From Myxococcaceae bacterium (lineage in GTDB: Bacteria; Myxococcota; Myxococcia; Myxococcales; Myxococcaceae), in contig JAFGNZ010000075.1 in NCBI GenBank assembly GCA_016926755.1, forward strand, positions 1 through 64,000: a DNA stretch of 64,000 nt, given 5' to 3'. Numbering within the stretch: the first letter of the stretch is position 1; each line of letters opens with the position of its first letter. The position numbers and the translations under genes are program-made. The notes beneath the pieces are model-generated. The model saw nothing but the letters and a program-made list of their open reading frames with translations. It made no database searches and was not told where the DNA came from. Below are positions 1 through 64,000 of the stretch, piece after piece.

Positions 1-9
1 AGCTTCCTC

Positions 10-756
10 TCAGCCATGTCGCAGCTCAGCTCCCACAATGAGGTCCGTCGAGGCGGAAGTTGGCGGCTCACCCTCCAGGCTGCCGTGCACCCACCTCGTC
101 GCAAGGCCTGTCGATTCCAACAGTTGGGTCAGTTCCGCAAGCGGATAGTAGCGGATGGTGTAAACCCCTGAAAGGACACGGCCCTCCGGCAGGGTGAGGC
201 GCCTGCGGCCGTGGTCCATACCCGTCTCGGGATTGAAGCGGCTCTCCTCCTCCAGGACGCTGCCGTCCGGCAGGGTGTGCTGGAAGGCCGCGCCCGGCGA
301 CTCGCGGAGGCGCTCGTAGGGGACCGTCTGGAAGACCAGGAGCGCCCCTGGCCGCAGGCACCGGGCCACCTCCTGGAGGATGACGCGGTGCTCCGCCTCC
401 GAGAAGGCAAAGAGCGTGGAGTACCAGGCATACGCCCCCCCCAGTGAGCCCGTCTGGAAAGGGAGGGCGCGGAGATCGCCACGGATGGCCGGGAAGCCGG
501 GGGCGCGCTGGGACAGGGAGTAGGCGTCCAGCTCCAGGCCCACCACCCTGCCCGCCAGCGGCCCGGAGGTGTTGAGGGGTGCCGCGTGCCGGCCGTGGCC
601 GCAGCCCAGATCCACCACAGGCCCGGGGAGCGCCAGGCCAGCGAAGCAGCGCTTCAGGTAGGCCACCTCGCGCAGAGTGATCTCCGGCGACAGGAAGGGC
701 CGTGTGCTGCGCAGGTACAGTTCGCCGAAGAAGCTCACGGAGGACGAGTGTCGCAT
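10..756 (-). CDS. class I SAM-dependent methyltransferase
   Basis: ORF with motif I VVDLGCGHGRHAAPL and downstream LRPGALLVFQTVP typical of Methyltransf_11/25 families. Confidence 0.85.
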   Translation of the reverse strand: MRHSSSVSFFGELYLRSTRPFLSPEITLREVAYLKRCFAGLALPGPVVDLGCGHGRHAAPLNTSGPLAGRVVGLELDAYSLSQRAPGFPAIRGDLRALPFQTGSLGGAYAWYSTLFAFSEAEHRVILQEVARCLRPGALLVFQTVPYERLRESPGAAFQHTLPDGSVLEEESRFNPETGMDHGRRRLTLPEGRVLSGVYTIRYYPLAELTQLLESTGLATRWVHGSLEGEPPTSASTDLIVGAELRHG

Positions 757-940
757 GTCCCAACACTGTTCCCCAATGCACCACTAAAGCTGGGGAGATG
801 CGCTCCGCTTCAGACGCCCGTCCCAGGGGTCCTTGCTCCCTGCCGCTGTTGGGTGTGGCTGAACCCGTGGCTACTGCGCCCCAAGCATGGGCTGCCGATG
901 AGGCTCCGCGCGCGGTGAGCGCTGGTCTGGCGGGAGGAGT

Positions 941-1534
941 TCAGGGATGGAGGGCAGTCGCCCTGGGAGGCATCCACAGCAGCGCCAGCTCCAACGGGAC
1001 GGCCTCAAAGGGCTCCGCGCGCACGGTGGCACCGCCCTCATGGAAGCCCGCGCGCACCCAACCGGCCTTACCGCTCCGGTACACCTCCAGGCTATAGCGC
1101 GAGGGGTCAATGACCCAGGCGTGGCTCACGCCCTCGCCATGGTACAGCGGCAACTTTCGCCCGCGATCCATGAGCCGAGTGGAAGGAGACAGCACCTCAC
1201 AGATCCAGTCTGGAGCCAGCGTCATCCACGGCACATCTGGAGGGGTTGGCATGCGCTCCCGACGCCAGCCCGCCAGATCAGGCACGAGCACATTGTTCCC
1301 AAAGTGGAGTTCCGGTTCATCGAAGAACCACCATCCGCCGGGGCCGCCCCGGCCCAGGTCGAAGGGAGGCCCGAGCAGGTTGCCCAGCCGGGTGGCCACG
1401 TGCAGGTGACGGAACGCTGGCCGAGGGGACGCGTACAGCTCATCCGCGATGATTTCCCCCACCCACCCGACCGGCAGTGCCTCAATGTCTTCGTACGTTG
1501 CCGGCTTCTTTCCCTTACCCTGCCCCATAGCCAC
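941..1534 (-). CDS. Uma2 family (DUF820) putative endonuclease
   Basis: Characteristic VLVPDLAGWRRERMP ... APDWICEVLSPSTRLMDRGRKLPLYHGEGVSHAWVIDP motif. Confidence 0.9.
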   Translation of the reverse strand: MAMGQGKGKKPATYEDIEALPVGWVGEIIADELYASPRPAFRHLHVATRLGNLLGPPFDLGRGGPGGWWFFDEPELHFGNNVLVPDLAGWRRERMPTPPDVPWMTLAPDWICEVLSPSTRLMDRGRKLPLYHGEGVSHAWVIDPSRYSLEVYRSGKAGWVRAGFHEGGATVRAEPFEAVPLELALLWMPPRATALHP

Positions 1535-1550
1535 GCCTCCCGAGAAGGTA

Positions 1551-1604
1551 ACCTGTCAGGTTCTCTTCCTATCACCCTATTTCCCAGGGTGTCCACCTGA
1601 CAGG
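1551..1604. repeat. nested inverted repeats upstream of Uma2 gene
   Basis: Outer arms CCTGTCAGGT (1552-1561) / ACCTGACAGG (1595-1604), perfect 10 bp; inner arms ACCCT (1574-1578) / AGGGT (1586-1590). Confidence 0.7.
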
Positions 1605-1811
1605 GAGGGATTCTACGGCCCGGTCCGACATGCCCTGCGCTGCTCCGCCGGAGTCACCCTGAAACCTTCTGGATGCAGACGGGCTCTTGGAGAGCGGGAC
1701 GCCGGGGCGGGCGGACCCGTCGGGGACGGGGGGACCCGCCCCGCAGCGAGGGACCCGCGACCTGTGGCTCTTGGAATGTGTCAGCCTCGATGACACCCGA
1801 GGCGCTGTCGG

Positions 1812-3674
<1,863 letters not shown>

Positions 3675-3729
3675 GGCGCGGGATGTAGCACCCGCACTCA
3701 GGGGTCGCAAGCTGGCGAAAGCGCGGTTG

Positions 3730-4923
3730 TCAGCGCTGCTTCGCGAGCCGCTCGCGCAGGCGGCGGGCCCCCTCGTCCAACACCCCGTCCGTCTTGCAGA
3801 AGGCGAAGCGCGCGAAGCCCTGCCCCAGGCTCCGGTGCTCGGGCGAGTAGAAGACACTCGGGGGAATGGCCGCCACGCCTACCTGCGTCACCAGGTGCCG
3901 ACAGAAGGTCACGTCATCCGGGAAGCCCAGGTGGGAGATGGCCGCCAGGATGAAGTAGCTGCCCTCGGGCGCATGGGACGGCAGCCCCGCCTCCCTCAGC
4001 CCCCGCAGCAGCTTCTCCCGCCGCGCCAGATAGCTCCCCGCCAGCTCCTGGAAGTAGCTGTCCGGCAGCCGCAGCGCCGTGGCGGTGGCCGCCTGCAGCG
4101 GTGAGGCGGTGGCGAACGTCACGAACTGGTGTGCGCGCTGCACCGCGTCACGCAGCGGCGGTGGGGCGATCACCCAGCCGATCTTCCACCCCGTGAGGCT
4201 GAACGTCTTCCCCATGCTGCTCACGGTGACGGTGCGCTCGGCCAGCGAGGGCACCGTGGCGGGGCGCACGTGCCGGGCCGGGGCGAAGACGATGTGCTCG
4301 TACACCTCGTCCGAGAGCACCTTCACGTCGTGCCTCTCGCACAGGGCGCCAATGCGCTCCAGCTCCTCGCGGGTGAACACCTTGCCCGTGGGGTTCTGCG
4401 GGCTGTTGAGGATGAGCAGCCGCGTGCGCGGGCCGAAGGCCGCCTCCAGCTCCGCCCAGTCGATCCACCACTCGGTGTGCTTCGCGTCCGGGGGGCGCAG
4501 CGGCACGTAGCGCGCCCTGGCCCCCACGAACGTGATGTTCGCGTCGTAGGAGTCGTAGAAGGGCTCGAAGGCCACCACCTCGTCGCCCGGATCCACCAGC
4601 CCGAGGATGACGTCCAGGATGGCCTCGGTGGCGCCGCTGGTGACGGTGACCATGGTGTCCGGGTCCACCTGCTGGCCGTAGAAGCGCGCGGCGTGCTCGG
4701 CGATGGCCTGACGGAGCTCCTTCGCCCCCATGCCCATGGCGTACTGGTTGACGCCGTCCCGGATGGCGCGCTGCGCCGCCTCCTTCACCACGTCCGGTCC
4801 ATCGAAGTCCGGGAAGCCCTGCCCCAGGTTCACCGCGCCGTGCTTCTGGGCCAGCGCGCTGAACTCGGAGAAGACCGTGGTGCCGAAGCGGGAGACGCGT
4901 TCCGCGGCGTGGGGCCGACTCAT
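3730..4923 (-). CDS. pyridoxal-phosphate class I/II aminotransferase
   Basis: [47 protein letters not shown] (PLP lysine). Confidence 0.92.
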
Positions 4924-4966
4924 CGTGAGGCTCCTGGCGCCGGCGGTTCAGGGGGGAGCCGGCGCG

Positions 4967-5923
4967 CTACGGACGCACGATAGCGTCCACCGGCACGGAA
5001 CGCTCGGGCGAGTACCCCCGGCGGCGGTTCTTCGCCCGCGAGAGGGCCAGGGAGAGCCCGGCCACCAGCACCACCACGGGCAGCACGGCCACCAGGTCCG
5101 TGGCGTAGTGGAAGCGCCCCGAGAGCGTCGCCACGATGAGGCCCATACCGGGCAGCAGCATGATCCAGAAGACCCGCCTCGCGAAGCGGAGCGCGTAGAA
5201 GAGCACCAGGAGCGTGGCCCCGGTGTGCCCCGAGGGGAAGCAGTCCCGGCTGAACACGGGGGTGCGCATCAGCGAGTCCAGAAACGGCGTCATGAGTGGC
5301 CCCGTGAGCGGCCCCGGGAAGGCGTCCAGGAGGAAGTAGCGCGGCCCGATCGCCGGCACCAGCACATAGGCCGAGTAGGTCAGCGTGAAGAAGACGCTGA
5401 GCCCCAACAGGTACTCATCGAAGGCCGTGATGCGCTTGTGGAGGTACAGCACGATCCCGAGCGTCAGGGCCCAGACGAAGTGGCCGTAGTAGCAGACCAT
5501 CAGCACGTCCTGGAGCCACGGCGGCACCGCGTTCGAGACCCACACCGAGACCTGGAAGCCGAACAGCCGCTCATCCAGCGCGGCGAGCTCCGCGTCCCGG
5601 AGGACGGGGTTGATGGCATCCACCAGCGGGTTGAGCAGCTCATGGCCCAACATCGCCACCGGCAGCAGCCAGAAGTCAGCCACCCACCCCAGCAGGCGAT
5701 TGCGAGGCCAGGTGGCCTGCAAGGTGCGGAGCACCAGGGGCCCCAGGGCGAACAGGGCGAAGCCCGCGGCGGAGGCAGGCGCCCCGGGAGCCCAGCGCGC
5801 CGGTCCCACGAGCAGCAGGGCCGCGATCGAGCAGGCGGCGACGATGACGAGATCCGCGCCCCGGAGGCGGACTTTCCGCGGGCTGTCGAGCAACCGCAGG
5901 CTCTCCATGGGCCAGGGGCTCAT
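4967..5923 (-). CDS. PAP2-superfamily membrane phosphatase / Aur1-like (IPC-synthase-like)
   Basis: CFPSGHTGATLLVL and GRFHYATDLVAVL PAP2 motifs; multiple TM helices; 4-bp overlap with downstream-coordinate MMPL gene start region. Confidence 0.85.
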   Translation of the reverse strand: MSPWPMESLRLLDSPRKVRLRGADLVIVAACSIAALLLVGPARWAPGAPASAAGFALFALGPLVLRTLQATWPRNRLLGWVADFWLLPVAMLGHELLNPLVDAINPVLRDAELAALDERLFGFQVSVWVSNAVPPWLQDVLMVCYYGHFVWALTLGIVLYLHKRITAFDEYLLGLSVFFTLTYSAYVLVPAIGPRYFLLDAFPGPLTGPLMTPFLDSLMRTPVFSRDCFPSGHTGATLLVLFYALRFARRVFWIMLLPGMGLIVATLSGRFHYATDLVAVLPVVVLVAGLSLALSRAKNRRRGYSPERSVPVDAIVRP

Positions 5924-8415
5924 GCCGACTTCCGCTCCTCCGAGGCAGCAGAGGGCTCGCTCGCCACGCCGATCTCCAGGCTCCGCACCACCGCACCCTC
6001 TCCTGCCCCCTGTCCCTCACGATGCTTCCAGCGCTCGATCAGCGCCAACAACGCTGGGAAGAACACTGTCGTTCCCAGGAAGGTGCACATGACCCCGAGG
6101 AGCGCAATCTGTCCGATGGAGCGCAGCCCCTGGTGGTTGGCCACCAGCAGCGCCCCGTAGCCCGCAGCGTTGGACAGCGTGGCCACCACCGCCGCCAGGC
6201 CCGTGTGCCGCACCACCAGGCCCAGGGAGCCCGGCCCCTCCTCCTCATACCGGTGGTAGAGGTGCACGGAGTTGTCCACCGCGATCGCCAGCAGGTTGGG
6301 CAGCACCACGGCGTTGATGAAGTTGAGCTGCACGTCGAACAGGTACATGCCCCCGGCCAGGCACACCATGCCGAGGAACAGCGGCCCCGCCACCAGCAGC
6401 GCGCGCCGGAGGCTGCGCAGGCTGGCCAGGATGGCCAGGAACACCACCACCGCCGCCGCGCCCAGGATGAACGGCCCGTCCCCGCGCACCAGCGCGAAGA
6501 TGCGCGAGGCGATGCGGTTGCTGTCCAGCACCGCCAGATCGATCCCCTTCGCCCGCGCCCCCTCCACCACCTCGTCCAGCTGCGCGGCCCAGCGGTGCAG
6601 CTCCCGCGTGTCGTAGTTGGACACCGAGGGGAACAGCAGCAGGAACATCCCCTTGCCATCCAGCGCCTCGAAGCGCCGGCGCGCCTCCACTGGCAGCTGC
6701 TCCACGCCGTAGGGCGTGGCCTCCAGCAGCTGCCGGAAGTCCTTCACGCGCTCATCCGCGGCCATGGGCTCGGGCAGGCGATCGATCAGCTCACGCAGGC
6801 GGGCGATCTCCGCATGGCGGCGCTCCACGTCGGCGGGCAGCAGATCGACGAGCGACGCGGACTGCTGGAACACGGAGTCCGCGCCGTGCCGCGCCTGCAC
6901 CTCGGAGATGATCTGCCGCACCGCCCGAGCCTGCTCCAGATCCTCCACCAGCAGGATGGCCGGGTTGAGCGGAGAGCCGAGCTGCGCGGTGATGTGATCG
7001 TCCAGGCGCGAGGAGGGCGAGTCCCCCTTCAGCTTGCGCATGTCCGTCTCGAAGCCGAGCCGTGGCGCCATGAAGGCCGAGAAGCCCGCGAACGCCACCA
7101 CCGCCAGCGCGATGCCGGACACGACGGGCGTGGACCAGCGCCGGCCCCCACGCGCCAGGGCGCTCTCGTGGGGAGCCTCGGCGACGGCGCTCCGGGGGCG
7201 CTCCGGGCGCAGGCGCTCGGCAAGCGACAGCAGCGACGGCCCCAGCCCGTACGCGGCGAGCACCGCCAGCATCACGCCGATGCCGGCCAGCAGGCCGAAC
7301 TGGTTGAACGCCTGGAACTGCGCGAACAGCAGGACGAGGAAGGCGGCCGCGTTGGTGATGGCCGAGGTGATGGCGCCGGAGAAGGTGCCCCGCACCGCCG
7401 CCGAGAGCGCCGCTGGCACGTCCTTGTCCCGCCGCTCCTCCCAGTAGCGCATGGAGAGGTGGACGCCGTACTCGATGCCCAGGCCGATGAGGATGGCCAC
7501 CAGGAAGCCCGTCACCACGTTCAGGTGGCCGATGGCCAGCTGCGCGAAGGCGAACGTGCAGGTGACACCCACCACCACCGGCAGGCCCACCACCGCCAGC
7601 GCCGACACGCGCCGCGTGGCCAGCAGGATGAGGCCCATGGCCAGCAGCGCGGACAAAAGGCCGGCGTTGGCCAGATCCCGCCGCATCACCACGTCCTCCT
7701 CGATGCGGCTCTGGAAGTTGCCTGTCGCGTCCACCTCCACGCCCGGGTAGCCCCTGGCCACCTCCGCGGCGACCGCCTTCGCCTCATCCACGAACCCGCG
7801 CGCGAAGCCCAGATCCGCCGCCGTCCCGGCCGGCTTCACCAGCAGGTACACCTCCCGGCCGTCCGCCGAGGCCAGGTGCTCCTTCACCGGCGCCGTCGTG
7901 TACCGGGCCTGGATCTCCTCGAGCGTGGGCGGCGCCTCCGTCTTCACCAGCTCCACGAAGAAGGGGTTGAGCTGCTGCCGCTCGTAGCGCAGGCGGTGCG
8001 ACAGGTCCTTGTACAGCGCCCGCAGGCGCTCGACCGGCATCAGCAGCAGGCCGTTGCGCTGGAAGAACCCCACGTCATAGCGGTGCTCCACGTAGCGCAC
8101 CTGCGGCAGCTTCTCCAGGCGGCCCTGCAACTCCGACGCGAAGGCCCGGAGCTGCTCGGGCGCGGCCCCTCTTCCCCGCAGCACCAGGTACCCATCCCCG
8201 CCCGCCTTCTGCGACACGCGCGTCAGATCCTGGACCTCGCGCGCGCCCTCGGGCAGCAGCTCCACGAAGGAGCCTCGGAACTCCAGCCGGGACGCAAGCA
8301 GCGCCCCTCCCAGCCCCAGCGCCATGAAGAGCGCCAGCACCCACCCAGGGCGCGCCAGCGCTGCCTGGAGGAACCGCTCGAACCATTGCTGACGCAGACT
8401 CTTCACCGGGTGCAC
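5920..8415 (-). CDS. RND/MMPL-family transporter (HpnN-like lipid exporter)
   Basis: 831 aa, two halves each with large periplasmic loop; GIEYGVHLSMRYWEE and IAVDNSVHLYHRYEEE TM4-type motifs. Confidence 0.9.
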   Translation of the reverse strand: MHPVKSLRQQWFERFLQAALARPGWVLALFMALGLGGALLASRLEFRGSFVELLPEGAREVQDLTRVSQKAGGDGYLVLRGRGAAPEQLRAFASELQGRLEKLPQVRYVEHRYDVGFFQRNGLLLMPVERLRALYKDLSHRLRYERQQLNPFFVELVKTEAPPTLEEIQARYTTAPVKEHLASADGREVYLLVKPAGTAADLGFARGFVDEAKAVAAEVARGYPGVEVDATGNFQSRIEEDVVMRRDLANAGLLSALLAMGLILLATRRVSALAVVGLPVVVGVTCTFAFAQLAIGHLNVVTGFLVAILIGLGIEYGVHLSMRYWEERRDKDVPAALSAAVRGTFSGAITSAITNAAAFLVLLFAQFQAFNQFGLLAGIGVMLAVLAAYGLGPSLLSLAERLRPERPRSAVAEAPHESALARGGRRWSTPVVSGIALAVVAFAGFSAFMAPRLGFETDMRKLKGDSPSSRLDDHITAQLGSPLNPAILLVEDLEQARAVRQIISEVQARHGADSVFQQSASLVDLLPADVERRHAEIARLRELIDRLPEPMAADERVKDFRQLLEATPYGVEQLPVEARRRFEALDGKGMFLLLFPSVSNYDTRELHRWAAQLDEVVEGARAKGIDLAVLDSNRIASRIFALVRGDGPFILGAAAVVVFLAILASLRSLRRALLVAGPLFLGMVCLAGGMYLFDVQLNFINAVVLPNLLAIAVDNSVHLYHRYEEEGPGSLGLVVRHTGLAAVVATLSNAAGYGALLVANHQGLRSIGQIALLGVMCTFLGTTVFFPALLALIERWKHREGQGAGEGAVVRSLEIGVASEPSAASEERKSA

Positions 8416-8549
8416 CCTCGCCGGGCCGCTCGAAGCAAACTTCCGGCCACATATCTGTCAGGGACCCGTCAACAAATCCAGGGGCGGAGGACTTCCAATG
8501 GGTTGGAATTCACCCTGGCACCGCTGCCATAGCTTCGAGAGGTGGCGCC

Positions 8550-8578
8550 TTGACAGTGTTGGAAAGCCTCTTTATTCA
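8550..8578 (+). promoter_or_regulatory. candidate sigma70-type promoter upstream of spt-like gene
   Basis: TTGACA (8550-8555), 17-nt spacer, TATTCA (8573-8578); -10 match weak. Confidence 0.35.
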
Positions 8579-8702
8579 CGGCCCCGCGTCGCCCGAGGAG
8601 GTCGCACGCTGTCACCAAGGGTGCGTCAGGCCGGGACGCGCCCTGAAAAATCGTGCGCGCCCCGGATCCGCGGATCCCCCGACGCAGACAGACAGGAACT
8701 TC

Positions 8703-10253
8703 ATGAGCGACGTCTTCGACAAGTGCCGTAGCTGGAAGGATTACCGCATCGCGAAGGCCACCGGCCTCTATCCCTACTTTCGCTCCATCGAGGCCTCACA
8801 CGGGGCGACCGAGGTCGAGATCGAAGGCCGCCGCGTCATCATGGTGGGCTCGAACAACTACCTGGGGCTGTCCGCGGATCCTCGGGTGAAGGAAGCGGCC
8901 ATCAAGGCGGTGGAGAAGTTCGGCACGACCTGCTCTGGCTCTCGCCTGCTCAACGGCACGCTGGCGCTGCACGAGGAGCTGGAGGTGCGGCTGGCCCGGT
9001 TCCTCAACCGCGAGTCGGCGCTGGTCATCTCCACCGGCTTCCAGACGAACCTGGCGCTGTCGTCCATCCTCGGCCGGCACGACATCGTCTTCAGCGATCG
9101 GCAGAACCACGCCTCGCTGGTGGACGGCATCCGGCTGGGGTTCGCCACGGAGCGCAAGTTCCGCCACAACGATCTGGATCACCTGGAGCAGCTGCTGGCG
9201 GCGGCCGAGCCGGACTCGGCCAAGCTCATCGTCACCGACGGCGTCTTCTCCATGGAGGGGGATCTCTGCAACCTGCCCCGGATCGTGGAGCTGGCCAAGA
9301 AGTACAACGCGCGGGTGATGACGGATGACGCCCACTCCATGGGCGTGCTGGGCGAGAAGGGCCGCGGGGTACCCGAGTATTTCGGGCTGGAAGCGGAGAC
9401 GGACCTGGTGATGGGGACGTTCTCCAAGAGCTTCGCGTCGCTGGGCGGCGTGCTGGCCGGCCCGTTCGAGGTGATCAACTACATCCGCCACAAGGCGCGC
9501 TCGGTGATCTTCTCGGCCTCCATGACGCCGGCCTCCATCGCGGCGGCGCTCAAGTCGCTGGAGATCATCGAGGCGGAGCCGGAGCGCCGCGCGCGGCTGC
9601 TGGACATCGCGGAGAAGATGCACAACGGCTTCCGGGCCATGGGGTTCGACACGGGCGTGTCGGTGACGCCGGTGGTGCCGGTGCACATCGGCGATCAGGT
9701 GAAGTGCTTCCGCTTCTGGAAGGCGCTGCACGAGGCGGGCGTCTTCGCCAACCCCGTCATCCCCCCAGCGGTGGAGGCGGGCCACGCGCTCATCCGCACC
9801 AGCTACATGGCCACGCACACGGACGCGCAGCTGGATCGCGTGCTGGACACCTTCGAGACGATCGGCCGGCGGCTGGGGGTGATCCCCGAGACGCGTCCCA
9901 CGGTGTACGAGCCGGTGAAGATCGCTCGGCCGGGCACGGGCGTGCGCTCCAACCGGGCCTCGGAGAAGTGGGCGGCGGGCTCCGCGGGGCAGCTGGCGGC
10001 CAAGGGCCTCACGCTGGAGCAGCTCTCGCGCATGTCCTCGCGAGAGATGGCCGGCAAGCTCTTCGACGCGGTGGAGCAGCTCACCTGGCGCGCCGCCAAC
10101 CTGCAGCCGGCGGATCTGCGCAAGCTGGGCGGCGCCTCCATGCGGCTGTGGGAGAAGCGCGGCGAGCTGCCCGGGCTGCTGCTGGAGAAGGGCGCGAACT
10201 TCTTCATGCGCAACGGCCACGATCAGAACAACAGCCAGGCCGAAAGGAACTAG
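8703..10253 (+). CDS. serine palmitoyltransferase-like alpha-oxoamine synthase with C-terminal extension
   Basis: GLYPYFRSIE, MVGSNNYLGLSADPRV, SGSRLLNGTLALHEELE, DGVFSMEGDLCNLP, MGTFSKSFASLGGVLAGP; closest by eye to Bacteroidetes Spt. Confidence 0.88.
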   Translation: MSDVFDKCRSWKDYRIAKATGLYPYFRSIEASHGATEVEIEGRRVIMVGSNNYLGLSADPRVKEAAIKAVEKFGTTCSGSRLLNGTLALHEELEVRLARFLNRESALVISTGFQTNLALSSILGRHDIVFSDRQNHASLVDGIRLGFATERKFRHNDLDHLEQLLAAAEPDSAKLIVTDGVFSMEGDLCNLPRIVELAKKYNARVMTDDAHSMGVLGEKGRGVPEYFGLEAETDLVMGTFSKSFASLGGVLAGPFEVINYIRHKARSVIFSASMTPASIAAALKSLEIIEAEPERRARLLDIAEKMHNGFRAMGFDTGVSVTPVVPVHIGDQVKCFRFWKALHEAGVFANPVIPPAVEAGHALIRTSYMATHTDAQLDRVLDTFETIGRRLGVIPETRPTVYEPVKIARPGTGVRSNRASEKWAAGSAGQLAAKGLTLEQLSRMSSREMAGKLFDAVEQLTWRAANLQPADLRKLGGASMRLWEKRGELPGLLLEKGANFFMRNGHDQNNSQAERN

Positions 10254-10259
10254 GCGCCC

Positions 10260-11438
10260 ATGGCCCTCCCTGCCGAGTCATCCACCGCCGCTGCCCTCCC
10301 CGCGATTCCGCCTGACGTGACCGTGACTCCCGTGAGGAGCAGCGCGGACAAGACCGCCTTCATCCGCATGGTCTACCCCCTCTACCGCGGCGACCCGAAC
10401 TGGGTGCCGCCGCTGGAGATGGAGCGCAAGGACTTCCTCGATCCGCGCAAGAACGCGTTCCTCGAGTTTGGAGAGGTGGAGCTCTTCCTGGCGCGGCGCG
10501 GCGGTGAGGTGGTGGGCCGCATCGCGGCGGTGAAGGATCCCCACTACAACGAGTTCCACGGCACCAACGATGGCTTCTTCGGCCTGTTCGAGTGTGTCAA
10601 CGACGCCGGGGTGGCTCGGGCCCTGTTCGACGCCGCGGCGCAGTGGCTGCGCGCCCAAGGCTTCGTCAACGTGCTGGGACCGATGAACTTCTCCACCAAC
10701 CACGAGGTGGGGCTGCTGGTGGACGGCTTCAGCACGCCAGCGGCGATCATGACGACGTACAACCCGCCCTACTACGGCGCGTTGATCGAGGCGTGCGGCT
10801 TCACCAAGGCGAAGGATCTGTTCTCCTTCGAGCTGTCCGCCTCGGCCGAGCCTCCGGAGAAGGTGGTCCGCATCGCGGAGAAGATGCGCCAGCGCGAGGG
10901 CATCACCGTCCGCTGCGTGAACCTGAAGGACTTCCCCGCCGAGGTGGTCAGGCTCAAGGAGATCTACAACTCGGCCTGGGAGAAGAACTGGGGCTTCGTC
11001 CCCATGACGGACCGCGAGTTCGATCACCTGGCGCGGGACATGAAGCAGGTGGTCCGGCCGGAGCTGGTCCTCATCGCGGAGGTGAAGGGCGAGCCCGTGG
11101 CCTTCTCCATCACGCTGCCGGACGCCAACGAGGCCCTCAAGGCCGCCAATGGCCGCCTCACCTCCTACGGCCTGCCGATCGGGCTGGTGAAGTTGCTGCT
11201 GGCCTCGCGGAAGATCCGCCGGCTGCGGCTCGTCACCCTGGGCATCAAGGAGGGCTACCGCCGCCGCGGCATCGACGCCATCCTGTACCTGGACACGCTG
11301 CGCACCGCGCGTCGGCTCGGCTACGAGGGCGGAGAGATCTCCTGGACGCTCGAGGACAACCACCTCGTGAACCGGGCGATCGAGTCCATGGGCGGCAAGC
11401 GCTCGAAGACGCACCGCGTCTACCAGCGCCCGCTCTGA
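10260..11438 (+). CDS. GNAT-superfamily acyltransferase; candidate bacterial ceramide synthase (bCerS-like)
   Basis: 392 aa; GNAT-like core LVTLGIKEGYRRRGIDAILYLDTLRTARRLGYEGGEISWTLEDN; starts 6 bp after spt stop. Confidence 0.7.
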   Translation: MALPAESSTAAALPAIPPDVTVTPVRSSADKTAFIRMVYPLYRGDPNWVPPLEMERKDFLDPRKNAFLEFGEVELFLARRGGEVVGRIAAVKDPHYNEFHGTNDGFFGLFECVNDAGVARALFDAAAQWLRAQGFVNVLGPMNFSTNHEVGLLVDGFSTPAAIMTTYNPPYYGALIEACGFTKAKDLFSFELSASAEPPEKVVRIAEKMRQREGITVRCVNLKDFPAEVVRLKEIYNSAWEKNWGFVPMTDREFDHLARDMKQVVRPELVLIAEVKGEPVAFSITLPDANEALKAANGRLTSYGLPIGLVKLLLASRKIRRLRLVTLGIKEGYRRRGIDAILYLDTLRTARRLGYEGGEISWTLEDNHLVNRAIESMGGKRSKTHRVYQRPL

Positions 11439-11445
11439 GGGCCCG

Positions 11446-12075
11446 CTACTTCTTCCCGGCCGGAGCCTGCTGGCCGCCCCCCGCGCTGATCTCGGAGGCC
11501 TTCGTGGTGGCGGCCGACTTCTCGAGCTGCTCCCGCTTGGCCTTCAGGGTGGAGAGCAGGCCATCGAAGCCCTTGTCGGCCATCAGCTTTCGGAACTGGC
11601 CGCGGTACGTCTCCACGAGGGAGACCTCGTCCGTGAGCACGTCATAGATGCGCCAGCCGCCGCCCTTCCCCTGCACCTTGTAGAGCTTGTAGTCGACCGG
11701 GACCTGATCGGTGTTCACCGTGAGGGTGGTGGTCACGGTGGCCTCATTGCCCTCGATGGTCTCCTTGCCGTACTTCACGTTGGCCTTGGCCTGGCCAATG
11801 GCCTTCTGGGCGTAGGAGGCGCGCAGCAGCCCCTTCATGGTGTCCGCGAAGTCCTTCTGCTGCGCGGGAGTGAGGGTGTCCCAGGTCTTGCCCAGGGCCC
11901 GCTTGGCGAGCTCCCCGAAGTCGACGAACTTCTCCACGACGGTGGCCAGCTGCTCGACGGTGGCGCCGGGCGCATTGGCGGCCTTCTGGACGTCCGTGTT
12001 GCCCGCCTTGACGACCTCGAGAGGCGTGGCGGGAGTGGCTGCGAGCAGCGTGGCGGCGATCAGCGGTGCGAGCAT
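11446..12075 (-). CDS. MlaC/Ttg2D-family ABC transporter lipid-binding protein
   Basis: FVDFGELAKRALGKTWDTLTPAQQKDFADTMKGLLRASYA ... VDYKLYKVQGKGGGWRIYDVLTDEVSLVETYRGQF. Confidence 0.88.
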   Translation of the reverse strand: MLAPLIAATLLAATPATPLEVVKAGNTDVQKAANAPGATVEQLATVVEKFVDFGELAKRALGKTWDTLTPAQQKDFADTMKGLLRASYAQKAIGQAKANVKYGKETIEGNEATVTTTLTVNTDQVPVDYKLYKVQGKGGGWRIYDVLTDEVSLVETYRGQFRKLMADKGFDGLLSTLKAKREQLEKSAATTKASEISAGGGQQAPAGKK

Positions 12076-12129
12076 CGTTTTCGAGTCTCCGGAAGGATGT
12101 CGGAAGAGACGACAGAGTGGGCCTGACTG

Positions 12130-13749
12130 TTATTCATTTCCCGCACGCGGCGTGCCGGTAACGCGGTCCAGCGCCGCTATTCCCACCCGGACGTCGAACC
12201 AGCTCTTCGCCTTGTCGGCCGACGCCTGGGCGAGCGCCGTGAAAGCGTCCACCAGCTCACGGGTGTCTCCGGTGCCGAGATCGAAGGCGGCGTAGGCGGC
12301 GGTGGACCAGCGCCGGGCATTCTTCTCCGCCTCGGTGAAGGCCTTGGCGCGCGCGAGCGCCGTCACCAGATCACCGTGGACCTTCGCCACCTCCAGGCGG
12401 ATGGCCGCCTGGAGCAGCCGCTGCTGTGCCTTGAGCTTGTCCAGCTCCGCGCGGGTCTGGGCGAGCTGCGCGTTCTTCATGGGGATGTCGAAGGTGCCGC
12501 GCGCCGCGAGGCCGATGCCCGCGGTGCGATCGTTATAGGGATCGTAGGCGAAGGGCGTGCGCTGGGGCGTGGCGTTGGTGGTGTAGGCGAACCGCGCGAA
12601 GCCGACGAGCCCGAGGTCCGGGTAGTAGGCGCGCTCGCGGATGATGACCTCCTGCTCGCGCGCGGCGATCCCCGCCTGGATGGCCACCAGCTCGGGCCGG
12701 TGCTGCTCGGCGGTCGCGAGCGCCTTGTCCAGGGAAGGAGGCGCGAACTCCTCCTCCAGCGGGAGCGCCACCGCGGTGACCTCCAGCGGCTCGCCGGGCC
12801 GAACGTTCGCCAGCAGCCGGATGGCCTCCAGCGCGAGCGCGCGCCCCTGCACGGCCTCGCTGCGTCGGGCCGCCACCACCTGCCGGAAGAAGTTCACCTT
12901 GTAGGTGTCCATGCGGGACACCTGCGCGGACTCCTCCGCGAGCAGCTCGTTGATGCGCTGCGCGGCGTCATCCAGCCGCTTCGCCGTCTCCTCCAGCTGG
13001 GTGATGCCCGAGCGCGCGAGCTGGTACCCGTAGAAGGCCTGTGCCGCCTGGAAGCCGGCCTCATCACGCGCCCGCTCGCGCAGCGCCGCGCCGATGATGG
13101 GCCCCTGATCGCCTGCCTTCTCCAGCGCCGAGAGCTTGCCGAACGTGTACAGCGGCAGCAGGGCGTCGATCTCCCCGCGGACCGTCACGCCCAGCGTGCC
13201 GAAGTTCCAATCTCCCTCCAGCGTGGCCTCCGTCGTGGGCGGACCTCCGAGCCCGTCGTTGCGGGCCTCGGGGACGGGGCCGCCGAAGCCCACCACCGTC
13301 TCGAACTTGGGGAACCACGCCCAGTGGGCCTGGCGCTGGAGCGCTTGCAGCCGACGCAGCTCCGCCTCGGCCTCCTCGACGCGGGCGTCCGTGCGGCGCG
13401 CGCTCTCCACGAGCTGCTCGAGCGTGATGCGCGTGCTCCTGGGCGGAGGCTGGCCCTCCGTGGCAGCTGGCGCCCCCTGCTGTGCGGCCTGGCTCGCACC
13501 CTGGGCTGCCTGCCCCTGGGCCTCCGGGGCCGCCAGGTCCGCGGGCTCTCCAGGGAGCGCCGCGGGAGTGTCCGGCGCCGGCGCGGGAGTGGTGCCCTGG
13601 GTTCCGGGGATCGGCGTCGAGGCGCCCTGCCCTCCCGGAGCGGGTGCAGGAGCGCCTTGTGTCACCCCCGGTACATTCTGCGCAGTCGCCGTCCCGGCGG
13701 CGAGCGCCAGCCCCACCCCCACGAGATGTCCGAGCACTGTCCGGTTCAC
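12130..13749 (-). CDS. TolC-family outer membrane efflux protein with P/A/G/Q-rich N-terminal linker
   Basis: Internal TolC repeats (EAEAELRRLQALQRQAHWAWFPKFETVVGFGG ... LVAIQAGIAAREQEVIIRERAYYPDLGLVG); signal peptide after GTG start. Confidence 0.85.
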   Translation of the reverse strand: MNRTVLGHLVGVGLALAAGTATAQNVPGVTQGAPAPAPGGQGASTPIPGTQGTTPAPAPDTPAALPGEPADLAAPEAQGQAAQGASQAAQQGAPAATEGQPPPRSTRITLEQLVESARRTDARVEEAEAELRRLQALQRQAHWAWFPKFETVVGFGGPVPEARNDGLGGPPTTEATLEGDWNFGTLGVTVRGEIDALLPLYTFGKLSALEKAGDQGPIIGAALRERARDEAGFQAAQAFYGYQLARSGITQLEETAKRLDDAAQRINELLAEESAQVSRMDTYKVNFFRQVVAARRSEAVQGRALALEAIRLLANVRPGEPLEVTAVALPLEEEFAPPSLDKALATAEQHRPELVAIQAGIAAREQEVIIRERAYYPDLGLVGFARFAYTTNATPQRTPFAYDPYNDRTAGIGLAARGTFDIPMKNAQLAQTRAELDKLKAQQRLLQAAIRLEVAKVHGDLVTALARAKAFTEAEKNARRWSTAAYAAFDLGTGDTRELVDAFTALAQASADKAKSWFDVRVGIAALDRVTGTPRAGNE

Positions 13750-14004
13750 CGATAGCCTCGTTCGCGGCCCGCCTCTTCGCACGGACCGCGGCCGCGCAGC
13801 ATCCATCTTCGCGGGGGCTCCGTCACCGCTTCTTTACGCTTCCCGGCGCTCCGCCAGGCGAACCCCGCTCCTCACTGTGCCGGGGCGTACGGACGCTGAC
13901 ATTTTTCGCGGGATCTCCTTGGCGCTCCGCGAGGCGAGAAGCACAATCCGCGCCGTTCCGACCGGCCCGGCCTCTCCGCCGCGGCCTCGAGACCAGGGAG
14001 CCTT

Positions 14005-14928
14005 ATGGCCTACACCGATCGCGTGAAGCAGATCCTGTCGTGGTACCCGTCCGACAACCCGGGCACGCTCACCAACCTGGCCCGCCTGCTGAACACCGGC
14101 ACGCTGGCCGGCACGGGCAAGCTGGTCATCCTCCCGGTGGATCAGGGCTTCGAGCACGGCCCGGCGCGCTCCTTCGGGCCCAACCCGGCCGGGTACGATC
14201 CCGACTACCACATCCAGCTCGCCATCGACTCGGGCTGCAACGCCTACGCGGCGCCGCTCGGCTTTCTGGAGGCCGTGGCCGGCAAGTACATGGGAGAGAT
14301 CCCGCTCATCCTCAAGGTGAACAACTCGGACTCGCTGGCCAAGGTGCCCAACCCCATGTCCGCGGTGACGTCCTCCGTGAAGGACGCGGTGCGGCTGGGC
14401 TGCGCGGCGGTGGGCTACACCATCTACCCGGGCTCGGGCGCGCGCAATGAGCAGTACGAGGCCCTGCGGGACATCATCGCCGAGGCCAAGTCCTACGGCC
14501 TGCCCACCGTCCTCTGGGCCTACCCGCGCGGCAACTTGTCCAAGGAGGGCGAGACGGGCATCGACGTGGTGGCGTACGCGGCGCAGATCAGCGCGCAGCT
14601 GGGCGCCCACGTCATCAAGGTGAAGCCGCCGCAGGATCACCTCGAGCAGCCCGAGGCCAAGAAGTCCTTCGAGAAGGCCGGCATCGCCACCAAGACGATG
14701 ACCGACCGCGTGCGCGAGGTGGTGCGCTCGGCGTTCAACGGCAAGCGCATCGTCATCTTCTCGGGCGGCGAGGCCAAGGGCACCGAGGATCTGCTGGCGG
14801 AGATCAAGCAGATCCACCAGGGCGGCGGCTTCGGCTCCATCATGGGCCGCAACGCCTTCCAGCGCCCCCGGGACGAGTCCATCAAGCTGCTCAAGGACGT
14901 GATGAGCATCTTCGCCAGCAAGGCGTAG
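14005..14928 (+). CDS. class I (DhnA-type) fructose-bisphosphate aldolase
   Basis: LVILPVDQGFEHGPARSFGPNPAGYDP, VLWAYPRGN, DVVAYAAQISAQLGAHVIKVKPP. Confidence 0.92.
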   Translation: MAYTDRVKQILSWYPSDNPGTLTNLARLLNTGTLAGTGKLVILPVDQGFEHGPARSFGPNPAGYDPDYHIQLAIDSGCNAYAAPLGFLEAVAGKYMGEIPLILKVNNSDSLAKVPNPMSAVTSSVKDAVRLGCAAVGYTIYPGSGARNEQYEALRDIIAEAKSYGLPTVLWAYPRGNLSKEGETGIDVVAYAAQISAQLGAHVIKVKPPQDHLEQPEAKKSFEKAGIATKTMTDRVREVVRSAFNGKRIVIFSGGEAKGTEDLLAEIKQIHQGGGFGSIMGRNAFQRPRDESIKLLKDVMSIFASKA

Positions 14929-14955
14929 CCCCCGCCCCCAGCGGCATCACTCCCG

Positions 14956-14988
14956 ACGGCCGGTGCTCCTCGTGAGCCCGGCCGTTTT
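14956..14988 (+). terminator. rho-independent-like terminator of aldolase gene
   Basis: ACGGCCGG ... CCGGCCGTTTT hairpin immediately after stop codon. Confidence 0.65.
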
Positions 14989-15058
14989 CATGCCTCCAGG
15001 TGCTTGGAGCGTTGACTCGTAGACAGGCACGCCCTGAGCCGCTGAGGCCCGCAAAAGC

Positions 15059-15092
15059 CGAAGCCCCCCGAGGGGTTTCCCTCGGAGGGCTT
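15059..15092 (-). terminator. hairpin terminator downstream of tRNA-Ala
   Basis: minus strand AAGCCCTCCGAGGG AAA CCCCTCGGGGGGCTT followed by CGGCTTTT. Confidence 0.75.
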
Positions 15093-15097
15093 CATTG

Positions 15098-15170
<73 letters not shown>

Positions 15171-15226
15171 GAAACTCCGTCCTGCCGCCGCTCTGGGGAG
15201 CGGCCCGCTTCAAAAGCGGCGCCCTT

Positions 15227-15622
15227 CTACTTCTTTCTGGGCCGGGACGCCAGCGGTGTTTGCGTCCTGCCGTCGTTTTTCCCCTTCAACCGCGCCGCCA
15301 CCGCCTCCCCTTCCTGGAGGATATCCGTAATCTCGGCCGCGTGGGCCACCGCCCGCTGCTCGGCTGCCTGCACCGCCTTCGCCTGCGCGGCGAGCGAGGC
15401 AGGGAGCTCCAGCTTCCCCTTCTGCGCCAGCCGCCACACCGCCTCGCCCAGCTCCCGGAACGCCTTGTCCTTCTCCATCTGCAGGTAGTTGCCCTGGGAG
15501 TTCAACCGGGCCAGCTCCGCGGTATGCGTCACGGCCTCGCGAAGCTGCGCCAGCTGGGCCTGCGCCGACTGGAAGGCCTGCTGGATCTGCCGCATCACCT
15601 CGGACTGCTTCACGTCTGCCAA
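15227..15622 (-). CDS. small coiled-coil hypothetical protein
   Basis: 131 aa helical QIQQAFQSAQAQLAQLREAVTHTAELARLNSQGNYLQMEKDKAF; no recognised family. Confidence 0.7.
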   Translation of the reverse strand: MADVKQSEVMRQIQQAFQSAQAQLAQLREAVTHTAELARLNSQGNYLQMEKDKAFRELGEAVWRLAQKGKLELPASLAAQAKAVQAAEQRAVAHAAEITDILQEGEAVAARLKGKNDGRTQTPLASRPRKK

Positions 15623-15679
15623 GAAGGGGTACCCCCGGAAGAGCTGACAAACGTCCGTAGCGTGCGCCCTTGGGGACTG

Positions 15680-17047
15680 TCAACCCTCCTTGCGCAGGCG
15701 GGCCGCGAAGAAGCCTCCGCCCGGCACCCTGGGGGGGAGGGGCCTCAGGAAGGGCCCCTCGCAGAGCGCCGCCGCCCGCTCCGAGCCCAGCACCGGCGCC
15801 ACCGGCTCCAGGGTGAAGCCCGGCTGCTTCTCCAGGAAGCCGCGCACCACCGCGTCATTCTCCTCGGGCAGCAGCGAGCACGTGGCGTAGACGATGAGCG
15901 CCCCGGGCCGGGCCTCCCGCCCCACCTCCTCCAGGAGCGCCAGCTGGGTGGCCTGGAAGTCGGTGATCGCCTTGGGGGTCAGCTTCCACTTCTGGTCCGG
16001 CTCCCGCCCCAGCGAGCCCGTGCCGCTGCACGGCGCGTCCACCAGCAGCACCTCCGCCTCTCTCAGCGGCAGCGGGTGCGGAAAGGACACGTTGCGCACG
16101 GACAGCTCCCTGACGCGCTCCCGCGCCTGGGCCAGCCGGCGCCGCGAGCGATCGCCCGCCAGCACCCTGCCCGAAGTGCCCACCATGTCCGCCAGCGCCA
16201 GCGTCTTTCCCCCTGCCCCGGCGCAGACGTCCGCCACGATACGGCCCTCCAGCGAGCCTCCGAGGGGCCGGCACACCTCGGCGATGAGCTGGCTGCCCAC
16301 GTCCTGCACCTGCAGGCGGCCCGACTTCATCACCTTCGTCTCGAAGACACGGTGGCTCGCGTCGCCGATCCGCACCGCGTCCGGAGCCAGCTCCACCGGC
16401 TCGGCGACCACCCCCTCCTCCGTCAGCCGCTCGAGCACCTCGGCGCGCGTGCCCGAAGGACGCACCCGGAAGTGCAGCGCCGGCTCCTCGTTGAGCGCGG
16501 CGAGCAGGGCCTCCAGCGCCGGCTCCGGGTGCAGCGCGGCCAGCCGCTCCACCAGCCAGTTGGGGAACGAATAGCGGATGGCCAGGCGCTCGGCGGGCGC
16601 CTCGGGCAGCGGCGGCTCCGGCAGGGGCGTCTGCGCCACCCGGGCGAGCAGATCGTCCTTGATCGTCCGCGGCCGCACCGGGCCTGGCAGCTTCACCTCC
16701 GGGCCAATGCGGGCCCAGCCTTCGCCGCAGAACAGGCGCCGCCAGAGCACATAGCGCACGAGGGCCTGGTCCTCGGTGAGCCCCACCTTGCTCGGAGGGT
16801 GGCCGAGCGTCCGGGCCGCCAGATCCAGCAGGCGCTGGTGCCGGGAGAGCTCCCGTACCGCCAGGGCCGTGAAGCGCCGCTCCTGGCCTCCCAACCCGCC
16901 CGCCTCGCGCAGCGCCGTGGCCAGCGAGGCCTTCAGCGGCTCGCCTCGCAGCACCGCCACGTGCGCCTCGATCGCGGCCGTGGCGGCCCGCCGGGACGGG
17001 CGCCCCAGGCTTGCCGGTTCCAGAGGTGTGGGCCAGAGCGTGCTCAC
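15680..17047 (-). CDS. RsmB/NOP-family RNA cytosine C5-methyltransferase
   Basis: VADVCAGAGGKTLALADMVG, LLVDAPCSGTGSLGREPDQKW, VYATCSLLPEENDAVV; GTG start at 17047. Confidence 0.9.
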   Translation of the reverse strand: MSTLWPTPLEPASLGRPSRRAATAAIEAHVAVLRGEPLKASLATALREAGGLGGQERRFTALAVRELSRHQRLLDLAARTLGHPPSKVGLTEDQALVRYVLWRRLFCGEGWARIGPEVKLPGPVRPRTIKDDLLARVAQTPLPEPPLPEAPAERLAIRYSFPNWLVERLAALHPEPALEALLAALNEEPALHFRVRPSGTRAEVLERLTEEGVVAEPVELAPDAVRIGDASHRVFETKVMKSGRLQVQDVGSQLIAEVCRPLGGSLEGRIVADVCAGAGGKTLALADMVGTSGRVLAGDRSRRRLAQARERVRELSVRNVSFPHPLPLREAEVLLVDAPCSGTGSLGREPDQKWKLTPKAITDFQATQLALLEEVGREARPGALIVYATCSLLPEENDAVVRGFLEKQPGFTLEPVAPVLGSERAAALCEGPFLRPLPPRVPGGGFFAARLRKEG

Positions 17048-17063
17048 GGGATGAGGCCCCTCC

Positions 17064-17735
17064 TCATCCACCGCGCAGCGCCAGCGAGACCGCCAGGCAG
17101 CCCTGCTCGGTTCGCGACGTGGGAGGCTGGCGCATGGAGAGGAAGAGGTAATGCGGCGCCTGCGGATGTTCACCCTCCACCTGGAGATCTCCCTCCACCA
17201 GCAACACCCCCGCGCGCAGCGGGCTCAGCGGCCAGGGGCAGCTCGCCCCCGGCTGCATGCGGATCCAGGTCAGGGCCTGCCCTGGCTGGGCCTCCGCCAG
17301 CTGCAGCACGTGCACGCCCGCGGCCACCTCCGCCCAGCCGGACTCGACAGGCCGCTGCTTCGCCAGCCGCTCCATGTCCCCCCTCAGCATGAGGAAGCGC
17401 TCGACGAGCGCCACCATGTCCTCGAGCTGGAAGGGCTTGGCCAGGATCGCGTCCGCCTGGAGGGGCTGCAGCGCCTGCCGGATCTCCTCCTCCTGGGCCG
17501 CGCTGACGATCACCACGGGCTGGAGCCGGCGCCGGGCCGCCTCCAGGATGGTGCGCCCGCCCTGGGCCTTTCCCGTGATGCGCAGGTCCGTCAGGACCAG
17601 CTCGAAGCGGTCCTCCCGAAGCGCCGCCAGGGCCGCGTCCACCGAGCCGGCCGCGCGCACCTCCGCCAGCTCGGCGAGCACGTCCCCCATGCCCTCGCGC
17701 AGGCTCGCGTCGTCCTCGACCAGCAGCACCTTCAT
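17064..17735 (-). CDS. response regulator receiver domain fused to cupin-like C-terminal domain
   Basis: MKVLLVEDDASLREG ... VLTDLRITG ... ILAKPF; C-terminal WIRMQPGASCPWPLSPLRAGVLLVEGDLQVEGE. Confidence 0.85.
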   Translation of the reverse strand: MKVLLVEDDASLREGMGDVLAELAEVRAAGSVDAALAALREDRFELVLTDLRITGKAQGGRTILEAARRRLQPVVIVSAAQEEEIRQALQPLQADAILAKPFQLEDMVALVERFLMLRGDMERLAKQRPVESGWAEVAAGVHVLQLAEAQPGQALTWIRMQPGASCPWPLSPLRAGVLLVEGDLQVEGEHPQAPHYLFLSMRQPPTSRTEQGCLAVSLALRGG

Positions 17736-17819
17736 GGGGTTCCTCCCGCCGGGTGCCGGAACCCAGCGTCCCGGGCGCGCCCCCGGGGGCCACGCGACGC
17801 GCACAGCCCGCCTTCCGTA

Positions 17820-17905
17820 TGGCCCTCCCCGGACTCGAACCGGGACGCGGGGTCAGCCGCAGCGGATTTTGAGTCCGCCTCGTCTACCAATTTCGACAGA
17901 GGGCC
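17820..17905 (-). tRNA. tRNA-Leu (anticodon CAA)
   Basis: GGCCCTCTGTCGAAATTGGTAGACGAGGCGGACTCAAAATCCGCTGCGGCTGACCCCGCGTCCCGGTTCGAGTCCGGGGAGGGCCA with long variable arm. Confidence 0.95.
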
Positions 17906-18005
17906 TCTGCCTGAATCGCAAAACCGGCAGACGTATAGCGCGCCGGACGCTCTGTTGCATCCGGAGATTGCGACACAGCGGGCAAATGGCTAGAGGGGAC
18001 CGCGC

Positions 18006-18755
18006 ATGTACAACCTTCTCATTGCCCTGGCCGTAGGCATCGCGATCGCACTGGGCGTCAAGCTTGCGGGCTTCTCCATCTGGGCCGGCATCGTCCCTGG
18101 CATCCTCGCCTTCTTCATCACCTTCATCCTCCTGGCCCGCTGGGTCTCCAAGCGCGTCCAGGTCCTCATGGAGTCTGTCCAGAAGGAGTTCCAGGGCCAG
18201 GCCGCCAACCAGAAGGAGGCCCTCCAGCGCGTGGATCGCGCCGTGAAGATCCTCGAGCAGGGCCTGGTCTACGACAAGTGGCAGATCATGGTCGGCCCGG
18301 AGATCCATGCCCAGATCGGCATGCTCAAGTACATGGCCAAGGATCTGGACGGCGCCTCGGTCCACTTCTCCAAGTCCAGCCCGCGCAACTACATGGCCAA
18401 GGCCATGCAGGGCGCCCTGCACTACCAGCGCAAGGAGCAGCCGGCCATGGAGGCCGCCTTCGAGGCCGCCGTGAAGACGGGCAAGAAGGAGTCCATCGTC
18501 TGGGCCGTGTATGCCTGGTGCCTGGTGCAGCTCAAGGAAAAGGACAAGGCCCTGCGCGTGCTCGCCCGCGCCGTGGAGACCAACCCCTCGGACGAGAAGC
18601 TCAAGTCCAGCCTCAGCCAGCTGCAGAACGACAAGCGGCTCAAGATGAAGCCCTACGAGCCCACCTGGTGGCAGTTCGGGCTCGAGGCTCCGCCCACGCC
18701 CGTCATGGGCGGCGGAGGGGGCGGGCGCCGCGTGCAGTTCATTACCCGACGCTAG
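18006..18755 (+). CDS. membrane-anchored TPR-like hypothetical protein
   Basis: two N-terminal TM helices then helical repeats (WAVYAWCLVQLKEKDKALRVLARAVETNPSDEKL). Confidence 0.75.
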   Translation: MYNLLIALAVGIAIALGVKLAGFSIWAGIVPGILAFFITFILLARWVSKRVQVLMESVQKEFQGQAANQKEALQRVDRAVKILEQGLVYDKWQIMVGPEIHAQIGMLKYMAKDLDGASVHFSKSSPRNYMAKAMQGALHYQRKEQPAMEAAFEAAVKTGKKESIVWAVYAWCLVQLKEKDKALRVLARAVETNPSDEKLKSSLSQLQNDKRLKMKPYEPTWWQFGLEAPPTPVMGGGGGGRRVQFITRR

Positions 18756-19146
18756 CCCTGCACCCGCGCCCCATCATTCGTTCTCCGGAGCACGGGAATT
18801 CCTACCGGATCGCGACTTCCTCTGCGGGTACGTCTTCCAGCCGAGGTAAGACGGAGGATGTAGAGGGCGGCGCAACCGCCTGAAAACACTCCGGCCGTCT
18901 GGTTCTGTTCAGGGCATGCGGCTTGCTCCCCCGTCCACCACGCTGCTTCGGCGCGCGGTGGAAAAAGAGACGGGCGGACTTGGCAGCCGGGGGGCTCGGG
19001 TGAAGGTTGCGGAGGTCAGCGAGTGCTCGCAGCGGGCGGTGGCGGAGGCGCCAGGGGCGCGGGGGCGACTGGGGCACTCGTCAGGGCGTGGCGCTCGAGA
19101 TCTTCGGCCTGCCACTTCACGGCAGGCCTGCGCAACGGAGCGGTGC

Positions 19147-20112
19147 ATGGAACGGCGCGGCCACGGCAGTGAACGGGCCCTCATCCTCATCATCGAGGAC
19201 GATGCGGGGGTGCGAGACAGCCTCGCGGATCTGCTGGTCGCGCGGTTCGAGGTGCTGACCGCGGGAGACGCGGGGGCCGGGGTGGAGCTGGCCCGGGAGC
19301 ACCAACCGGATCTCATCCTCCTGGATCGCTTCCTGCCCAGCGGGGATGGGCTGGCGGTGCTGGAGACCCTCCAGGGGGACGTGCGCACGGACGCCGTGCC
19401 CGTCATCTTCCTCACGGGAGACGCGGACGAGGCCACCCTGGAGAAGTGCCTGGAGATGGGGGCGGTGGACTTCATCCACAAGCCGGCCAGCGCCCGCGAG
19501 CTGCTGGCCCGCATCGACCGGGCCCTGCGCCAGAGCGAGACGCAGCACCGGCTACGGGTGCTGGCCCAGACGGACGCGCTCACGGGCCTTGCCAACTTCA
19601 GATCGCTCACGCTGCGGATGGAGGAGGAGTTCCGGCGCGCCAGCCGCTACCAGTACCCGCTCTCCGTGGTGGTGATCGATCTGGACCACCTGAAGGCCAT
19701 CAACGACGGGATGGGGCATGACGTCGGCAACCGGGCCATCCTGGCGCTCGCCGCGCACCTGAAGAGCAACCTGCGCGAGTCGGACTTCGCGGCCCGCTTC
19801 GGCGGGGACGAGTTCGTCGCCCTGCTGCCACACCAGACGGCCATGGAGGCGGCGGCCTTCGCGGAGCGCATCCGCGCGGGGCTGCGCAACGTCACCGTAC
19901 AACGCAGTGATGGACGGCCGGCTCCTTTCGGGCTGAGCGTGAGCGTGGGCATCGCCGACCACTCGCTGAGCGCGCCGCGGGAGAGCACCGAGGCGCTGCT
20001 GAAGGCGGCGGATGCGGCGCTGTACGTGGCCAAGCGCGAGGGGCGGGATCGGGTGGTGGTGTACGGCGCGACCATGCCAGGCCCTCCTCCGGTGGTGGCG
20101 CAGCGGCACTGA
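19147..20112 (+). CDS. response regulator-GGDEF diguanylate cyclase
   Basis: LILIIEDDAGVRDS, LILLDRFLPSGDG receiver motifs; ARFGGDEFVALLP active site. Confidence 0.92.
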   Translation: MERRGHGSERALILIIEDDAGVRDSLADLLVARFEVLTAGDAGAGVELAREHQPDLILLDRFLPSGDGLAVLETLQGDVRTDAVPVIFLTGDADEATLEKCLEMGAVDFIHKPASARELLARIDRALRQSETQHRLRVLAQTDALTGLANFRSLTLRMEEEFRRASRYQYPLSVVVIDLDHLKAINDGMGHDVGNRAILALAAHLKSNLRESDFAARFGGDEFVALLPHQTAMEAAAFAERIRAGLRNVTVQRSDGRPAPFGLSVSVGIADHSLSAPRESTEALLKAADAALYVAKREGRDRVVVYGATMPGPPPVVAQRH

Positions 20113-20158
20113 GGCGAAGGGCGGGCAGCAGGAGCACCGAGGGCGAGCGAGGGCGCGG

Positions 20159-21889
20159 ATGAGCGGAAGCAGGCTGGTGGGCGGTTCGAGGGTGGCGGTG
20201 ATCGGCGGGGGCGTGGCCGGCGCGGGGCTGGCCGCCTCCCTCCTCTTCAATGGACGGGCCCGAGGGATCGTGCTGGACGTGCGGGTGTATGCGCGAGGGA
20301 GCCCGGACAGCGTGCCGCCTCCGGTGGTGCTGACACCCGAGTGTCGCTCGCGCATGGCCGCGCTGGGCTGCCGCGTCCCGCTGGACTGGCGCGCGCACGA
20401 GCTTCGCGGGGTGGAGATCCTCGCCCAGGGGCGCAGGGAGCTGCTGCCCGCGCCTCCCGGCGGGCTGTGGGTGGTGGATGGCTGGCCGCAGGGCCAGGGG
20501 GGGCTCGAGGTGGTGCGCGAGGCGCTCATCACCGCCGCCACGACTCAGGGGGCCCGGTTCGTGAGCCGCCATGTCGAGCGCGTGGAGCACCAACTCCCCG
20601 CGCCGGATGCGCCGGCCGCGGTGCGCAGCTGCGGTCCGCTGGTCGTCCGGGCGCAGGGCAGCGGCGAGCGCTTCCACGCGGTGGCCCTGGCGACGGGGGC
20701 GGGAGGCTCGCTCGGGGAGGCCTTCTTCCCTGGCTTCCGCCCGGCGCCCACCGTGCCCGCCGTGCAGGCGAGGATTCGCCAGGGCACCTCGCGGCTGAAC
20801 CTCTCGCCGCTGGCCCGGCTGTGGCTCGCTCCCCTGCCGGCGGTGGATGGCCTGTTCCTGCTGCCGGGCTCCCACTCGGTCTTCGCGCTCGCCTTCGGGC
20901 CGGCGGTGACGCCGTCGGATCTGTGCCAGGCGCTGATGATGGCGGCGCGGGATGGGCTCCTGGAGGAAGGCTTCGAGGTGTCGGCGCTGGAGACGACACG
21001 GCTGCCCTTCGGGCCGGGGCGCTCGCTGGTGGCGCCGGGGCAGCTCGCCGTGGGGGCGGCGGCGCTCGGGCACCCGCTGCAGATCGGGCTGTCGGAGACG
21101 CTGGCCACGTGCAGCCGCGCCGCGGTGGGGCTGCTGGATGCGGGGCTGGAGGCGTCCGCCCTGGAGCGCCGCTACGTCCGCGAGGGGCTCTCCGAGCTGC
21201 TGGAGGATGCCTCGGCGGGGGCGCGCTCCATCGCCTGGCTGCGGCGAGCGGGGCGCCGGGCGCCAGCGGCGTTCCTGGCGGCGCGCCGGAGGGGCTCGGT
21301 GGGTGGGGTGTACAGCGGCGGCGTGCTCGGGCTGGCCGCCCCTACCCCGCTGGCGCTGCTGGCTTCGGCGCGCTGGGCGGGGATGCGCGAGGTGGTGGGC
21401 TCCTGGCTGCGGATGACGGTGGAGCCGGTGCCCACGGCCATTCCCTCGCTGGAGCCGGACCTCTACTACGTCGTGGATGACGATCCGGACGCCCGCGAGG
21501 CGCTGACGCAGCTCCTGGAGTCCACGGGCGCGACCGTGGTGTCCTTCGCGGACGAGCTGGCGCTGTTCTGCGCGGTGGCGCGACGGCCGCCCACGGCGAT
21601 CCTGCTGGATGTGGTGCTGCACTGGGTGGACGGACTGCGGCTGGCCGAGGGGCTCAAGCAGCACCCGCTCACGCGGCACACGCGGGTGGTGGTGATGAGC
21701 GGGCTGAACCGGCCGCACATCCGACAGCGGGCGTTGGACGCGGGCGCGGAGGCCTTCCTCCCCAAGCCGGTGGATCCGGAGCGGCTGCTGCGGCTGTTGA
21801 TGGGCCGCGACACCGAGGCTCCGCGCTCGACGCCGGCCCGGCCCTCGGAGGGCGCCTCGGACGCGGAGTCCGGCCGCTACGCCTCCTGA
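20159..21889 (+). CDS. FAD-dependent oxidoreductase fused to C-terminal receiver (REC) domain
   Basis: N-term VAVIGGGVAGAGLAASLL dinucleotide-binding motif; C-term YYVVDDDPDAREAL ... ILLDVVLHWVDG ... FLPKPVD. Confidence 0.87.
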   Translation: MSGSRLVGGSRVAVIGGGVAGAGLAASLLFNGRARGIVLDVRVYARGSPDSVPPPVVLTPECRSRMAALGCRVPLDWRAHELRGVEILAQGRRELLPAPPGGLWVVDGWPQGQGGLEVVREALITAATTQGARFVSRHVERVEHQLPAPDAPAAVRSCGPLVVRAQGSGERFHAVALATGAGGSLGEAFFPGFRPAPTVPAVQARIRQGTSRLNLSPLARLWLAPLPAVDGLFLLPGSHSVFALAFGPAVTPSDLCQALMMAARDGLLEEGFEVSALETTRLPFGPGRSLVAPGQLAVGAAALGHPLQIGLSETLATCSRAAVGLLDAGLEASALERRYVREGLSELLEDASAGARSIAWLRRAGRRAPAAFLAARRRGSVGGVYSGGVLGLAAPTPLALLASARWAGMREVVGSWLRMTVEPVPTAIPSLEPDLYYVVDDDPDAREALTQLLESTGATVVSFADELALFCAVARRPPTAILLDVVLHWVDGLRLAEGLKQHPLTRHTRVVVMSGLNRPHIRQRALDAGAEAFLPKPVDPERLLRLLMGRDTEAPRSTPARPSEGASDAESGRYAS

Positions 21890-21929
21890 GGTCGGCGGCG
21901 GAGCCTCTCGCGGCTCATGGGCGTGAGGC

Positions 21930-22826
21930 TCAGCCCCCCAGGCTTCGCAGTGCGTCGTACGGCGGGGCCACGTGCACCGCCCCGGCTTCCTTGCGGAACC
22001 ACGTGAGCTGGCGCTTGGCGTACCGGCGCGTCTCCCGCGCCGTGTCCTGGATCGCCTCCTCCAGGGTCATCCGGCCCTCGACGACCGCGCGCGCCTGCAC
22101 GTACCCCACGCTCCGCATGGGCGCTGCCTCCGCATACCCGCGGGCCAGGAGCTCCCGCGCCTCCTCCACGAGCCCCCGCGCGAACATCGCCTCCGTGCGC
22201 GCGGTGATGGTGCGGTAGAGCTGCTCCCGCGGCGGGGCCAGCACGAACATCCGGAACGGATACCGGTCCGGCGCGAAGCCGTGCTCCCGGCGCCACTGCG
22301 AGGCCGGAATCCCTGTCTGGGCGTGGATCTCCAGCGCGCGGATGACTCGAACCAGATCCTGGCTCGGCAGCTTCGCCGCCGTCTCCGGATCCACCTGGGC
22401 GAGCTTGCGGTGGACGGCCTCCCGGCCCTCCGCGACCGCGAGCGCCTCCAGCGAGGCCCGGAGCGCCGGATCCGCCCCCGGGGCCTCCACCACCCCGTGC
22501 AGCAGGATCCGGAGGTAGAGCCCCGTGCCTCCCACGACGAACACGGGGCGCCCGCGCGCGGAGATCTCCTCGATCGCCGCGTCCGCCCGCCGCTGGTACT
22601 CCGCCGCCGAGAACGGCTCGAGCGGATCCACCACGGAGATGAGGTGATGTGGCACCGCGGCCAGCTCCTCGGGGGAGGGCTTGGCCGTGCCGATGTCGAA
22701 GGCGCGGTACACCTGTTGGGAGTCCGCGTTGACGATCTCGCCACCGGCACGGAGGGCAAGCTCCACGGCGAGGCCCGTCTTCCCCGAGGCTGTCGGGCCA
22801 GCGATGACGGTGAGCTGCGGCTTCAC
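21930..22826 (-). CDS. miaA: tRNA dimethylallyltransferase
   Basis: TVIAGPTASGKTGLAVELA, EIVNADSQQVYRAFDIGTAKPS, RRYAKRQLTWFRKE. Confidence 0.96.
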   Translation of the reverse strand: MKPQLTVIAGPTASGKTGLAVELALRAGGEIVNADSQQVYRAFDIGTAKPSPEELAAVPHHLISVVDPLEPFSAAEYQRRADAAIEEISARGRPVFVVGGTGLYLRILLHGVVEAPGADPALRASLEALAVAEGREAVHRKLAQVDPETAAKLPSQDLVRVIRALEIHAQTGIPASQWRREHGFAPDRYPFRMFVLAPPREQLYRTITARTEAMFARGLVEEARELLARGYAEAAPMRSVGYVQARAVVEGRMTLEEAIQDTARETRRYAKRQLTWFRKEAGAVHVAPPYDALRSLGG

Positions 22827-22861
22827 GGGCGCCAGTCTAGCTGGCGCCCGCGGTCATGGCC

Positions 22862-24058
22862 TCATCGCGGCCAGACGGCCACGGAGTCGATCGATCGGCC
22901 AGCCACGCCGGACCATACGGGGCTCAGGTAGTTCATCAGCTCCTGCCGGCTGATCTCCAGCGGCCCGATCTTCGAGAGCGGATCGTTGATGATGTAGTTG
23001 TCGCCCCGCTTGCCCGTGACCGTGATGAAGTGGAGGCCGTTGTAGTAGTAGGCGTTATCGGAGCCGACCCGGGCGTGATACCCGGAGGGGTTGCCCAGCG
23101 ACACCACCAGCTTGCCCTCAGCGAGCGCCTGATCGACGCCATCGATGCCGCTGCTCATCTGCGTGTTCATGCCGGCCGCCGCGGCTCCCCGGTAGATGTC
23201 GTCCGGGTGGGTGAGCGCCCCGTCGTTGCGGTGGCCCTGCATCAGGAAGCGCGTCTCGTCGATGAACCCCTCGATGTCTCCCGGATGCTGCACCGTGGCG
23301 CCGTTCGCCGACACTCCGAACGCGCGGAGCGCCATGGCCAGGCTCGCCGGGCCGCAGTTGTTGGAGCTCCAGGGCCCATTCGGGTTGTACTGGGGGTGGA
23401 CGACCTGCGACATGAAGTAGCTCGCCGGATCCCCCACCACGACCGGGGACGGGGAAGGCGACGGGCCCGGCCCGGGCTGCGGAGCCGGAGCGCCACCGCC
23501 GGGGATGGTGAGCCGCTGCCCGATCGAGATGCGATCCGGGTTGGTGATGCCGTTGGCCTGGGCGATGGCCTGCACGCTGGTGCCGAAGCGCCGCGCGATG
23601 GCCGACAGCGTGTCCCCAGGCTGAACGGTGTACGTCGTCTGGGAGCCAGGGCTCGGCGCCGGCGCCGGCGCTGGCGGCGGGACCGGGGCTGGAGCAGGAG
23701 GCTGGGGTTGGCTCGTGGGGATGGTGAGCCGCTGCCCGACCGAGATCCAGTTCGGGTTGGAGATGCCGTTGGCCTGGGCGATGGCCTGCACGCTGGTGCC
23801 AAAGCGCTGGGCAATGCGGAAGAGCGTATCCCCCGGCTGGACCACGTAGGTGGTACCTGCGCCGCGGCCCTGGAACGAGGACGCGGCGGGGCTCGCGAAG
23901 CGAGCTGCGCCGGCGTCGAAGGCATCCGAGCTCATCCGGGACGAAGAGGGCTTCGCGGTGGCGCTGGACGCCGCGGATTGCGGCATCTGGAGCGTCTGGA
24001 GGGACTGCGCGGCGAACGGACGGAACGACTGGGAGTTCTCAGTGGCAACGGAGCGCAT
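22862..24058 (-). CDS. double-LysM protein with C39-like papain-fold peptidase domain
   Basis: two YVVQPGDTLFRIAQRFGTSVQAIAQANGI LysM repeats; NNCGPASLAMALRAFGV ... GLHFITVTGKRGDNYIINDP. Confidence 0.87.
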   Translation of the reverse strand: MRSVATENSQSFRPFAAQSLQTLQMPQSAASSATAKPSSSRMSSDAFDAGAARFASPAASSFQGRGAGTTYVVQPGDTLFRIAQRFGTSVQAIAQANGISNPNWISVGQRLTIPTSQPQPPAPAPVPPPAPAPAPSPGSQTTYTVQPGDTLSAIARRFGTSVQAIAQANGITNPDRISIGQRLTIPGGGAPAPQPGPGPSPSPSPVVVGDPASYFMSQVVHPQYNPNGPWSSNNCGPASLAMALRAFGVSANGATVQHPGDIEGFIDETRFLMQGHRNDGALTHPDDIYRGAAAAGMNTQMSSGIDGVDQALAEGKLVVSLGNPSGYHARVGSDNAYYYNGLHFITVTGKRGDNYIINDPLSKIGPLEISRQELMNYLSPVWSGVAGRSIDSVAVWPR

Positions 24059-24350
24059 GGCAATCTCTTGAGGTAGGAGAAAGTAAGTGGATGAGGTTTA
24101 AATCAACACACACACCCATGTTATCGACCTATCGATTAATTTGTTTCCTGGGCATGTGCGACTCCCGCTGACTTGCTGCGACATCTCCAGAGGGAGACTC
24201 GCGGGGATAGCGAGGCATGGGTGACGCCCCTGGCCACCGTTCATCCATTTCTTAGAGAATGTTATTGAGGCAGTGGGAGCGCTGTCCGCTCCGTACGGCC
24301 GTTCAGGCGGGTAGCCGCGGCAGGGGACGTTCACTAGGTTCCCGGCCACC

Positions 24351-25337
24351 ATGACTCGCCTTCCGATCCTGCTCCTTGCCGCGCTGCTCGCCCCCAGCGC
24401 CTCCGCGGCCGAGACCCTCACCCTCTACTCCGGCCGCAATGAGCGCCTCGTGGGGCCGCTCTACAAGGCGTTCACCCAGAAGACGGGCATCCAGGTGAAG
24501 GTGCGCTACGGCGAGACGCCGCAGCTCGCCGCCACGCTCCAGGAGGAAGGGGCGAAGACGCCGGCGGACGTGTTCATCGCCCAGGACGCGGGGGCGCTCG
24601 GGGCGCTGGCGCGCGCAGGACAGCTGCAGCCCCTCCCGAAGGAGCTGCTGGACAAGGTCGACGCGCGCTTCCGCTCGCCCGAGGGCCTGTGGGTGGGCCT
24701 CAGCGGCCGGGCCCGCGTGGTGGCCTACAACACGAACAAGGTGAAGCCGGACGCGCTGCCCAAGAGCATCCTCGGGTTCACGGATCCGAGCTGGAAGGGC
24801 CGCATCGGCTGGGCCCCCACGAATGCCTCCTTCCAGGCCTTCGTCACGGCGCTGCGGCTCCTGAAGGGCGACGCGGCGGCGAAGCAGTGGCTGGAGGGCA
24901 TCAAGGCCAACAAGCCGCGCGCCTACAAGAACAACGCGGCCATCATCGAGGCGCTGGGGCGCGGTGAGATCGACGTGGGCTTCGTCAACCACTACTACCT
25001 GTACGGCGCCAACAAGAAGCGGAGCGAGCCGCTGCCGGTGGCCAACCACTTCGTCGCCGCCGGAGATCCCGGCGCGCTGGTGAATGTCGCGGGCGTCGGG
25101 CTGCTGAAGGGCTCGAAGAAGACCGAGGCGGCGCTCAAGCTCGTCGCGTTCCTGCTGGACGCGGAGGCGCAGCGGCACTTCGCGAAGGAGACCTTCGAGT
25201 ATCCGCTGGTGCCGGGCGTGGAGGCCGCTCCGGCGCTGCCGGCGCTGAGCCAGGTGGGCTCTCCGGACCTCGATCTGTCGAAGCTCGAGGATCTGCGAGG
25301 GACGCTCAAGCTCCTGCAGGAGACCGGCGTCCTCTAG
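24351..25337 (+). CDS. Fe(III) ABC transporter substrate-binding protein (FbpA/FutA-like)
   Basis: LTLYSGRNERLVGPLYKAFTQKTGIQVKVRYG ... GEIDVGFVNHYYLY. Confidence 0.9.
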   Translation: MTRLPILLLAALLAPSASAAETLTLYSGRNERLVGPLYKAFTQKTGIQVKVRYGETPQLAATLQEEGAKTPADVFIAQDAGALGALARAGQLQPLPKELLDKVDARFRSPEGLWVGLSGRARVVAYNTNKVKPDALPKSILGFTDPSWKGRIGWAPTNASFQAFVTALRLLKGDAAAKQWLEGIKANKPRAYKNNAAIIEALGRGEIDVGFVNHYYLYGANKKRSEPLPVANHFVAAGDPGALVNVAGVGLLKGSKKTEAALKLVAFLLDAEAQRHFAKETFEYPLVPGVEAAPALPALSQVGSPDLDLSKLEDLRGTLKLLQETGVL

Positions 25338-25358
25338 GCCGGAGCTCGAGAGCCCCGA

Positions 25359-26924
25359 ATGTCCCGTCGCCCCTCCAGGCCCTTGCTGGCCGCAGGGCTC
25401 GGGGTGGCCGCGATCACGCTGCTGCCTGCTGTCTACCTGCTCGTCCGCGCGGCGGAGGCCAGCTCGGAGTCCTGGGCCCTGCTCTTCCGGGCTCGAACGA
25501 TCTCGCTGCTGGGGAGCACCCTGGGGCTCGCCCTGGCGGTGACGCTCTGCGCGGCCACGCTCTCCCTGCCGCTGGCCTGGCTCACCGCCCGGACGGATCT
25601 CCCCGGGCGACGCGTGTGGACGGCGCTGCTCTGCCTGCCGCTCGCGCTGCCCACCTTCGTCAGCGGGTACGTGCTGCTGGCGGCCTTCGGCACGGGCGGC
25701 GCGTTGGAGGCTCCGCTGTCCCGGCTCGGCCTGCCCGTGCCTCCGGTGTACGGCTTCCCGGGGGCCCTGCTCGCGCTGACGCTCTCCACCTATCCGTACC
25801 TCTTCCTCGCGCTGCGCGCCGGGTTGCTCGCGCAGGATCCGGCGCTGCTGGAGAGCGCGCAGAGCCTCGGGCTGACGCCCGCACGGGCCTTCTGGCGCGT
25901 CACGGTGCCCCTGCTGCGCCCCGCCTTCGCCTCCGGCTCCCTGCTGGTCGGGCTCTACGTGCTGTCGGACTTCGGCGCCGTGGCCCTGGTCCAGTACGAC
26001 GCCTTCTCCCGCATCATCTATATGCAGTACGAAGGAGCGTATGATCGTGCCTACGCCGCGCTGCTCGGGCTGGCGCTGGTGACGGTGACGGTGCTTGTGC
26101 TCGCGCTGGAGGTCTGGGCCCGTGGCCGGGCCGGCTATCACCGCAGCGCCAAGGGCGCCTCCCGCGCCGCGCTGCCGGTCCGCCTGGGGCGCTGGCGACT
26201 GCCTGCGCTGGCCCTGTGCGGCGCAGTGGTGGCGCTCGGAGTCGGGCTGCCGGTGGGCATCCTCCTCTATTGGGCCCTGCGTGGCCTGGCGGATGGGGAG
26301 GCCGTGGTGCTGGGGCCCGCGGTGAACTCGGTGCTGGCCTCGGGGCTCGCCGCGGTGTTGTCCGTGGTGGCGGCGCTGCCGCTGGCCGTGCTGGGGGCGC
26401 GCTTCCCGGGGCGGTTCGCCACCGCGCTGGAGCGCAGCGCCTACGTGGGCTACGCGCTGCCGCCCATCGTCCTGGCCCTCTCGCTCGTCTTCTTCGGCAT
26501 CAACGTGGCGCCCTTCCTCTATGGAACGCTGGCCATGCTCCTGCTGGCCTACCTGGTGCGCTTCCTCCCGCAGGCGGTGGGCGCGCTGCGCACGGCCCTG
26601 CTCCAGATCTCCCCTCACCTCTCCGAGGTGGCGGCCACGCTGGGGCACCCTCCCCCTTCCGTCCTCGCCCGTGTCACCACGCCGCTGATGGCTCCGGGCC
26701 TGCTGGCGGGCGCGGCGCTCGTCTTCCTCACCGCCATGAAGGAGCTGCCCGCCACGCTGCTGCTGGCGCCCATCGGCTTCGACACGCTCGCCACGCGCGT
26801 CTGGAGCGCCACCGCGGAGGGGCAGTTCGCCCTGGCCGCCCCGCCCGCGCTGCTGCTGATGGCCGTCTCCGCGCTGGGCGTGGGCCTGCTGCTCTCCCAA
26901 GAGGAGCGCGCATACCCCGAGTAA
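25359..26924 (+). CDS. iron ABC transporter permease (FbpB-like, fused two-half permease)
   Basis: 521 aa, twelve-TM; SAQSLGLTPARAFWRVTVPLLRPA and VAATLGHPPPSVLARVTTPLMAPG EAA motifs. Confidence 0.92.
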   Translation: MSRRPSRPLLAAGLGVAAITLLPAVYLLVRAAEASSESWALLFRARTISLLGSTLGLALAVTLCAATLSLPLAWLTARTDLPGRRVWTALLCLPLALPTFVSGYVLLAAFGTGGALEAPLSRLGLPVPPVYGFPGALLALTLSTYPYLFLALRAGLLAQDPALLESAQSLGLTPARAFWRVTVPLLRPAFASGSLLVGLYVLSDFGAVALVQYDAFSRIIYMQYEGAYDRAYAALLGLALVTVTVLVLALEVWARGRAGYHRSAKGASRAALPVRLGRWRLPALALCGAVVALGVGLPVGILLYWALRGLADGEAVVLGPAVNSVLASGLAAVLSVVAALPLAVLGARFPGRFATALERSAYVGYALPPIVLALSLVFFGINVAPFLYGTLAMLLLAYLVRFLPQAVGALRTALLQISPHLSEVAATLGHPPPSVLARVTTPLMAPGLLAGAALVFLTAMKELPATLLLAPIGFDTLATRVWSATAEGQFALAAPPALLLMAVSALGVGLLLSQEERAYPE

Positions 26925-26946
26925 CGGGATAGTGTGCGCCCGCGCG

Positions 26947-28029
26947 ATGCCGCTGCTCTCGATCGACCAGATCACCCTCCGCTATACCGCCAGTGGCACC
27001 GCCGCGGTGGACGGGCTCTCCCTCGCGCTCGAGCCCGGTGAGACGGTGGCCCTGCTCGGCCCCTCCGGCTGCGGCAAGACGACGACGCTGCGCCTCGTCG
27101 CGGGCTTCGAGCGCCCGGAGGCTGGCCGCATCACGCTGGAGGAGCGCGTCCTCGTCGGCCCGGGCGTCTTCGTGCCACCGGATCAGCGCCGCGTGGGCAT
27201 GGTGTTCCAGGACTACGCCCTCTTCCCGCACCTGTCCGTGCTGGACAACGTCACCTTCGGGCTGGAGGCCCTGCCGCGCCGCGAGCAGGTGCCCCGCGCC
27301 CGCGCCATGCTGGAGCTGTTCGGGCTGGGCGGCTTCGAGGCGCGCATGCCGCACGCGCTCTCCGGCGGCCAGCAGCAGCGCGTGGCGCTGGCCCGGGCGC
27401 TGGCTCCGGGGCCTCGGGTGTTGCTGCTCGACGAGGCCTTCTCCAGCCTCGACGCCGCGCTGCGCGCCTCTACCCGGGTCGAGGTGCGCCGGGTGCTCAA
27501 GTCCCTGGGGACCACCGTGCTGCTCGTCACGCATGACCAGGCGGAGGCCATGGCCTTCGCGGATCGGCTGGCGGTGATGCGCGCCGGGAAGGTGGAGCAG
27601 ATCGGGACACCGGAGGCCATCTACACGGCGCCGCGCAACGCCTTCGTGGCGTGGTTCCTCGGGGGCACCAACCTGCTGCCGGGCAGCGCCTTCGGCAACG
27701 GCGCGCGGACGGTGCTCGGCGTCATCCCCCTGATGGGGACGGCGAAGGGCCAGGTCCTCCTGTCGCTGAGGCCGGAGGCCCTGAGGCTGGTGCCGGACAC
27801 GGACGCGGTGGCGCTGGGAGGTGCGCTGCGCGCGGAGGTGCTCTCGCGCGAGTTCCAGGGGCACGGCGTGGAGTTCACCGTGGGGTGCGGCGGCATGGAG
27901 TTGACGGTGCGCGGCGCGCCGGAGCTGCCGTTGGGTCCAGGCGACAGGGCGCGTCTGGAGGTGGTCGGCAAGGCCGTGGTGCTGGAGGACGCTCCGCCGG
28001 AGGCGGAGGCCCAGTCACGGCTTGAGTAG
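26947..28029 (+). CDS. ABC transporter ATP-binding protein (FbpC-like)
   Basis: LLGPSGCGKTTTLR, ALSGGQQQRVALARALAPGPRVLLLDEAFSSLD, TOBE-like C-terminus. Confidence 0.95.
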   Translation: MPLLSIDQITLRYTASGTAAVDGLSLALEPGETVALLGPSGCGKTTTLRLVAGFERPEAGRITLEERVLVGPGVFVPPDQRRVGMVFQDYALFPHLSVLDNVTFGLEALPRREQVPRARAMLELFGLGGFEARMPHALSGGQQQRVALARALAPGPRVLLLDEAFSSLDAALRASTRVEVRRVLKSLGTTVLLVTHDQAEAMAFADRLAVMRAGKVEQIGTPEAIYTAPRNAFVAWFLGGTNLLPGSAFGNGARTVLGVIPLMGTAKGQVLLSLRPEALRLVPDTDAVALGGALRAEVLSREFQGHGVEFTVGCGGMELTVRGAPELPLGPGDRARLEVVGKAVVLEDAPPEAEAQSRLE

Positions 28030-28163
28030 ATGGATGGCCCCCCTTTCGGGTGGCCCCAGCGGTACTCAGGCCGCCTTGGACCGTTCAGTCTGACGCAGGT
28101 AGCATCCAGGGGCATCTACCATGGCAAGCCGCAATCACTCGACATAGCCCTGGAAACCTCCAG

Positions 28164-29144
28164 ATGGTCCACTGCTCTCCGTTCCTCACGCTGCTCTCGC
28201 CAATTGTCGCGGCAATGCTTCTTTGCGGTTGTATGGATTGCGCAGCGAGAGATCCTCAACCAAGCAAAGACCCTGGATCCCATCAACCCCAAGAGTCGCT
28301 GGCCGAGAGTCTCGGCCTTATCGAAGAGCAAAGTCTGGAGCCTTATCGCTACCGTTTGAACAGGTTGGAGGGGGAGCTCGATACTGAAAACCGGTATCGG
28401 TCAACCGTTTTGATCAGACCCAACGGGCAACTCCAAGAAGAGGGAGAAGGGCGATGCAGTGGAGTCCTCATCAGCTCTCGCCTTGTCCTGACAGCGGGTC
28501 ATTGTGTGTGTAGTCGCCAGACTCGCGAATCTGGCGACATTCGTCATGTCGTCATTGATGGCTCAGCCTGCGCGACGACCGCGAACGTAGCGGTAGTAAC
28601 CTATCTTCCTACACTACCAGGAAACGATACTCACTATTGGCACCAAGACTACCGTGGCAAAGTACGACCCCACCCTGATCTCAAGATAACGCTTGATTCC
28701 AGTGGGGGGATGGTGTCGAGCAATGCGGATCTTGCAATGATCATTCTCGACACACCAGCACCGAGCGATCTGGAACCCACCGCACTGGCGGAGACGGATG
28801 TTGAAGCCAATGAGTCTATTGTCCTGGTCGGCTTTGGGCACGACAGCACATGGGCTGAGCTCCACGAAATGCGCCGCTTCAACAGGGAAATGGTCGCTGA
28901 GACCATGTCAAAGGGTGCTGTGAGGACATTGATGCAACAGTCCAACCCGACGGCAGACAATAATGATAGCGGTGGCCCATGTCTCCGCGAAACGAGCCAT
29001 GTCCCTGTTGTCGTCGGCATTTCAAGCAGAGGGCTGGGTGAGGGTTCAACCTTCACGAGCACACACGCCTACAAGGCGTGGATAGGCGAAGCACTCCGGC
29101 AAGCGTCCCGGGCAGACGCCGATTCAAGTCCGCGCTCTCCGTGA
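28164..29144 (+). CDS. trypsin-like (S1) serine protease, putative lipoprotein
   Basis: LTAGHCVC (His), NADLAMIILD (Asp), NNDSGGPC (Ser); hydrophobic N-terminus with Cys. Confidence 0.87.
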   Translation: MVHCSPFLTLLSPIVAAMLLCGCMDCAARDPQPSKDPGSHQPQESLAESLGLIEEQSLEPYRYRLNRLEGELDTENRYRSTVLIRPNGQLQEEGEGRCSGVLISSRLVLTAGHCVCSRQTRESGDIRHVVIDGSACATTANVAVVTYLPTLPGNDTHYWHQDYRGKVRPHPDLKITLDSSGGMVSSNADLAMIILDTPAPSDLEPTALAETDVEANESIVLVGFGHDSTWAELHEMRRFNREMVAETMSKGAVRTLMQQSNPTADNNDSGGPCLRETSHVPVVVGISSRGLGEGSTFTSTHAYKAWIGEALRQASRADADSSPRSP

Positions 29145-29197
29145 GCCGTGAACTTATTCAGTCACCTCAGTCATCTGCGCACACAGGGGAATGTCCC

Positions 29198-30238
29198 ATG
29201 ATCATCGCTGGATGTTGCCGTTGGCTCACGTGGCTGTGCGGCCTTTTGCTGCTACTGTCACCCAGCGCATGTGGAACCGGATCTTCCTCCCTGGAAGGAT
29301 CGCGGACTCTGGTCCCAGATATGGATATGGGCAGCCTCTTGTCCATATATCCAGGACCGGCTGATGTCGCGAATCGCTATGCATCCAGTGTCATCGTGAT
29401 ACGGACGACTGATGGCAGAGATGAGCCTGAAGGTGGTTGCAGCGGCGTTCTCATTGATCCGAGTCTCGTCCTGACTGCAGGGCACTGTGTCTGCGAGATG
29501 CGAACACTCCGTACCGCGGACGACAAGGCTCTGGTCGGAAGGAGATTGGAAGAAGCTGTGCCCTCCGCCAAAGGCAGCGAGCGTGCGAGAGAAGACCCCG
29601 CCAGAACGTGGCGCGAGGATGTCTTGGCGAGGTCCCATGCAGCCATTGACGGATCTCAATGTTCCATGGGGGCGCGCGTGCTTGCTCTTGAGTATGTCTC
29701 GCCGGCCATGAGACCTGACTACCGGTCTTACCGCGGAGTTGCGATCAGGCCTCATCCCAGGCTTCTGATTCTTGATGGAACCGATGGGAAAGGGCTGTTC
29801 AGAGAGGCCGACCTCGCCATCATTCGATTGGAGAAGCCCGTGAACGAGAACCTCCGAACCATCAAACTGCCACAAGCAGAGATTCAGCGCGAGGAGCCGA
29901 TTATCATGGTTGGATTCGGTCGGGGTGAGACCGATTACGCCAATGCGAAGTTCGGATATCGCCATGTCGGAGAGGGCCGAGTGACAAAAGTCGAGCGATT
30001 GGCTTCAGGCGGCATGAAGTTCGCCGCTGGAGGAAGCGCGGTCGACGGGGAGCTCTTCTCCGTGCTTCATGGCGGGGACAGCGGTGGGGGCGCGTTCAAG
30101 AAGGATGATGACACCGTGCTTGTAGGTATCGCAAGTTCGCTATCAGCAGATAGAAAGACTTCTATCTATACGAGCACGTATCCCTACAAGAAATGGCTGG
30201 AGGGTGAGAAGGCGGCTGCGCGCCAGACTTCTCCATAG
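29198..30238 (+). CDS. trypsin-like (S1) serine protease, putative lipoprotein; tandem paralog
   Basis: signal + lipobox LSPSAC; LTAGHCVC, EADLAIIRLE, GGDSGGGAF. Confidence 0.87.
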   Translation: MIIAGCCRWLTWLCGLLLLLSPSACGTGSSSLEGSRTLVPDMDMGSLLSIYPGPADVANRYASSVIVIRTTDGRDEPEGGCSGVLIDPSLVLTAGHCVCEMRTLRTADDKALVGRRLEEAVPSAKGSERAREDPARTWREDVLARSHAAIDGSQCSMGARVLALEYVSPAMRPDYRSYRGVAIRPHPRLLILDGTDGKGLFREADLAIIRLEKPVNENLRTIKLPQAEIQREEPIIMVGFGRGETDYANAKFGYRHVGEGRVTKVERLASGGMKFAAGGSAVDGELFSVLHGGDSGGGAFKKDDDTVLVGIASSLSADRKTSIYTSTYPYKKWLEGEKAAARQTSP

Positions 30239-30254
30239 TCTAGAGGCGCCAGCT

Positions 30255-31541
30255 TCAATGCGCGGCGCGCACGGTCTGCGCCACTTCGTTGAGCGCCACG
30301 GGGATCGGCTCACCGCCCGCCATCGGCTTGAGCTGCCCCTTCCCGCTCTCCCGCTCCGTCTGGCCGAGCACCAGCGCGAAGCGCGCGCGCGTCTTGTCCG
30401 CTCGCTTCATCTGGCTCTTCAGGCTCCCGCCGCGCGTGTCGAACTCCACCCGCAGCCCCTCCCGACGCAGCCGGCTGGCCAGCTTGAAGGCCTCGTCCGC
30501 CGAGCCCTCGTCCGCCACCGCGATGAACACGTCCGGAGGCGGCGCGTACTTCTGCCCGCCCTCCTTCAGCAGCAGCGTCAGCCGATCCAGCCCCAGCCCG
30601 AACCCCACCGCCGGCAGATCCGGCCCGCCCAGGCTCTTCAGCAGCTTGTCGTACCGGCCACCCCCGCCCACCGTGCTCGCCGTCCCCAGCGCTGGGTGCG
30701 CCGCGATGAACTCGAACGTCGTGCGCGTGTAGTAGTCCAGCCCGCGCACGATCCGCGGGTTGATCACGTACCGCACCCCCAGCACGTCCAGCTTGCGCCG
30801 CACGTCCCCGAAGTGCGCCTTGCACGGCTCACACAGGAACTGGAGGATGTCCGGCGCCGCCTGCACCACCGCCTGGCACTTCGCGTTCTTGCAGTCCAGC
30901 ACCCGCATCGGGTTGCTCTCGAGCCGCCGCTGGCAGTCCTCGCACAGCTCCGCCCGGTGCGCCGTCAGGTGCTCCACCAGCTTCTGCTGGAACACCGGCC
31001 GACACGCGTCATCCCCCAGCGAGTTCAGGTTGAGCGACACTTCCTTCAGCCCCAGCGCCTCCAGGAGCTGCACCACCATGTCCATCAGCTCCACGTCCTG
31101 CGCCGCCTCGCGCGAGCCGATCGCCTCCGCCCCGATCTGGAAGAACTGCCGGTAGCGGCCCGTCTTCATCCGCTCGTACCGGAACATCGGGCCGATGTAG
31201 TACCAGCGCGTCAGCGGCTCCTGGTTCGCCACCGAGTGCTCGATGTACGCGCGCACCGCCGGCGCCGTGCCCTCGGGGCGCAGGGACAGGCTGCGGCCCG
31301 CCTTGTCCTCGAAGGTGTACATCTCCTTGCCGACGATGTCCGTCTCCTCGCCCACGCTGCGCACGAAGAGCGCCGTGTCCTCCACCATCGGCGTGCGGAT
31401 CTCCCCGTAGCCGAACCGGGCGAACAGCTCGCGCGCCGTGCGCTCCACGTGCTGCCACGTCTCCACGGGCGCCATCTCCCCGCCCAGCTCCCCAGGCAGG
31501 AGATCGTTCATCCCCTTCACACCGGCGATCTTCTGGCTCAC
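30255..31541 (-). CDS. hisS: histidyl-tRNA synthetase
   Basis: VKGMNDLLPGE, SLRPEGTAPAVRAYIEH, RGLDYYTRTTFEF, VGGGGRYDKLLKSLGGPDLPAVGFGLGLDRL; GTG start overlaps psd stop. Confidence 0.96.
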   Translation of the reverse strand: MSQKIAGVKGMNDLLPGELGGEMAPVETWQHVERTARELFARFGYGEIRTPMVEDTALFVRSVGEETDIVGKEMYTFEDKAGRSLSLRPEGTAPAVRAYIEHSVANQEPLTRWYYIGPMFRYERMKTGRYRQFFQIGAEAIGSREAAQDVELMDMVVQLLEALGLKEVSLNLNSLGDDACRPVFQQKLVEHLTAHRAELCEDCQRRLESNPMRVLDCKNAKCQAVVQAAPDILQFLCEPCKAHFGDVRRKLDVLGVRYVINPRIVRGLDYYTRTTFEFIAAHPALGTASTVGGGGRYDKLLKSLGGPDLPAVGFGLGLDRLTLLLKEGGQKYAPPPDVFIAVADEGSADEAFKLASRLRREGLRVEFDTRGGSLKSQMKRADKTRARFALVLGQTERESGKGQLKPMAGGEPIPVALNEVAQTVRAAH

Positions 31542-32380
31542 ACGATCTCCCCGATGCGCTGGCCCATCCGCACCACCGCCTCCGGCTGCAGGCTGTCGTC
31601 CCACTTCACCCGCTTGGGCTCGAACAGCAGGATCACCGTGGAGCCCATCTCGAAGCGCCCCAGCTCCCCGCCCTTCTCCACCGGCAGGTGCGTCTCGTAG
31701 GCGTGCACCTTCCCCGGCTTGCCGTCGTGCGTGATGATCTCGTCGTAGGCCGCCTTGATCCGCGACACGCACGTGGCGCCCACCTTCACCACCGCGCACT
31801 TGCCCGCCACCGTGTCCAGGTACGTCACCAGCCGCTCGTTCACGCAGAACAGCGACTGCTTGTTCTTCACCGAGGCCGGGTTCACCGGCCAGAACTCGCC
31901 TGGGATGTACGCGTAGCCCGTGATGGCGCCCGCCAGCGGCGCGTGGATGCGGTGGTAGTCCCGCGGCGACAGGTACAGCGTCGTCCACGCCCCGCCGTGA
32001 AACGGCGCCGCCGCCGCCGTGTCTCCCAGCAGCTCGTCCACCGTGTATTCGATCCCCTTGGCCTGCAGGCACCGCCCCTGGTCCGAGTAGCCCACCTGGG
32101 ACACCCGCCCGTCCACCGGCGACACCACCACCCGCTCCCCCGCGTCCACCGGGCGCAGCCCCGGCTTCAGGCCGCGGGTGAAGAACTCCGCGAAGGTGGG
32201 GTAGGCGTCGAACGAGTGCTCCGCCTCGTCCATGTTCAAGTTGTACGCCTTGGCGAAGGCCCTCATCGCCACCCGGTGCACCGGCGCTGGCGCGGGGAGC
32301 CGCGTGGCCAGCCCCACCATCGAGGACAGGGCCGACTTCGGCAACAGCTGCATCAACTTCATGAAGGTCTGCTCGTTCAT
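31538..32380 (-). CDS. psd: phosphatidylserine decarboxylase proenzyme
   Basis: TFAEFFTRGLKPGLRPVD, VVSPVDGRV, PRDYHRIHAPLAGAI, FEMGSTVILLFE (GST cleavage site). Confidence 0.95.
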   Translation of the reverse strand: MNEQTFMKLMQLLPKSALSSMVGLATRLPAPAPVHRVAMRAFAKAYNLNMDEAEHSFDAYPTFAEFFTRGLKPGLRPVDAGERVVVSPVDGRVSQVGYSDQGRCLQAKGIEYTVDELLGDTAAAAPFHGGAWTTLYLSPRDYHRIHAPLAGAITGYAYIPGEFWPVNPASVKNKQSLFCVNERLVTYLDTVAGKCAVVKVGATCVSRIKAAYDEIITHDGKPGKVHAYETHLPVEKGGELGRFEMGSTVILLFEPKRVKWDDSLQPEAVVRMGQRIGEIV

Positions 32381-32432
32381 TCGATCAGGATCCCGAGATT
32401 CCAGGCAGGAGGAGACGCGAACCCTCGCCGGC

Positions 32433-33140
32433 TCACCGGCCGCCGTCCGCCCCCACGGTCCCCCCATCCGGCAACTGCCATGTCATGCGGAAGGCGCTCT
32501 TCGGTAACACCGTCAGCACCTTGCCGTCTTCAATCAGGACGACCTGCCCGACGAAGCGCGGGAACGACTGGCTGCACCTCGCCCGATCGGACATCTCCCA
32601 GGACTCCCGCGGCCCGCGCCCATCCACGTTGACCGTCTTCCCCCGCTGGAAGCAGCCCAGGTAGCCGGCCGTGAGCTCCGACGCCGGGGTGCCCTCCACG
32701 GGGCCCGCCGCGCTCGTCCCCGCATCCCGCGGCCCGGCGGGGGCCGGGGTGGGCTCGGTGGGCCTCGTGGGCACCGGCTGCAGCGCGGACGGATCCACCG
32801 CCCGCGCCGCCGCGAGCGCGTCCTCCTGCGCCTGCTGATTCGCCTGCGCGCGCGCCCGCCCCTCCGTGATGCGCTGCTTCAGCTCGCGCGCGGACTGCGC
32901 GTCCAGGCTGTCGGCGGGCACCTGTTCCAGCTGCGCCTCGATCTCGTCCATCTCCGGCGCGAGGAACGCGCCATCCAGCTTCTGCGCGTACAGCTTGCTG
33001 AAGCGCTTGTGGGCCTGCTCATACGCCTCCGACGGCGCCGCGGCCTCCTTGCGGCACGCGGCGGGAGCCAGCGCGATCAGGACGGTGAAGACAAGGCCCA
33101 CGAGGGGCCGACCCAGGGTCGTCAGGCTGAGGTTGCGCAC
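32433..33140 (-). CDS. hypothetical lipoprotein
   Basis: signal peptide with LAPAAC; helical region then unknown C-terminus. Confidence 0.7.
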   Translation of the reverse strand: MRNLSLTTLGRPLVGLVFTVLIALAPAACRKEAAAPSEAYEQAHKRFSKLYAQKLDGAFLAPEMDEIEAQLEQVPADSLDAQSARELKQRITEGRARAQANQQAQEDALAAARAVDPSALQPVPTRPTEPTPAPAGPRDAGTSAAGPVEGTPASELTAGYLGCFQRGKTVNVDGRGPRESWEMSDRARCSQSFPRFVGQVVLIEDGKVLTVLPKSAFRMTWQLPDGGTVGADGGR

Positions 33141-33222
33141 AGGGGGCGGTTATATGCCACGTTTCCGGCCTCCCCGCCGCATTTCCGCGGGCCGGGGCCC
33201 CTCCGCGCGCCTCCTCGGGTGC

Positions 33223-33954
33223 TCAGACGCCCAGGAACAGGCGCTTGCCGAAGTTGAGCGCCAGATCCGCGTCGAAGATCTTCTGCGCCGCCGTCTCGAT
33301 GTCGTACTCCACGCGCGTGTACTCCACCGTGCGCGCGTCCGTGTCGCAGATCACGAAGCAGGCCCGGTTGTCGTAGTCCCGCGGCTGCCCCACGCTGCCC
33401 ACCGAGATGATGTACTTGTAGCCCCGGCGGATGCCGAACTTCTGGGCCACCACGTCGTTCACCTCGCCGTTGCCGATGGCGAACGCCTTGCACAGGTGGC
33501 TGTGCCCGATGAACGTCACCTCCGGCAGCTCCGACACGAACGGCGTCAGCTCCCGCGCCTGCTCCAGCGCGAAGATGTACTCGTACGCCTTGGGCTCGAT
33601 GGGCGAGCCGTGGCAGAAGCCCACCTCGCCAATCCGGTACGTGTACGGCAGGCTCCGCAGCCACGCCAGGTTGTCATCCGACAGCACGCTGGCGGACCAG
33701 TCCAGCGCGTGCCGGGCCGCGTCGTAGTAGTACGAGTAGTCCATCCGCCCGGCCACCGCCGCGTCGTGGTTGCCCAGCAGCGTCACCTCCGTCACCGAGC
33801 GCACCAGATCCGCGCACTCGTTGGGGGACGCGCCATAGCCGACGATGTCCCCCAGCGAGACGATCCGGTCCACCTTGTGCCGGTCCGCCGTGCGGAGCAC
33901 CTCCGTCAGCGCCTCGATGTTGGAGTGGATGTCGGAGATGACCGCGATCCGCAT
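33223..33954 (-). CDS. metallophosphoesterase (YfcE/calcineurin-like)
   Basis: MRIAVISDIHSNIEAL, VSLGDIVGYG, LLGNHDAAV, FIGHSHL. Confidence 0.93.
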   Translation of the reverse strand: MRIAVISDIHSNIEALTEVLRTADRHKVDRIVSLGDIVGYGASPNECADLVRSVTEVTLLGNHDAAVAGRMDYSYYYDAARHALDWSASVLSDDNLAWLRSLPYTYRIGEVGFCHGSPIEPKAYEYIFALEQARELTPFVSELPEVTFIGHSHLCKAFAIGNGEVNDVVAQKFGIRRGYKYIISVGSVGQPRDYDNRACFVICDTDARTVEYTRVEYDIETAAQKIFDADLALNFGKRLFLGV

Positions 33955-33987
33955 TCTCGTGCCTCGACCGGTCGTCCTCCGGGCCGT

Positions 33988-34359
33988 TCAGGCCCCGGGC
34001 CACCGCGCTCGCTCTTGGGAGATGATCTGCCTCAGCCGCTCCAGGCTCGTAGCATCGAGCGACTCGAACTGCAGCCCCATTCCAGGCGGCCACTGCTGCC
34101 CATTCTTGCGCGTCCAGACGACCTTGGCCAATGTCTGGACTCCCAAGCCGTCCTCCTCCCCCACGCCCAGGCGGATCGTGGCTCGAGCCCCCTCTCGCAG
34201 GGGGGTGCTCGTGCGCAGGAAGATGCCGCCCTCGCTCAGGTTGCCCACGCGCGAGTACAGCGTGACGTTGTCACCCTCGCACCAGCAACGCATCCGGGAC
34301 GAGACCCGGGCGGACCTCCGGTTCTCCATTGACGCCACATCCTCCACGGCAAGGCGCAT
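33988..34359 (-). CDS. PilZ-domain protein
   Basis: NRRSARV ... GNLSEGGIFLRTSTPLREGARATIRL ... GMGLQFESLD. Confidence 0.85.
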   Translation of the reverse strand: MRLAVEDVASMENRRSARVSSRMRCWCEGDNVTLYSRVGNLSEGGIFLRTSTPLREGARATIRLGVGEEDGLGVQTLAKVVWTRKNGQQWPPGMGLQFESLDATSLERLRQIISQERARWPGA

Positions 34360-34462
34360 GCTCTCCCCACGGACCCGCTTCTTCCGAGAATCTGGAAAAT
34401 GACAACGTAGATGCACAGTACGAGCCTGCATCTACACCGTCAAGTCCGGGAGAGCGGTTTTT

Positions 34463-35386
34463 TCAGCCCTTGAGGGATCCGAGCTCCTCGAAGTGCGTCA
34501 ACCTCTTGAATTCACTGAATCGCTGGTGGATCTCGGGGCGCGTCAAGTCTCGCAGCCGGTCCAGGCTGAAGCGCTCCACGGTGAAGGAGGCCATCACGCT
34601 GCCCATCACCATGGCGCGGCGGAGCGCGTCGCGATCAGGCTGCGCGGCGGTGGCCAGGGTGCCCATGAAGCCGCCGGCGAAGGTGTCCCCCGCCCCGGTG
34701 GGATCGAACACCTCCTCGAGCGGCATGGCGGGGCAGGCGAAGATGTGCTCGCGCTCGAAGAGCAGCGCGCCGTACTCCCCGCGCTTGATGACGATGCGGG
34801 TGGGGCCCATGGTGAGGATGGCGCGGGCGGCCTTGACGATGTTGTGCTCGCCGGAGAGCTGGCGGGCCTCCGCGTCGTTGACGAAGAGCAGGTTCACCCG
34901 CTGGAGCGTCTTGAGCAGCGCCTCGCGGGTGCCCTGGATCCAGAAGTTCATGGTGTCAGCGGCCACCAGCTGGGGGCGCTTCACCTGATCCAACACCTGG
35001 GACTGGAGCTCCGGGTGGATGTTGCCCAGGAAGACGAAGGGGGCGTCGCGGTAGGCCTCGGGCAGCTTGGGCGCGAAGCTCTGGAAGACGTTGAGCTGGG
35101 TGTCCAGCGTCTGCGCCTCGTTGAGCTGGTAGCCGTACTTGCCCTTCCAGCGGAAGGTGCGGCCCTTCTCCCGGGTGAGGCCCTCCAGGCCGATGCCCTT
35201 GCTCTGGAGGAACTGCACATGGGCCTCCGGGAAGTCCTCGCCCACCACGGCCACCAGGTGGACGGGGTTGAAGAAGGAGGCGGCCGTGGAGAAGAAGGTG
35301 GCCGAGCCGCCAAGCACTTCCTCCTTCTGGCCAAAGGGGGTTTCCACCGAATCGAGCGCAACCGAGCCAACGACGAGCAGAGACAT
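34463..35386 (-). CDS. PfkB-family sugar kinase
   Basis: LVVGSVALDSVETPFG, EEVFDPTGAGDTFAGGFMGTLA. Confidence 0.93.
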   Translation of the reverse strand: MSLLVVGSVALDSVETPFGQKEEVLGGSATFFSTAASFFNPVHLVAVVGEDFPEAHVQFLQSKGIGLEGLTREKGRTFRWKGKYGYQLNEAQTLDTQLNVFQSFAPKLPEAYRDAPFVFLGNIHPELQSQVLDQVKRPQLVAADTMNFWIQGTREALLKTLQRVNLLFVNDAEARQLSGEHNIVKAARAILTMGPTRIVIKRGEYGALLFEREHIFACPAMPLEEVFDPTGAGDTFAGGFMGTLATAAQPDRDALRRAMVMGSVMASFTVERFSLDRLRDLTRPEIHQRFSEFKRLTHFEELGSLKG

Positions 35387-35418
35387 GAAGCTTCCTGGAG
35401 GGGTTCAAGCCGCCAATA

Positions 35419-36942
35419 TCACGGCGTGGGTACGGACGGGAGCAGGGCCTTCAGGTCGTCGTCCGTGAAGAAGATGCCGCCGCCGAAGAAGAAGTCGCGG
35501 CCGGCGATCAGGCGGTTGGTGGCGGTGTCGCGCTGCTGGGCGTTGAGGATGTCGTCCATGCCGGCGATCACGAAGAGGTGATCGAAGGCCTGGGCCCTCA
35601 GCGTGGCGCGCAGCCGCGGGTAGCGCAGCTCCTCCGCGGAGAAGTTGAACGCGTCCAGCTTCAGCTCCAGCACGTCCTCCAGCATGTGCAGATCCGCGCC
35701 CACGCCGCCGGTGGACTCGATCAGGCCGAAGCGCAGCGTGGTGAAGTAGTAGCGCTTGGCGAACTGCGCGCTGATCTTGTAGGTCTCCTTGATGATCTTC
35801 TGCGTCTGCACCACCGGCTGCCCCGAGCCTGGCGGGTTGTTCTGCACCACCTGCACCTCCACCAGGCCGCGGGGATCGTCGATGATCTCCAGCAGGTAGT
35901 ACTTGTCCGGCTTGGGGATGAGCCGCAGCGAGATGCCGTTCTTCGCGCGGCCCTGGGACATCAGGTAGGAGGCGTTCAGCCCCACCTCCGTCTGCAGGCC
36001 GGTGAGCCGGTTGACGTAGTCCGAGGCGTCCGACACCGCGTCCGTGAACTTCTGGCCCAGCGCCCTGTCCGTCAGCAGCGTGCCCACCACGCCCTCGCCC
36101 TCGCGCACGTTGTGGGTGATCTGCTCCAGGTTGCCCAGCGTCCGGTCCAGCTTCTGGACCGTCTCCTTCAGGCTGGCCACGCCCTCCTTGAGATCGCCCT
36201 CGTTGGCGCCCACCACCTTCTTCACGGTGGCCAGCACCTCGCGCACGTCCTCGGTGATGTACTCGATGTTGTCGACGATGCGCGTCACCTCCGCCTGGTT
36301 CTCCTGCGTCAGCCCGCGCACGTCGTCGGAGACGCCCTCGAAGTTGACCAGGATGGCGTTGAGCCGCTCGCCGCTGGAGCGCACCGTGGCGTCCACGGAC
36401 TCGGACAGGCGGATCAGGTTCTCCACGATCCGCTGCAGCGAGCCGGCGCCCCGCTCGCCGCCCAGCACGTCCCGCAGCGCCGCCGTCACCTGCTGGATGT
36501 CCGCGGTGATCTGGCTGAGGGACTCGAACACGGCCTCCATGCCCTGGGTGTCAATCACCCGGCGGATCTGCCCGTTGTCCTGCATGCGCGGGGTTTTTTC
36601 GGTGCCCGGGTTGAGATCCAGCAGGTAGTCGCCCAGCAGGGACTCGGAGCGCTTGGTGAGGACGGCGTCCTCGTGCAGCTCCACGTCATCGCGGATCCGC
36701 AGCCACACCTTGGCGCGGGTGCCCTCCAGGGTGATCTGGCTGATCTCCCCCACGGGGATGCCGGCGATCTGCACGCGGCTCTTGGGGCTCAGGCCCGAGG
36801 CATCCCGGAAGTACGCCCAGACGTCGATGGACTCCTTCTCGCTCAGGCCTCCCTTCCGCGCGAACATGAAGAACGCGAAGAAGAAGGCCCCGGCGGTGAG
36901 CACCAGCAGTCCTACACGGAACGGCGTGACGAGCTTCTTCAC
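35419..36942 (-). CDS. long MlaD-type MCE protein with helical tail and C-terminal beta-rich (barrel-like) domain
   Basis: N-term TM + GLSPKSRVQIAGIPVGEISQITLEGTRAKVWLRI; long amphipathic helix; C-term YYFTTLRFGLIESTGGVGADLHMLEDVLELKLDAF ... FFFGGGIFFTDDDLK. Confidence 0.9.
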   Translation of the reverse strand: MKKLVTPFRVGLLVLTAGAFFFAFFMFARKGGLSEKESIDVWAYFRDASGLSPKSRVQIAGIPVGEISQITLEGTRAKVWLRIRDDVELHEDAVLTKRSESLLGDYLLDLNPGTEKTPRMQDNGQIRRVIDTQGMEAVFESLSQITADIQQVTAALRDVLGGERGAGSLQRIVENLIRLSESVDATVRSSGERLNAILVNFEGVSDDVRGLTQENQAEVTRIVDNIEYITEDVREVLATVKKVVGANEGDLKEGVASLKETVQKLDRTLGNLEQITHNVREGEGVVGTLLTDRALGQKFTDAVSDASDYVNRLTGLQTEVGLNASYLMSQGRAKNGISLRLIPKPDKYYLLEIIDDPRGLVEVQVVQNNPPGSGQPVVQTQKIIKETYKISAQFAKRYYFTTLRFGLIESTGGVGADLHMLEDVLELKLDAFNFSAEELRYPRLRATLRAQAFDHLFVIAGMDDILNAQQRDTATNRLIAGRDFFFGGGIFFTDDDLKALLPSVPTP

Positions 36943-37021
36943 CTGGGGTGACTCCGAGTGCTTCCGGCCTTGGCGACTCTAGCGGTTTGAGGCCCGCGTG
37001 CCAGCATTTCCCTGTGCATGG

Positions 37022-37801
37022 CTAGTTCTTCCCGAACCACGTCTCCAGGAAATTCCGCACGACGGGATGCTGGGACTCGCGCAGCTGTTCCGGCGGGCCG
37101 AACTCCACGATCACCCCCTTGGACAGGAAGGCGATGTAGTCCGCCACGTTGAAGGCCGAGGAGATGTCGTGGCTGATGACGACGCTGGTCACCTTCAGCT
37201 TGGCCTGGGCCGCCAGGATCATCTCGTCCACGTAGGCGGTGGTGATGGGATCCAGGCCCGTGGTGGGCTCGTCGTAGAGGACGATCTTCGGCTCCAGCAC
37301 CACGGCGCGCGCCAGGCCCACGCGCTTGCGCATGCCGCCGGACAGATCGGCCGGGTACCTGCCCTCCACGGAGGCAGGCAGGCCCATCAGGTCCAGCTTG
37401 GCGCGGACGAGCTGGCGCACCTGCTCCTCGGACATCTCCTTGCGGTGCTCGCGCAGCGGGAAGGCCACGTTCTCGAACACCGTCATCGAGTCGAAGAGGG
37501 CCGCGGCCTGGAACACCATGCCGAACTTGCGCCGCATCTTCTCCAGCGCCGCGTCCCCCAGCGGGACGATGTCCTCGCCGTCCACGATCACCTGGCCATG
37601 GTCCGGCTTGAGCAGGCCGATCATGTGCTTCATCAGCACCGTCTTGCCGGAGCCGGAGCCCCCGAGGATGACGCAGGTGCTCCCCTCGGGGATGGTGAGG
37701 TTGATGCCGGTGAGCACCTTGTGCTCGCCGAAGGTCTTGTGCAGATCGATGATCTGGATCATCGGCCGCCCGGGGGCGGCGGGGGCGGAGTCGGTGACCA
37801 T
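37022..37801 (-). CDS. MlaF-like ABC transporter ATPase
   Basis: ILGGSGSGKTVLMKHMIGLLKP, LSGGMRKRVGLARAVVLEPKIVLYDEPTTGLDPI. Confidence 0.95.
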   Translation of the reverse strand: MVTDSAPAAPGRPMIQIIDLHKTFGEHKVLTGINLTIPEGSTCVILGGSGSGKTVLMKHMIGLLKPDHGQVIVDGEDIVPLGDAALEKMRRKFGMVFQAAALFDSMTVFENVAFPLREHRKEMSEEQVRQLVRAKLDLMGLPASVEGRYPADLSGGMRKRVGLARAVVLEPKIVLYDEPTTGLDPITTAYVDEMILAAQAKLKVTSVVISHDISSAFNVADYIAFLSKGVIVEFGPPEQLRESQHPVVRNFLETWFGKN

Positions 37802-38617
37802 CTAGTGCAGCATCACGCCGACGAAGAAATCGAGGATGAAGATGGAGAGCGCGCTGGCGACCATGGCCTGGGTCGTCGCCTGGCCCACGCCCTTGGCGCC
37901 GCCGGAGGCGTTGTAGCCCTTGTAGCAGCACACCAGCGTCACCGAGAGCCCGAAGATGGCGCCCTTGATGAGGCCCTCGTAGAGATCGATGGGATCCACC
38001 CACTGCTGCGTGCGGCTGAGGAAGGTGCCGGCGGAGATGCCCTTGGCGATCACGGACACGAAGTAGGAGCCGGCCATGCCCGTGGTGTTGAAGAGCATGG
38101 TGAGCACGGGGACCATGATCAGGCCGGAGAGCACCCGGGGCACCAGCAGGTACTGGATGGGGTTGACGGCCATGGTCTCCAGCGCGTCCACCTGCTCGGT
38201 GACGCGCATGGTGCCCAGCTCGGTGCACATGGCGGAGCCGGCGCGCATGGTGACCATCAGCGCGGAGAACACCGGGGCCAGCTCGCGCGTGAGGGTGAGC
38301 GCCACCGTGGGGCCCACCATGCTCTCCGCGTCGAACAGCTCGAAGGCCCGCGAGGACTGGTGGGCGAACACCATGCCGGTGAAGACGCCGGTGAGCGCCA
38401 CGATGAAGACCGAGCCCACCCCCACGAAGTCCAGCTGCGCGAAGAGGTTGTGCAGCCGGTACGGCCGCCTGGCGGACCAGCGAGCGACCTGGAAGCCCAG
38501 CCACGTCACCCCGCCAATGTCGGAGATGACGCGCATGGCCCCCTTGCCGAAGTTCTCGATCGACTGGAGGAGGTAGTGGGGCTCCTTGGGCGCCTTGTCT
38601 GCGTTCTCGGTAGCCAT
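37802..38617 (-). CDS. MlaE-like ABC transporter permease
   Basis: TGMVFAHQSSRAFELF, TRELAPVFSALMVTMRAGSAMCTELGTMRVTEQVDALETMAVNPI. Confidence 0.95.
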   Translation of the reverse strand: MATENADKAPKEPHYLLQSIENFGKGAMRVISDIGGVTWLGFQVARWSARRPYRLHNLFAQLDFVGVGSVFIVALTGVFTGMVFAHQSSRAFELFDAESMVGPTVALTLTRELAPVFSALMVTMRAGSAMCTELGTMRVTEQVDALETMAVNPIQYLLVPRVLSGLIMVPVLTMLFNTTGMAGSYFVSVIAKGISAGTFLSRTQQWVDPIDLYEGLIKGAIFGLSVTLVCCYKGYNASGGAKGVGQATTQAMVASALSIFILDFFVGVMLH

Positions 38618-38759
38618 GTCGGGTGCCACCTACTCTACGTGCCCGGCTCCGGGGCACAAGTGCCCGACGCTGAGCGGTTGTGCTTCCTTGGGGCACGTCG
38701 CTATGTTGCGCGCCCCTTTTTCTCATGCCGAGGGCCCCAGGGCCCGAACAGAGCACCCG

Positions 38760-39329
38760 ATGGCTACTTACAAGGTTGGCGGCGAGGTCGACGCGTTGTG
38801 CACCCGCTGCAAGCTCACGCTGGCGCATACGATCCTCGCGATGGTGGGGACGAAGATCGCCCGCGTGCGCTGCAACACCTGCGGAGGAGATCACACCTAC
38901 CGCAGCGCGCCGGGCAGCACGGACCGCGCCTCCCCTTCCGCGCGGAGCTCCTCCGCGCGCGCCCCCAGCGCTCCCCGGGCGGAGCGGCCCGAGAAGGTCG
39001 TCATCTCCTTCGAGGAGCAGCTGGCCGGCAAGGACATCGCCAACGCGCCGAAGTACAGCCCCAAGGACGCCTATCAGCTGGATCAGGTCATCCAGCATCC
39101 CACCTTCGGGCTGGGGCTGGTGACGGCCGTCCGCGGGGACAAGGTGGACATCGCCTTCAAGGCCGAGACGAAGACGCTGGTGCACGGCCGAGGCGGCGCC
39201 TCCGCCGAGAAGCCGGTGTTCAGCCCGCCGAGCGCTCGCGCCACGGGCCCCGCTGACAAGCCGCTCTCACCTTCGACTACCGAAGCGGATACCGCCGCGC
39301 CGCCCGCCACCCCGCCTGCCGAGGATTGA
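38760..39329 (+). CDS. zinc-ribbon protein with C-terminal UvrD/PcrA-CTD-like tudor motif
   Basis: CTRC ... CNTC; VIQHPTFGLGLVTAVRGDKVDIAFKAETKTLVHG. Confidence 0.75.
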   Translation: MATYKVGGEVDALCTRCKLTLAHTILAMVGTKIARVRCNTCGGDHTYRSAPGSTDRASPSARSSSARAPSAPRAERPEKVVISFEEQLAGKDIANAPKYSPKDAYQLDQVIQHPTFGLGLVTAVRGDKVDIAFKAETKTLVHGRGGASAEKPVFSPPSARATGPADKPLSPSTTEADTAAPPATPPAED

Positions 39330-39369
39330 CGTTGACCCCAGTCTGGTAGTGAACTTCCGGGAGTTCACT

Positions 39370-40719
39370 ATGCGCGCGGTGTTCCTGATTTTCTTGGCTG
39401 TCCTCGCCTTGCCGGAGATCGCGGCAGCGGCGCCGCCCCAGGTGCGGGCAAAGCCGGAGCGGGTGCTGCTGGGCCAGGACACGGCCGTCGAGCTGCGAGT
39501 CCAGGTGCCGGAGGGCGCCGGGCCCGTGCGCGCGGCCGCGTCGACGGGGAGCTTCGCGCAGGAGGTGGTGGAGGGCGGCGAGGAGCGAGCGTTCCGGTGG
39601 GCGCCGCCGGACATCAAGTATCCGCTGATGGCCATCCTGGTCTTCTGGGAGGAGGTGCCCGGGAGCCCGCCCGAGCTGGCCGTCGTCCGGATACCGCTGG
39701 TGGGGCGGACGATGTTGCCCATCACCACGGATCCCGGCGCGGAGGTGGTGATCGAGATCTCCGAGGCACGCTTCGGGCCCGTGAAGGCCGATCGCCGTGG
39801 CAGGGCGAAGGTGCCCGTCGAGGTTCCCCCGGGAGTGAAGGACGCGCGCGTGCTGGCCACGCGGGGTGAGCTGAAGACGGATCGGGTGGTGCCGCTCGAG
39901 GTCCCTGTCCACCGCCCGCTGCTCGCGGTGCTCTCGCCCGATCCCCTGCCCCGCGCCGGGGGGTGGCTGGTGGTGGTTGGAGAGGAGCGGCTGAAGGCCT
40001 CGGAGCTGGAGCTCTCCGCCGACGGAGCACGCCTGGAGGTCCAGCAGGGCGCCCTGGTTCGCTACCGCGTGAGCCCCCAGGCGGACGCGAAGTCCGTCTC
40101 CGTGGAGGTGCGGCGCCGGAAGGCGAAGGACACCGCCCGAGCCCAGGCCCCGGTCAGCAGCCAGGATCAGGCCCCCCCTCCCATCAGCAGCGCTCCCGCG
40201 CCTGCCAGCGCCGTGCAGGGCGCGCTCGCCCTGCACCTGCTGGCGGGGGGCTTCTTCGCTGGCGGCGCGAACCAGGGGCCGGCGGTGGCCCTGGGCGCGT
40301 CCTTCCCCCTGCCCCTCTGGAGCGGCCGGCTCGCGGCGGAGGTGGAGGTGGGGCTGCGCCGCGCCGCGCTGGATGCCCGGATCGACGGCTATGGGGTGCT
40401 GCACTCGCGCGTGCTCGCGGGCCCGGTGCTGGCCTCCGCGCGCCTCACCCTCCTGGAGCGCTCGGCCTTCGCGATCTACGGCCGCGTGGGGGCGGGCATC
40501 CTCCCCTTCCAGCACGAGGTCTCCAGCGACTTCCAGCCAGGCTTCGACGAGCGCAAGCTCGGCGGAATGGCCTTCCTTGCCGCACAAGGGGCCTGGCGGC
40601 TGGGGCGCCTGAGTCTCCTCATGGAGCTTCGCGGTGAATACGGTCCCGCCCGGACCGCCCGTCTGGATGCGCAGCTCGGCGGAGCCGGCGCCTCTCTTGG
40701 CTTGAGGTACGAACCATGA
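39370..40719 (+). CDS. secreted/outer-membrane hypothetical protein (beta-sandwich plus barrel-like C-terminus)
   Basis: signal peptide; C-term alternating pattern ending SLGLRYEP. Confidence 0.7.
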   Translation: MRAVFLIFLAVLALPEIAAAAPPQVRAKPERVLLGQDTAVELRVQVPEGAGPVRAAASTGSFAQEVVEGGEERAFRWAPPDIKYPLMAILVFWEEVPGSPPELAVVRIPLVGRTMLPITTDPGAEVVIEISEARFGPVKADRRGRAKVPVEVPPGVKDARVLATRGELKTDRVVPLEVPVHRPLLAVLSPDPLPRAGGWLVVVGEERLKASELELSADGARLEVQQGALVRYRVSPQADAKSVSVEVRRRKAKDTARAQAPVSSQDQAPPPISSAPAPASAVQGALALHLLAGGFFAGGANQGPAVALGASFPLPLWSGRLAAEVEVGLRRAALDARIDGYGVLHSRVLAGPVLASARLTLLERSAFAIYGRVGAGILPFQHEVSSDFQPGFDERKLGGMAFLAAQGAWRLGRLSLLMELRGEYGPARTARLDAQLGGAGASLGLRYEP

Positions 40720-41441
40720 TGCGAGCCGCCTGCGCGCTGCTCTCCCTCCTCCTCTGGGCCTGTGAGCCCGCCTCGCTCCCTCCGCCGACCATTGTCTCGG
40801 TGGAGCCCGAGGTGATCCCCTCGGGCTCCCCCTCCGTGATCGCGGTGCGGGTGGACGCCGTGCGGCCTTTCTCGCTGGACTACCAGGAGCGGTCGGTCGA
40901 TCCCCAGCAGCTCGCGATGACGCTGCGGATCGCCGGGCACGTGGTGAACATCGCCTTCGCCGAGAGCGACGGGACGCTCGTGGCCCCGGTCCCCGAAGGG
41001 CTGAGCCTGGGCGAGCACGAGATCCGGGTGACGCTGGCGGATGGCCGCGAGGCGGTGCGCGAGAGCGCCTTCTCCGTCGTCCCCCCCTCCACCCTCATCG
41101 GGGGAGGGCCCGGCGAAGATGGGGGGAGCTCGCCGGACGGCGGTGCTGGCAGGGACGAGCTCTGGTTCTTCCTGGCCGGCCCCGTCGAGGATCAGGTCGT
41201 CAACGTCCCCTTCAAGGTCAACATCTACGCCGTTGGGCCGGGCTCAAAGGCATTCCAGCGCCCTGTCACCCTGCGCGCCAGCAGAGGAACGGTGACGACG
41301 ATCGACTCGGGCTCCTTCACCCAGGGCCTTCGGGTCGACGAGATCTCCCTCGACCAGGAGGGCCCCGACATCTACCTGCTCGTCGAGGACGCGCGCGGCA
41401 CCCGGGGGCTGTCGAACGCCTTCACGGTTCGCGCTCGCTGA
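40716..41441 (+). CDS. putative lipoprotein, IPT/TIG-like domain
   Basis: MMRAACALLSLLLWACEPAS lipobox; paralogous to the next gene. Confidence 0.75.
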   Translation: MMRAACALLSLLLWACEPASLPPPTIVSVEPEVIPSGSPSVIAVRVDAVRPFSLDYQERSVDPQQLAMTLRIAGHVVNIAFAESDGTLVAPVPEGLSLGEHEIRVTLADGREAVRESAFSVVPPSTLIGGGPGEDGGSSPDGGAGRDELWFFLAGPVEDQVVNVPFKVNIYAVGPGSKAFQRPVTLRASRGTVTTIDSGSFTQGLRVDEISLDQEGPDIYLLVEDARGTRGLSNAFTVRAR

Positions 41442-41484
41442 ACAGAACGGCGCGAGTCGGGCGCACGGGCCGGGCGGGCCGGTT

Positions 41485-42153
41485 ATGATGCCCGTCGTGA
41501 CTCGGTGGATACCCGTGATCGCCGTGCTGTTGGGGGGGTGTGGCTCTGGGCCGCCACTGCCCTCCATCGTGTCCGTCGAGCCCCAGCGCCTCTCGACGAG
41601 CGAGAGCGTCCAGATGACCGTGAGGCTCGAGGGCGGGGTTCCGCTCCGGGTGGACTACAGCGAGCGCTCCGCGGAGCTGTTCCCCCTGACATACGTGAGC
41701 ATCGCGGACCGGAAGCTCCCCATCGTCGAGGCGAAGGAGCAGGGGCGGCTCCTCATCGTGGAGCTGCTTCCAGGGCTGCCCGTGGGGCCGCAGGATCTGC
41801 GGATCGAGTTCCAGGATGGCCAGCAGGTGGTGCGCGAGAAGGGCTTCGAGGTGACGCCCCCGCTCCAGCTCACCGGGTTCGTGGTCGAGCCCATCGGCCC
41901 CCAGGCCGTCGAGACGCCCTTCTCCATCACGCTCCGCGCGGTGGGGCAGGACGCGGCGCTCTTCCGGAGCCGGGTGAAGCTGTACTCCAACAACGGGACG
42001 GTGGAGCCCGAGGTGAGCCGCCCGTTCGAGGCCGGAGTCCTCACGCAGGAGATCACCGTCGACAACATCGGCCCGCGCCCGGTGAGCATCCTCGTGGAGG
42101 ACTACGTGGGGCACACGGGGCGCTCGAACGAGTTCAGCGTGAGCGCTCCCTAG
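41485..42153 (+). CDS. putative lipoprotein, IPT/TIG-like domain, paralog
   Basis: VIAVLLGGCGSG lipobox; IVSVEPQ...DYSERS... matches the preceding IVSVEPE...DYQERS. Confidence 0.75.
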   Translation: MMPVVTRWIPVIAVLLGGCGSGPPLPSIVSVEPQRLSTSESVQMTVRLEGGVPLRVDYSERSAELFPLTYVSIADRKLPIVEAKEQGRLLIVELLPGLPVGPQDLRIEFQDGQQVVREKGFEVTPPLQLTGFVVEPIGPQAVETPFSITLRAVGQDAALFRSRVKLYSNNGTVEPEVSRPFEAGVLTQEITVDNIGPRPVSILVEDYVGHTGRSNEFSVSAP

Positions 42154-42860
42154 CCCGGCGGGCTGGCTCCGCCGCCGCGCAGCAGCTCCAGGGCCCGCGC
42201 CATGTCCTCGGGCAGGGGCGCCTCCAGGGTGCGGGGCTCCACGCCAGGCAGGGCGGGCCACTCCAGCCGCGCCGCGTGCAGCGGTGTCCTCGCCAGCACC
42301 ACCGTGTCCCCTGCCCCGCCGAGCTCCTTCTCCGTCAGCGGCTCCTCGCGGCCGTACTGGTGATCCACCAGCAGCGGGTGGCCCATGTCCAGCAGGTGGA
42401 CGCGGATCTGGTGCGTCCGGCCGGTGAGCGGCTCGGCCTCCACCAACGAGGCCCGCGCGAAGATCTCCACGGGCCGCACCCGGGTGCGTGAGGGCTTGCC
42501 CTGCTCCCCGGGCCGCGCCACCCGCATCCGTCCCTTGCGCCCGGGCACCAGCGCCGCCTCCACCAGCTGGGGCGCCTCCACCCTGCCCTCCACCAGCGCC
42601 AGGTAGCGCTTGCGCACCTTGCCGGCCTCGAAGGCCTGCGAGAGGGCCCGGTGCCGCTCGGCGTCCAGCGCGAACACCAGCACGCCCGAGGTGTCCCGAT
42701 CCAGCCGGTGCACCACGAAGATCTTGCGGCGCAGCCGCTCCTCCAGCTGCTCGCGCAGGGAGGGCTCCCCTCCGGCACGCCCGGGGATGACGAGCACCCC
42801 GGCGGGCTTGGCCACCACGAGCAGCCCCGCGCCCTCATGGAGAACGCGGAGCTCGCTCAC
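42150..42860 (-). CDS. RluA-family pseudouridine synthase
   Basis: VVHRLDRDTSGVLVFALDAE, LTGRTHQIRVHLLDMGHPLLVDHQYG. Confidence 0.92.
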   Translation of the reverse strand: MSELRVLHEGAGLLVVAKPAGVLVIPGRAGGEPSLREQLEERLRRKIFVVHRLDRDTSGVLVFALDAERHRALSQAFEAGKVRKRYLALVEGRVEAPQLVEAALVPGRKGRMRVARPGEQGKPSRTRVRPVEIFARASLVEAEPLTGRTHQIRVHLLDMGHPLLVDHQYGREEPLTEKELGGAGDTVVLARTPLHAARLEWPALPGVEPRTLEAPLPEDMARALELLRGGGASPPG

Positions 42861-44263
42861 TCGTACTCCGACACCGGCACCACGGTGATGGGGCCCAGGC
42901 CCTTGAGCTGCTTCTGCACCTCCGAGGCCTTGCCGAGCACCACGATCGCCGGCGGCTGGGGGAACAGGTACTTCGCGGCCGCCAGCTTCACCTGCTTCGG
43001 CGTCACCGCGCGCAGCCGATCCCGGAACAGCTCCACCCAGTCCTCCCCCAGCCCGTGCATGCGGATGTCCGCCAGGACGGAGGCGACGGAGTCATTGGTC
43101 TCCGTGCGCAGCGGGTAGAGGCCCGCAAGGTACGTCTGCGCCGCCAGCAGCTCCCGAGGCGTGGTGCCGCCCTTGCGCACCTTGGCCACCTCGGCCAGGG
43201 CCACGTCGATGATCTCCCGCGTGGAGGCCGTCTTGGTGAAGGTGGAGATGGCGAAGGCGCCGCCGGCCTGCATCGCGTCGAAGTAGCTGCCCACGCCGTA
43301 GGACAGGCCGCGCTCCACGCGGATCGCGTTGACGAGCCGCGAGGTGAAGCCTCCCCCCAGGGAGATGTTCATCGCCGTGGCCGCGAAGTAGTCCGGGTGG
43401 CCGATGCGGTAGCCGGGCCCGCCGATGCGCACCTGCGACTGCGTCTGGTCCGGCTTGTCCACCAGGAGAATCCGCCCTGCCTGGGCCACGACCTCCACGG
43501 ACGGCGCCCGCACCGGCTCGAGCTGCTCCGTCCGCACCCAGGGGGCGAAGGCCTTCTCGGCCTCGGCGGCCACCACCTCTGGCTTCACCGCGCCCACCAC
43601 CACCAGCAGGGCCCCCTTCGGGCCGATGCGCTCGCGGTGGAAGCGCGCCACGTCCTCCCGGGTGAAGGTGCGCACGTGCGAGGCCGAGCCCCCCACGTCA
43701 TGCCCGTAGGGGTGATCCCCCCAGAGCGCGCGGGTGAAGGCCCGGTCCGCCACGGTGCTCGGATCGTCCAGATCATTGGCGAACTGCGCCAGTGAGCGCT
43801 CCCGGGCCAGCTCCACCTCCTTCTCGGGGAAGGCGGGCTCGCTGACGAGCTGCCCCAGCACCGCCAGCATCGCCGGGAAGTGCTCGGCGGGCGTGGTGAC
43901 GTACAGCGACATCAGATCCTCGCTCACGCCGGTGGCGAGGCTGGCGCCGACGAACTCGACGGCCTCGTCGATCTCGTCCGCGCTCATCCGGGCGGTGCCG
44001 CGGCGCAGCAGGCGGACGGTGAAGTCGGCCAGGCCCGCCTTGTCCTTCGGATCCGTGGCGCTGCCGGCGCGCAGCACCAGGCGCATGGAGACGAGCGGCA
44101 GCGGGCCACGCTCGGCGGCGATCACCTGCAGGCCGCTGGAGGTGGTGCTCTCGGAGACCTCGGGGAGCTTGAGCGGACGGGAGGCCGCGGACTTCTTCGG
44201 GGCAGCGGCACGGGAACGAGAGGCCGCCGCCTTCTTCGGGGCGGCGCGGGGACGAGAGGCCAT
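42857..44263 (-). CDS. M16-family peptidase, non-catalytic-type subunit, with K/A-rich N-terminal repeats
   Basis: M16 fold; lacks HxxEH (DKAGLADFTVRLLRRGT); ALWGDHPYGHDVGG. Confidence 0.87.
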   Translation of the reverse strand: MASRPRAAPKKAAASRSRAAAPKKSAASRPLKLPEVSESTTSSGLQVIAAERGPLPLVSMRLVLRAGSATDPKDKAGLADFTVRLLRRGTARMSADEIDEAVEFVGASLATGVSEDLMSLYVTTPAEHFPAMLAVLGQLVSEPAFPEKEVELARERSLAQFANDLDDPSTVADRAFTRALWGDHPYGHDVGGSASHVRTFTREDVARFHRERIGPKGALLVVVGAVKPEVVAAEAEKAFAPWVRTEQLEPVRAPSVEVVAQAGRILLVDKPDQTQSQVRIGGPGYRIGHPDYFAATAMNISLGGGFTSRLVNAIRVERGLSYGVGSYFDAMQAGGAFAISTFTKTASTREIIDVALAEVAKVRKGGTTPRELLAAQTYLAGLYPLRTETNDSVASVLADIRMHGLGEDWVELFRDRLRAVTPKQVKLAAAKYLFPQPPAIVVLGKASEVQKQLKGLGPITVVPVSEYE

Positions 44264-44280
44264 CGTGTTTCCTCGGGGGA

Positions 44281-45615
44281 TCAGGCGGCTGCTGTTTCGG
44301 ACTCGGACTCGGACTCGGGCACGGGCAGCAGGGTCACCACCGAGCGGCCCTCGGGCGCGAAGTACTTCGCCGCGGCGGCTTTCACCTGCTCGTTCGTGAT
44401 GGCGGCGTAGTGGCCGGGCAGCTCCAGCAGCGATCGCCACGAGCCCAGCAGCGCCTCGTAGTTGCCCAGCGCATGGGCGCGCCCGGTGTTGGTGCCCAGC
44501 TCGCGGAAGTGATCGGCGCGCAGGTTGTTCTTGGCCTTCTGCAGCTCGCGCTCGGTGAGGCCCTCGCGCGCCACGCGCTCCAGCTCCGCGTACAGCGCCG
44601 CCTCCACCTTCTGCGGATCCGAGCCCGGCTTGAGCTCCATGTAGAAGACGATCGCCCCCGGATCGATCCGCCAGCCCCAGTCGAGCATCACGGACACGGC
44701 GAGCTGCTGCTCGTAGACGAGCCCCTTCACCAGCCGGCTCCCCTCGCCCTTGTTCAGCGCGTACTGGATGACGTCCAGCACCTGGGCGTCCGGAGCCGTG
44801 GCGCGCGGGCCGCGGAAGCCGACCATCAGCGAGGGCGACTGCGCCGGGTGGCGGATGACGGCACGGCGCTCGCCCTTCTGCGACGGCTCGGCGTCCACCA
44901 CGGGCAGCGGCCGGGGGCCCTTGGGGATGTCCCCGTAGTAGCGGCGGATCAGCGCCAGCGTCTTCTTCGGATCGATGTCGCCGGAGATGTAGAGCACCGC
45001 GTTGTTGGGCGCGTAGTAGGTGCGGAAGTACTCCTCGCAGTCCTGGCGGGAGATGTTCTCGATGTCCGCCATCCACCCGATCACCGGCCAGCGGTACGGG
45101 TGGGCCTTGTAGACGAGCGTGCCCAGCTCCTCGTCCAGCATGCCGGTGATCTCGTTGTCCACGCGGACGCGCCGCTCCTCTTTGACCACCTCCCGCTCAC
45201 TGGCCAGGTTGGCGTCCGAGATGCGCAGCGAGCGCATCCGGTCCGACTCCAGATCCAGCACCGTCTCCAGCGCGTCCGAGGAGAAGTCGTCGTAGTACAC
45301 CGTCATGTCCGTGGAGGTGTACGCGTTGGAGCGGCCGCCGTTGGACTCGAGCACCCGGTCGAACTGCTTGGGGCCGTACTTCTTGGCCCCGTTGAACATC
45401 ATGTGCTCGAAGAGGTGGCTGATCCCGGTGATGCCGGGGCGCTCGTTGCGAGAGCCGACCTGGAAGAAGGTGTAGAGGCTCACCACGGGCGTCTGCGGGT
45501 TGGCCAGCAGGCGCACGCGCAGGCCGTTGGGCAGTGTGGCCTCGTGGACATCGAGCAGGGACTGGAGCGCGGGATCCGGCTTGGGAGCGGCGGAACGCGG
45601 AGGGGCCTTGGGCAT
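44281..45615 (-). CDS. M16-family zinc peptidase, catalytic subunit
   Basis: GISHLFEHMMFNGAKKY (HxxEH), AHPYRWPVIGWMADIENI. Confidence 0.93.
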   Translation of the reverse strand: MPKAPPRSAAPKPDPALQSLLDVHEATLPNGLRVRLLANPQTPVVSLYTFFQVGSRNERPGITGISHLFEHMMFNGAKKYGPKQFDRVLESNGGRSNAYTSTDMTVYYDDFSSDALETVLDLESDRMRSLRISDANLASEREVVKEERRVRVDNEITGMLDEELGTLVYKAHPYRWPVIGWMADIENISRQDCEEYFRTYYAPNNAVLYISGDIDPKKTLALIRRYYGDIPKGPRPLPVVDAEPSQKGERRAVIRHPAQSPSLMVGFRGPRATAPDAQVLDVIQYALNKGEGSRLVKGLVYEQQLAVSVMLDWGWRIDPGAIVFYMELKPGSDPQKVEAALYAELERVAREGLTERELQKAKNNLRADHFRELGTNTGRAHALGNYEALLGSWRSLLELPGHYAAITNEQVKAAAAKYFAPEGRSVVTLLPVPESESESETAAA

Positions 45616-45650
45616 AGGGCCCTCCGTATACTCGGCGGAGGGCGCCCGCG

Positions 45651-46307
45651 CTACAGCTCGACGACGCCAGCGCGCAGGGCCAACACTACGGCCTCCACGT
45701 GCGAGTTGACGCCCATCTTTCGATAGATATGAGACAGGTGGGTGCGCACGGTGCGGCGCTCCAGCGTCATCACCTCGCCCACCTCGGCGTTGGACAGCCC
45801 CTTGGCCACGTAGCGCAGCACCTCGAACTCGGTGGGGGTGAGGCCCCAGGGGTTCTCCTTCTTCTCCGGGGGCCTGGCCTGGAGGGAATGGAAGTAGTTC
45901 CAGAACTTCCGGGCGATGATGGGCTCGAGCACCGTGCCGCCCTCCATCACCTCGCGGATGCCGGAGCGGATCTTCTCCGGGCCCACCCGCTTCACCAGGT
46001 AGCCGGAGGCGCCCGCCTGGATGGCCTCGTACACCTTCTGCTCATCCTCGAAGGAGGTGAGGATGAGGATCTCCACCTCGGGAGCCCGGCGCTTCACGCG
46101 CTGGGTGACCTGGATGCCGTTGAGCCCCGGCAGCTCCAGATCCAGCAGGACGAGCTGGGGCCGGACGCGGACGATCTCCTCCACGGCCTCCTCTCCGTCC
46201 TGGGAGGTGCCGACCACCTCCAGCTCCGGGAACGTCCCCAGCACCTTCACCAGGTTCTTGAGGAGCTGGGGCTGATCCTCGACGACGTAGACGCGGGTGG
46301 GCTCCAT
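45651..46307 (-). CDS. NarL/FixJ-type response regulator
   Basis: RVYVVEDQPQLL, LVLLDLELPGLNG; LTPTEFEVLRYVAKGLSNAEVGEVMTLERRTVRTHLSHIYRKMGV. Confidence 0.94.
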   Translation of the reverse strand: MEPTRVYVVEDQPQLLKNLVKVLGTFPELEVVGTSQDGEEAVEEIVRVRPQLVLLDLELPGLNGIQVTQRVKRRAPEVEILILTSFEDEQKVYEAIQAGASGYLVKRVGPEKIRSGIREVMEGGTVLEPIIARKFWNYFHSLQARPPEKKENPWGLTPTEFEVLRYVAKGLSNAEVGEVMTLERRTVRTHLSHIYRKMGVNSHVEAVVLALRAGVVEL

Positions 46308-46309
46308 GT

Positions 46310-48481
46310 TCAGCGCCTCGGGATGGACTCGAACCTGTGTTCGATGGGGCGGTGCTGCCCTTTCTCGAAGCGCATGGGGAACTCGGCGCGCTCCTTCGTG
46401 GCCAGGGCCTCCAGGGTGATGAGCCGGTTGCCCGGCTTCACCGGGAACTTCATCAGCGGCGTGCGACGGCCCACCAGCGCCCCATCCACGTAGACGCGGG
46501 CTGGCAGGTTGGTGCGGATGGAGAGGAAGGCGGAGTTGGCGTCCGCCTGGGGCTCGCCACGATCCTGGGGCGCCGCGGGCCGGGCCTCCCCCTCCCGGGC
46601 TCCGGGTGCCTCCACCGCGCGGAGGGCGGACGGATCCGCGTCCGGCGAGGAGCCCAGCAGCGAAGGCGGGCCGAACTGCACGGCGAGCAGGAAGGCCAAC
46701 AGCCCCACCACCGCGATGGCGCCCACGATGCTCAGGGCCTGGCGCTGGCGGCGCTCGCGGGCCAGGAGGAGGACCTCCTCGGTGAGCAGGCGCTGATCGC
46801 CGGACACCACGGGGTTGGACTCGTCCGTCGGCGGCGCGGGGATCTCCGGCCGCTCCTTGGGGGCGCTGCTCCGGGGCTCCTCCTGGGGCACCTCCGCGTG
46901 GTGCGTCTTCTCCTGGGCGAAGTCCTCCACCCACTTCATGCGCGGGTGGCGGCCGACGCGTGTGCCCTCCTTGGCTCCTGGGAGGCCGGCCATGGGGAGC
47001 TGCGCCTTGCGGGGCCTGGCGGGCACGGCCCCCGGCGGCGCCTCCCAGCCCTTCCCCGGCGGTGCTACCTGGACGGGAGCTGCGTCAGCGCGCTCGGCCA
47101 CCGGCGCCTTCTGGCCAACGTTGGCGGGCTCCAGCGCGGGGGCGTTGCGCTGGGTGTCCTCCCCCTCACCCCAGGGGGAGCTGGGCGCGCTGATGTGAGT
47201 GGGCTCCAGCGCGGGCTCCGCCCTGGGCGGGCGGATGCGGGTGGCCTCCAGCGCGGGCTCTTCCCGCGGGGGCTCCGCGTTGGGAGCGGTGGGCTGGGTG
47301 GACTCCTGCTCTCCCCAGGGCGCGGCCTGCGGCGGGGCAACCTGGGTGGACTCCTCTCCCCAGGGCACGGGCTTGTGCCCGAAGAGCTGGGTGGACTCAC
47401 GCGCCCCCGAGTCCCTCGCCGTGTGCTCCTGGAAGCGCGGGGCCAGCTCATCCGTCACCGCGAGCGCCTCCTCCTGGCTCAGGGAGCGGCTGAAGGAGGG
47501 GCGCGTGACGACGGAGGCCTCGAGCGGCTCGGCGCGCAGGTGGGCGATCTCCGCCCCGGAGACGGGGGTGAGCTGGAAGGGCTCGGCGAACGGCACGGGC
47601 CCGAGCGTGGAGAGGTTCACCTCGTTGGGGACGAGCTCCCGGACGAAGCGGCGCAGCTCCTCCTGGCCCGGCAGGCCCCCGTGCGTGCTGAGGAAGTTGC
47701 GCAGCCCCATGGCGAACTCCCCGGCCGAGCGGAAGCGCCGCCCAGGCAGCGGCTCCAGCGCGCGCAGGATGATGGGATCCAGCCGCGAGTTGATGCGGCG
47801 ATCCAGGCGGCTCGGGGCTGGCAGGCCCCCGCTGCGGGTGCTGATTCCGCCTCCGGTGACGACGGCCTCCCGCAGGGTGAGCAGCTCGTAGGCGATGGCG
47901 CCCAGGGAGTAGATGTCGCAGAGCGTGGTGGGCTCCTCGCCCCGGCTCACCTCGGGGGCGCGGTAGGCGCTGCGCCCCCGAGGGGCGAAGCCGCGCTTGA
48001 GCTCCGGCACCTCCATCAGGGCGCTGAGCGCGCCGAAGTCGCAGATGCCCGGGGTGGCCTCGCGCGACAGCATCACGTTGCCGGGCGTGATGGCGCCGTG
48101 GATGACGCCTGCCTCGTGCGCCTTCTGCACCAGCTCCAGCAGCTGGATGATGAAGTAGAGCGCGATGGCCGCCGGGAGGATGGCCTCCTTGCTCTGGAGC
48201 CGCTGCAGCGCCGTGCCCAGCGTGTAGCCGTCCACGTGCTCGCGGACCACCGCGAGCCGCTCCTTCACGAAGCCGATGTCCACGTAGCGGACGATGCCCG
48301 CGTGCTTCAGCCGGCTGAGCACGCGCGAGGTCTCCGCCAGCGCCCGCGCGTAGGCCGGATCCGAAGTCTTGGGGTGGAACAGCTTCACCACCACCGCGCC
48401 GCCAGGCTCCTGCGAGGCCTTGTACAGCTCCGCCAGATCTCCCGCCTCCAGCCGCCCTGTGAGCCGATAGGAGGCGTTCAT
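46310..48481 (-). CDS. serine/threonine protein kinase homolog (predicted pseudokinase) with PEGA domain
   Basis: kinase fold VVVKLFHP, CDFGAL; catalytic loop HGAITPGN instead of HRDLKPEN; TM; C-term LSIRTNLPARVYVDGALVGRRTPL (PEGA). Confidence 0.88.
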   Translation of the reverse strand: MNASYRLTGRLEAGDLAELYKASQEPGGAVVVKLFHPKTSDPAYARALAETSRVLSRLKHAGIVRYVDIGFVKERLAVVREHVDGYTLGTALQRLQSKEAILPAAIALYFIIQLLELVQKAHEAGVIHGAITPGNVMLSREATPGICDFGALSALMEVPELKRGFAPRGRSAYRAPEVSRGEEPTTLCDIYSLGAIAYELLTLREAVVTGGGISTRSGGLPAPSRLDRRINSRLDPIILRALEPLPGRRFRSAGEFAMGLRNFLSTHGGLPGQEELRRFVRELVPNEVNLSTLGPVPFAEPFQLTPVSGAEIAHLRAEPLEASVVTRPSFSRSLSQEEALAVTDELAPRFQEHTARDSGARESTQLFGHKPVPWGEESTQVAPPQAAPWGEQESTQPTAPNAEPPREEPALEATRIRPPRAEPALEPTHISAPSSPWGEGEDTQRNAPALEPANVGQKAPVAERADAAPVQVAPPGKGWEAPPGAVPARPRKAQLPMAGLPGAKEGTRVGRHPRMKWVEDFAQEKTHHAEVPQEEPRSSAPKERPEIPAPPTDESNPVVSGDQRLLTEEVLLLARERRQRQALSIVGAIAVVGLLAFLLAVQFGPPSLLGSSPDADPSALRAVEAPGAREGEARPAAPQDRGEPQADANSAFLSIRTNLPARVYVDGALVGRRTPLMKFPVKPGNRLITLEALATKERAEFPMRFEKGQHRPIEHRFESIPRR

Positions 48482-48774
48482 CCCTTGCCCGCCCGGCGCC
48501 GGACGGCGGCGAAGTGGAAGCCGCACCAGACACACGTCTCTCCCCGGCGACCGCGAGGCAGCTCCAGGGTGCACCCGGGGCAGCGCGGGCGGGGCCTGCC
48601 CGCTCGCGGCGGCCTGGCCGGCTTGCTGCCAACGGAGCGGGCCTTGAGCGTTGACGCGGCGCGACGCAGGTGCGCCTCCAACCGACGCACCCGGTCCTCC
48701 AGGGCCTCGATTCGGGCGAACAGCCGCGCGTGGAGCTCGGCCTCCTTGGGCTGTCGTCTGGCGGGCGACCGCAT
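48478..48774 (-). CDS. small coiled-coil/zinc-ribbon protein
   Basis: 98 aa; LFARIEALEDRVRRLEAHLRRA; CPGC ... CVWC; ATGA overlap with kinase start. Confidence 0.7.
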   Translation of the reverse strand: MRSPARRQPKEAELHARLFARIEALEDRVRRLEAHLRRAASTLKARSVGSKPARPPRAGRPRPRCPGCTLELPRGRRGETCVWCGFHFAAVRRRAGKG

Positions 48775-48856
48775 CGCACCCGGGAGCGTGCCACGCCCCC
48801 TCGGATACCCGCAAGGAGGAGACACCTCCAAGGTGCCCGAGGGGGAGCCGCATGTT

Positions 48857-50563
48857 ATGTCTCCCAATCTCTTGGCACCGACGTTACCCGAGACAGCCCC
48901 CATCCCCGGCGGCTCCGCGCCGGATCCCCTGCACGGCAGTTTCCGCTCCTCGCTGACCCGAGCCCACGCCGAAGAGGCGGCCCGGCGTGCCCAGGAGCTG
49001 CTGGGCAACGACGAGCTCACCCGCCTGCTCACCGCCCCGCGCGAGCGCCACGAGGCGCCTCGGGCGCGGGACGTGTTCGTCAACCGCAACCTGCGCATGT
49101 CCACCGTCGAGCTGATCGGCTTCGACATGGACTACACGCTGGCCATCTACCACATGCGCCGGCTGGAGCAGCTCTCGTTCGACATGACGTTGGCGAAGCT
49201 GGTGGGCGAGTACGGCTACAACCCGGTCATCGGCCACCTGCTCTACGATCATCACTTCGTGATGCGCGGGCTGGCGGTGGATCGCGTCCACGGCAACATC
49301 CTGAAGATGGACAGGTTCGGGCACGTGGGGCGCGGGTGGCACGGGCTGCGCCCGCTCAAGACCGAGGTGCGGCGGGAGCTGTACCGCAACAAGCTCATCC
49401 GCCCCCGGGATCCGCGGTTCGCGTGGAACGACACGCTGTTCGCGCTGCCGGAGACGTGCCTGTTCGCGGGCATCATCGAGCTGCTGGAGTCGCTGGGCGA
49501 GCGGGTGGACTACGGCAAGCTCTACGACGACATCCGCGAGGCCATCGACACGGTGCACCGGGACAACTCGCTCAAGCGCGAGGTGCGCAAGGATCTCTCC
49601 CGCTACATCTTCCAGGATCCGGAGCTGGGGCCGGCGCTGCACAAGCTGCGCTCGGGGGGCAAGCGGCTGTTCCTGCTGACGAACTCGGCGTGGGACTACA
49701 CGGACGCGGTGATGCGGTACCTGCTGGACGACAAGCTGGCGGAGTACCCGAGCTGGCGCAACTACTTCGACTTCATCGTGACGGCGGCGGGCAAGCCGGG
49801 GTTCTTCAGCGCTCAGCGCCCCTTCCTGGAGCTGGACAGCAGCACGGAGGAGGGCCGCGTGGTGGGCGAGGCCAAGAGCCTGGAGCGCGGCAAGGTGTAC
49901 TCGGGGGGGAACCTGGTGCAGTTCGAGGAGTTCGTGGGCTTCCGGGGGGAGAACGTCCTCTACGTGGGCGATCACATCTACGGCGACATCCTCAAGTCGA
50001 AGAAGTCCTCGCTGTGGCGCACGTGCATGGTGGTGCAGGAGCTGGAGGACGAGATCGCCTACACGGACTCGCGGCGGGAGGAGATCTCGCTGCTGTCGGA
50101 GGTGGAGGTGACGCGGGCGCGGCTGGATGACGAGGTGAACGTCATCAAGACGGTGCTGAACGTGCTGGAGCGGCGGCTGGAGAAGGACACGCTGAGCGCG
50201 CACGAGCGGGCGCGGGAGGAGGAGGAGCGTCGGCGGCTCAAGGGGGAGCTGGACCTGGTGCGCAAGGCGTTGAAGGAGGCGATGGGGATCGCCGACACGC
50301 TGGAGCGGGACGTGGAGGAGGGCTTCAACCCGTACTGGGGGCTGCTGTTCAAGGAGGGCAACGAGAACAGCCGCTTCGGGTATCAGGTGGAGCAGTACGC
50401 GTGTCTGTACACGAGCCGCGTGTCGAACTTCCTGCACTACTCGCCGATGCAGTACTACCGCTCGCCGCGGGATCAGATGCCGCACGAGCAGGCCGGCGCG
50501 CTGTCCGGGAAGCTGTCACCGCTGGGCAGCGAGGGCCCACCGAAGGGCTCCGGCAAGGAGTAG
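48857..50563 (+). CDS. HAD-IG family 5'-nucleotidase
   Basis: ELIGFDMDYTLAIY, LFLLTNSAWDYTDAVM, NVLYVGDHIYGDILKSKK. Confidence 0.93.
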   Translation: MSPNLLAPTLPETAPIPGGSAPDPLHGSFRSSLTRAHAEEAARRAQELLGNDELTRLLTAPRERHEAPRARDVFVNRNLRMSTVELIGFDMDYTLAIYHMRRLEQLSFDMTLAKLVGEYGYNPVIGHLLYDHHFVMRGLAVDRVHGNILKMDRFGHVGRGWHGLRPLKTEVRRELYRNKLIRPRDPRFAWNDTLFALPETCLFAGIIELLESLGERVDYGKLYDDIREAIDTVHRDNSLKREVRKDLSRYIFQDPELGPALHKLRSGGKRLFLLTNSAWDYTDAVMRYLLDDKLAEYPSWRNYFDFIVTAAGKPGFFSAQRPFLELDSSTEEGRVVGEAKSLERGKVYSGGNLVQFEEFVGFRGENVLYVGDHIYGDILKSKKSSLWRTCMVVQELEDEIAYTDSRREEISLLSEVEVTRARLDDEVNVIKTVLNVLERRLEKDTLSAHERAREEEERRRLKGELDLVRKALKEAMGIADTLERDVEEGFNPYWGLLFKEGNENSRFGYQVEQYACLYTSRVSNFLHYSPMQYYRSPRDQMPHEQAGALSGKLSPLGSEGPPKGSGKE

Positions 50564-50572
50564 GGGTGAAGA

Positions 50573-50662
50573 ATGCCCACCGAGCTCACCCAGTTCTACC
50601 GCATGGCCGAGCGCCACCGCTCCTTCGATATGCCGAAACAGCCGACCTCGGAGAAGCCATGA
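50573..50662 (+). CDS. possible 29-aa small ORF MPTELTQFYRMAERHRSFDMPKQPTSEKP
   Basis: preceded by GGGGTGAAG; stop overlaps next start (ATGA). Confidence 0.3.
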   Translation: MPTELTQFYRMAERHRSFDMPKQPTSEKP

Positions 50663-52485
50663 CTGCGTCAGCTGCCGGAGCCTCCATGTCTCGCCTCCTG
50701 GTCCTCGCCCTGGGGAGCCTGCTCGTCCCGGCGCTCGCCGCGCGCGCGGAGAGCACCGAGTCCAAGCGCGTCGTCGCCGTCCTCTACTTCGACAACAACA
50801 CCGGCGATCCCTCCCTCAACGTCCTGCAGAAGGGCTTCGCGGACATGATGGTGACGGACCTGTCCGCCGTGGAGCAGCTCCAGCTCGTCGAGCGCGAGAA
50901 GCTCCAGCAGATCATCGAAGAGCAGAAGCTCCAGCAGAGCAAGTACTTCGACGCGAAGACGGCCGTGCGGCTCGGCCAGCTCGTCGGCGCGCGGTACGCG
51001 GTGACGGGCTCGTTCCAGGCCGTGGACCCGCAGCTGCGAATCGACATCAAGCTCCTGGACATCCGCACCGGCGCCGTCGTCGTCGCCGACAAGGTCACCG
51101 GCCTCAAGAACAAGCTCTTCGAGCTGCAGCAGCACCTGGTGAACAAGTTCATCGCGGGCCTCCAGCTCACGCTCGAGGCGGCCCCCCGGCTCAAGAGCCG
51201 GGCCCCGGACATGGCCACCCTGCTGAGCTACTCCAAGGGCATCGATCTGGCGGACCAGGGCAAGCTCCAGGAGGCCAGCCAGCAGCTGGCCGCCGTGGTC
51301 AGCAAGGCGCCCACCTTCCTGCTCGCCCGCGAGCGCCATGAGCAGATCCTCGCCCGCCTCAAGGCCGCGGAGACGCGACGGACCGAGGTCCTCTCCGACG
51401 TGGGCGAGGCCCTCGGACAACGGGCCGAGCAGTTCCTCCAGGCCGCTCCCAAGCAGGCCCGGCTCGACGAGGCCGGGTCCGCCATGCTCCTGGGCTACCG
51501 GCTCGTGCGCATGGAGTACCTGGCCCGGAAGCTCCGGGCGCATCTCGCGAAGAAGTCCCCGCACGTCATCATGCCGGGGCACGAGCGCCAGGCGCTTGCC
51601 CTGCTCCAGCTCTGGCGCGCGCAGGCGCTGGCCTACGTCCAGGAGAGCGGGGAGCACTTCCGGCGCTTCCAGCAGCGGCTCTCGGACGGCACGCCCTATC
51701 TGTCGAACACGCACCTGAAGCTCCAGCCCGAGGACGAGGAGCGCCTCCAGCTGGCGAAGTACCGGCAGCTGCGCTTCGAGGACGACGCGGCCCTCAAGGT
51801 GGCCGAGTCCATCCTCCAGGGCTGGTTCCGTGACGAGTCCACGTCGTTCCAGATGGGCCCCACGCTCGCGGATCTGGATCCCTCCGCCATGAAGGACGGC
51901 CTGCGCCTCATGGAGCAGGCCCTCCAGGCCGCCGAGGCCCAGCCGCCCCGGAACCTCGAGCACGCCGTGAGGCGGGTGCTGGAGCTCCACGGTGACGTGC
52001 TCATGCTCCGGGGCCAGGTGGAGGAGGCCGTCGCGAAGTGGCAGCAGTTCCTCGATCGCTTCCCCACCTCGGACTCCTTCACCCTCGTCAGCAACAAGAT
52101 CAAGACCGCCCTGGGGATGGGGCCCAATAGTCGTGCCAGCTCGGCGGCACAGTACGGCCAGCCCGTCGCCTCGTGCGACAAGCGGATCATCCTCGAGGGC
52201 TACAGCCCGGAGCTGAACCGGCGAATGATCACCCAGGGCTACAAGGCGGTGCCCGCCCAGTTCGCCGAGCTGGAGGCGAAGTGTGGCCAGGCCCAGCCGC
52301 TGCGCCCCTACCTGCGCAGCCTGATCGTCACCACCTTCCTGACGGCCGCGAACGCCAACGACTGCCCCTCGTTCCACGCGCTCGCGGCCCGCTTCCTCGA
52401 GCTGGGCGGCAGCAAGAGCGATCTGGCCGGGTACCTGAAGAACTACGTTCCCCACTGCCGCCCCGAGGGCGAAGCTGCCCCCTGA
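50659..52485 (+). CDS. CsgG-like lipoprotein/secreted protein with long helical C-terminus
   Basis: KRVVAVLYFDNNTGDPSLNVLQKGFADMMVTDLSAVEQLQLVEREKLQQIIEEQKLQQSKYFDAKTAVRLGQLVGARYAVTGSFQ. Confidence 0.87.
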   Translation: MTASAAGASMSRLLVLALGSLLVPALAARAESTESKRVVAVLYFDNNTGDPSLNVLQKGFADMMVTDLSAVEQLQLVEREKLQQIIEEQKLQQSKYFDAKTAVRLGQLVGARYAVTGSFQAVDPQLRIDIKLLDIRTGAVVVADKVTGLKNKLFELQQHLVNKFIAGLQLTLEAAPRLKSRAPDMATLLSYSKGIDLADQGKLQEASQQLAAVVSKAPTFLLARERHEQILARLKAAETRRTEVLSDVGEALGQRAEQFLQAAPKQARLDEAGSAMLLGYRLVRMEYLARKLRAHLAKKSPHVIMPGHERQALALLQLWRAQALAYVQESGEHFRRFQQRLSDGTPYLSNTHLKLQPEDEERLQLAKYRQLRFEDDAALKVAESILQGWFRDESTSFQMGPTLADLDPSAMKDGLRLMEQALQAAEAQPPRNLEHAVRRVLELHGDVLMLRGQVEEAVAKWQQFLDRFPTSDSFTLVSNKIKTALGMGPNSRASSAAQYGQPVASCDKRIILEGYSPELNRRMITQGYKAVPAQFAELEAKCGQAQPLRPYLRSLIVTTFLTAANANDCPSFHALAARFLELGGSKSDLAGYLKNYVPHCRPEGEAAP

Positions 52486-52490
52486 GCCCC

Positions 52491-54818
52491 TCAGCGCCTG
52501 CGCCAGCTCATCAGCCGCGCCAGCGCCACCGTGCCGAAGACCAGCACCGTGAAGGCCGCCGTGTAGCCCAGGAAGATGCGCCAGCCCGTGGTTCCCCCCG
52601 GGATGCCCACCTCTGGATCGAGCTCCTGGAACTGCGCCCCGGAGAAGAAGCCGCACGCCAGGCTCACGGGCAGGAAGACGAACACCAGGATCCCCACCAT
52701 CCGGTCGAACTGGTCCCGCTTGTACTGGTCCAGCTCCGAGGCCTGATCCTTCATCGCCGCCACCGTCTCCTGCAGCCCGTGGAGCGAGTGCCAGGCGAGG
52801 TAGCGCGCGTTGAGATCCGGATCCTCGCCCACCCGCGTGTGCCACAGGGAGTTGGTGAACAGCATCACGTCCGCGCGGACGCTGCGCGCCGGCCGCAGGC
52901 TCTGCCAGCGCGAGGTGCGGAAGCGCTGCTCCACCTCCGCCATCCGCCGGCTGATCTCGAAGGCCGAGTAGCGCTGGCCGAGGGTGAGCAGGAAGAGGAG
53001 GAAGTCCTGATCGCACGCGAGCGGCGCGCCCTCCTCCTCCTCGATCCGCAGCTCCAGCCGGGCGCCCCCGGTCGGCGTCAGCCAGTGCTCCGTCTCTCCC
53101 GCCGCGTCCTTCAGCACCCGGCGGTTCTCCGCCGCGGCCTTCGAGGGGAGCCGCTCCAGCGTGGGCGCCATCCCCGCGGCCAGCGCGTGGAAGAGCCCCT
53201 GCATGGAGCGCGAGTCATCCAACATGGAAGAGCGTCCGCGGGAGATCCGGTAGGCGCCGTAGACGAGCCACCGCTCCGGGCCCAGCGGCGCCAGCCAGGG
53301 GCTCAGCTCCCGCAGCGGCGCGAGCTCCCACAGCGCCCGCCCCTCCACGAGCGCCGCCTGCTCCTGGGCCAGCGCGTACAGGGAGATCTCCGCCGTGCGG
53401 GAGCGCTCGATCCAGACCACCACGAGGCGGTTCGGGTAGACGGAGACGTGGAGCGTCTGCCCCTCGAGGGGGCGCGCGTAGTGCGCCACATCCGCCTCCG
53501 CGGAGTCCCCCAGGAAGGACTGCGCCACCGCGGGGTGGAAGACGCTGCCCCGATCGGACAGGTTGTGGCGGCGGAACCCGCGGGCCACGAGCTCCTCGCC
53601 TGGCGCGCTCCCCTTCCACAGGAAGGGCCGGGCGTAGGCGGTGTGGGCGCGGAGGACCCGGACGTGGCGGCCGACGTTGAAGCGGCTCCAGAGCGCCTCC
53701 CAGAGCTCGCGGCGCGTCAGGTGGGTGCCGGCGAACGGCGGCGCCACCAGCGTGGAGCGGCCGGCGGTGGTGGCATAGGCATCCGAGTACCAGGGATCGG
53801 CGTAGTCGTTGGGCTGCCGATCGAAGCGCCGCGCCCCCCGGGGCCGTGGGGAGCCGTCCGGCAGCCGATCCCCCTCCAGCGTGTCCAGCCACTCCGCCAG
53901 GTTCGCCAGGGTGCCGGCGCGCTCCGGCGCCAGCGAGAGCGTGTGCCGGGCGGCGGCGGACTCCGCCTCGGGGATATGGACGGCCATGAAGTCGAAGCCC
54001 TGGCCGTAGTGCGTGTGCTCGGCGTCGCTCCGGGCCAGGAGCTTGAGGACGGTGACGTCCTGGAACGAGGAGAGGAAGAGCGCATCCACCCGCCGCACGG
54101 GCGCGTCCTTCTCCTCGCTCAGCGGGATGTCGAGCTGCACGAGCTGGCTGCGAGACAGCTCGGCGCGGTACAGCAGCGCGTCCGCCTTGAGCCGCCGCGA
54201 GATGGGGACGGGGATGAGGCCCTCCGGTAACCTCGCCAGCTCCCCTGGAGAGCGCACCGCCTCCAGCACGGAGGCCATCAGCTCCAGCACCGGGTGGGAA
54301 GGCCGGCCATGCCGGGCGGGCCACAGGCGCATCCCCGCGTAGAACACCGGCCCCAGGGCGCTCTCGTACTCTCCCGCCAGCTCCGTGTGGCCCTGCTCCC
54401 ACTCCGCCACGTACTGCTCGAGCGCCTCGGCCCCCGCGGGGAAGCCGCCGTGGAGGATCCGGTACATGGCCAGCATGGCCGAGCAGACGGCGTCGAGCGT
54501 CGGCTCATGGACGCGCAGCAGGAGCGGCTTCGAGAGCCCCTCGGACTGCTGCCGCCGCAGCTCCTGGGCGAAGGCGTCCAGCTCCGGCGCGGACTGGAGG
54601 ACCACGCCGGTGGTGGAGCGCGCCGCGCGCCGCACCCACTGCGGCAGCTTCCACGACAGGATGCGTGGGTGGGGAGGCAGGCCCTCGCTGCGGGTGCCCA
54701 CGCTGATGCACAGCTCCCTCGGGCCAGGCTCGGCCCCGGGGGGGAGCCTCTCGGTGCTCCATTCGACCTGCCCCTCTCCGGCCAGGGCCTCCACCACCTG
54801 TCGCAGCTTCGCTTCCAT
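52491..54818 (-). CDS. large hypothetical protein with CorA-topology C-terminal two-TM module
   Basis: 775 aa; C-term DQFDRMVGILVFVFLPVSLACGFFSGAQFQELDPEVGIPGGTTGWRIFLGYTAAFTVLVFGTVALARLMSWRRR. Confidence 0.75.
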   Translation of the reverse strand: MEAKLRQVVEALAGEGQVEWSTERLPPGAEPGPRELCISVGTRSEGLPPHPRILSWKLPQWVRRAARSTTGVVLQSAPELDAFAQELRRQQSEGLSKPLLLRVHEPTLDAVCSAMLAMYRILHGGFPAGAEALEQYVAEWEQGHTELAGEYESALGPVFYAGMRLWPARHGRPSHPVLELMASVLEAVRSPGELARLPEGLIPVPISRRLKADALLYRAELSRSQLVQLDIPLSEEKDAPVRRVDALFLSSFQDVTVLKLLARSDAEHTHYGQGFDFMAVHIPEAESAAARHTLSLAPERAGTLANLAEWLDTLEGDRLPDGSPRPRGARRFDRQPNDYADPWYSDAYATTAGRSTLVAPPFAGTHLTRRELWEALWSRFNVGRHVRVLRAHTAYARPFLWKGSAPGEELVARGFRRHNLSDRGSVFHPAVAQSFLGDSAEADVAHYARPLEGQTLHVSVYPNRLVVVWIERSRTAEISLYALAQEQAALVEGRALWELAPLRELSPWLAPLGPERWLVYGAYRISRGRSSMLDDSRSMQGLFHALAAGMAPTLERLPSKAAAENRRVLKDAAGETEHWLTPTGGARLELRIEEEEGAPLACDQDFLLFLLTLGQRYSAFEISRRMAEVEQRFRTSRWQSLRPARSVRADVMLFTNSLWHTRVGEDPDLNARYLAWHSLHGLQETVAAMKDQASELDQYKRDQFDRMVGILVFVFLPVSLACGFFSGAQFQELDPEVGIPGGTTGWRIFLGYTAAFTVLVFGTVALARLMSWRRR

Positions 54819-54860
54819 GGGTTGCAGCTTACAGGCGCCTCCGTGCCAGAATCCTGTTTC

Positions 54861-55592
54861 GTGCCCCCCTCCTGCCCGCGGCCCTCGCGCCTCCTCTGCC
54901 TCCTCCTCGGGCTCATCGCCCTGCCCGCCCTCGCCTCCGAGAAGCCCACGGTCGCGGTGCTCTACTTCGGCTACGGGGGCGAGAACCCCGAGCTCAAGGT
55001 CCTCAAGAAGGGGCTGGCGCAGCTGCTCATCACGGACCTGTCTGACTTCGGGACCGCCCGGCTCGTGGAGCGGGATCGGCTCGAGGAGATCCTGGCCGAG
55101 CTGGAGCTGGGCCAGTCCAGCAAGTTCGATGCGTCCACCGTCGCCCGGATCGGTCAGCTCGTCGGCGCGCACTACCTCGTGCTGGGCGACTACTTCGACA
55201 TGAAGGACACCCTGGTCGTGAGCGCCCGCGTCGTCGAAGTCAAGACGGCCCGGATCATCCGCTCCCACAAGGCCGTCGGCGGCTCGGAGGACTTCCTCGC
55301 GCTCGAGCAGAAGCTCTCGAAGGAGATCAACCAGGTGCTGGAGGTGCTCGTCCCCACGAAGCCCGAGCCCTCCCCGGGCTCCTCGCCAGGCCCCTCGCGG
55401 ACCGCCAGCACGCCCCCTCCTCCCCGGAAGGCACGGAAGCTCACCACGAAGACCGCGGTGCGCTACTCCCGGGCCCTGGACGCGAAGGATCGCAAGGACG
55501 TGGAGACGGCGAAGAAGGAGCTGACCCAGGTGCTCCAGGAGGAGCCGGACTTCGTGCTCGCCTCCGTGGATCTGGCCCGGCTGATGAAGTGA
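54861..55592 (+). CDS. CsgG-like secreted protein, paralog of 50659..52485
   Basis: KPTVAVLYFGYGGENPELKVLKKGLAQLLITDLSDFGTARLVERDRLEEILAELELGQSSKFDASTVARIGQLVGAHYLVLGDY; GTG start 54861 (alternative 54843). Confidence 0.85.
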   Translation: MPPSCPRPSRLLCLLLGLIALPALASEKPTVAVLYFGYGGENPELKVLKKGLAQLLITDLSDFGTARLVERDRLEEILAELELGQSSKFDASTVARIGQLVGAHYLVLGDYFDMKDTLVVSARVVEVKTARIIRSHKAVGGSEDFLALEQKLSKEINQVLEVLVPTKPEPSPGSSPGPSRTASTPPPPRKARKLTTKTAVRYSRALDAKDRKDVETAKKELTQVLQEEPDFVLASVDLARLMK

Positions 55593-55596
55593 CGCC

Positions 55597-56880
55597 TCAC
55601 GGCCTGCAGAGGGCGGCGGCCTGCGGGGCGCCTCTCTCCCGGGCCCGGCACCAGGCCTCCCTGGCGCGCTCCCGATCCGCCGAGGCCTCCGGCTCCTCTC
55701 CCGCGGCCTGGGCCACCGCGGCCCGCGCCGCGTAGGCGTGCCCCAGGAAGAGGGAGCTCTCCGCCACGTCCGGAGCGAGCTCCGCCGCCTGCTCCAGCAG
55801 CGGCACGGCCTCCTCCACGCGCTTCTGCTGCAGGCGGATGAGCCCCAGGTTGAAGCGTGGCTTCCAGAAGCGCGCGTCCAGCTCCGCCGCGCGCGTGTAG
55901 TGCGCCGCGCTCTCCTTCCAGTCCTGGGCAAGCGCCGCCATCCTCCCCGCCAGGTTCTCCGCCGCCGCGAAGCCCGCGCACCCGAGCGCGGCGCTCATGG
56001 CCGCCGCGTCCGGGGTGCCCACCAGGAGGCTCGCCCTGGCCACGTGGAGCCACCCCTCCGGGCGCCAGCCCTGGCCTCGCGCCCTCAGCTCCCCGAGGGC
56101 CACGGAGGCCTCCTGGACCCGGGTGGCCTCGGGCACGCGATCCGAGAGCCTGGGCGCCGCCGCCAGCAGCACCGCGAGCGCCTGGGGATCCTGCTCCTGG
56201 CACTCCGCCGGGGGAACGGGCTCACCGTGCTCCGAGTAGAGCGCATCCAGCCGGCTCCGAGCCTGGGCGGTCTCCTCGACGGAGGGAAGCTCGCCGCGAC
56301 GCGCGAAGACGGCGAGGCTCGCCACCAGCACCACGAGGGCGCCCCCCGTGATGAGCGCCAGGCGCTTGCCTCCCGGAGGACGTCTACCCGGAGGCCGCGG
56401 CGCGGAGCCGGGAGTCACGGGCGAGGTGCCCATCGCCGATGGGGAGGGCTCCTGGACGTAGCGCTCCTTGTACCAGGTGAGGATCGCGACGAGCGAGTTG
56501 AGGCTCGCCATCGCCTCCTCGAGCCCCAACTTCACTCCGGCCTCGTGGAGCCCGCCGGAGTGATCGTGCGAGCTGAGGTTGCCCCAGGCCTGCACCGTGC
56601 CCATGTGCGCCAGGACGTTGGTGGGGATCACCCCGGCGTGGGCCTGCTGTCGGAACTTCGCGAGGAGCTCCTCGAGCGTCGCCTTGCCCGGCGTCTGCTT
56701 CAGCTCCGTGGTGACCAGCGAGCGCAGGATCATCTCCAGCACCAGCCGCGCGTTCTGCAGCACCCCCTTGTAGTCCTGGTGGCGCCCCCGCGTGGCGAGC
56801 GCCACCAGATCTTCCCGCGCCCTGCCGAAGTGTGGCGTGAGCTGCTCGATGCGTTTGAGAAGCGGCTCCAGCTCGGTCAT
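55597..56880 (-). CDS. DUF4145-like domain + TM + TPR protein
   Basis: N-term ARLVLEMILRSL ... LSSHDHSGGLHEAGVKLGLEEAMASLNSLVAILTWY; TM; TPR-like C-term. Confidence 0.75.
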   Translation of the reverse strand: MTELEPLLKRIEQLTPHFGRAREDLVALATRGRHQDYKGVLQNARLVLEMILRSLVTTELKQTPGKATLEELLAKFRQQAHAGVIPTNVLAHMGTVQAWGNLSSHDHSGGLHEAGVKLGLEEAMASLNSLVAILTWYKERYVQEPSPSAMGTSPVTPGSAPRPPGRRPPGGKRLALITGGALVVLVASLAVFARRGELPSVEETAQARSRLDALYSEHGEPVPPAECQEQDPQALAVLLAAAPRLSDRVPEATRVQEASVALGELRARGQGWRPEGWLHVARASLLVGTPDAAAMSAALGCAGFAAAENLAGRMAALAQDWKESAAHYTRAAELDARFWKPRFNLGLIRLQQKRVEEAVPLLEQAAELAPDVAESSLFLGHAYAARAAVAQAAGEEPEASADRERAREAWCRARERGAPQAAALCRP

Positions 56881-56946
56881 TGCGCGCAGTATGGCTCACG
56901 CCTCGGGTGGAGGCGAACGGCGGCGTCGCCAGCCCACCGCCGTGGC

Positions 56947-58443
56947 CTACCTCGTGCTGGGCTTCTTCGGCGGCGTGCCCGTGGTGGGCGAGTCCCCCGT
57001 GCCCGGCGGGGCCGTGGGGCCCGCGGGTGGTGGCCCGGGATCCGGCGCCGGATTCTCACGTCGGCTGTCCGGTGGCTGCTGCGGCTGGGCCTGCTGCGCC
57101 GCCTGGTGCTGCGCGATGAGGTCCGCGAACTTCCCCTGGCGCTCCAGCGCCCACAGATCCTCGTCCGTCACGTAGGGCCGGTTGAGGATCTTCCGCGCGG
57201 CGAGGATCTTCGCTTTGAGCAGCTGATCCACCACCGGATCGCTCTTCTCCTTGGTGGGCTTGGGCGGCGGGCGCATCACCGAGAAGGCCCCGCGCGCCGG
57301 CAGGCCCTCCGAGTCCTTGCCCTCCAGCAGGTGCTCCAGCGAGAACACGTCCGGCTCCCGGTTCGTGTCCAGCTTCGCCTCGAACTCGATGCCCTTGCCC
57401 GGGGGGATGGTGCTCGTGCCCATCAGCGACGAGGGATCCACCACCTGCTCCGGCGCGGGCCCCGTCGGGTTGCCCATCTTGTGCCGGAAGAGCACCGCGT
57501 TGTGGATGAAGACAGGCCGATCCCGGTGGTGGAACACCCGCACCTTCTGCCGCACCACCCCGTCACTGCCCAGCTCGGGGAAGCGCGGCGTGAGCTGCAC
57601 CATCAGCGCCACCACCCCCTTGGTGGCCAGCGCCTCATACGCCGGGTTGAGCAGCTGCAGGGACATCCGCCCCTTCACCGGCTCCTCCCCGTCGCCGTGC
57701 ACCTTCACCTCCACCAGCAGGCTGCTGAACATCTCCTCCTGCTTGCGCCCCTCGTAGCTGTGGGTGACGTACGGCACGTCCGTGACGGCCGTCTCCCCAT
57801 CCCCGAAGGTCCACTCGTAGGAGCGCGGCTTGAACGGCTTGCCCTGGCTGCCGTCCGGGCCCGGGTTCTCCACGAGCTTCACCTCGAAGTCGAACTCGCT
57901 CCACGTGTTCGCCTTCAGCTGCGAGGTGATCAGCGCCATCCGCGCCGGCTTGCACGGCTTGACGGTGAAGGCAGGCACCTCCACCTTCGTGCTCACGTTG
58001 TCCTTGCCGAAGACGACCGCCTCGAGCGCTGGCTCCTCGCCGTCATCCGCGATCCACGAGCGCACGGGCACCCGCTGCCCCAGCCGGCCGCCGATGACGT
58101 AGTGCAGGTACCCGTCCGTCCCGTCCGGCGTGTGCGCGCGGATGGTGATCAGGTTCTCCTCGCCCTCGCACACCTCGCGCTTCTCGACGAGCACCTCGTC
58201 GATCACCGGCGCCTTGGGATCGGCCTGGGCCGGAGGGGGCTCCGGCGGGGCCTCGGCGAGGGGCGGGGGTTGCGGAGCAGGAGCCGGTGGGGCCTCCGTC
58301 AGCGTCGGACCCGGCATGGCCGGCGGTGGAGAGGGCGGTGCGGCCGGAGGGGTGTCCTCCGGCCACAACCACACGATCAACGCAACCACCACGGCCGCGC
58401 CGAGCGCGGCGACCCCTGACTTCCGTCTCCTGCTCACGCGCAC
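56947..58443 (-). CDS. membrane-anchored protein with PKD-like fold
   Basis: N-term TM; EWTFGDGETAVTDVPYVTHSY PKD-type motif; P/A-rich linkers. Confidence 0.72.
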   Translation of the reverse strand: MRVSRRRKSGVAALGAAVVVALIVWLWPEDTPPAAPPSPPPAMPGPTLTEAPPAPAPQPPPLAEAPPEPPPAQADPKAPVIDEVLVEKREVCEGEENLITIRAHTPDGTDGYLHYVIGGRLGQRVPVRSWIADDGEEPALEAVVFGKDNVSTKVEVPAFTVKPCKPARMALITSQLKANTWSEFDFEVKLVENPGPDGSQGKPFKPRSYEWTFGDGETAVTDVPYVTHSYEGRKQEEMFSSLLVEVKVHGDGEEPVKGRMSLQLLNPAYEALATKGVVALMVQLTPRFPELGSDGVVRQKVRVFHHRDRPVFIHNAVLFRHKMGNPTGPAPEQVVDPSSLMGTSTIPPGKGIEFEAKLDTNREPDVFSLEHLLEGKDSEGLPARGAFSVMRPPPKPTKEKSDPVVDQLLKAKILAARKILNRPYVTDEDLWALERQGKFADLIAQHQAAQQAQPQQPPDSRRENPAPDPGPPPAGPTAPPGTGDSPTTGTPPKKPSTR

Positions 58444-58452
58444 TTCCTCAGC

Positions 58453-59535
58453 CTAGAACCAGCAGCCGTAGACGCTGCCGCCAGAGTTCCACTGGATGGT
58501 GTTGGAGGTGTCGTACGCCCACACGCTCACGCCCGTGCCCGTGTAGGGGTGGCCGCTCCAGCCGCCGAGCCGGTCCGGGCTGATGGAGCGCGCGACGGTG
58601 TTCGGATCATTGGAGATGTTGTTCCACACGGTGCTGCTGTCCGTGTCGCACCGGCCCGCGGCCATGCAGTTGCGCACCTGGCGGCCCGCGTCGTCACAGA
58701 TGTTCTCGAAGCAGGTGATGGTGGAGCCGACGCCGCCCCAGAAGCCGAGGCCCGAGCTGCACTCATCCTCCACCGAGTTGTACAGCGAGTTGGCCGCCGT
58801 CTGGAGCGTGGTGTGGCTGTAGATCTTCGGCTCCACCGTGCCCTGGCCCGCGCGGTGCTGCGCGTGGGCGATCAGCGTCGAGCACACCATGCCGTTGTTC
58901 CAGCCGGCGCCGCCCGTGTGGACGGTCTCGAGATCGCGGTACTGGTAGAGGGTGTAGTTGAGCGGGTAGCCGTTGGGCCCATTGTACCGGCGGAACGACT
59001 GGCCGCTGTTCTGCTTGGAGGTGGCCGCCACCGTGGGCATCGAGTTGAGCAGCCAGCTGGAGACCGCCTCGCCCTTGGTGTCGTACCCGGCGGAGGTGCG
59101 GCTGCGCTGGTAGCCGAGGTACTGGAGGGAGCCGCCACCGCCATAGAGGAACTGGTAGATGGCGCCCTGGTTGATGCGCGACGCGCCCGGGAAGCCCGTC
59201 GTCAGCTCTCCGGCCTTCACGGGCGTGCTGCAGTAGGTGGGCCAGCCGTTCGTCCCAGGCGTGAACATCGTCTCGTGCGTCACCGCCCCGCCAGGGCCGT
59301 GCGAGAACATCGAGTGCGTCCGGTACTCGCCTACCGCGTCGAGCACCGCGGCGACCGGGCCACCTCCGTTGCCACGGCTGAGCACGAGCGCGCCGTTGGG
59401 CACGTTCCAGCCCGCGGCGGCGCTCCCACACGCCACATCACTGGTGTCCGAGGAGCCGGCCAGCGCGGCCGGCGAGGCGATGACAGCGGCGACGACAGCC
59501 GCCGAGCGGATGGTTCTCAATGCACGAGTGGACAT
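58453..59535 (-). CDS. secreted protein, possible permuted NlpC/P60-like hydrolase
   Basis: signal peptide AAVVAAVIASPAALAG; GALVLSRGNGGG ... THSMFSHGPGGAVTHE ... GMVCSTLIAHAQHRAG. Confidence 0.65.
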   Translation of the reverse strand: MSTRALRTIRSAAVVAAVIASPAALAGSSDTSDVACGSAAAGWNVPNGALVLSRGNGGGPVAAVLDAVGEYRTHSMFSHGPGGAVTHETMFTPGTNGWPTYCSTPVKAGELTTGFPGASRINQGAIYQFLYGGGGSLQYLGYQRSRTSAGYDTKGEAVSSWLLNSMPTVAATSKQNSGQSFRRYNGPNGYPLNYTLYQYRDLETVHTGGAGWNNGMVCSTLIAHAQHRAGQGTVEPKIYSHTTLQTAANSLYNSVEDECSSGLGFWGGVGSTITCFENICDDAGRQVRNCMAAGRCDTDSSTVWNNISNDPNTVARSISPDRLGGWSGHPYTGTGVSVWAYDTSNTIQWNSGGSVYGCWF

Positions 59536-59723
59536 AGTTCCTCCCTCCGAGGGAACAGGTGAAAGCCGAGCACTGGCAGTAAATGGAAGAACTCGGATTG
59601 TGGCCCCTCGCTCCACTCCCTTGCAAGCCTGATAACTCCGATGCGTTGAGTCATTTGTTATTTTGCAGCCGCAGCGGCCTCATTCGCCTCCATTCCTGGC
59701 TGATTTTTCCAGTGAAACATCTC

Positions 59724-60188
59724 TCACCTGGGCCCGTGAGCCGTGAGCGCCTGGTGGAGGGACTCGGCCTGCCGGCGGAGCTCGGGATCGCTGTCCTGGA
59801 GCGCCTTCGCCGCGTACGCGCGCGCGCGGATCGGCGCCGTCTTCGCCAGGGCCATGGCCATGTGGAGGTTGGCGCGGGGGTGCTCCGGATGCGCGCGCAG
59901 CACCGGCGCGAGCACCTGCTCGGCGCGCGCCTCCTGCTCGTGCTCCAGCAGCAGCATCGCCAGATCGCACGCCGGGCCGGGCGCCCCCGGGGCCCGCGCG
60001 TGGGCCCGCTCCAGCAGCTCCAACGCCCGGGCGCGCTCTCCGGCCAGATCCAGCGCGCGCGCCAGCCCGTGCATGCGCTCCACGGACTCGGGCTCCTCAC
60101 GCCAGGCCTCCTCCAGGAGCCGACGCCCCTCCTCCACCTCTCCCCGCTCCAACCGGGCCATGCCTTCCTTGTAAAGGTCCGTTTTCAC
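59724..60188 (-). CDS. TPR-repeat protein
   Basis: MARLERGEVEEGRRLLEEAWREEPESVERMHGLARALDLAGERARALELLERAHARAP. Confidence 0.8.
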   Translation of the reverse strand: MKTDLYKEGMARLERGEVEEGRRLLEEAWREEPESVERMHGLARALDLAGERARALELLERAHARAPGAPGPACDLAMLLLEHEQEARAEQVLAPVLRAHPEHPRANLHMAMALAKTAPIRARAYAAKALQDSDPELRRQAESLHQALTAHGPR

Positions 60189-60286
60189 TGGGCTCCTCCC
60201 AAAATGTCGTACATGGTAGGTTTTAGGCGCAACTGTAGGCGCGCATCCTCCGACAATCCAAGAAAGCTCTTCCCCAGGGACTTCCC

Positions 60287-60877
60287 ATGATCGTCCGCAA
60301 TGATCGCGTTGCCCCCCGCCTCCCGACGCCCCCCAGCAGCCCGGAGGTGGCCGCCAAGAAGCAGCCGGTGGCGACTCGGCAGCCGCCCGCCTTCGCGCGA
60401 GACTCGTTCGAGGGCGCGAGCGCGGCGCAGCGTACGGCCGCGGTGGCGGCGGCGCCCGCGGGGGATCACGGCAAGCTGATGCGGGAGTACCTCACCGGCG
60501 CGCGCCCGCCCCCGGCCGACTTCGAGAAGGTGATGGGCTACAAGCCCTTCTCCATCCAGACGAAGCACGGCACGCGGATGCAGGATCCCCACGGCTCGGC
60601 CTCGGCCCCTGGAAAGATCGGCCCGGACAAGGAGTTTGATCCGGCGGCCAAGACGCACGACTACGGCTACGATCTGCTCCGGTACTACAACAAGAAGGGC
60701 ACGCCGCTGGCGCCGGAGGCCCGCAAGGCGGCGGACGCCCTCTTCCGCGAGGATCTCTTCCACTACGCCAACGATCAGAAGGGCCTGGGGGATCGCTGGA
60801 AGTTCCGCACCTGGGCGCAGATCTACGCCAGCGCGGTGGAGTTGAACTCCCGCGTCCAGGGGTACGGCCCTCCGTAG
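60287..60877 (+). CDS. candidate prokaryotic phospholipase A2-like protein
   Basis: FDPAAKTHDYGYDLLRYYNKKG ... ADALFREDLFHYA resembles PLA2 HD ... DxxFxxDL signature. Confidence 0.55.
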   Translation: MIVRNDRVAPRLPTPPSSPEVAAKKQPVATRQPPAFARDSFEGASAAQRTAAVAAAPAGDHGKLMREYLTGARPPPADFEKVMGYKPFSIQTKHGTRMQDPHGSASAPGKIGPDKEFDPAAKTHDYGYDLLRYYNKKGTPLAPEARKAADALFREDLFHYANDQKGLGDRWKFRTWAQIYASAVELNSRVQGYGPP

Positions 60878-60895
60878 GCGCTGGCCCCACACACT

Positions 60896-61762
60896 TCAGG
60901 GCGCGAGCGCGGGCTCGGCGGGGGCGATGCGGGCCCACGCCACGTCGGTATAGCGGGAGCCGGGCTCCGGGGAGAGGCCGAGCTTCTTCAGATCATCCGA
61001 GTGCCTGGCGCCCTTGATCAGCACCCACCTGCGGGCCACGCGCCGGCCCTCCTCCAGCGCCTCGCGGGTGAGCGGCGCATGGTCGGCGAAGCGGCGCAGC
61101 ACGTCGAAGCCGGGCTGAGCCTTCTGGGGCCGGGCGAACATCGGATCGAAGAAGACGATGTCGAAGGAGCGGGCCGGGAGCGAGCGCAGGTGCTCGAGCG
61201 CGTCGGCGTGCACCACCTCGACGCGGCACGAGTCCGGCCCGAGCTCGTGGAGCTTCAGCCCCTCCGCGACGAGGGCGCACAGGGCCAGGCTCTTCTCCAC
61301 GCCCACCACCCTGCCCGTGGGGCCGACGGCGCGCGAGGCCACGAGCGCGTCCTGGGCCAGCCCCAGCGAGCAGTCCAGCACGGCGTCCCCCGGGCCCAGT
61401 TGAGCCACGCGGACGAAGGTATCCGGCTCGCCCTGGGCCACCCGGAGCCGGCGCAGGTGGGCCATGCCGAGATGAAAGCCGTGGTGGCCCTCCTTGTCCC
61501 AGAGCGTCACGCCGTCATGCCCGAAGACGAGCAGGGCCTCGGCGTGGGAGCCGAACCAGGCGGAGAGGCTCTTCTTGTGCCGGCGGAGCAGGAAGGGCAC
61601 TCCCCACTGGCGCGCGGCGGCCTGGGCCCGGGCGATGAGGGGCTCGGTGGGGCTGGCGCTGGTGGTGATGGCGAGCGGGACGCGCATCCAGGTGAGGGCT
61701 CCGGGCGCCATCGGGCTGGCGAGCTCCCCGCGCTTGTAATGTAAGTCCCGTGGAGATTCCAT
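60896..61762 (-). CDS. RsmJ-like class I SAM-dependent methyltransferase
   Basis: VLDCSLGLAQDALVASRAVG, FDIVFFDPMFARPQKAQPGFDVLRRFADHAPL. Confidence 0.8.
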   Translation of the reverse strand: MESPRDLHYKRGELASPMAPGALTWMRVPLAITTSASPTEPLIARAQAAARQWGVPFLLRRHKKSLSAWFGSHAEALLVFGHDGVTLWDKEGHHGFHLGMAHLRRLRVAQGEPDTFVRVAQLGPGDAVLDCSLGLAQDALVASRAVGPTGRVVGVEKSLALCALVAEGLKLHELGPDSCRVEVVHADALEHLRSLPARSFDIVFFDPMFARPQKAQPGFDVLRRFADHAPLTREALEEGRRVARRWVLIKGARHSDDLKKLGLSPEPGSRYTDVAWARIAPAEPALAP

Positions 61763-61787
61763 CCGCCTGCATGCCTACAATCGCGGC

Positions 61788-63353
61788 ATGCCCAGCGCTT
61801 CCAGCCCGGCGGCGACACAGCCGTCCGCCGACACCCACTTCTTCGGCCACCCGCGTGGCCTGTCCACGCTGTTCTTCACGGAGATGTGGGAGCGGTTCTC
61901 GTTCTACGGCATCCGGCCGCTGCTGGTGCTGTTCATGGCGGCCGCGCTGGCGCGGGGGGGCTTCGGCCTGCCGCGGGATCAGGCCTCCGCGATCGTGGGC
62001 ATCTACGCCGCCTCGGTGTACCTGTCCTCGCTCCCGGGCGGCTGGGTGGCGGACCGGCTGCTCGGGTTGCGGCGCGCCATCTGGTACGGCGGGTGCCTGA
62101 TCGCGGCGGGGCACGTCTCCATCGCGCTGTCGGAGCTCTTCGGGCGCGCGGCCTTCTATTCGGGGCTGATCCTGATCGTGCTGGGCACGGGGCTGCTCAA
62201 GCCGAACATCTCGGCGATCGTCGGGAACCTGTACCCGGAGGGCGGCGCCCGAAGGGATGCGGGCTTCTCCATCTTCTATATGGGCATCAACATCGGCGCG
62301 CTGCTGGCGCCGCTGATCACCGGCTTCCTGGGCGAGAAGGTGGGCTGGCACTACGGCTTCGGCGCGGCGGGGCTGGGGATGATCCTCGGGCTGGTGCAGT
62401 ACCGGCTCACGGACAAGTGGCTCGGCGAGCTGGGCGTGGAGCCCACGCGCCACCCGGACGCGGCGGTGCAGGCGCGCCAGGAGCGGCAGATCAAGCTGGG
62501 GCTGGGCGTGTTCCTGGCCGTCCTGGTGTTGCTGGTGGTGCTGGGGATGGCGGGGGTGCTGCACATCAACCCGATCGCGGTGGCGCAGTCCATGGGCTAC
62601 GTCATCGCCGGCATGGCCACGCTCTACTTCCTGTACATGTTCACGCTGGCCCGGCTGACGGGCGAGGAGAAGAAGCGCGTCATCGCCATCCTGGTCCTCT
62701 TCGTCTTCGCCACGATCTTCTGGTCGGCGTTCGAGCAGGCGCCCACCTCGCTCAACCTGTTCGCGGCGGACTTCACGGACCGCGTCGTCTTCGGCTGGGA
62801 GATGCCGGTCCTGTGGCTTCAGTCAGCCAACTCGTTCTTCGTGATCACCCTGGCGCCGGTCTTCGCGGCGATCTGGGTGACGCTCGGGCGCCGCGGCGGG
62901 GATCTCTCGAGCCCGGCGAAGTTCACCCTGGGCCTGCTGTTCGCGGCGGTGGGGTTCGGGGTGATGATCTTCGCGGCGCAGAAGATCCAGAGCGGAGGCG
63001 CGGTGAGGGTGTCCCCGTGGTGGCTGGTGGTCAGCTACCTCTGCCAGACGGTGGGGGAGCTGTGCCTGAGCCCGGTGGGCCTCAGCTCGATGACGAAGCT
63101 GTCGCCGGCGCGGTTCACCGGGCAGATGATGGGGGTGTGGTTCATGGCCAGCGCGCTGGGCAACCTGGTGGCGGGCCTGGTGGGAGGCCACGTCAACCCG
63201 GAGAACCCGGCGGAGATGCCTGAGCTCTTCACGAACACGACGCTGTTCCTGCTGGGCGCCGCGGTGGTGCTCGGCCTGCTGATCATCCCCATCCGCAGGA
63301 TGATGGCCCAGCCTCAGGCGAACACTGGCGCTCCCCAGGGCAACCAGGCCTGA
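61788..63353 (+). CDS. POT-family peptide MFS transporter
   Basis: FFTEMWERFSFYGIRPLLVLFM, GTGLLKPNISAIVGNLYPEGGARRDAGFSIFYMGINIGALLAP. Confidence 0.95.
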   Translation: MPSASSPAATQPSADTHFFGHPRGLSTLFFTEMWERFSFYGIRPLLVLFMAAALARGGFGLPRDQASAIVGIYAASVYLSSLPGGWVADRLLGLRRAIWYGGCLIAAGHVSIALSELFGRAAFYSGLILIVLGTGLLKPNISAIVGNLYPEGGARRDAGFSIFYMGINIGALLAPLITGFLGEKVGWHYGFGAAGLGMILGLVQYRLTDKWLGELGVEPTRHPDAAVQARQERQIKLGLGVFLAVLVLLVVLGMAGVLHINPIAVAQSMGYVIAGMATLYFLYMFTLARLTGEEKKRVIAILVLFVFATIFWSAFEQAPTSLNLFAADFTDRVVFGWEMPVLWLQSANSFFVITLAPVFAAIWVTLGRRGGDLSSPAKFTLGLLFAAVGFGVMIFAAQKIQSGGAVRVSPWWLVVSYLCQTVGELCLSPVGLSSMTKLSPARFTGQMMGVWFMASALGNLVAGLVGGHVNPENPAEMPELFTNTTLFLLGAAVVLGLLIIPIRRMMAQPQANTGAPQGNQA

Positions 63354-63360
63354 CCCTGCC

Positions 63361-63993
<633 letters not shown>

Positions 63994-64000
63994 CTTCTTG

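Follow-up and report, generated by a model that had tools for sequence, protein, structure and literature searches.

The window analysed is a stretch of 64,000 nucleotides (positions 1-64,000 of contig JAFGNZ010000075.1) from the assembly GCA_016926755.1 of a Myxococcaceae bacterium, labelled G000 in our set of genomes. On the forward strand, a serine palmitoyltransferase (SPT) gene of the Bacteroidota/delta type (spt; 8703-10253; Aminotran_1_2, 2.6e-54) ends 6 bp before a gene starting at 10260, which encodes a homologue of the GNAT-type bacterial ceramide synthases (bCerS/CerS/YghO family; 10260-11438; Acetyltransf_1, 1e-8). Divergent from spt, on the reverse strand, are an MMPL RND lipid transporter of the HpnN/BstA type by similarity (5920-8415; PF03176, 8.2e-40) and a PAP2_3 membrane enzyme, which may transfer the ceramide head group or act as a lipid phosphatase (4967-5923; PF14378, 4.7e-11). 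The two genes overlap by 4 bp (5920-5923). Convergent with bCerS, also on the reverse strand, is a periplasmic lipid carrier of the MlaC/HpnM type (11446-12075; PF05494, 1.7e-37), and 54 bp upstream of mlaC an OEP/TolC-like outer-membrane protein is encoded on the same strand (12130-13806; PF02321, 8.3e-24). The OEP gene is an additional member of the neighbourhood. The other genes, their strands, the gap and the overlap had been described in an earlier note made from the sequence, and all of them agree with the open reading frames except for the SPT start. The longest SPT frame opens at TTG 8550. The homologues open at the position matching the ATG at 8703, so the length of SPT is taken as 516 aa. 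A scan of the divergent region for promoters and terminators found none. The comparison with other myxobacteria that the earlier note had proposed was performed, and the arrangement recurs among relatives. Since the order is the same in relatives and the SPT-GNAT-CerR set is repeated across phyla, the arrangement is not due to chance.

The SPT protein has the residues expected of an alpha-oxoamine synthase, namely the PLP lysine K242, the stacking histidine H136 and the carboxylate-binding arginine R365. These residues, together with D208 and H211, are invariant in the alignment of 24 sequences. According to the profile searches, the protein scores 511.8 bits with the SPT model NF047600, against 380 bits with BioF and 363 bits with Kbl. 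Against PDB entries, the Sphingobacterium SPT structures give 400 bits against 257 bits for Kbl, and the protein aligns with 8guh and 3a2b. By these scores it is nearer to SPT than to Kbl, BioF or ALAS. The score of 511.8 bits is below the curated NF047600 cut-off of 640 bits. This cut-off is reached in none of the 39 myxobacterial genomes, and thus the model seems to be narrow to Bacteroidota. Myxobacterial SPTs are known to group with those of Bacteroidetes (PMC9386255). The C-terminal extension of roughly 120 aa (9876-10253), located by alignment, is conserved among the SPTs of its order and absent from the E. coli SPT. It has no Pfam match, and its predicted model, consisting of low-confidence helices (pLDDT about 45-55), is uninformative.

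The GNAT-type protein shows full-length homology to YghO of E. coli BL21 (35% identity, 383 aa, E 9e-79). YghO is the listed orthologue of Caulobacter CC_1154 (PMC9386255), and membership of the bCerS family was compared through YghO, standing for CC_1154. The gene is the sole bCerS homologue in the genome, and bCerS was found in all 73 high-quality genomes of the family. Relatives of bCerS adjoin SPT and CerR in many phyla: among 62 loci outside the close set, SPT is located within 1.5 kb of the bCerS homologue in 32 and a CerR-like gene in 27. A search of the GNAT protein against the PDB found no relative. Both assignments proposed earlier are supported, that of SPT by models and structures outscoring Kbl and BioF, and that of bCerS by the homology to YghO, the single copy and the linkage to SPT. 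We infer strongly, from sequence comparison, that 8703-10253 very probably encodes an SPT of the Bacteroidota/myxobacterial type and 10260-11438 a bCerS.

In most relatives, the next gene after bCerS is cerR. The earlier note had placed CerR outside the window, and this is confirmed: the stop codons of bCerS and mlaC are separated by only 7 bases (11439-11445), and the CerR member of the Spt-bCerS-CerR three-gene core is absent from the cluster. The same junction holds cerR at seven other loci. Within the genus, cerR adjoins bCerS in each of the remaining six genomes, and the present genome is without it. On the tree of 29 loci, the presence and absence of cerR require a minimum of five state changes. 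The comparison of loci indicates that cerR has been lost from this genome, and the state changes on the tree indicate its loss from four or more further related lineages as well. The absence of cerR beside bCerS here, and its repeated variation among relatives, is new.

The closest CerR-like match in the genome is an unlinked SDR on contig C97 (1897-2874), with 36% identity to myxobacterial CerR. It falls, with moderate support (83/97), within a clade of 64 rows that also contains CerRs linked to SPT in many phyla as well as the E. coli CerR, and five other SDRs of the genome fall outside this clade. A gene of the C97 type is nearly universal in the family (76 of 86 genomes). The possibility that it is a relocated cerR was rejected according to the 36% identity and its separate clade. 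SDR2 is found in 29 of 32 genomes with CerR and in 28 of 30 genomes without CerR; because the frequencies are about equal, it is not a specific compensation, and compensation trailing the loss of cerR was rejected. Two genomes (G058 and G089) have neither CerR nor SDR2. On balance, the moderately supported membership of the C97 SDR in the CerR radiation makes it a plausible replacement for cerR.

It is quite unlikely that the strain makes and uses 3-oxo-ceramide, the ketone staying unreduced without cerR so that keto-sphingolipids result. The five or more state changes of cerR are in line with this, and deletion of cerR in Caulobacter gives oxidised ceramide (PMC11087976); against it, this genome holds a gene of the CerR radiation, and a homologue of the Bacteroides-type ketosphinganine reductase has been reported in Myxococcus (PMC9278070). 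That same reductase, BT_0972, reduces 3-ketosphinganine, and together with the repeated loss of cerR it would favour a reduction before acylation by a putative classical SDR (BT_0972/KDSR type), CerR being redundant and easily lost. However, about half of the family retains CerR, and thus CerR is not generally redundant; this order of reaction is unlikely, if less so than the unreduced ketone. By far the least probable reading is that the SPT-like protein instead represents another kind of alpha-oxoamine synthase, with Kbl or BioF activity. The NCBIfam cut-off for SPT is formally missed and the BioF and Kbl models cross-score highly, but the SPT models and structures score far higher, the adjoining partner gene is bCerS, and three other alpha-oxoamine-synthase-like genes are present in the genome. 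The loss of cerR with reduction by the C97 SDR is the reading used below.

The PAP2 protein has the invariant motifs RDCFPSGHT and RFHY..D. The best PDB matches of its predicted model (pLDDT 88) are Aur1 (9ivc) and an inositol phosphorylceramide synthase (9vj4), with E values of 1.5e-4 and 2.1e-4 and TM-scores of only 0.44-0.58. The second motif of Aur1 is of the PSLH type, and the PSGH motif is common in phosphatases. In the present enzyme the second motif is FPSGHT and hence not of the PSLH type, versus MPSLHAA in another PAP2 protein of this genome, on contig C337. That contig encodes a myo-inositol-phosphate synthase (MIPS), an AUR1-like PAP2_3, a CDP-alcohol transferase and a fatty-acid hydroxylase; with a cluster having its own AUR1-like enzyme, the proposal that the window PAP2 is the sole inositol-phosphorylceramide synthase is weakened. 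Ceramide phosphoinositol in Myxococcus xanthus is mentioned as a cited report in PMC9246714. For the head-group step, the analysis now distinguishes two PAP2 candidates. In other families of the order, homologues of the window PAP2 with 39-47% identity adjoin SPT, with different flanks. The same subfamily is located directly after CerR at six loci of other phyla and before SPT at one further locus. PAP2 therefore likely acts in the ceramide pathway, as far as its gene linkage tells, and its candidate activity is probably phospho-head-group transfer or dephosphorylation of ceramide phosphate. Of the head-group step claimed earlier, the link to ceramide synthesis stands; the enzyme itself may be a transferase or a phosphatase.

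The RND protein matches the HpnN/RND structures 5khn and 6wu0, and scores 263.5 bits with TIGR03480 (cut-off 751.85) and 236.9 bits with NF045600, below both cut-offs. It was called HpnN-like in the earlier note, which holds as similarity and not as family membership. In the case of MlaC, the Pfam domain is above its cut-off (129.2 against 26 bits), and the NCBIfam models are below theirs (HpnM, 89.8 against 160.1 bits; MlaC, 38.5 against 195 bits). A search of the genome with the squalene/hopene cyclase profile gave at best 36.4 bits against a cut-off of 322.7, and neither a hopanoid nor a sterol cyclase was detected. HpnN with a hopanoid cargo was thus rejected, and the HpnN/HpnM-like proteins probably carry another cargo. 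An HpnN-type RND is located directly upstream of SPT at L023 and L081, and OEP and MlaC are located near SPT at L023, L081 and L085. OEP is paired with mlaC in most relatives carrying OEP, as well as at L085 and L025, and each of the two MlaC genes of the genome is near an HpnN-type RND. RND, MlaC and OEP are tentative candidates for sphingolipid transporters. That they form a dedicated trans-envelope sphingolipid export route in myxobacteria, unlike the LptFG2-type route proposed for Caulobacter, is doubtful.

Whether these neighbours belong to the sphingolipid genes at all must be considered. It is possible, although somewhat unlikely, that only the backbone genes form a sphingolipid operon, that MlaC serves MlaEFD, that the RND-PAP2 pair is a lipid module unrelated to them, and that the synteny is merely an inherited order. 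An MlaE-MlaF-MlaD operon of the glycerophospholipid system is present in the same window (35419-38617), 23 kb from mlaC, and could be an alternative partner for MlaC. Four genomes of the same genus retain SPT-bCerS-CerR-MlaC-OEP and have no RND or PAP2 orthologue anywhere; RND and PAP2 are lost jointly there. The RNDs at SPT loci fall into different subfamilies, so orthology gives no proof of a common RND function, and the neighbouring aminotransferase, mutase and aldolase genes, with no obvious lipid role, are equally conserved in the family. On the other hand, PAP2 is linked to SPT and CerR beyond the family, as described above, and MlaC-OEP is found near SPT in a different arrangement at L023 and L085, the latter copy beside a CDP-alcohol transferase and MIPS. 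Synthesis, head-group transfer and export had been suggested to be encoded together. The linkage of SPT, bCerS and PAP2 agrees with this, but one module is too strong a claim because RND and PAP2 are lost together, MlaEFD is an alternative and a separate inositol-lipid cluster exists on C337.

We consider the locus to be, with good probability, a sphingolipid-backbone operon with a lost cerR, a ceramide-linked PAP2 and candidate transport genes. SPT would form 3-ketosphinganine by condensing serine with a fatty acyl thioester, and bCerS, encoded next to it, would N-acylate this product. The reduction would probably be performed by the C97 SDR, PAP2_3 would then probably act on the ceramide product, and the RND together with the MlaC/OEP pair would be the best local candidates for lipid movement to the outer membrane. 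The core enzymes are stated to occur in all sphingolipid-making bacteria, and whether reduction comes after acylation is disputed (PMC11087976). Myxobacteria with Spt-bCerS and a repeatedly lost cerR are natural knock-outs for this dispute. According to papers of 2024 (PMC11087976, PMC11324152), bacterial sphingolipids had no known flippase or carrier, and the locus names specific candidates.

The cluster of Caulobacter crescentus and E. coli BL21 (aasR, cerR, acpR, spt, cerS) similarly has a homologous, clustered SPT and YghO/CerS acyltransferase. Unlike there, the ACP, the acyl-ACP synthetase, cerR and the LptF/LptG copies are absent at this locus, and the SPT belongs to the Bacteroidota/delta subgroup and carries the C-terminal extension. 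Bacterial cerS is described as always in another operon (PMC11324152), whereas bCerS directly follows spt here. Hopanoid transport by HpnN/HpnM involves the same RND superfamily and an MlaC/HpnM-type carrier, but the present proteins are below the cut-offs and the hopanoid cyclase was not detected. Aur1/inositol phosphorylceramide synthase, the best structural match of PAP2, differs by the low TM-scores and by PSLH in place of PSGH. The inositol-ceramide cluster BT_1522-BT_1526 of Bacteroides thetaiotaomicron (PMC9246714) also includes a PAP2 of the AUR1-like kind, whose substrate is dihydroceramide. In this genome, contig C337 (MIPS, PAP2_3, CDP-alcohol transferase) corresponds to that cluster better than the window PAP2 does. 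The Myxococcus/Pyxidicoccus locus (L067, L068 and L073) has the same order, with PAP2-RND divergent from SPT-bCerS and MlaC-OEP convergent, but it keeps cerR between bCerS and mlaC.

In the window, the GNAT gene (10260-11438, +) begins directly after the end of the SPT gene at 10253. E. coli BL21 has a sphingolipid cluster whose gene yghO and Caulobacter CC_1154 are orthologues (PMC9386255). YghO and the window GNAT share 35% identity (383 residues, E 9e-79), and the window GNAT is the sole match of a YghO search of G000, the genome of the window. All 73 high-quality family genomes carry the window-type gene. A scan of public genomes for bCerS, the GNAT-type bacterial ceramide synthase homologue, gave 80 named loci, of which 62 lie outside the close myxobacterial set. 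Among these 62, SPT is located within 1.5 kb of bCerS in 32 loci and a CerR-like gene in 27, and SPT and/or a CerR-like gene is on the locus in 42. Homology and gene neighbourhood strongly suggest that the window GNAT is bCerS. A second bCerS-like gene, with 53-59% identity to the window bCerS, follows CerR (SPT-GNAT-CerR-GNAT) in L031, L034, L040, L046, L074, L075, L076 and L077.

The earlier note proposed a locus for sphingolipid synthesis and trafficking at 4967-12075, and each of its genes was found at the given position. The 4-bp overlap between the PAP2 gene (4967-5923, -) and the HpnN-like MMPL transporter gene, RND (5920-8415, -), was confirmed. The mlaC gene (11446-12075, -) is convergent with bCerS, and their stop codons are 7 bases apart. 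Upstream of mlaC, at a distance of 54 bp and in the same orientation, is a gene for a TolC-like outer-membrane protein, OEP (12130-13806, -). The noted spacing between SPT and GNAT stands, whereas the SPT start is placed by conservation in relatives at 8703 (8703-10253, +), not at the upstream TTG at 8550.

The best family for the window SPT is the Bacteroidota-type SPT, with 511.8 bits against 380 for BioF and 363 for Kbl; this score is below the curated 640-bit cut-off, which none of the relatives reaches either. Against solved structures, the Sphingobacterium SPTs score 400 bits and Kbl 257. Myxobacterial SPTs form one subgroup together with Bacteroidetes SPTs (PMC9386255). Lys242, His136, Asp208, His211 and Arg365 are invariant. 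The C-terminal extension of about 120 residues (9876-10253), for which the predicted structure is of low confidence, is common to SPTs of the same order.

Most relatives, and every one of the six other genomes of the genus, carry cerR immediately behind bCerS; the cerR product shows about 30% identity to E. coli CerR. In the window, cerR is missing from this place. A close CerR is absent from G000, where a gene on contig C97, at 36%, matches myxobacterial CerR best. The gene is likewise absent at the loci of G013, G014, G017, G022, G023 and Corallococcus. In a tree built from 29 SPT-bCerS pairs, cerR presence shows at least five state changes; all five are losses only if cerR is assumed to be ancestral. 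By hand counts over 86 sampled family genomes, 32 have a CerR orthologue and 30 have a close bCerS without one.

The C97 dehydrogenase (SDR) clusters with E. coli CerR and SPT-linked CerRs of many phyla in a 64-row clade (support 83/97, not starred), and five other G000 dehydrogenases fall outside this clade. This SDR is the leading candidate to carry out reduction in the ceramide pathway. Genes of this type occur in 76 of 86 family genomes, with about equal frequency with cerR (29/32) and without cerR (28/30). Thus, the C97 SDR is not a specific compensation for the absence of cerR. A HAD-family gene comes next after the SDR gene on C97 (L055:1142-2874), and relatives add a lactate-racemase-N-domain gene. 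Two draft genomes, G058 and G089, have bCerS and no matches to CerR or the C97-type SDR. The CerR of two Streptomyces and Streptoalloteichus (L084, L086 and L087) nests within the Myxococcaceae CerR clade, with bCerS on the same locus; a ceramide pathway was likely transferred to Actinomycetota.

The window RND is HpnN/BstA-like, scoring far under the cut-offs of both families. Hopanoids or sterols are improbable as its cargo, because no squalene/hopene cyclase was found at threshold in G000. In L023 and L081, the gene immediately upstream of SPT encodes an HpnN-type RND of another subfamily. G000 has two MlaC genes, both with an HpnN-type RND gene no more than about 4 kb away. A dedicated exporter is disfavoured by G001, G003, G004 and G005, in which RND and PAP2 are both lost and the backbone genes, MlaC and OEP are kept. 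The window also holds an ABC lipid transporter operon of the MlaE-MlaF-MlaD type (35419-38617, -), without its own MlaC; it could be an alternative partner of MlaC, which also counts against a dedicated exporter.

PAP2 relatives (39-47% identity) adjoin SPT divergently, without RND, in other families of the order (L028, L029, L030 and L032). According to a PAP2-subfamily profile, members are located directly after CerR in L094, L113, L125, L134, L135 and L138; L088 has one downstream of bCerS, and L087 one preceding SPT. The AlphaFold model (pLDDT 88) best matches Aur1 (9ivc) and inositol-phosphorylceramide synthase (9vj4), followed by LpxE and human sphingomyelin-synthase-related protein, all with modest TM-scores. 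From these neighbourhoods and model matches, PAP2 is likely a ceramide-processing enzyme, a candidate for head-group transfer or phosphate removal. Its second motif is PSGH. A PAP2_3 gene that overlaps with a gene for a fatty-acid desaturase on G000 contig C139 (L156:5732-7535, -) matches the window PAP2 profile.

Spt, bCerS and CerR in many phyla (PMC11334938) and myxobacterial sphingolipids (PMC9246714) are established. The repeated loss of cerR while the rest of the operon stays conserved, the recurring PAP2 neighbour across phyla and the named transport candidates are apparently new relative to the published work consulted, and the paper defining bCerS and CerR may already note some of this. 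G000 contig C337 (L155:4951-10843) carries an apparent inositol-lipid cluster of myo-inositol-phosphate synthase (MIPS), an AUR1-like PAP2_3 with PSLH, a CDP-alcohol transferase-GtrA fusion, a dual-specificity-type phosphatase and a fatty-acid hydroxylase. L085 (1330-12131), from a Myxococcales MAG, unites both gene sets in about 11 kb (OEP, MlaC, CDP-alcohol transferase, PAP2_3, MIPS, fatty-acid hydroxylase, SPT, bCerS and CerR, with HAD), and is a nearly complete candidate inositol-ceramide cluster. Compared with the Bacteroides inositol-ceramide cluster (PMC9246714), C337 is a better G000 counterpart than the window PAP2.

Follow-up and report, generated by a model that had tools for sequence, protein, structure and literature searches.

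In Myxococcus xanthus, dmxB and MXAN_3734 form a two-gene operon; its promoters are under developmental control, and MrpC represses them (PMC8844925). dmxB is necessary for the developmental rise in c-di-GMP, DmxB remains functional with the D60N substitution, so that phosphorylation of its receiver (REC) domain is dispensable for its function, and deletion of MXAN_3734 caused no developmental defect (PMC4877007). MXAN_3734 is a protein of 577 residues described as having 'no known domains' beyond REC (PMC8844925), and it was named in no further paper within the literature searched. Fusions of REC to metabolic enzymes, thioredoxin reductase among them, have been described before (PMC5847659). 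They are known in outline, and are almost unstudied.

Here we describe a fusion gene in a 64,000-nucleotide stretch of DNA from a Myxococcaceae bacterium (the window, whose positions are used throughout). The encoded protein resembles MXAN_3734 in its position behind dmxB, its length (576 residues, compared to 577) and its C-terminal REC domain, but whereas MXAN_3734 was published without other domains, we assign the N-terminal part, from a structural model, a group-A/GR2 flavoprotein fold whose cofactor site is altered. Like the mycobacterial type of REC–thioredoxin reductase (PMC5847659), it joins REC to a flavoprotein; that protein, however, belongs to another flavoprotein family and was described as a standard enzyme domain, while the window protein is GR2-like, its site is degenerate and its REC is C-terminal. 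It shares its overall fold (Z 27–28) with geranylgeranyl reductase-like and FixC/EtfX proteins (3oz2, 7koe) and with halogenases (Mpy16, PltA), but is only 15–17% identical to them, lacks the GD Asp and the usual β2 acid, and carries REC. Its REC domain is intact, as in REC-GGDEF proteins of the PleD/WspR/DmxB type, one of which is encoded by the neighbouring gene, but its output is something other than GGDEF. The gene itself is already known; the domain assignment and the analysis of the site appear to be new within the literature searched.

The fusion gene and its conservation

A single uninterrupted frame encodes the fusion (576 residues plus stop), and its immediate neighbours are as follows.

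18006..18755, forward strand: gene for a TPR protein, conserved upstream neighbour (Pfam, synteny)
19147..20112, forward strand: predicted dmxB ortholog, REC-GGDEF diguanylate cyclase with D60, I-site R210ESD and G219GDEF (Pfam, residue numbering, synteny)
20159..21889, forward strand: fusion gene, predicted MXAN_3734 ortholog, 576 residues, with an N-terminal GR2/group-A flavoprotein fold and C-terminal REC (ORF, Pfam, AlphaFold2, orthologs)
20183..21403, forward strand: predicted flavoprotein-fold domain, residues ~9–415 (AlphaFold2 model; VIA Z 28.4 to 3oz2 over model residues 8–413; hhalign)
21461..21802, forward strand: REC domain, residues ~435–548 (Pfam PF00072, E 3.6e-20)
21930..22826, reverse strand: miaA-like gene, conserved convergent downstream neighbour (synteny; name from reading the sequence)

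The earlier note on this DNA had placed a FAD motif and receiver motifs in one continuous ORF, and all of them are present where claimed: GGGVAGAG from residue 16 (nucleotide 20204), VVDDDPD from residue 438 (21470), ILLDVVL from residue 481 (21599) and LPKP from residue 534 (21758).

Full-length relatives were found down to ~35% identity in a search of 59 related genomes, and these matches were free of internal stops, except for a TAG in one genome (G035) that lies beyond the REC domain. A profile of the fold domain by itself detected this domain in 78 of 195 Myxococcota genomes. Leaving aside genes broken at contig ends and, in G045, a short fragment, every intact genome among the 78 has one copy, in a frame long enough for the fusion, and the 195 genomes held no REC-less homolog of the fold domain at E ≤ 1e-8. 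A wider contig scan returned at least 20 relatives; among the matches listed, all are Myxococcales/Myxococcaceae records, from Hyalangium, Archangium, Corallococcus, Myxococcus (including M. xanthus AM003), Pyxidicoccus and Citreicoccus.

The loci collected, from Myxococcaceae and related families, gave 52 distinct full-length fused proteins besides that of the window, and residue counts below refer to this set of 53. Three partial proteins at contig ends were left out, as was the match L028 (G039), which the domain profile failed to recover. A split gene or a frameshift, which the earlier note had named as evidence that would count against a fusion, is ruled out by the open frame in every intact ortholog; the partial copies (L025/L095/L096, L048 and G150) are at contig ends. 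The association of the two domains is far beyond chance, because both occur in one frame in every intact ortholog, and on this comparison the fusion is genuine and ancient. Both domains are, by rough Nei–Gojobori estimates, under purifying selection (dN/dS 0.16–0.23 for the fold domain and 0.08–0.18 for REC); the value for the fold domain rules out a decaying pseudo-domain.

Association with dmxB

The gene upstream of the fusion encodes a REC-GGDEF protein (Pfam GGDEF, 1.2e-40; REC, 1.9e-23) and has its last nucleotide at 20112, which leaves 46 bp to the ATG of the fusion, as reported earlier. The genetic link is stronger than was then inferred, as it is backed by conserved adjacency and a published operon. 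The common phosphorelay input that the earlier note suggested for the two genes is a weaker point; in M. xanthus, DmxB works without phosphorylation of its receiver (PMC4877007). D60, R210ESD and G219GDEF have the same numbering in the REC-GGDEF proteins of the window and of M. xanthus AM003, and match the published DmxB numbering of D60, R210 and G219 (PMC4877007). Judged by these residues, the upstream gene is the dmxB ortholog, and the fusion therefore corresponds to M. xanthus MXAN_3734. In AM003 (locus L038), the ORF starting at 4998 encodes 577 residues with a C-terminal REC. Position, length and the DmxB numbering, taken via strain AM003, clearly identify the fusion as the predicted ortholog of MXAN_3734.

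The gene order TPR–dmxB–fusion–miaA-like is kept throughout Myxococcaceae and into more distant families, with the fusion usually directly behind dmxB. The last gene of the four (window 21930..22826, reverse strand) is named for its product, which we take to be miaA-like from the sequence itself. In the loci compared, no metabolic partner gene is conserved beside the fusion, only signalling and housekeeping genes.

One lineage (f3; loci L081, L082 and L095) has the fusion without a dmxB neighbour. The genomes of this lineage contain no close relative of DmxB over the whole protein, the best having 37% identity, compared to 47–51% for the neighbouring gene elsewhere. The protein is therefore not simply an accessory of DmxB. 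As the fusion persists in f3 without its usual neighbour, its role predates the DmxB operon or reaches beyond it.

The region ahead of dmxB has conserved features of its own.

18912..18926, forward strand: conserved GGGCA-N6-TTGC element, σ54-like, 235–221 bp upstream of the dmxB start (sequence conservation)

Across the Myxococcaceae loci examined, this element is found ~211–251 bp ahead of dmxB. The M. xanthus copy stops 16 bases short of the developmental start site published at −213, a spacing slightly long for σ54. The leader also contains two further, strongly conserved blocks, TTGGCAGCCGGRGG (~−167) and YTTCGGCCTGCCA (−45), at 18980–18993 and 19102–19114 of the window (forward strand). 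No Rfam element scored above threshold at the locus, these two blocks included, and MrpC consensus sites upstream of dmxB were not found above chance in either L038 or the window.

Further upstream, 17064–17801 (reverse strand) encodes a second unusual receiver protein: a REC domain (4e-14) and, after it, a ChrR-type cupin-like domain whose match (2.5e-4) does not reach the curated cut-off. Most Myxococcaceae loci have this gene at the corresponding position. Next to it, at 17820–17905 (reverse strand), a weak Rfam match to tRNA-Sec was discarded, as ARAGORN reads the same stretch as tRNA-Leu (CAA). On the other side of the fusion, an apparent ABC-transporter operon (24351–28029) is followed by a stretch (~28030–31200) with weak coding signal and low or odd third-position GC.

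The N-terminal domain adopts a predicted flavoprotein fold

Sequence profiles gave a weak signal for the N-terminal part, in agreement with the structural one. In Pfam, the window protein matched only DAO, at E = 0.047 and below the cut-off, while some orthologs reached 2e-6 for DAO and 1e-5 for NAD_binding_9; no family-specific match of the fold domain exceeded its curated cut-off. Against PDB sequences, the alkylhalidase CmlS matched at E 0.004 (profile positions 10–179), and hhalign aligned the domain with same-genus flavoproteins at probabilities of 98.3 and 96.7. In an NCBIfam scan, the best 25 of 59 families were all driven by REC, and the likeness to TIGR02032 was seen at the level of the fold.

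The AlphaFold2 model, built from a 22-sequence alignment (pLDDT 83), matched hundreds of flavoproteins in Foldseek and VIA. The geranylgeranyl-reductase-like structure 3oz2 ranked top in Foldseek (E 4.2e-17), with kynurenine monooxygenases and others also at the top. VIA gave Z 28.4 to 3oz2 (351 residues, 3.3 Å), 28.1 to the EtfABCX subunit 7koe_C, and ~27 to halogenases. The WxWxIP motif of halogenases is absent from the window translation. We place the N-terminal ~415 residues as a divergent member of the group-A/GR2 (PHBH/GGR/halogenase) fold, because the matches of the predicted structure and the weak sequence profiles agree.

The cofactor site is altered

In the group-A/GR2 fold, the acid ending β2, normally Glu or Asp, contacts the ribose of the cofactor, and the Asp of the GD motif contacts the ribitol. 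The corresponding positions in the window are listed here.

20204..20221, forward strand: GxGxxG dinucleotide loop, residues 16–21, kept (G16 in 53/53, G18 in 53/53, G21 in 52/53)
20291..20293, forward strand: end of β2, residue 45, Ala in the window protein (acid in 15/53 orthologs)
21053..21064, forward strand: GD-motif position, residues 299–302, GAAA in the window protein (Asp in 1/53; profile alignment of GAAAL with GDAA)

The loop is complete in 52 of the 53 proteins and its glycines are kept down to ~30% identity. The β2 acid is replaced in 38 of 53. At the GD Asp, 32 proteins have Pro, 15 Ala (including that of the window), three Glu, and one each Thr, Ser and Asp; the profile alignment pairs LAVGAAALGHPLQIGLSETL in the window with AVGDAAAMWDPLSSSGIVKGL in a relative. 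As controls we used 40 flavoproteins of the same fold and genus, found with PF01494 and TIGR02032. The GD motif is kept in 39 of them, and an acid after β2 is visible in nearly all 40, although a pattern count gave 28/40, an undercount that missed several plain Glu and Asp residues. The predicted site is thus non-canonical, altered but not erased, and as the GxGxxG loop is kept, the domain may still bind a nucleotide. Loss of the GD Asp is no proof of lost flavin or of lost catalysis.

Is this a flavin-dependent enzyme, oxidoreductase or monooxygenase-like, with catalysis controlled through phosphorylation of REC, as the earlier note proposed? The flavoprotein half of that claim stands, as does the GxGxxG loop; the full-length fold, the purifying selection and the precedent of REC–thioredoxin reductase (PMC5847659) all speak for an enzyme. 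However, the GD Asp is gone from 52/53 proteins and the β2 acid from 38/53, compared to GD in 39/40 relatives from the same genus, so that of the degenerate FAD site named beforehand as counter-evidence about half is present. The missing WxWxIP motif, the want of any family-specific match above cut-off and the lack of a conserved metabolic partner alongside also argue against an enzyme. We consider this reading unlikely, although deserving of some weight; phosphorylation-controlled redox catalysis is possible but weakened.

At the other extreme, the N-terminal domain may be a pure scaffold without bound nucleotide, as the loss of two diagnostic FAD contacts might suggest. Unless a phosphate or dinucleotide is bound, however, the near-invariance of GxGxxG to ~30% identity is difficult to account for, and we regard a scaffold as very improbable.

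The receiver domain is complete

The match to Response_reg (PF00072) has E = 3.6e-20 and covers residues 438–545, or profile positions 3–108 of 111.

21608..21610, forward strand: predicted phosphoacceptor Asp484 (invariant, 53/53)

This match over the whole domain bears out the earlier description of an intact REC. D441, D442, D484, S514 and K536 are all invariant (53/53), and therefore this REC, with its complete site, should be a phosphoacceptor. It is the better conserved half of the fusion in the 53 proteins.

These properties also bear on a reversed arrangement, in which the fold domain is the input: a redox or metabolite sensor that would alter the phosphorylation of REC or its pairing, for example with the REC of DmxB, so that the protein would be a phosphate sink or heterodimer partner and not itself an effector. 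A C-terminal REC as in hybrid sensors, the stronger conservation of REC, and a REC-bearing neighbour in the same operon would fit, but the functional D60N variant of DmxB in M. xanthus (PMC4877007) argues against it, and we think this arrangement improbable.

Proposed function and implications

We tentatively favour a regulatory protein switched by phosphorylation, built on an altered flavoprotein fold with non-canonical dinucleotide binding and tied to DmxB and c-di-GMP signalling, a reading that falls somewhat short of an even chance. The N-terminal domain would no longer be a standard flavin oxidoreductase but a regulatory module, binding a dinucleotide (FAD or NAD(P)) non-canonically and probably without catalysis. 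Phosphorylation of D484 by a kinase would switch its conformation or partner binding, and the protein could then read a phosphorelay together with redox or nucleotide state, beside the c-di-GMP output of DmxB. We infer each of the elements: dinucleotide binding without standard flavin catalysis, the phosphorylation switch and the coupling to DmxB.

The fusion is single-copy, is widely conserved in one bacterial order and shares its transcript with a developmental diguanylate cyclase; its cofactor site has seemingly been repurposed. A gene with 'no known domains' becomes testable: whether its product holds FAD or NAD(P), what phosphorylation does to it, and what it does to DmxB. A bolder version, which we consider distinctly improbable, is that a former flavoenzyme has become a dinucleotide (redox) sensor that is gated by phosphorylation and modulates DmxB directly. 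If true, this sensor would tie the increase in c-di-GMP during myxobacterial development to the redox or nucleotide state of the cell.
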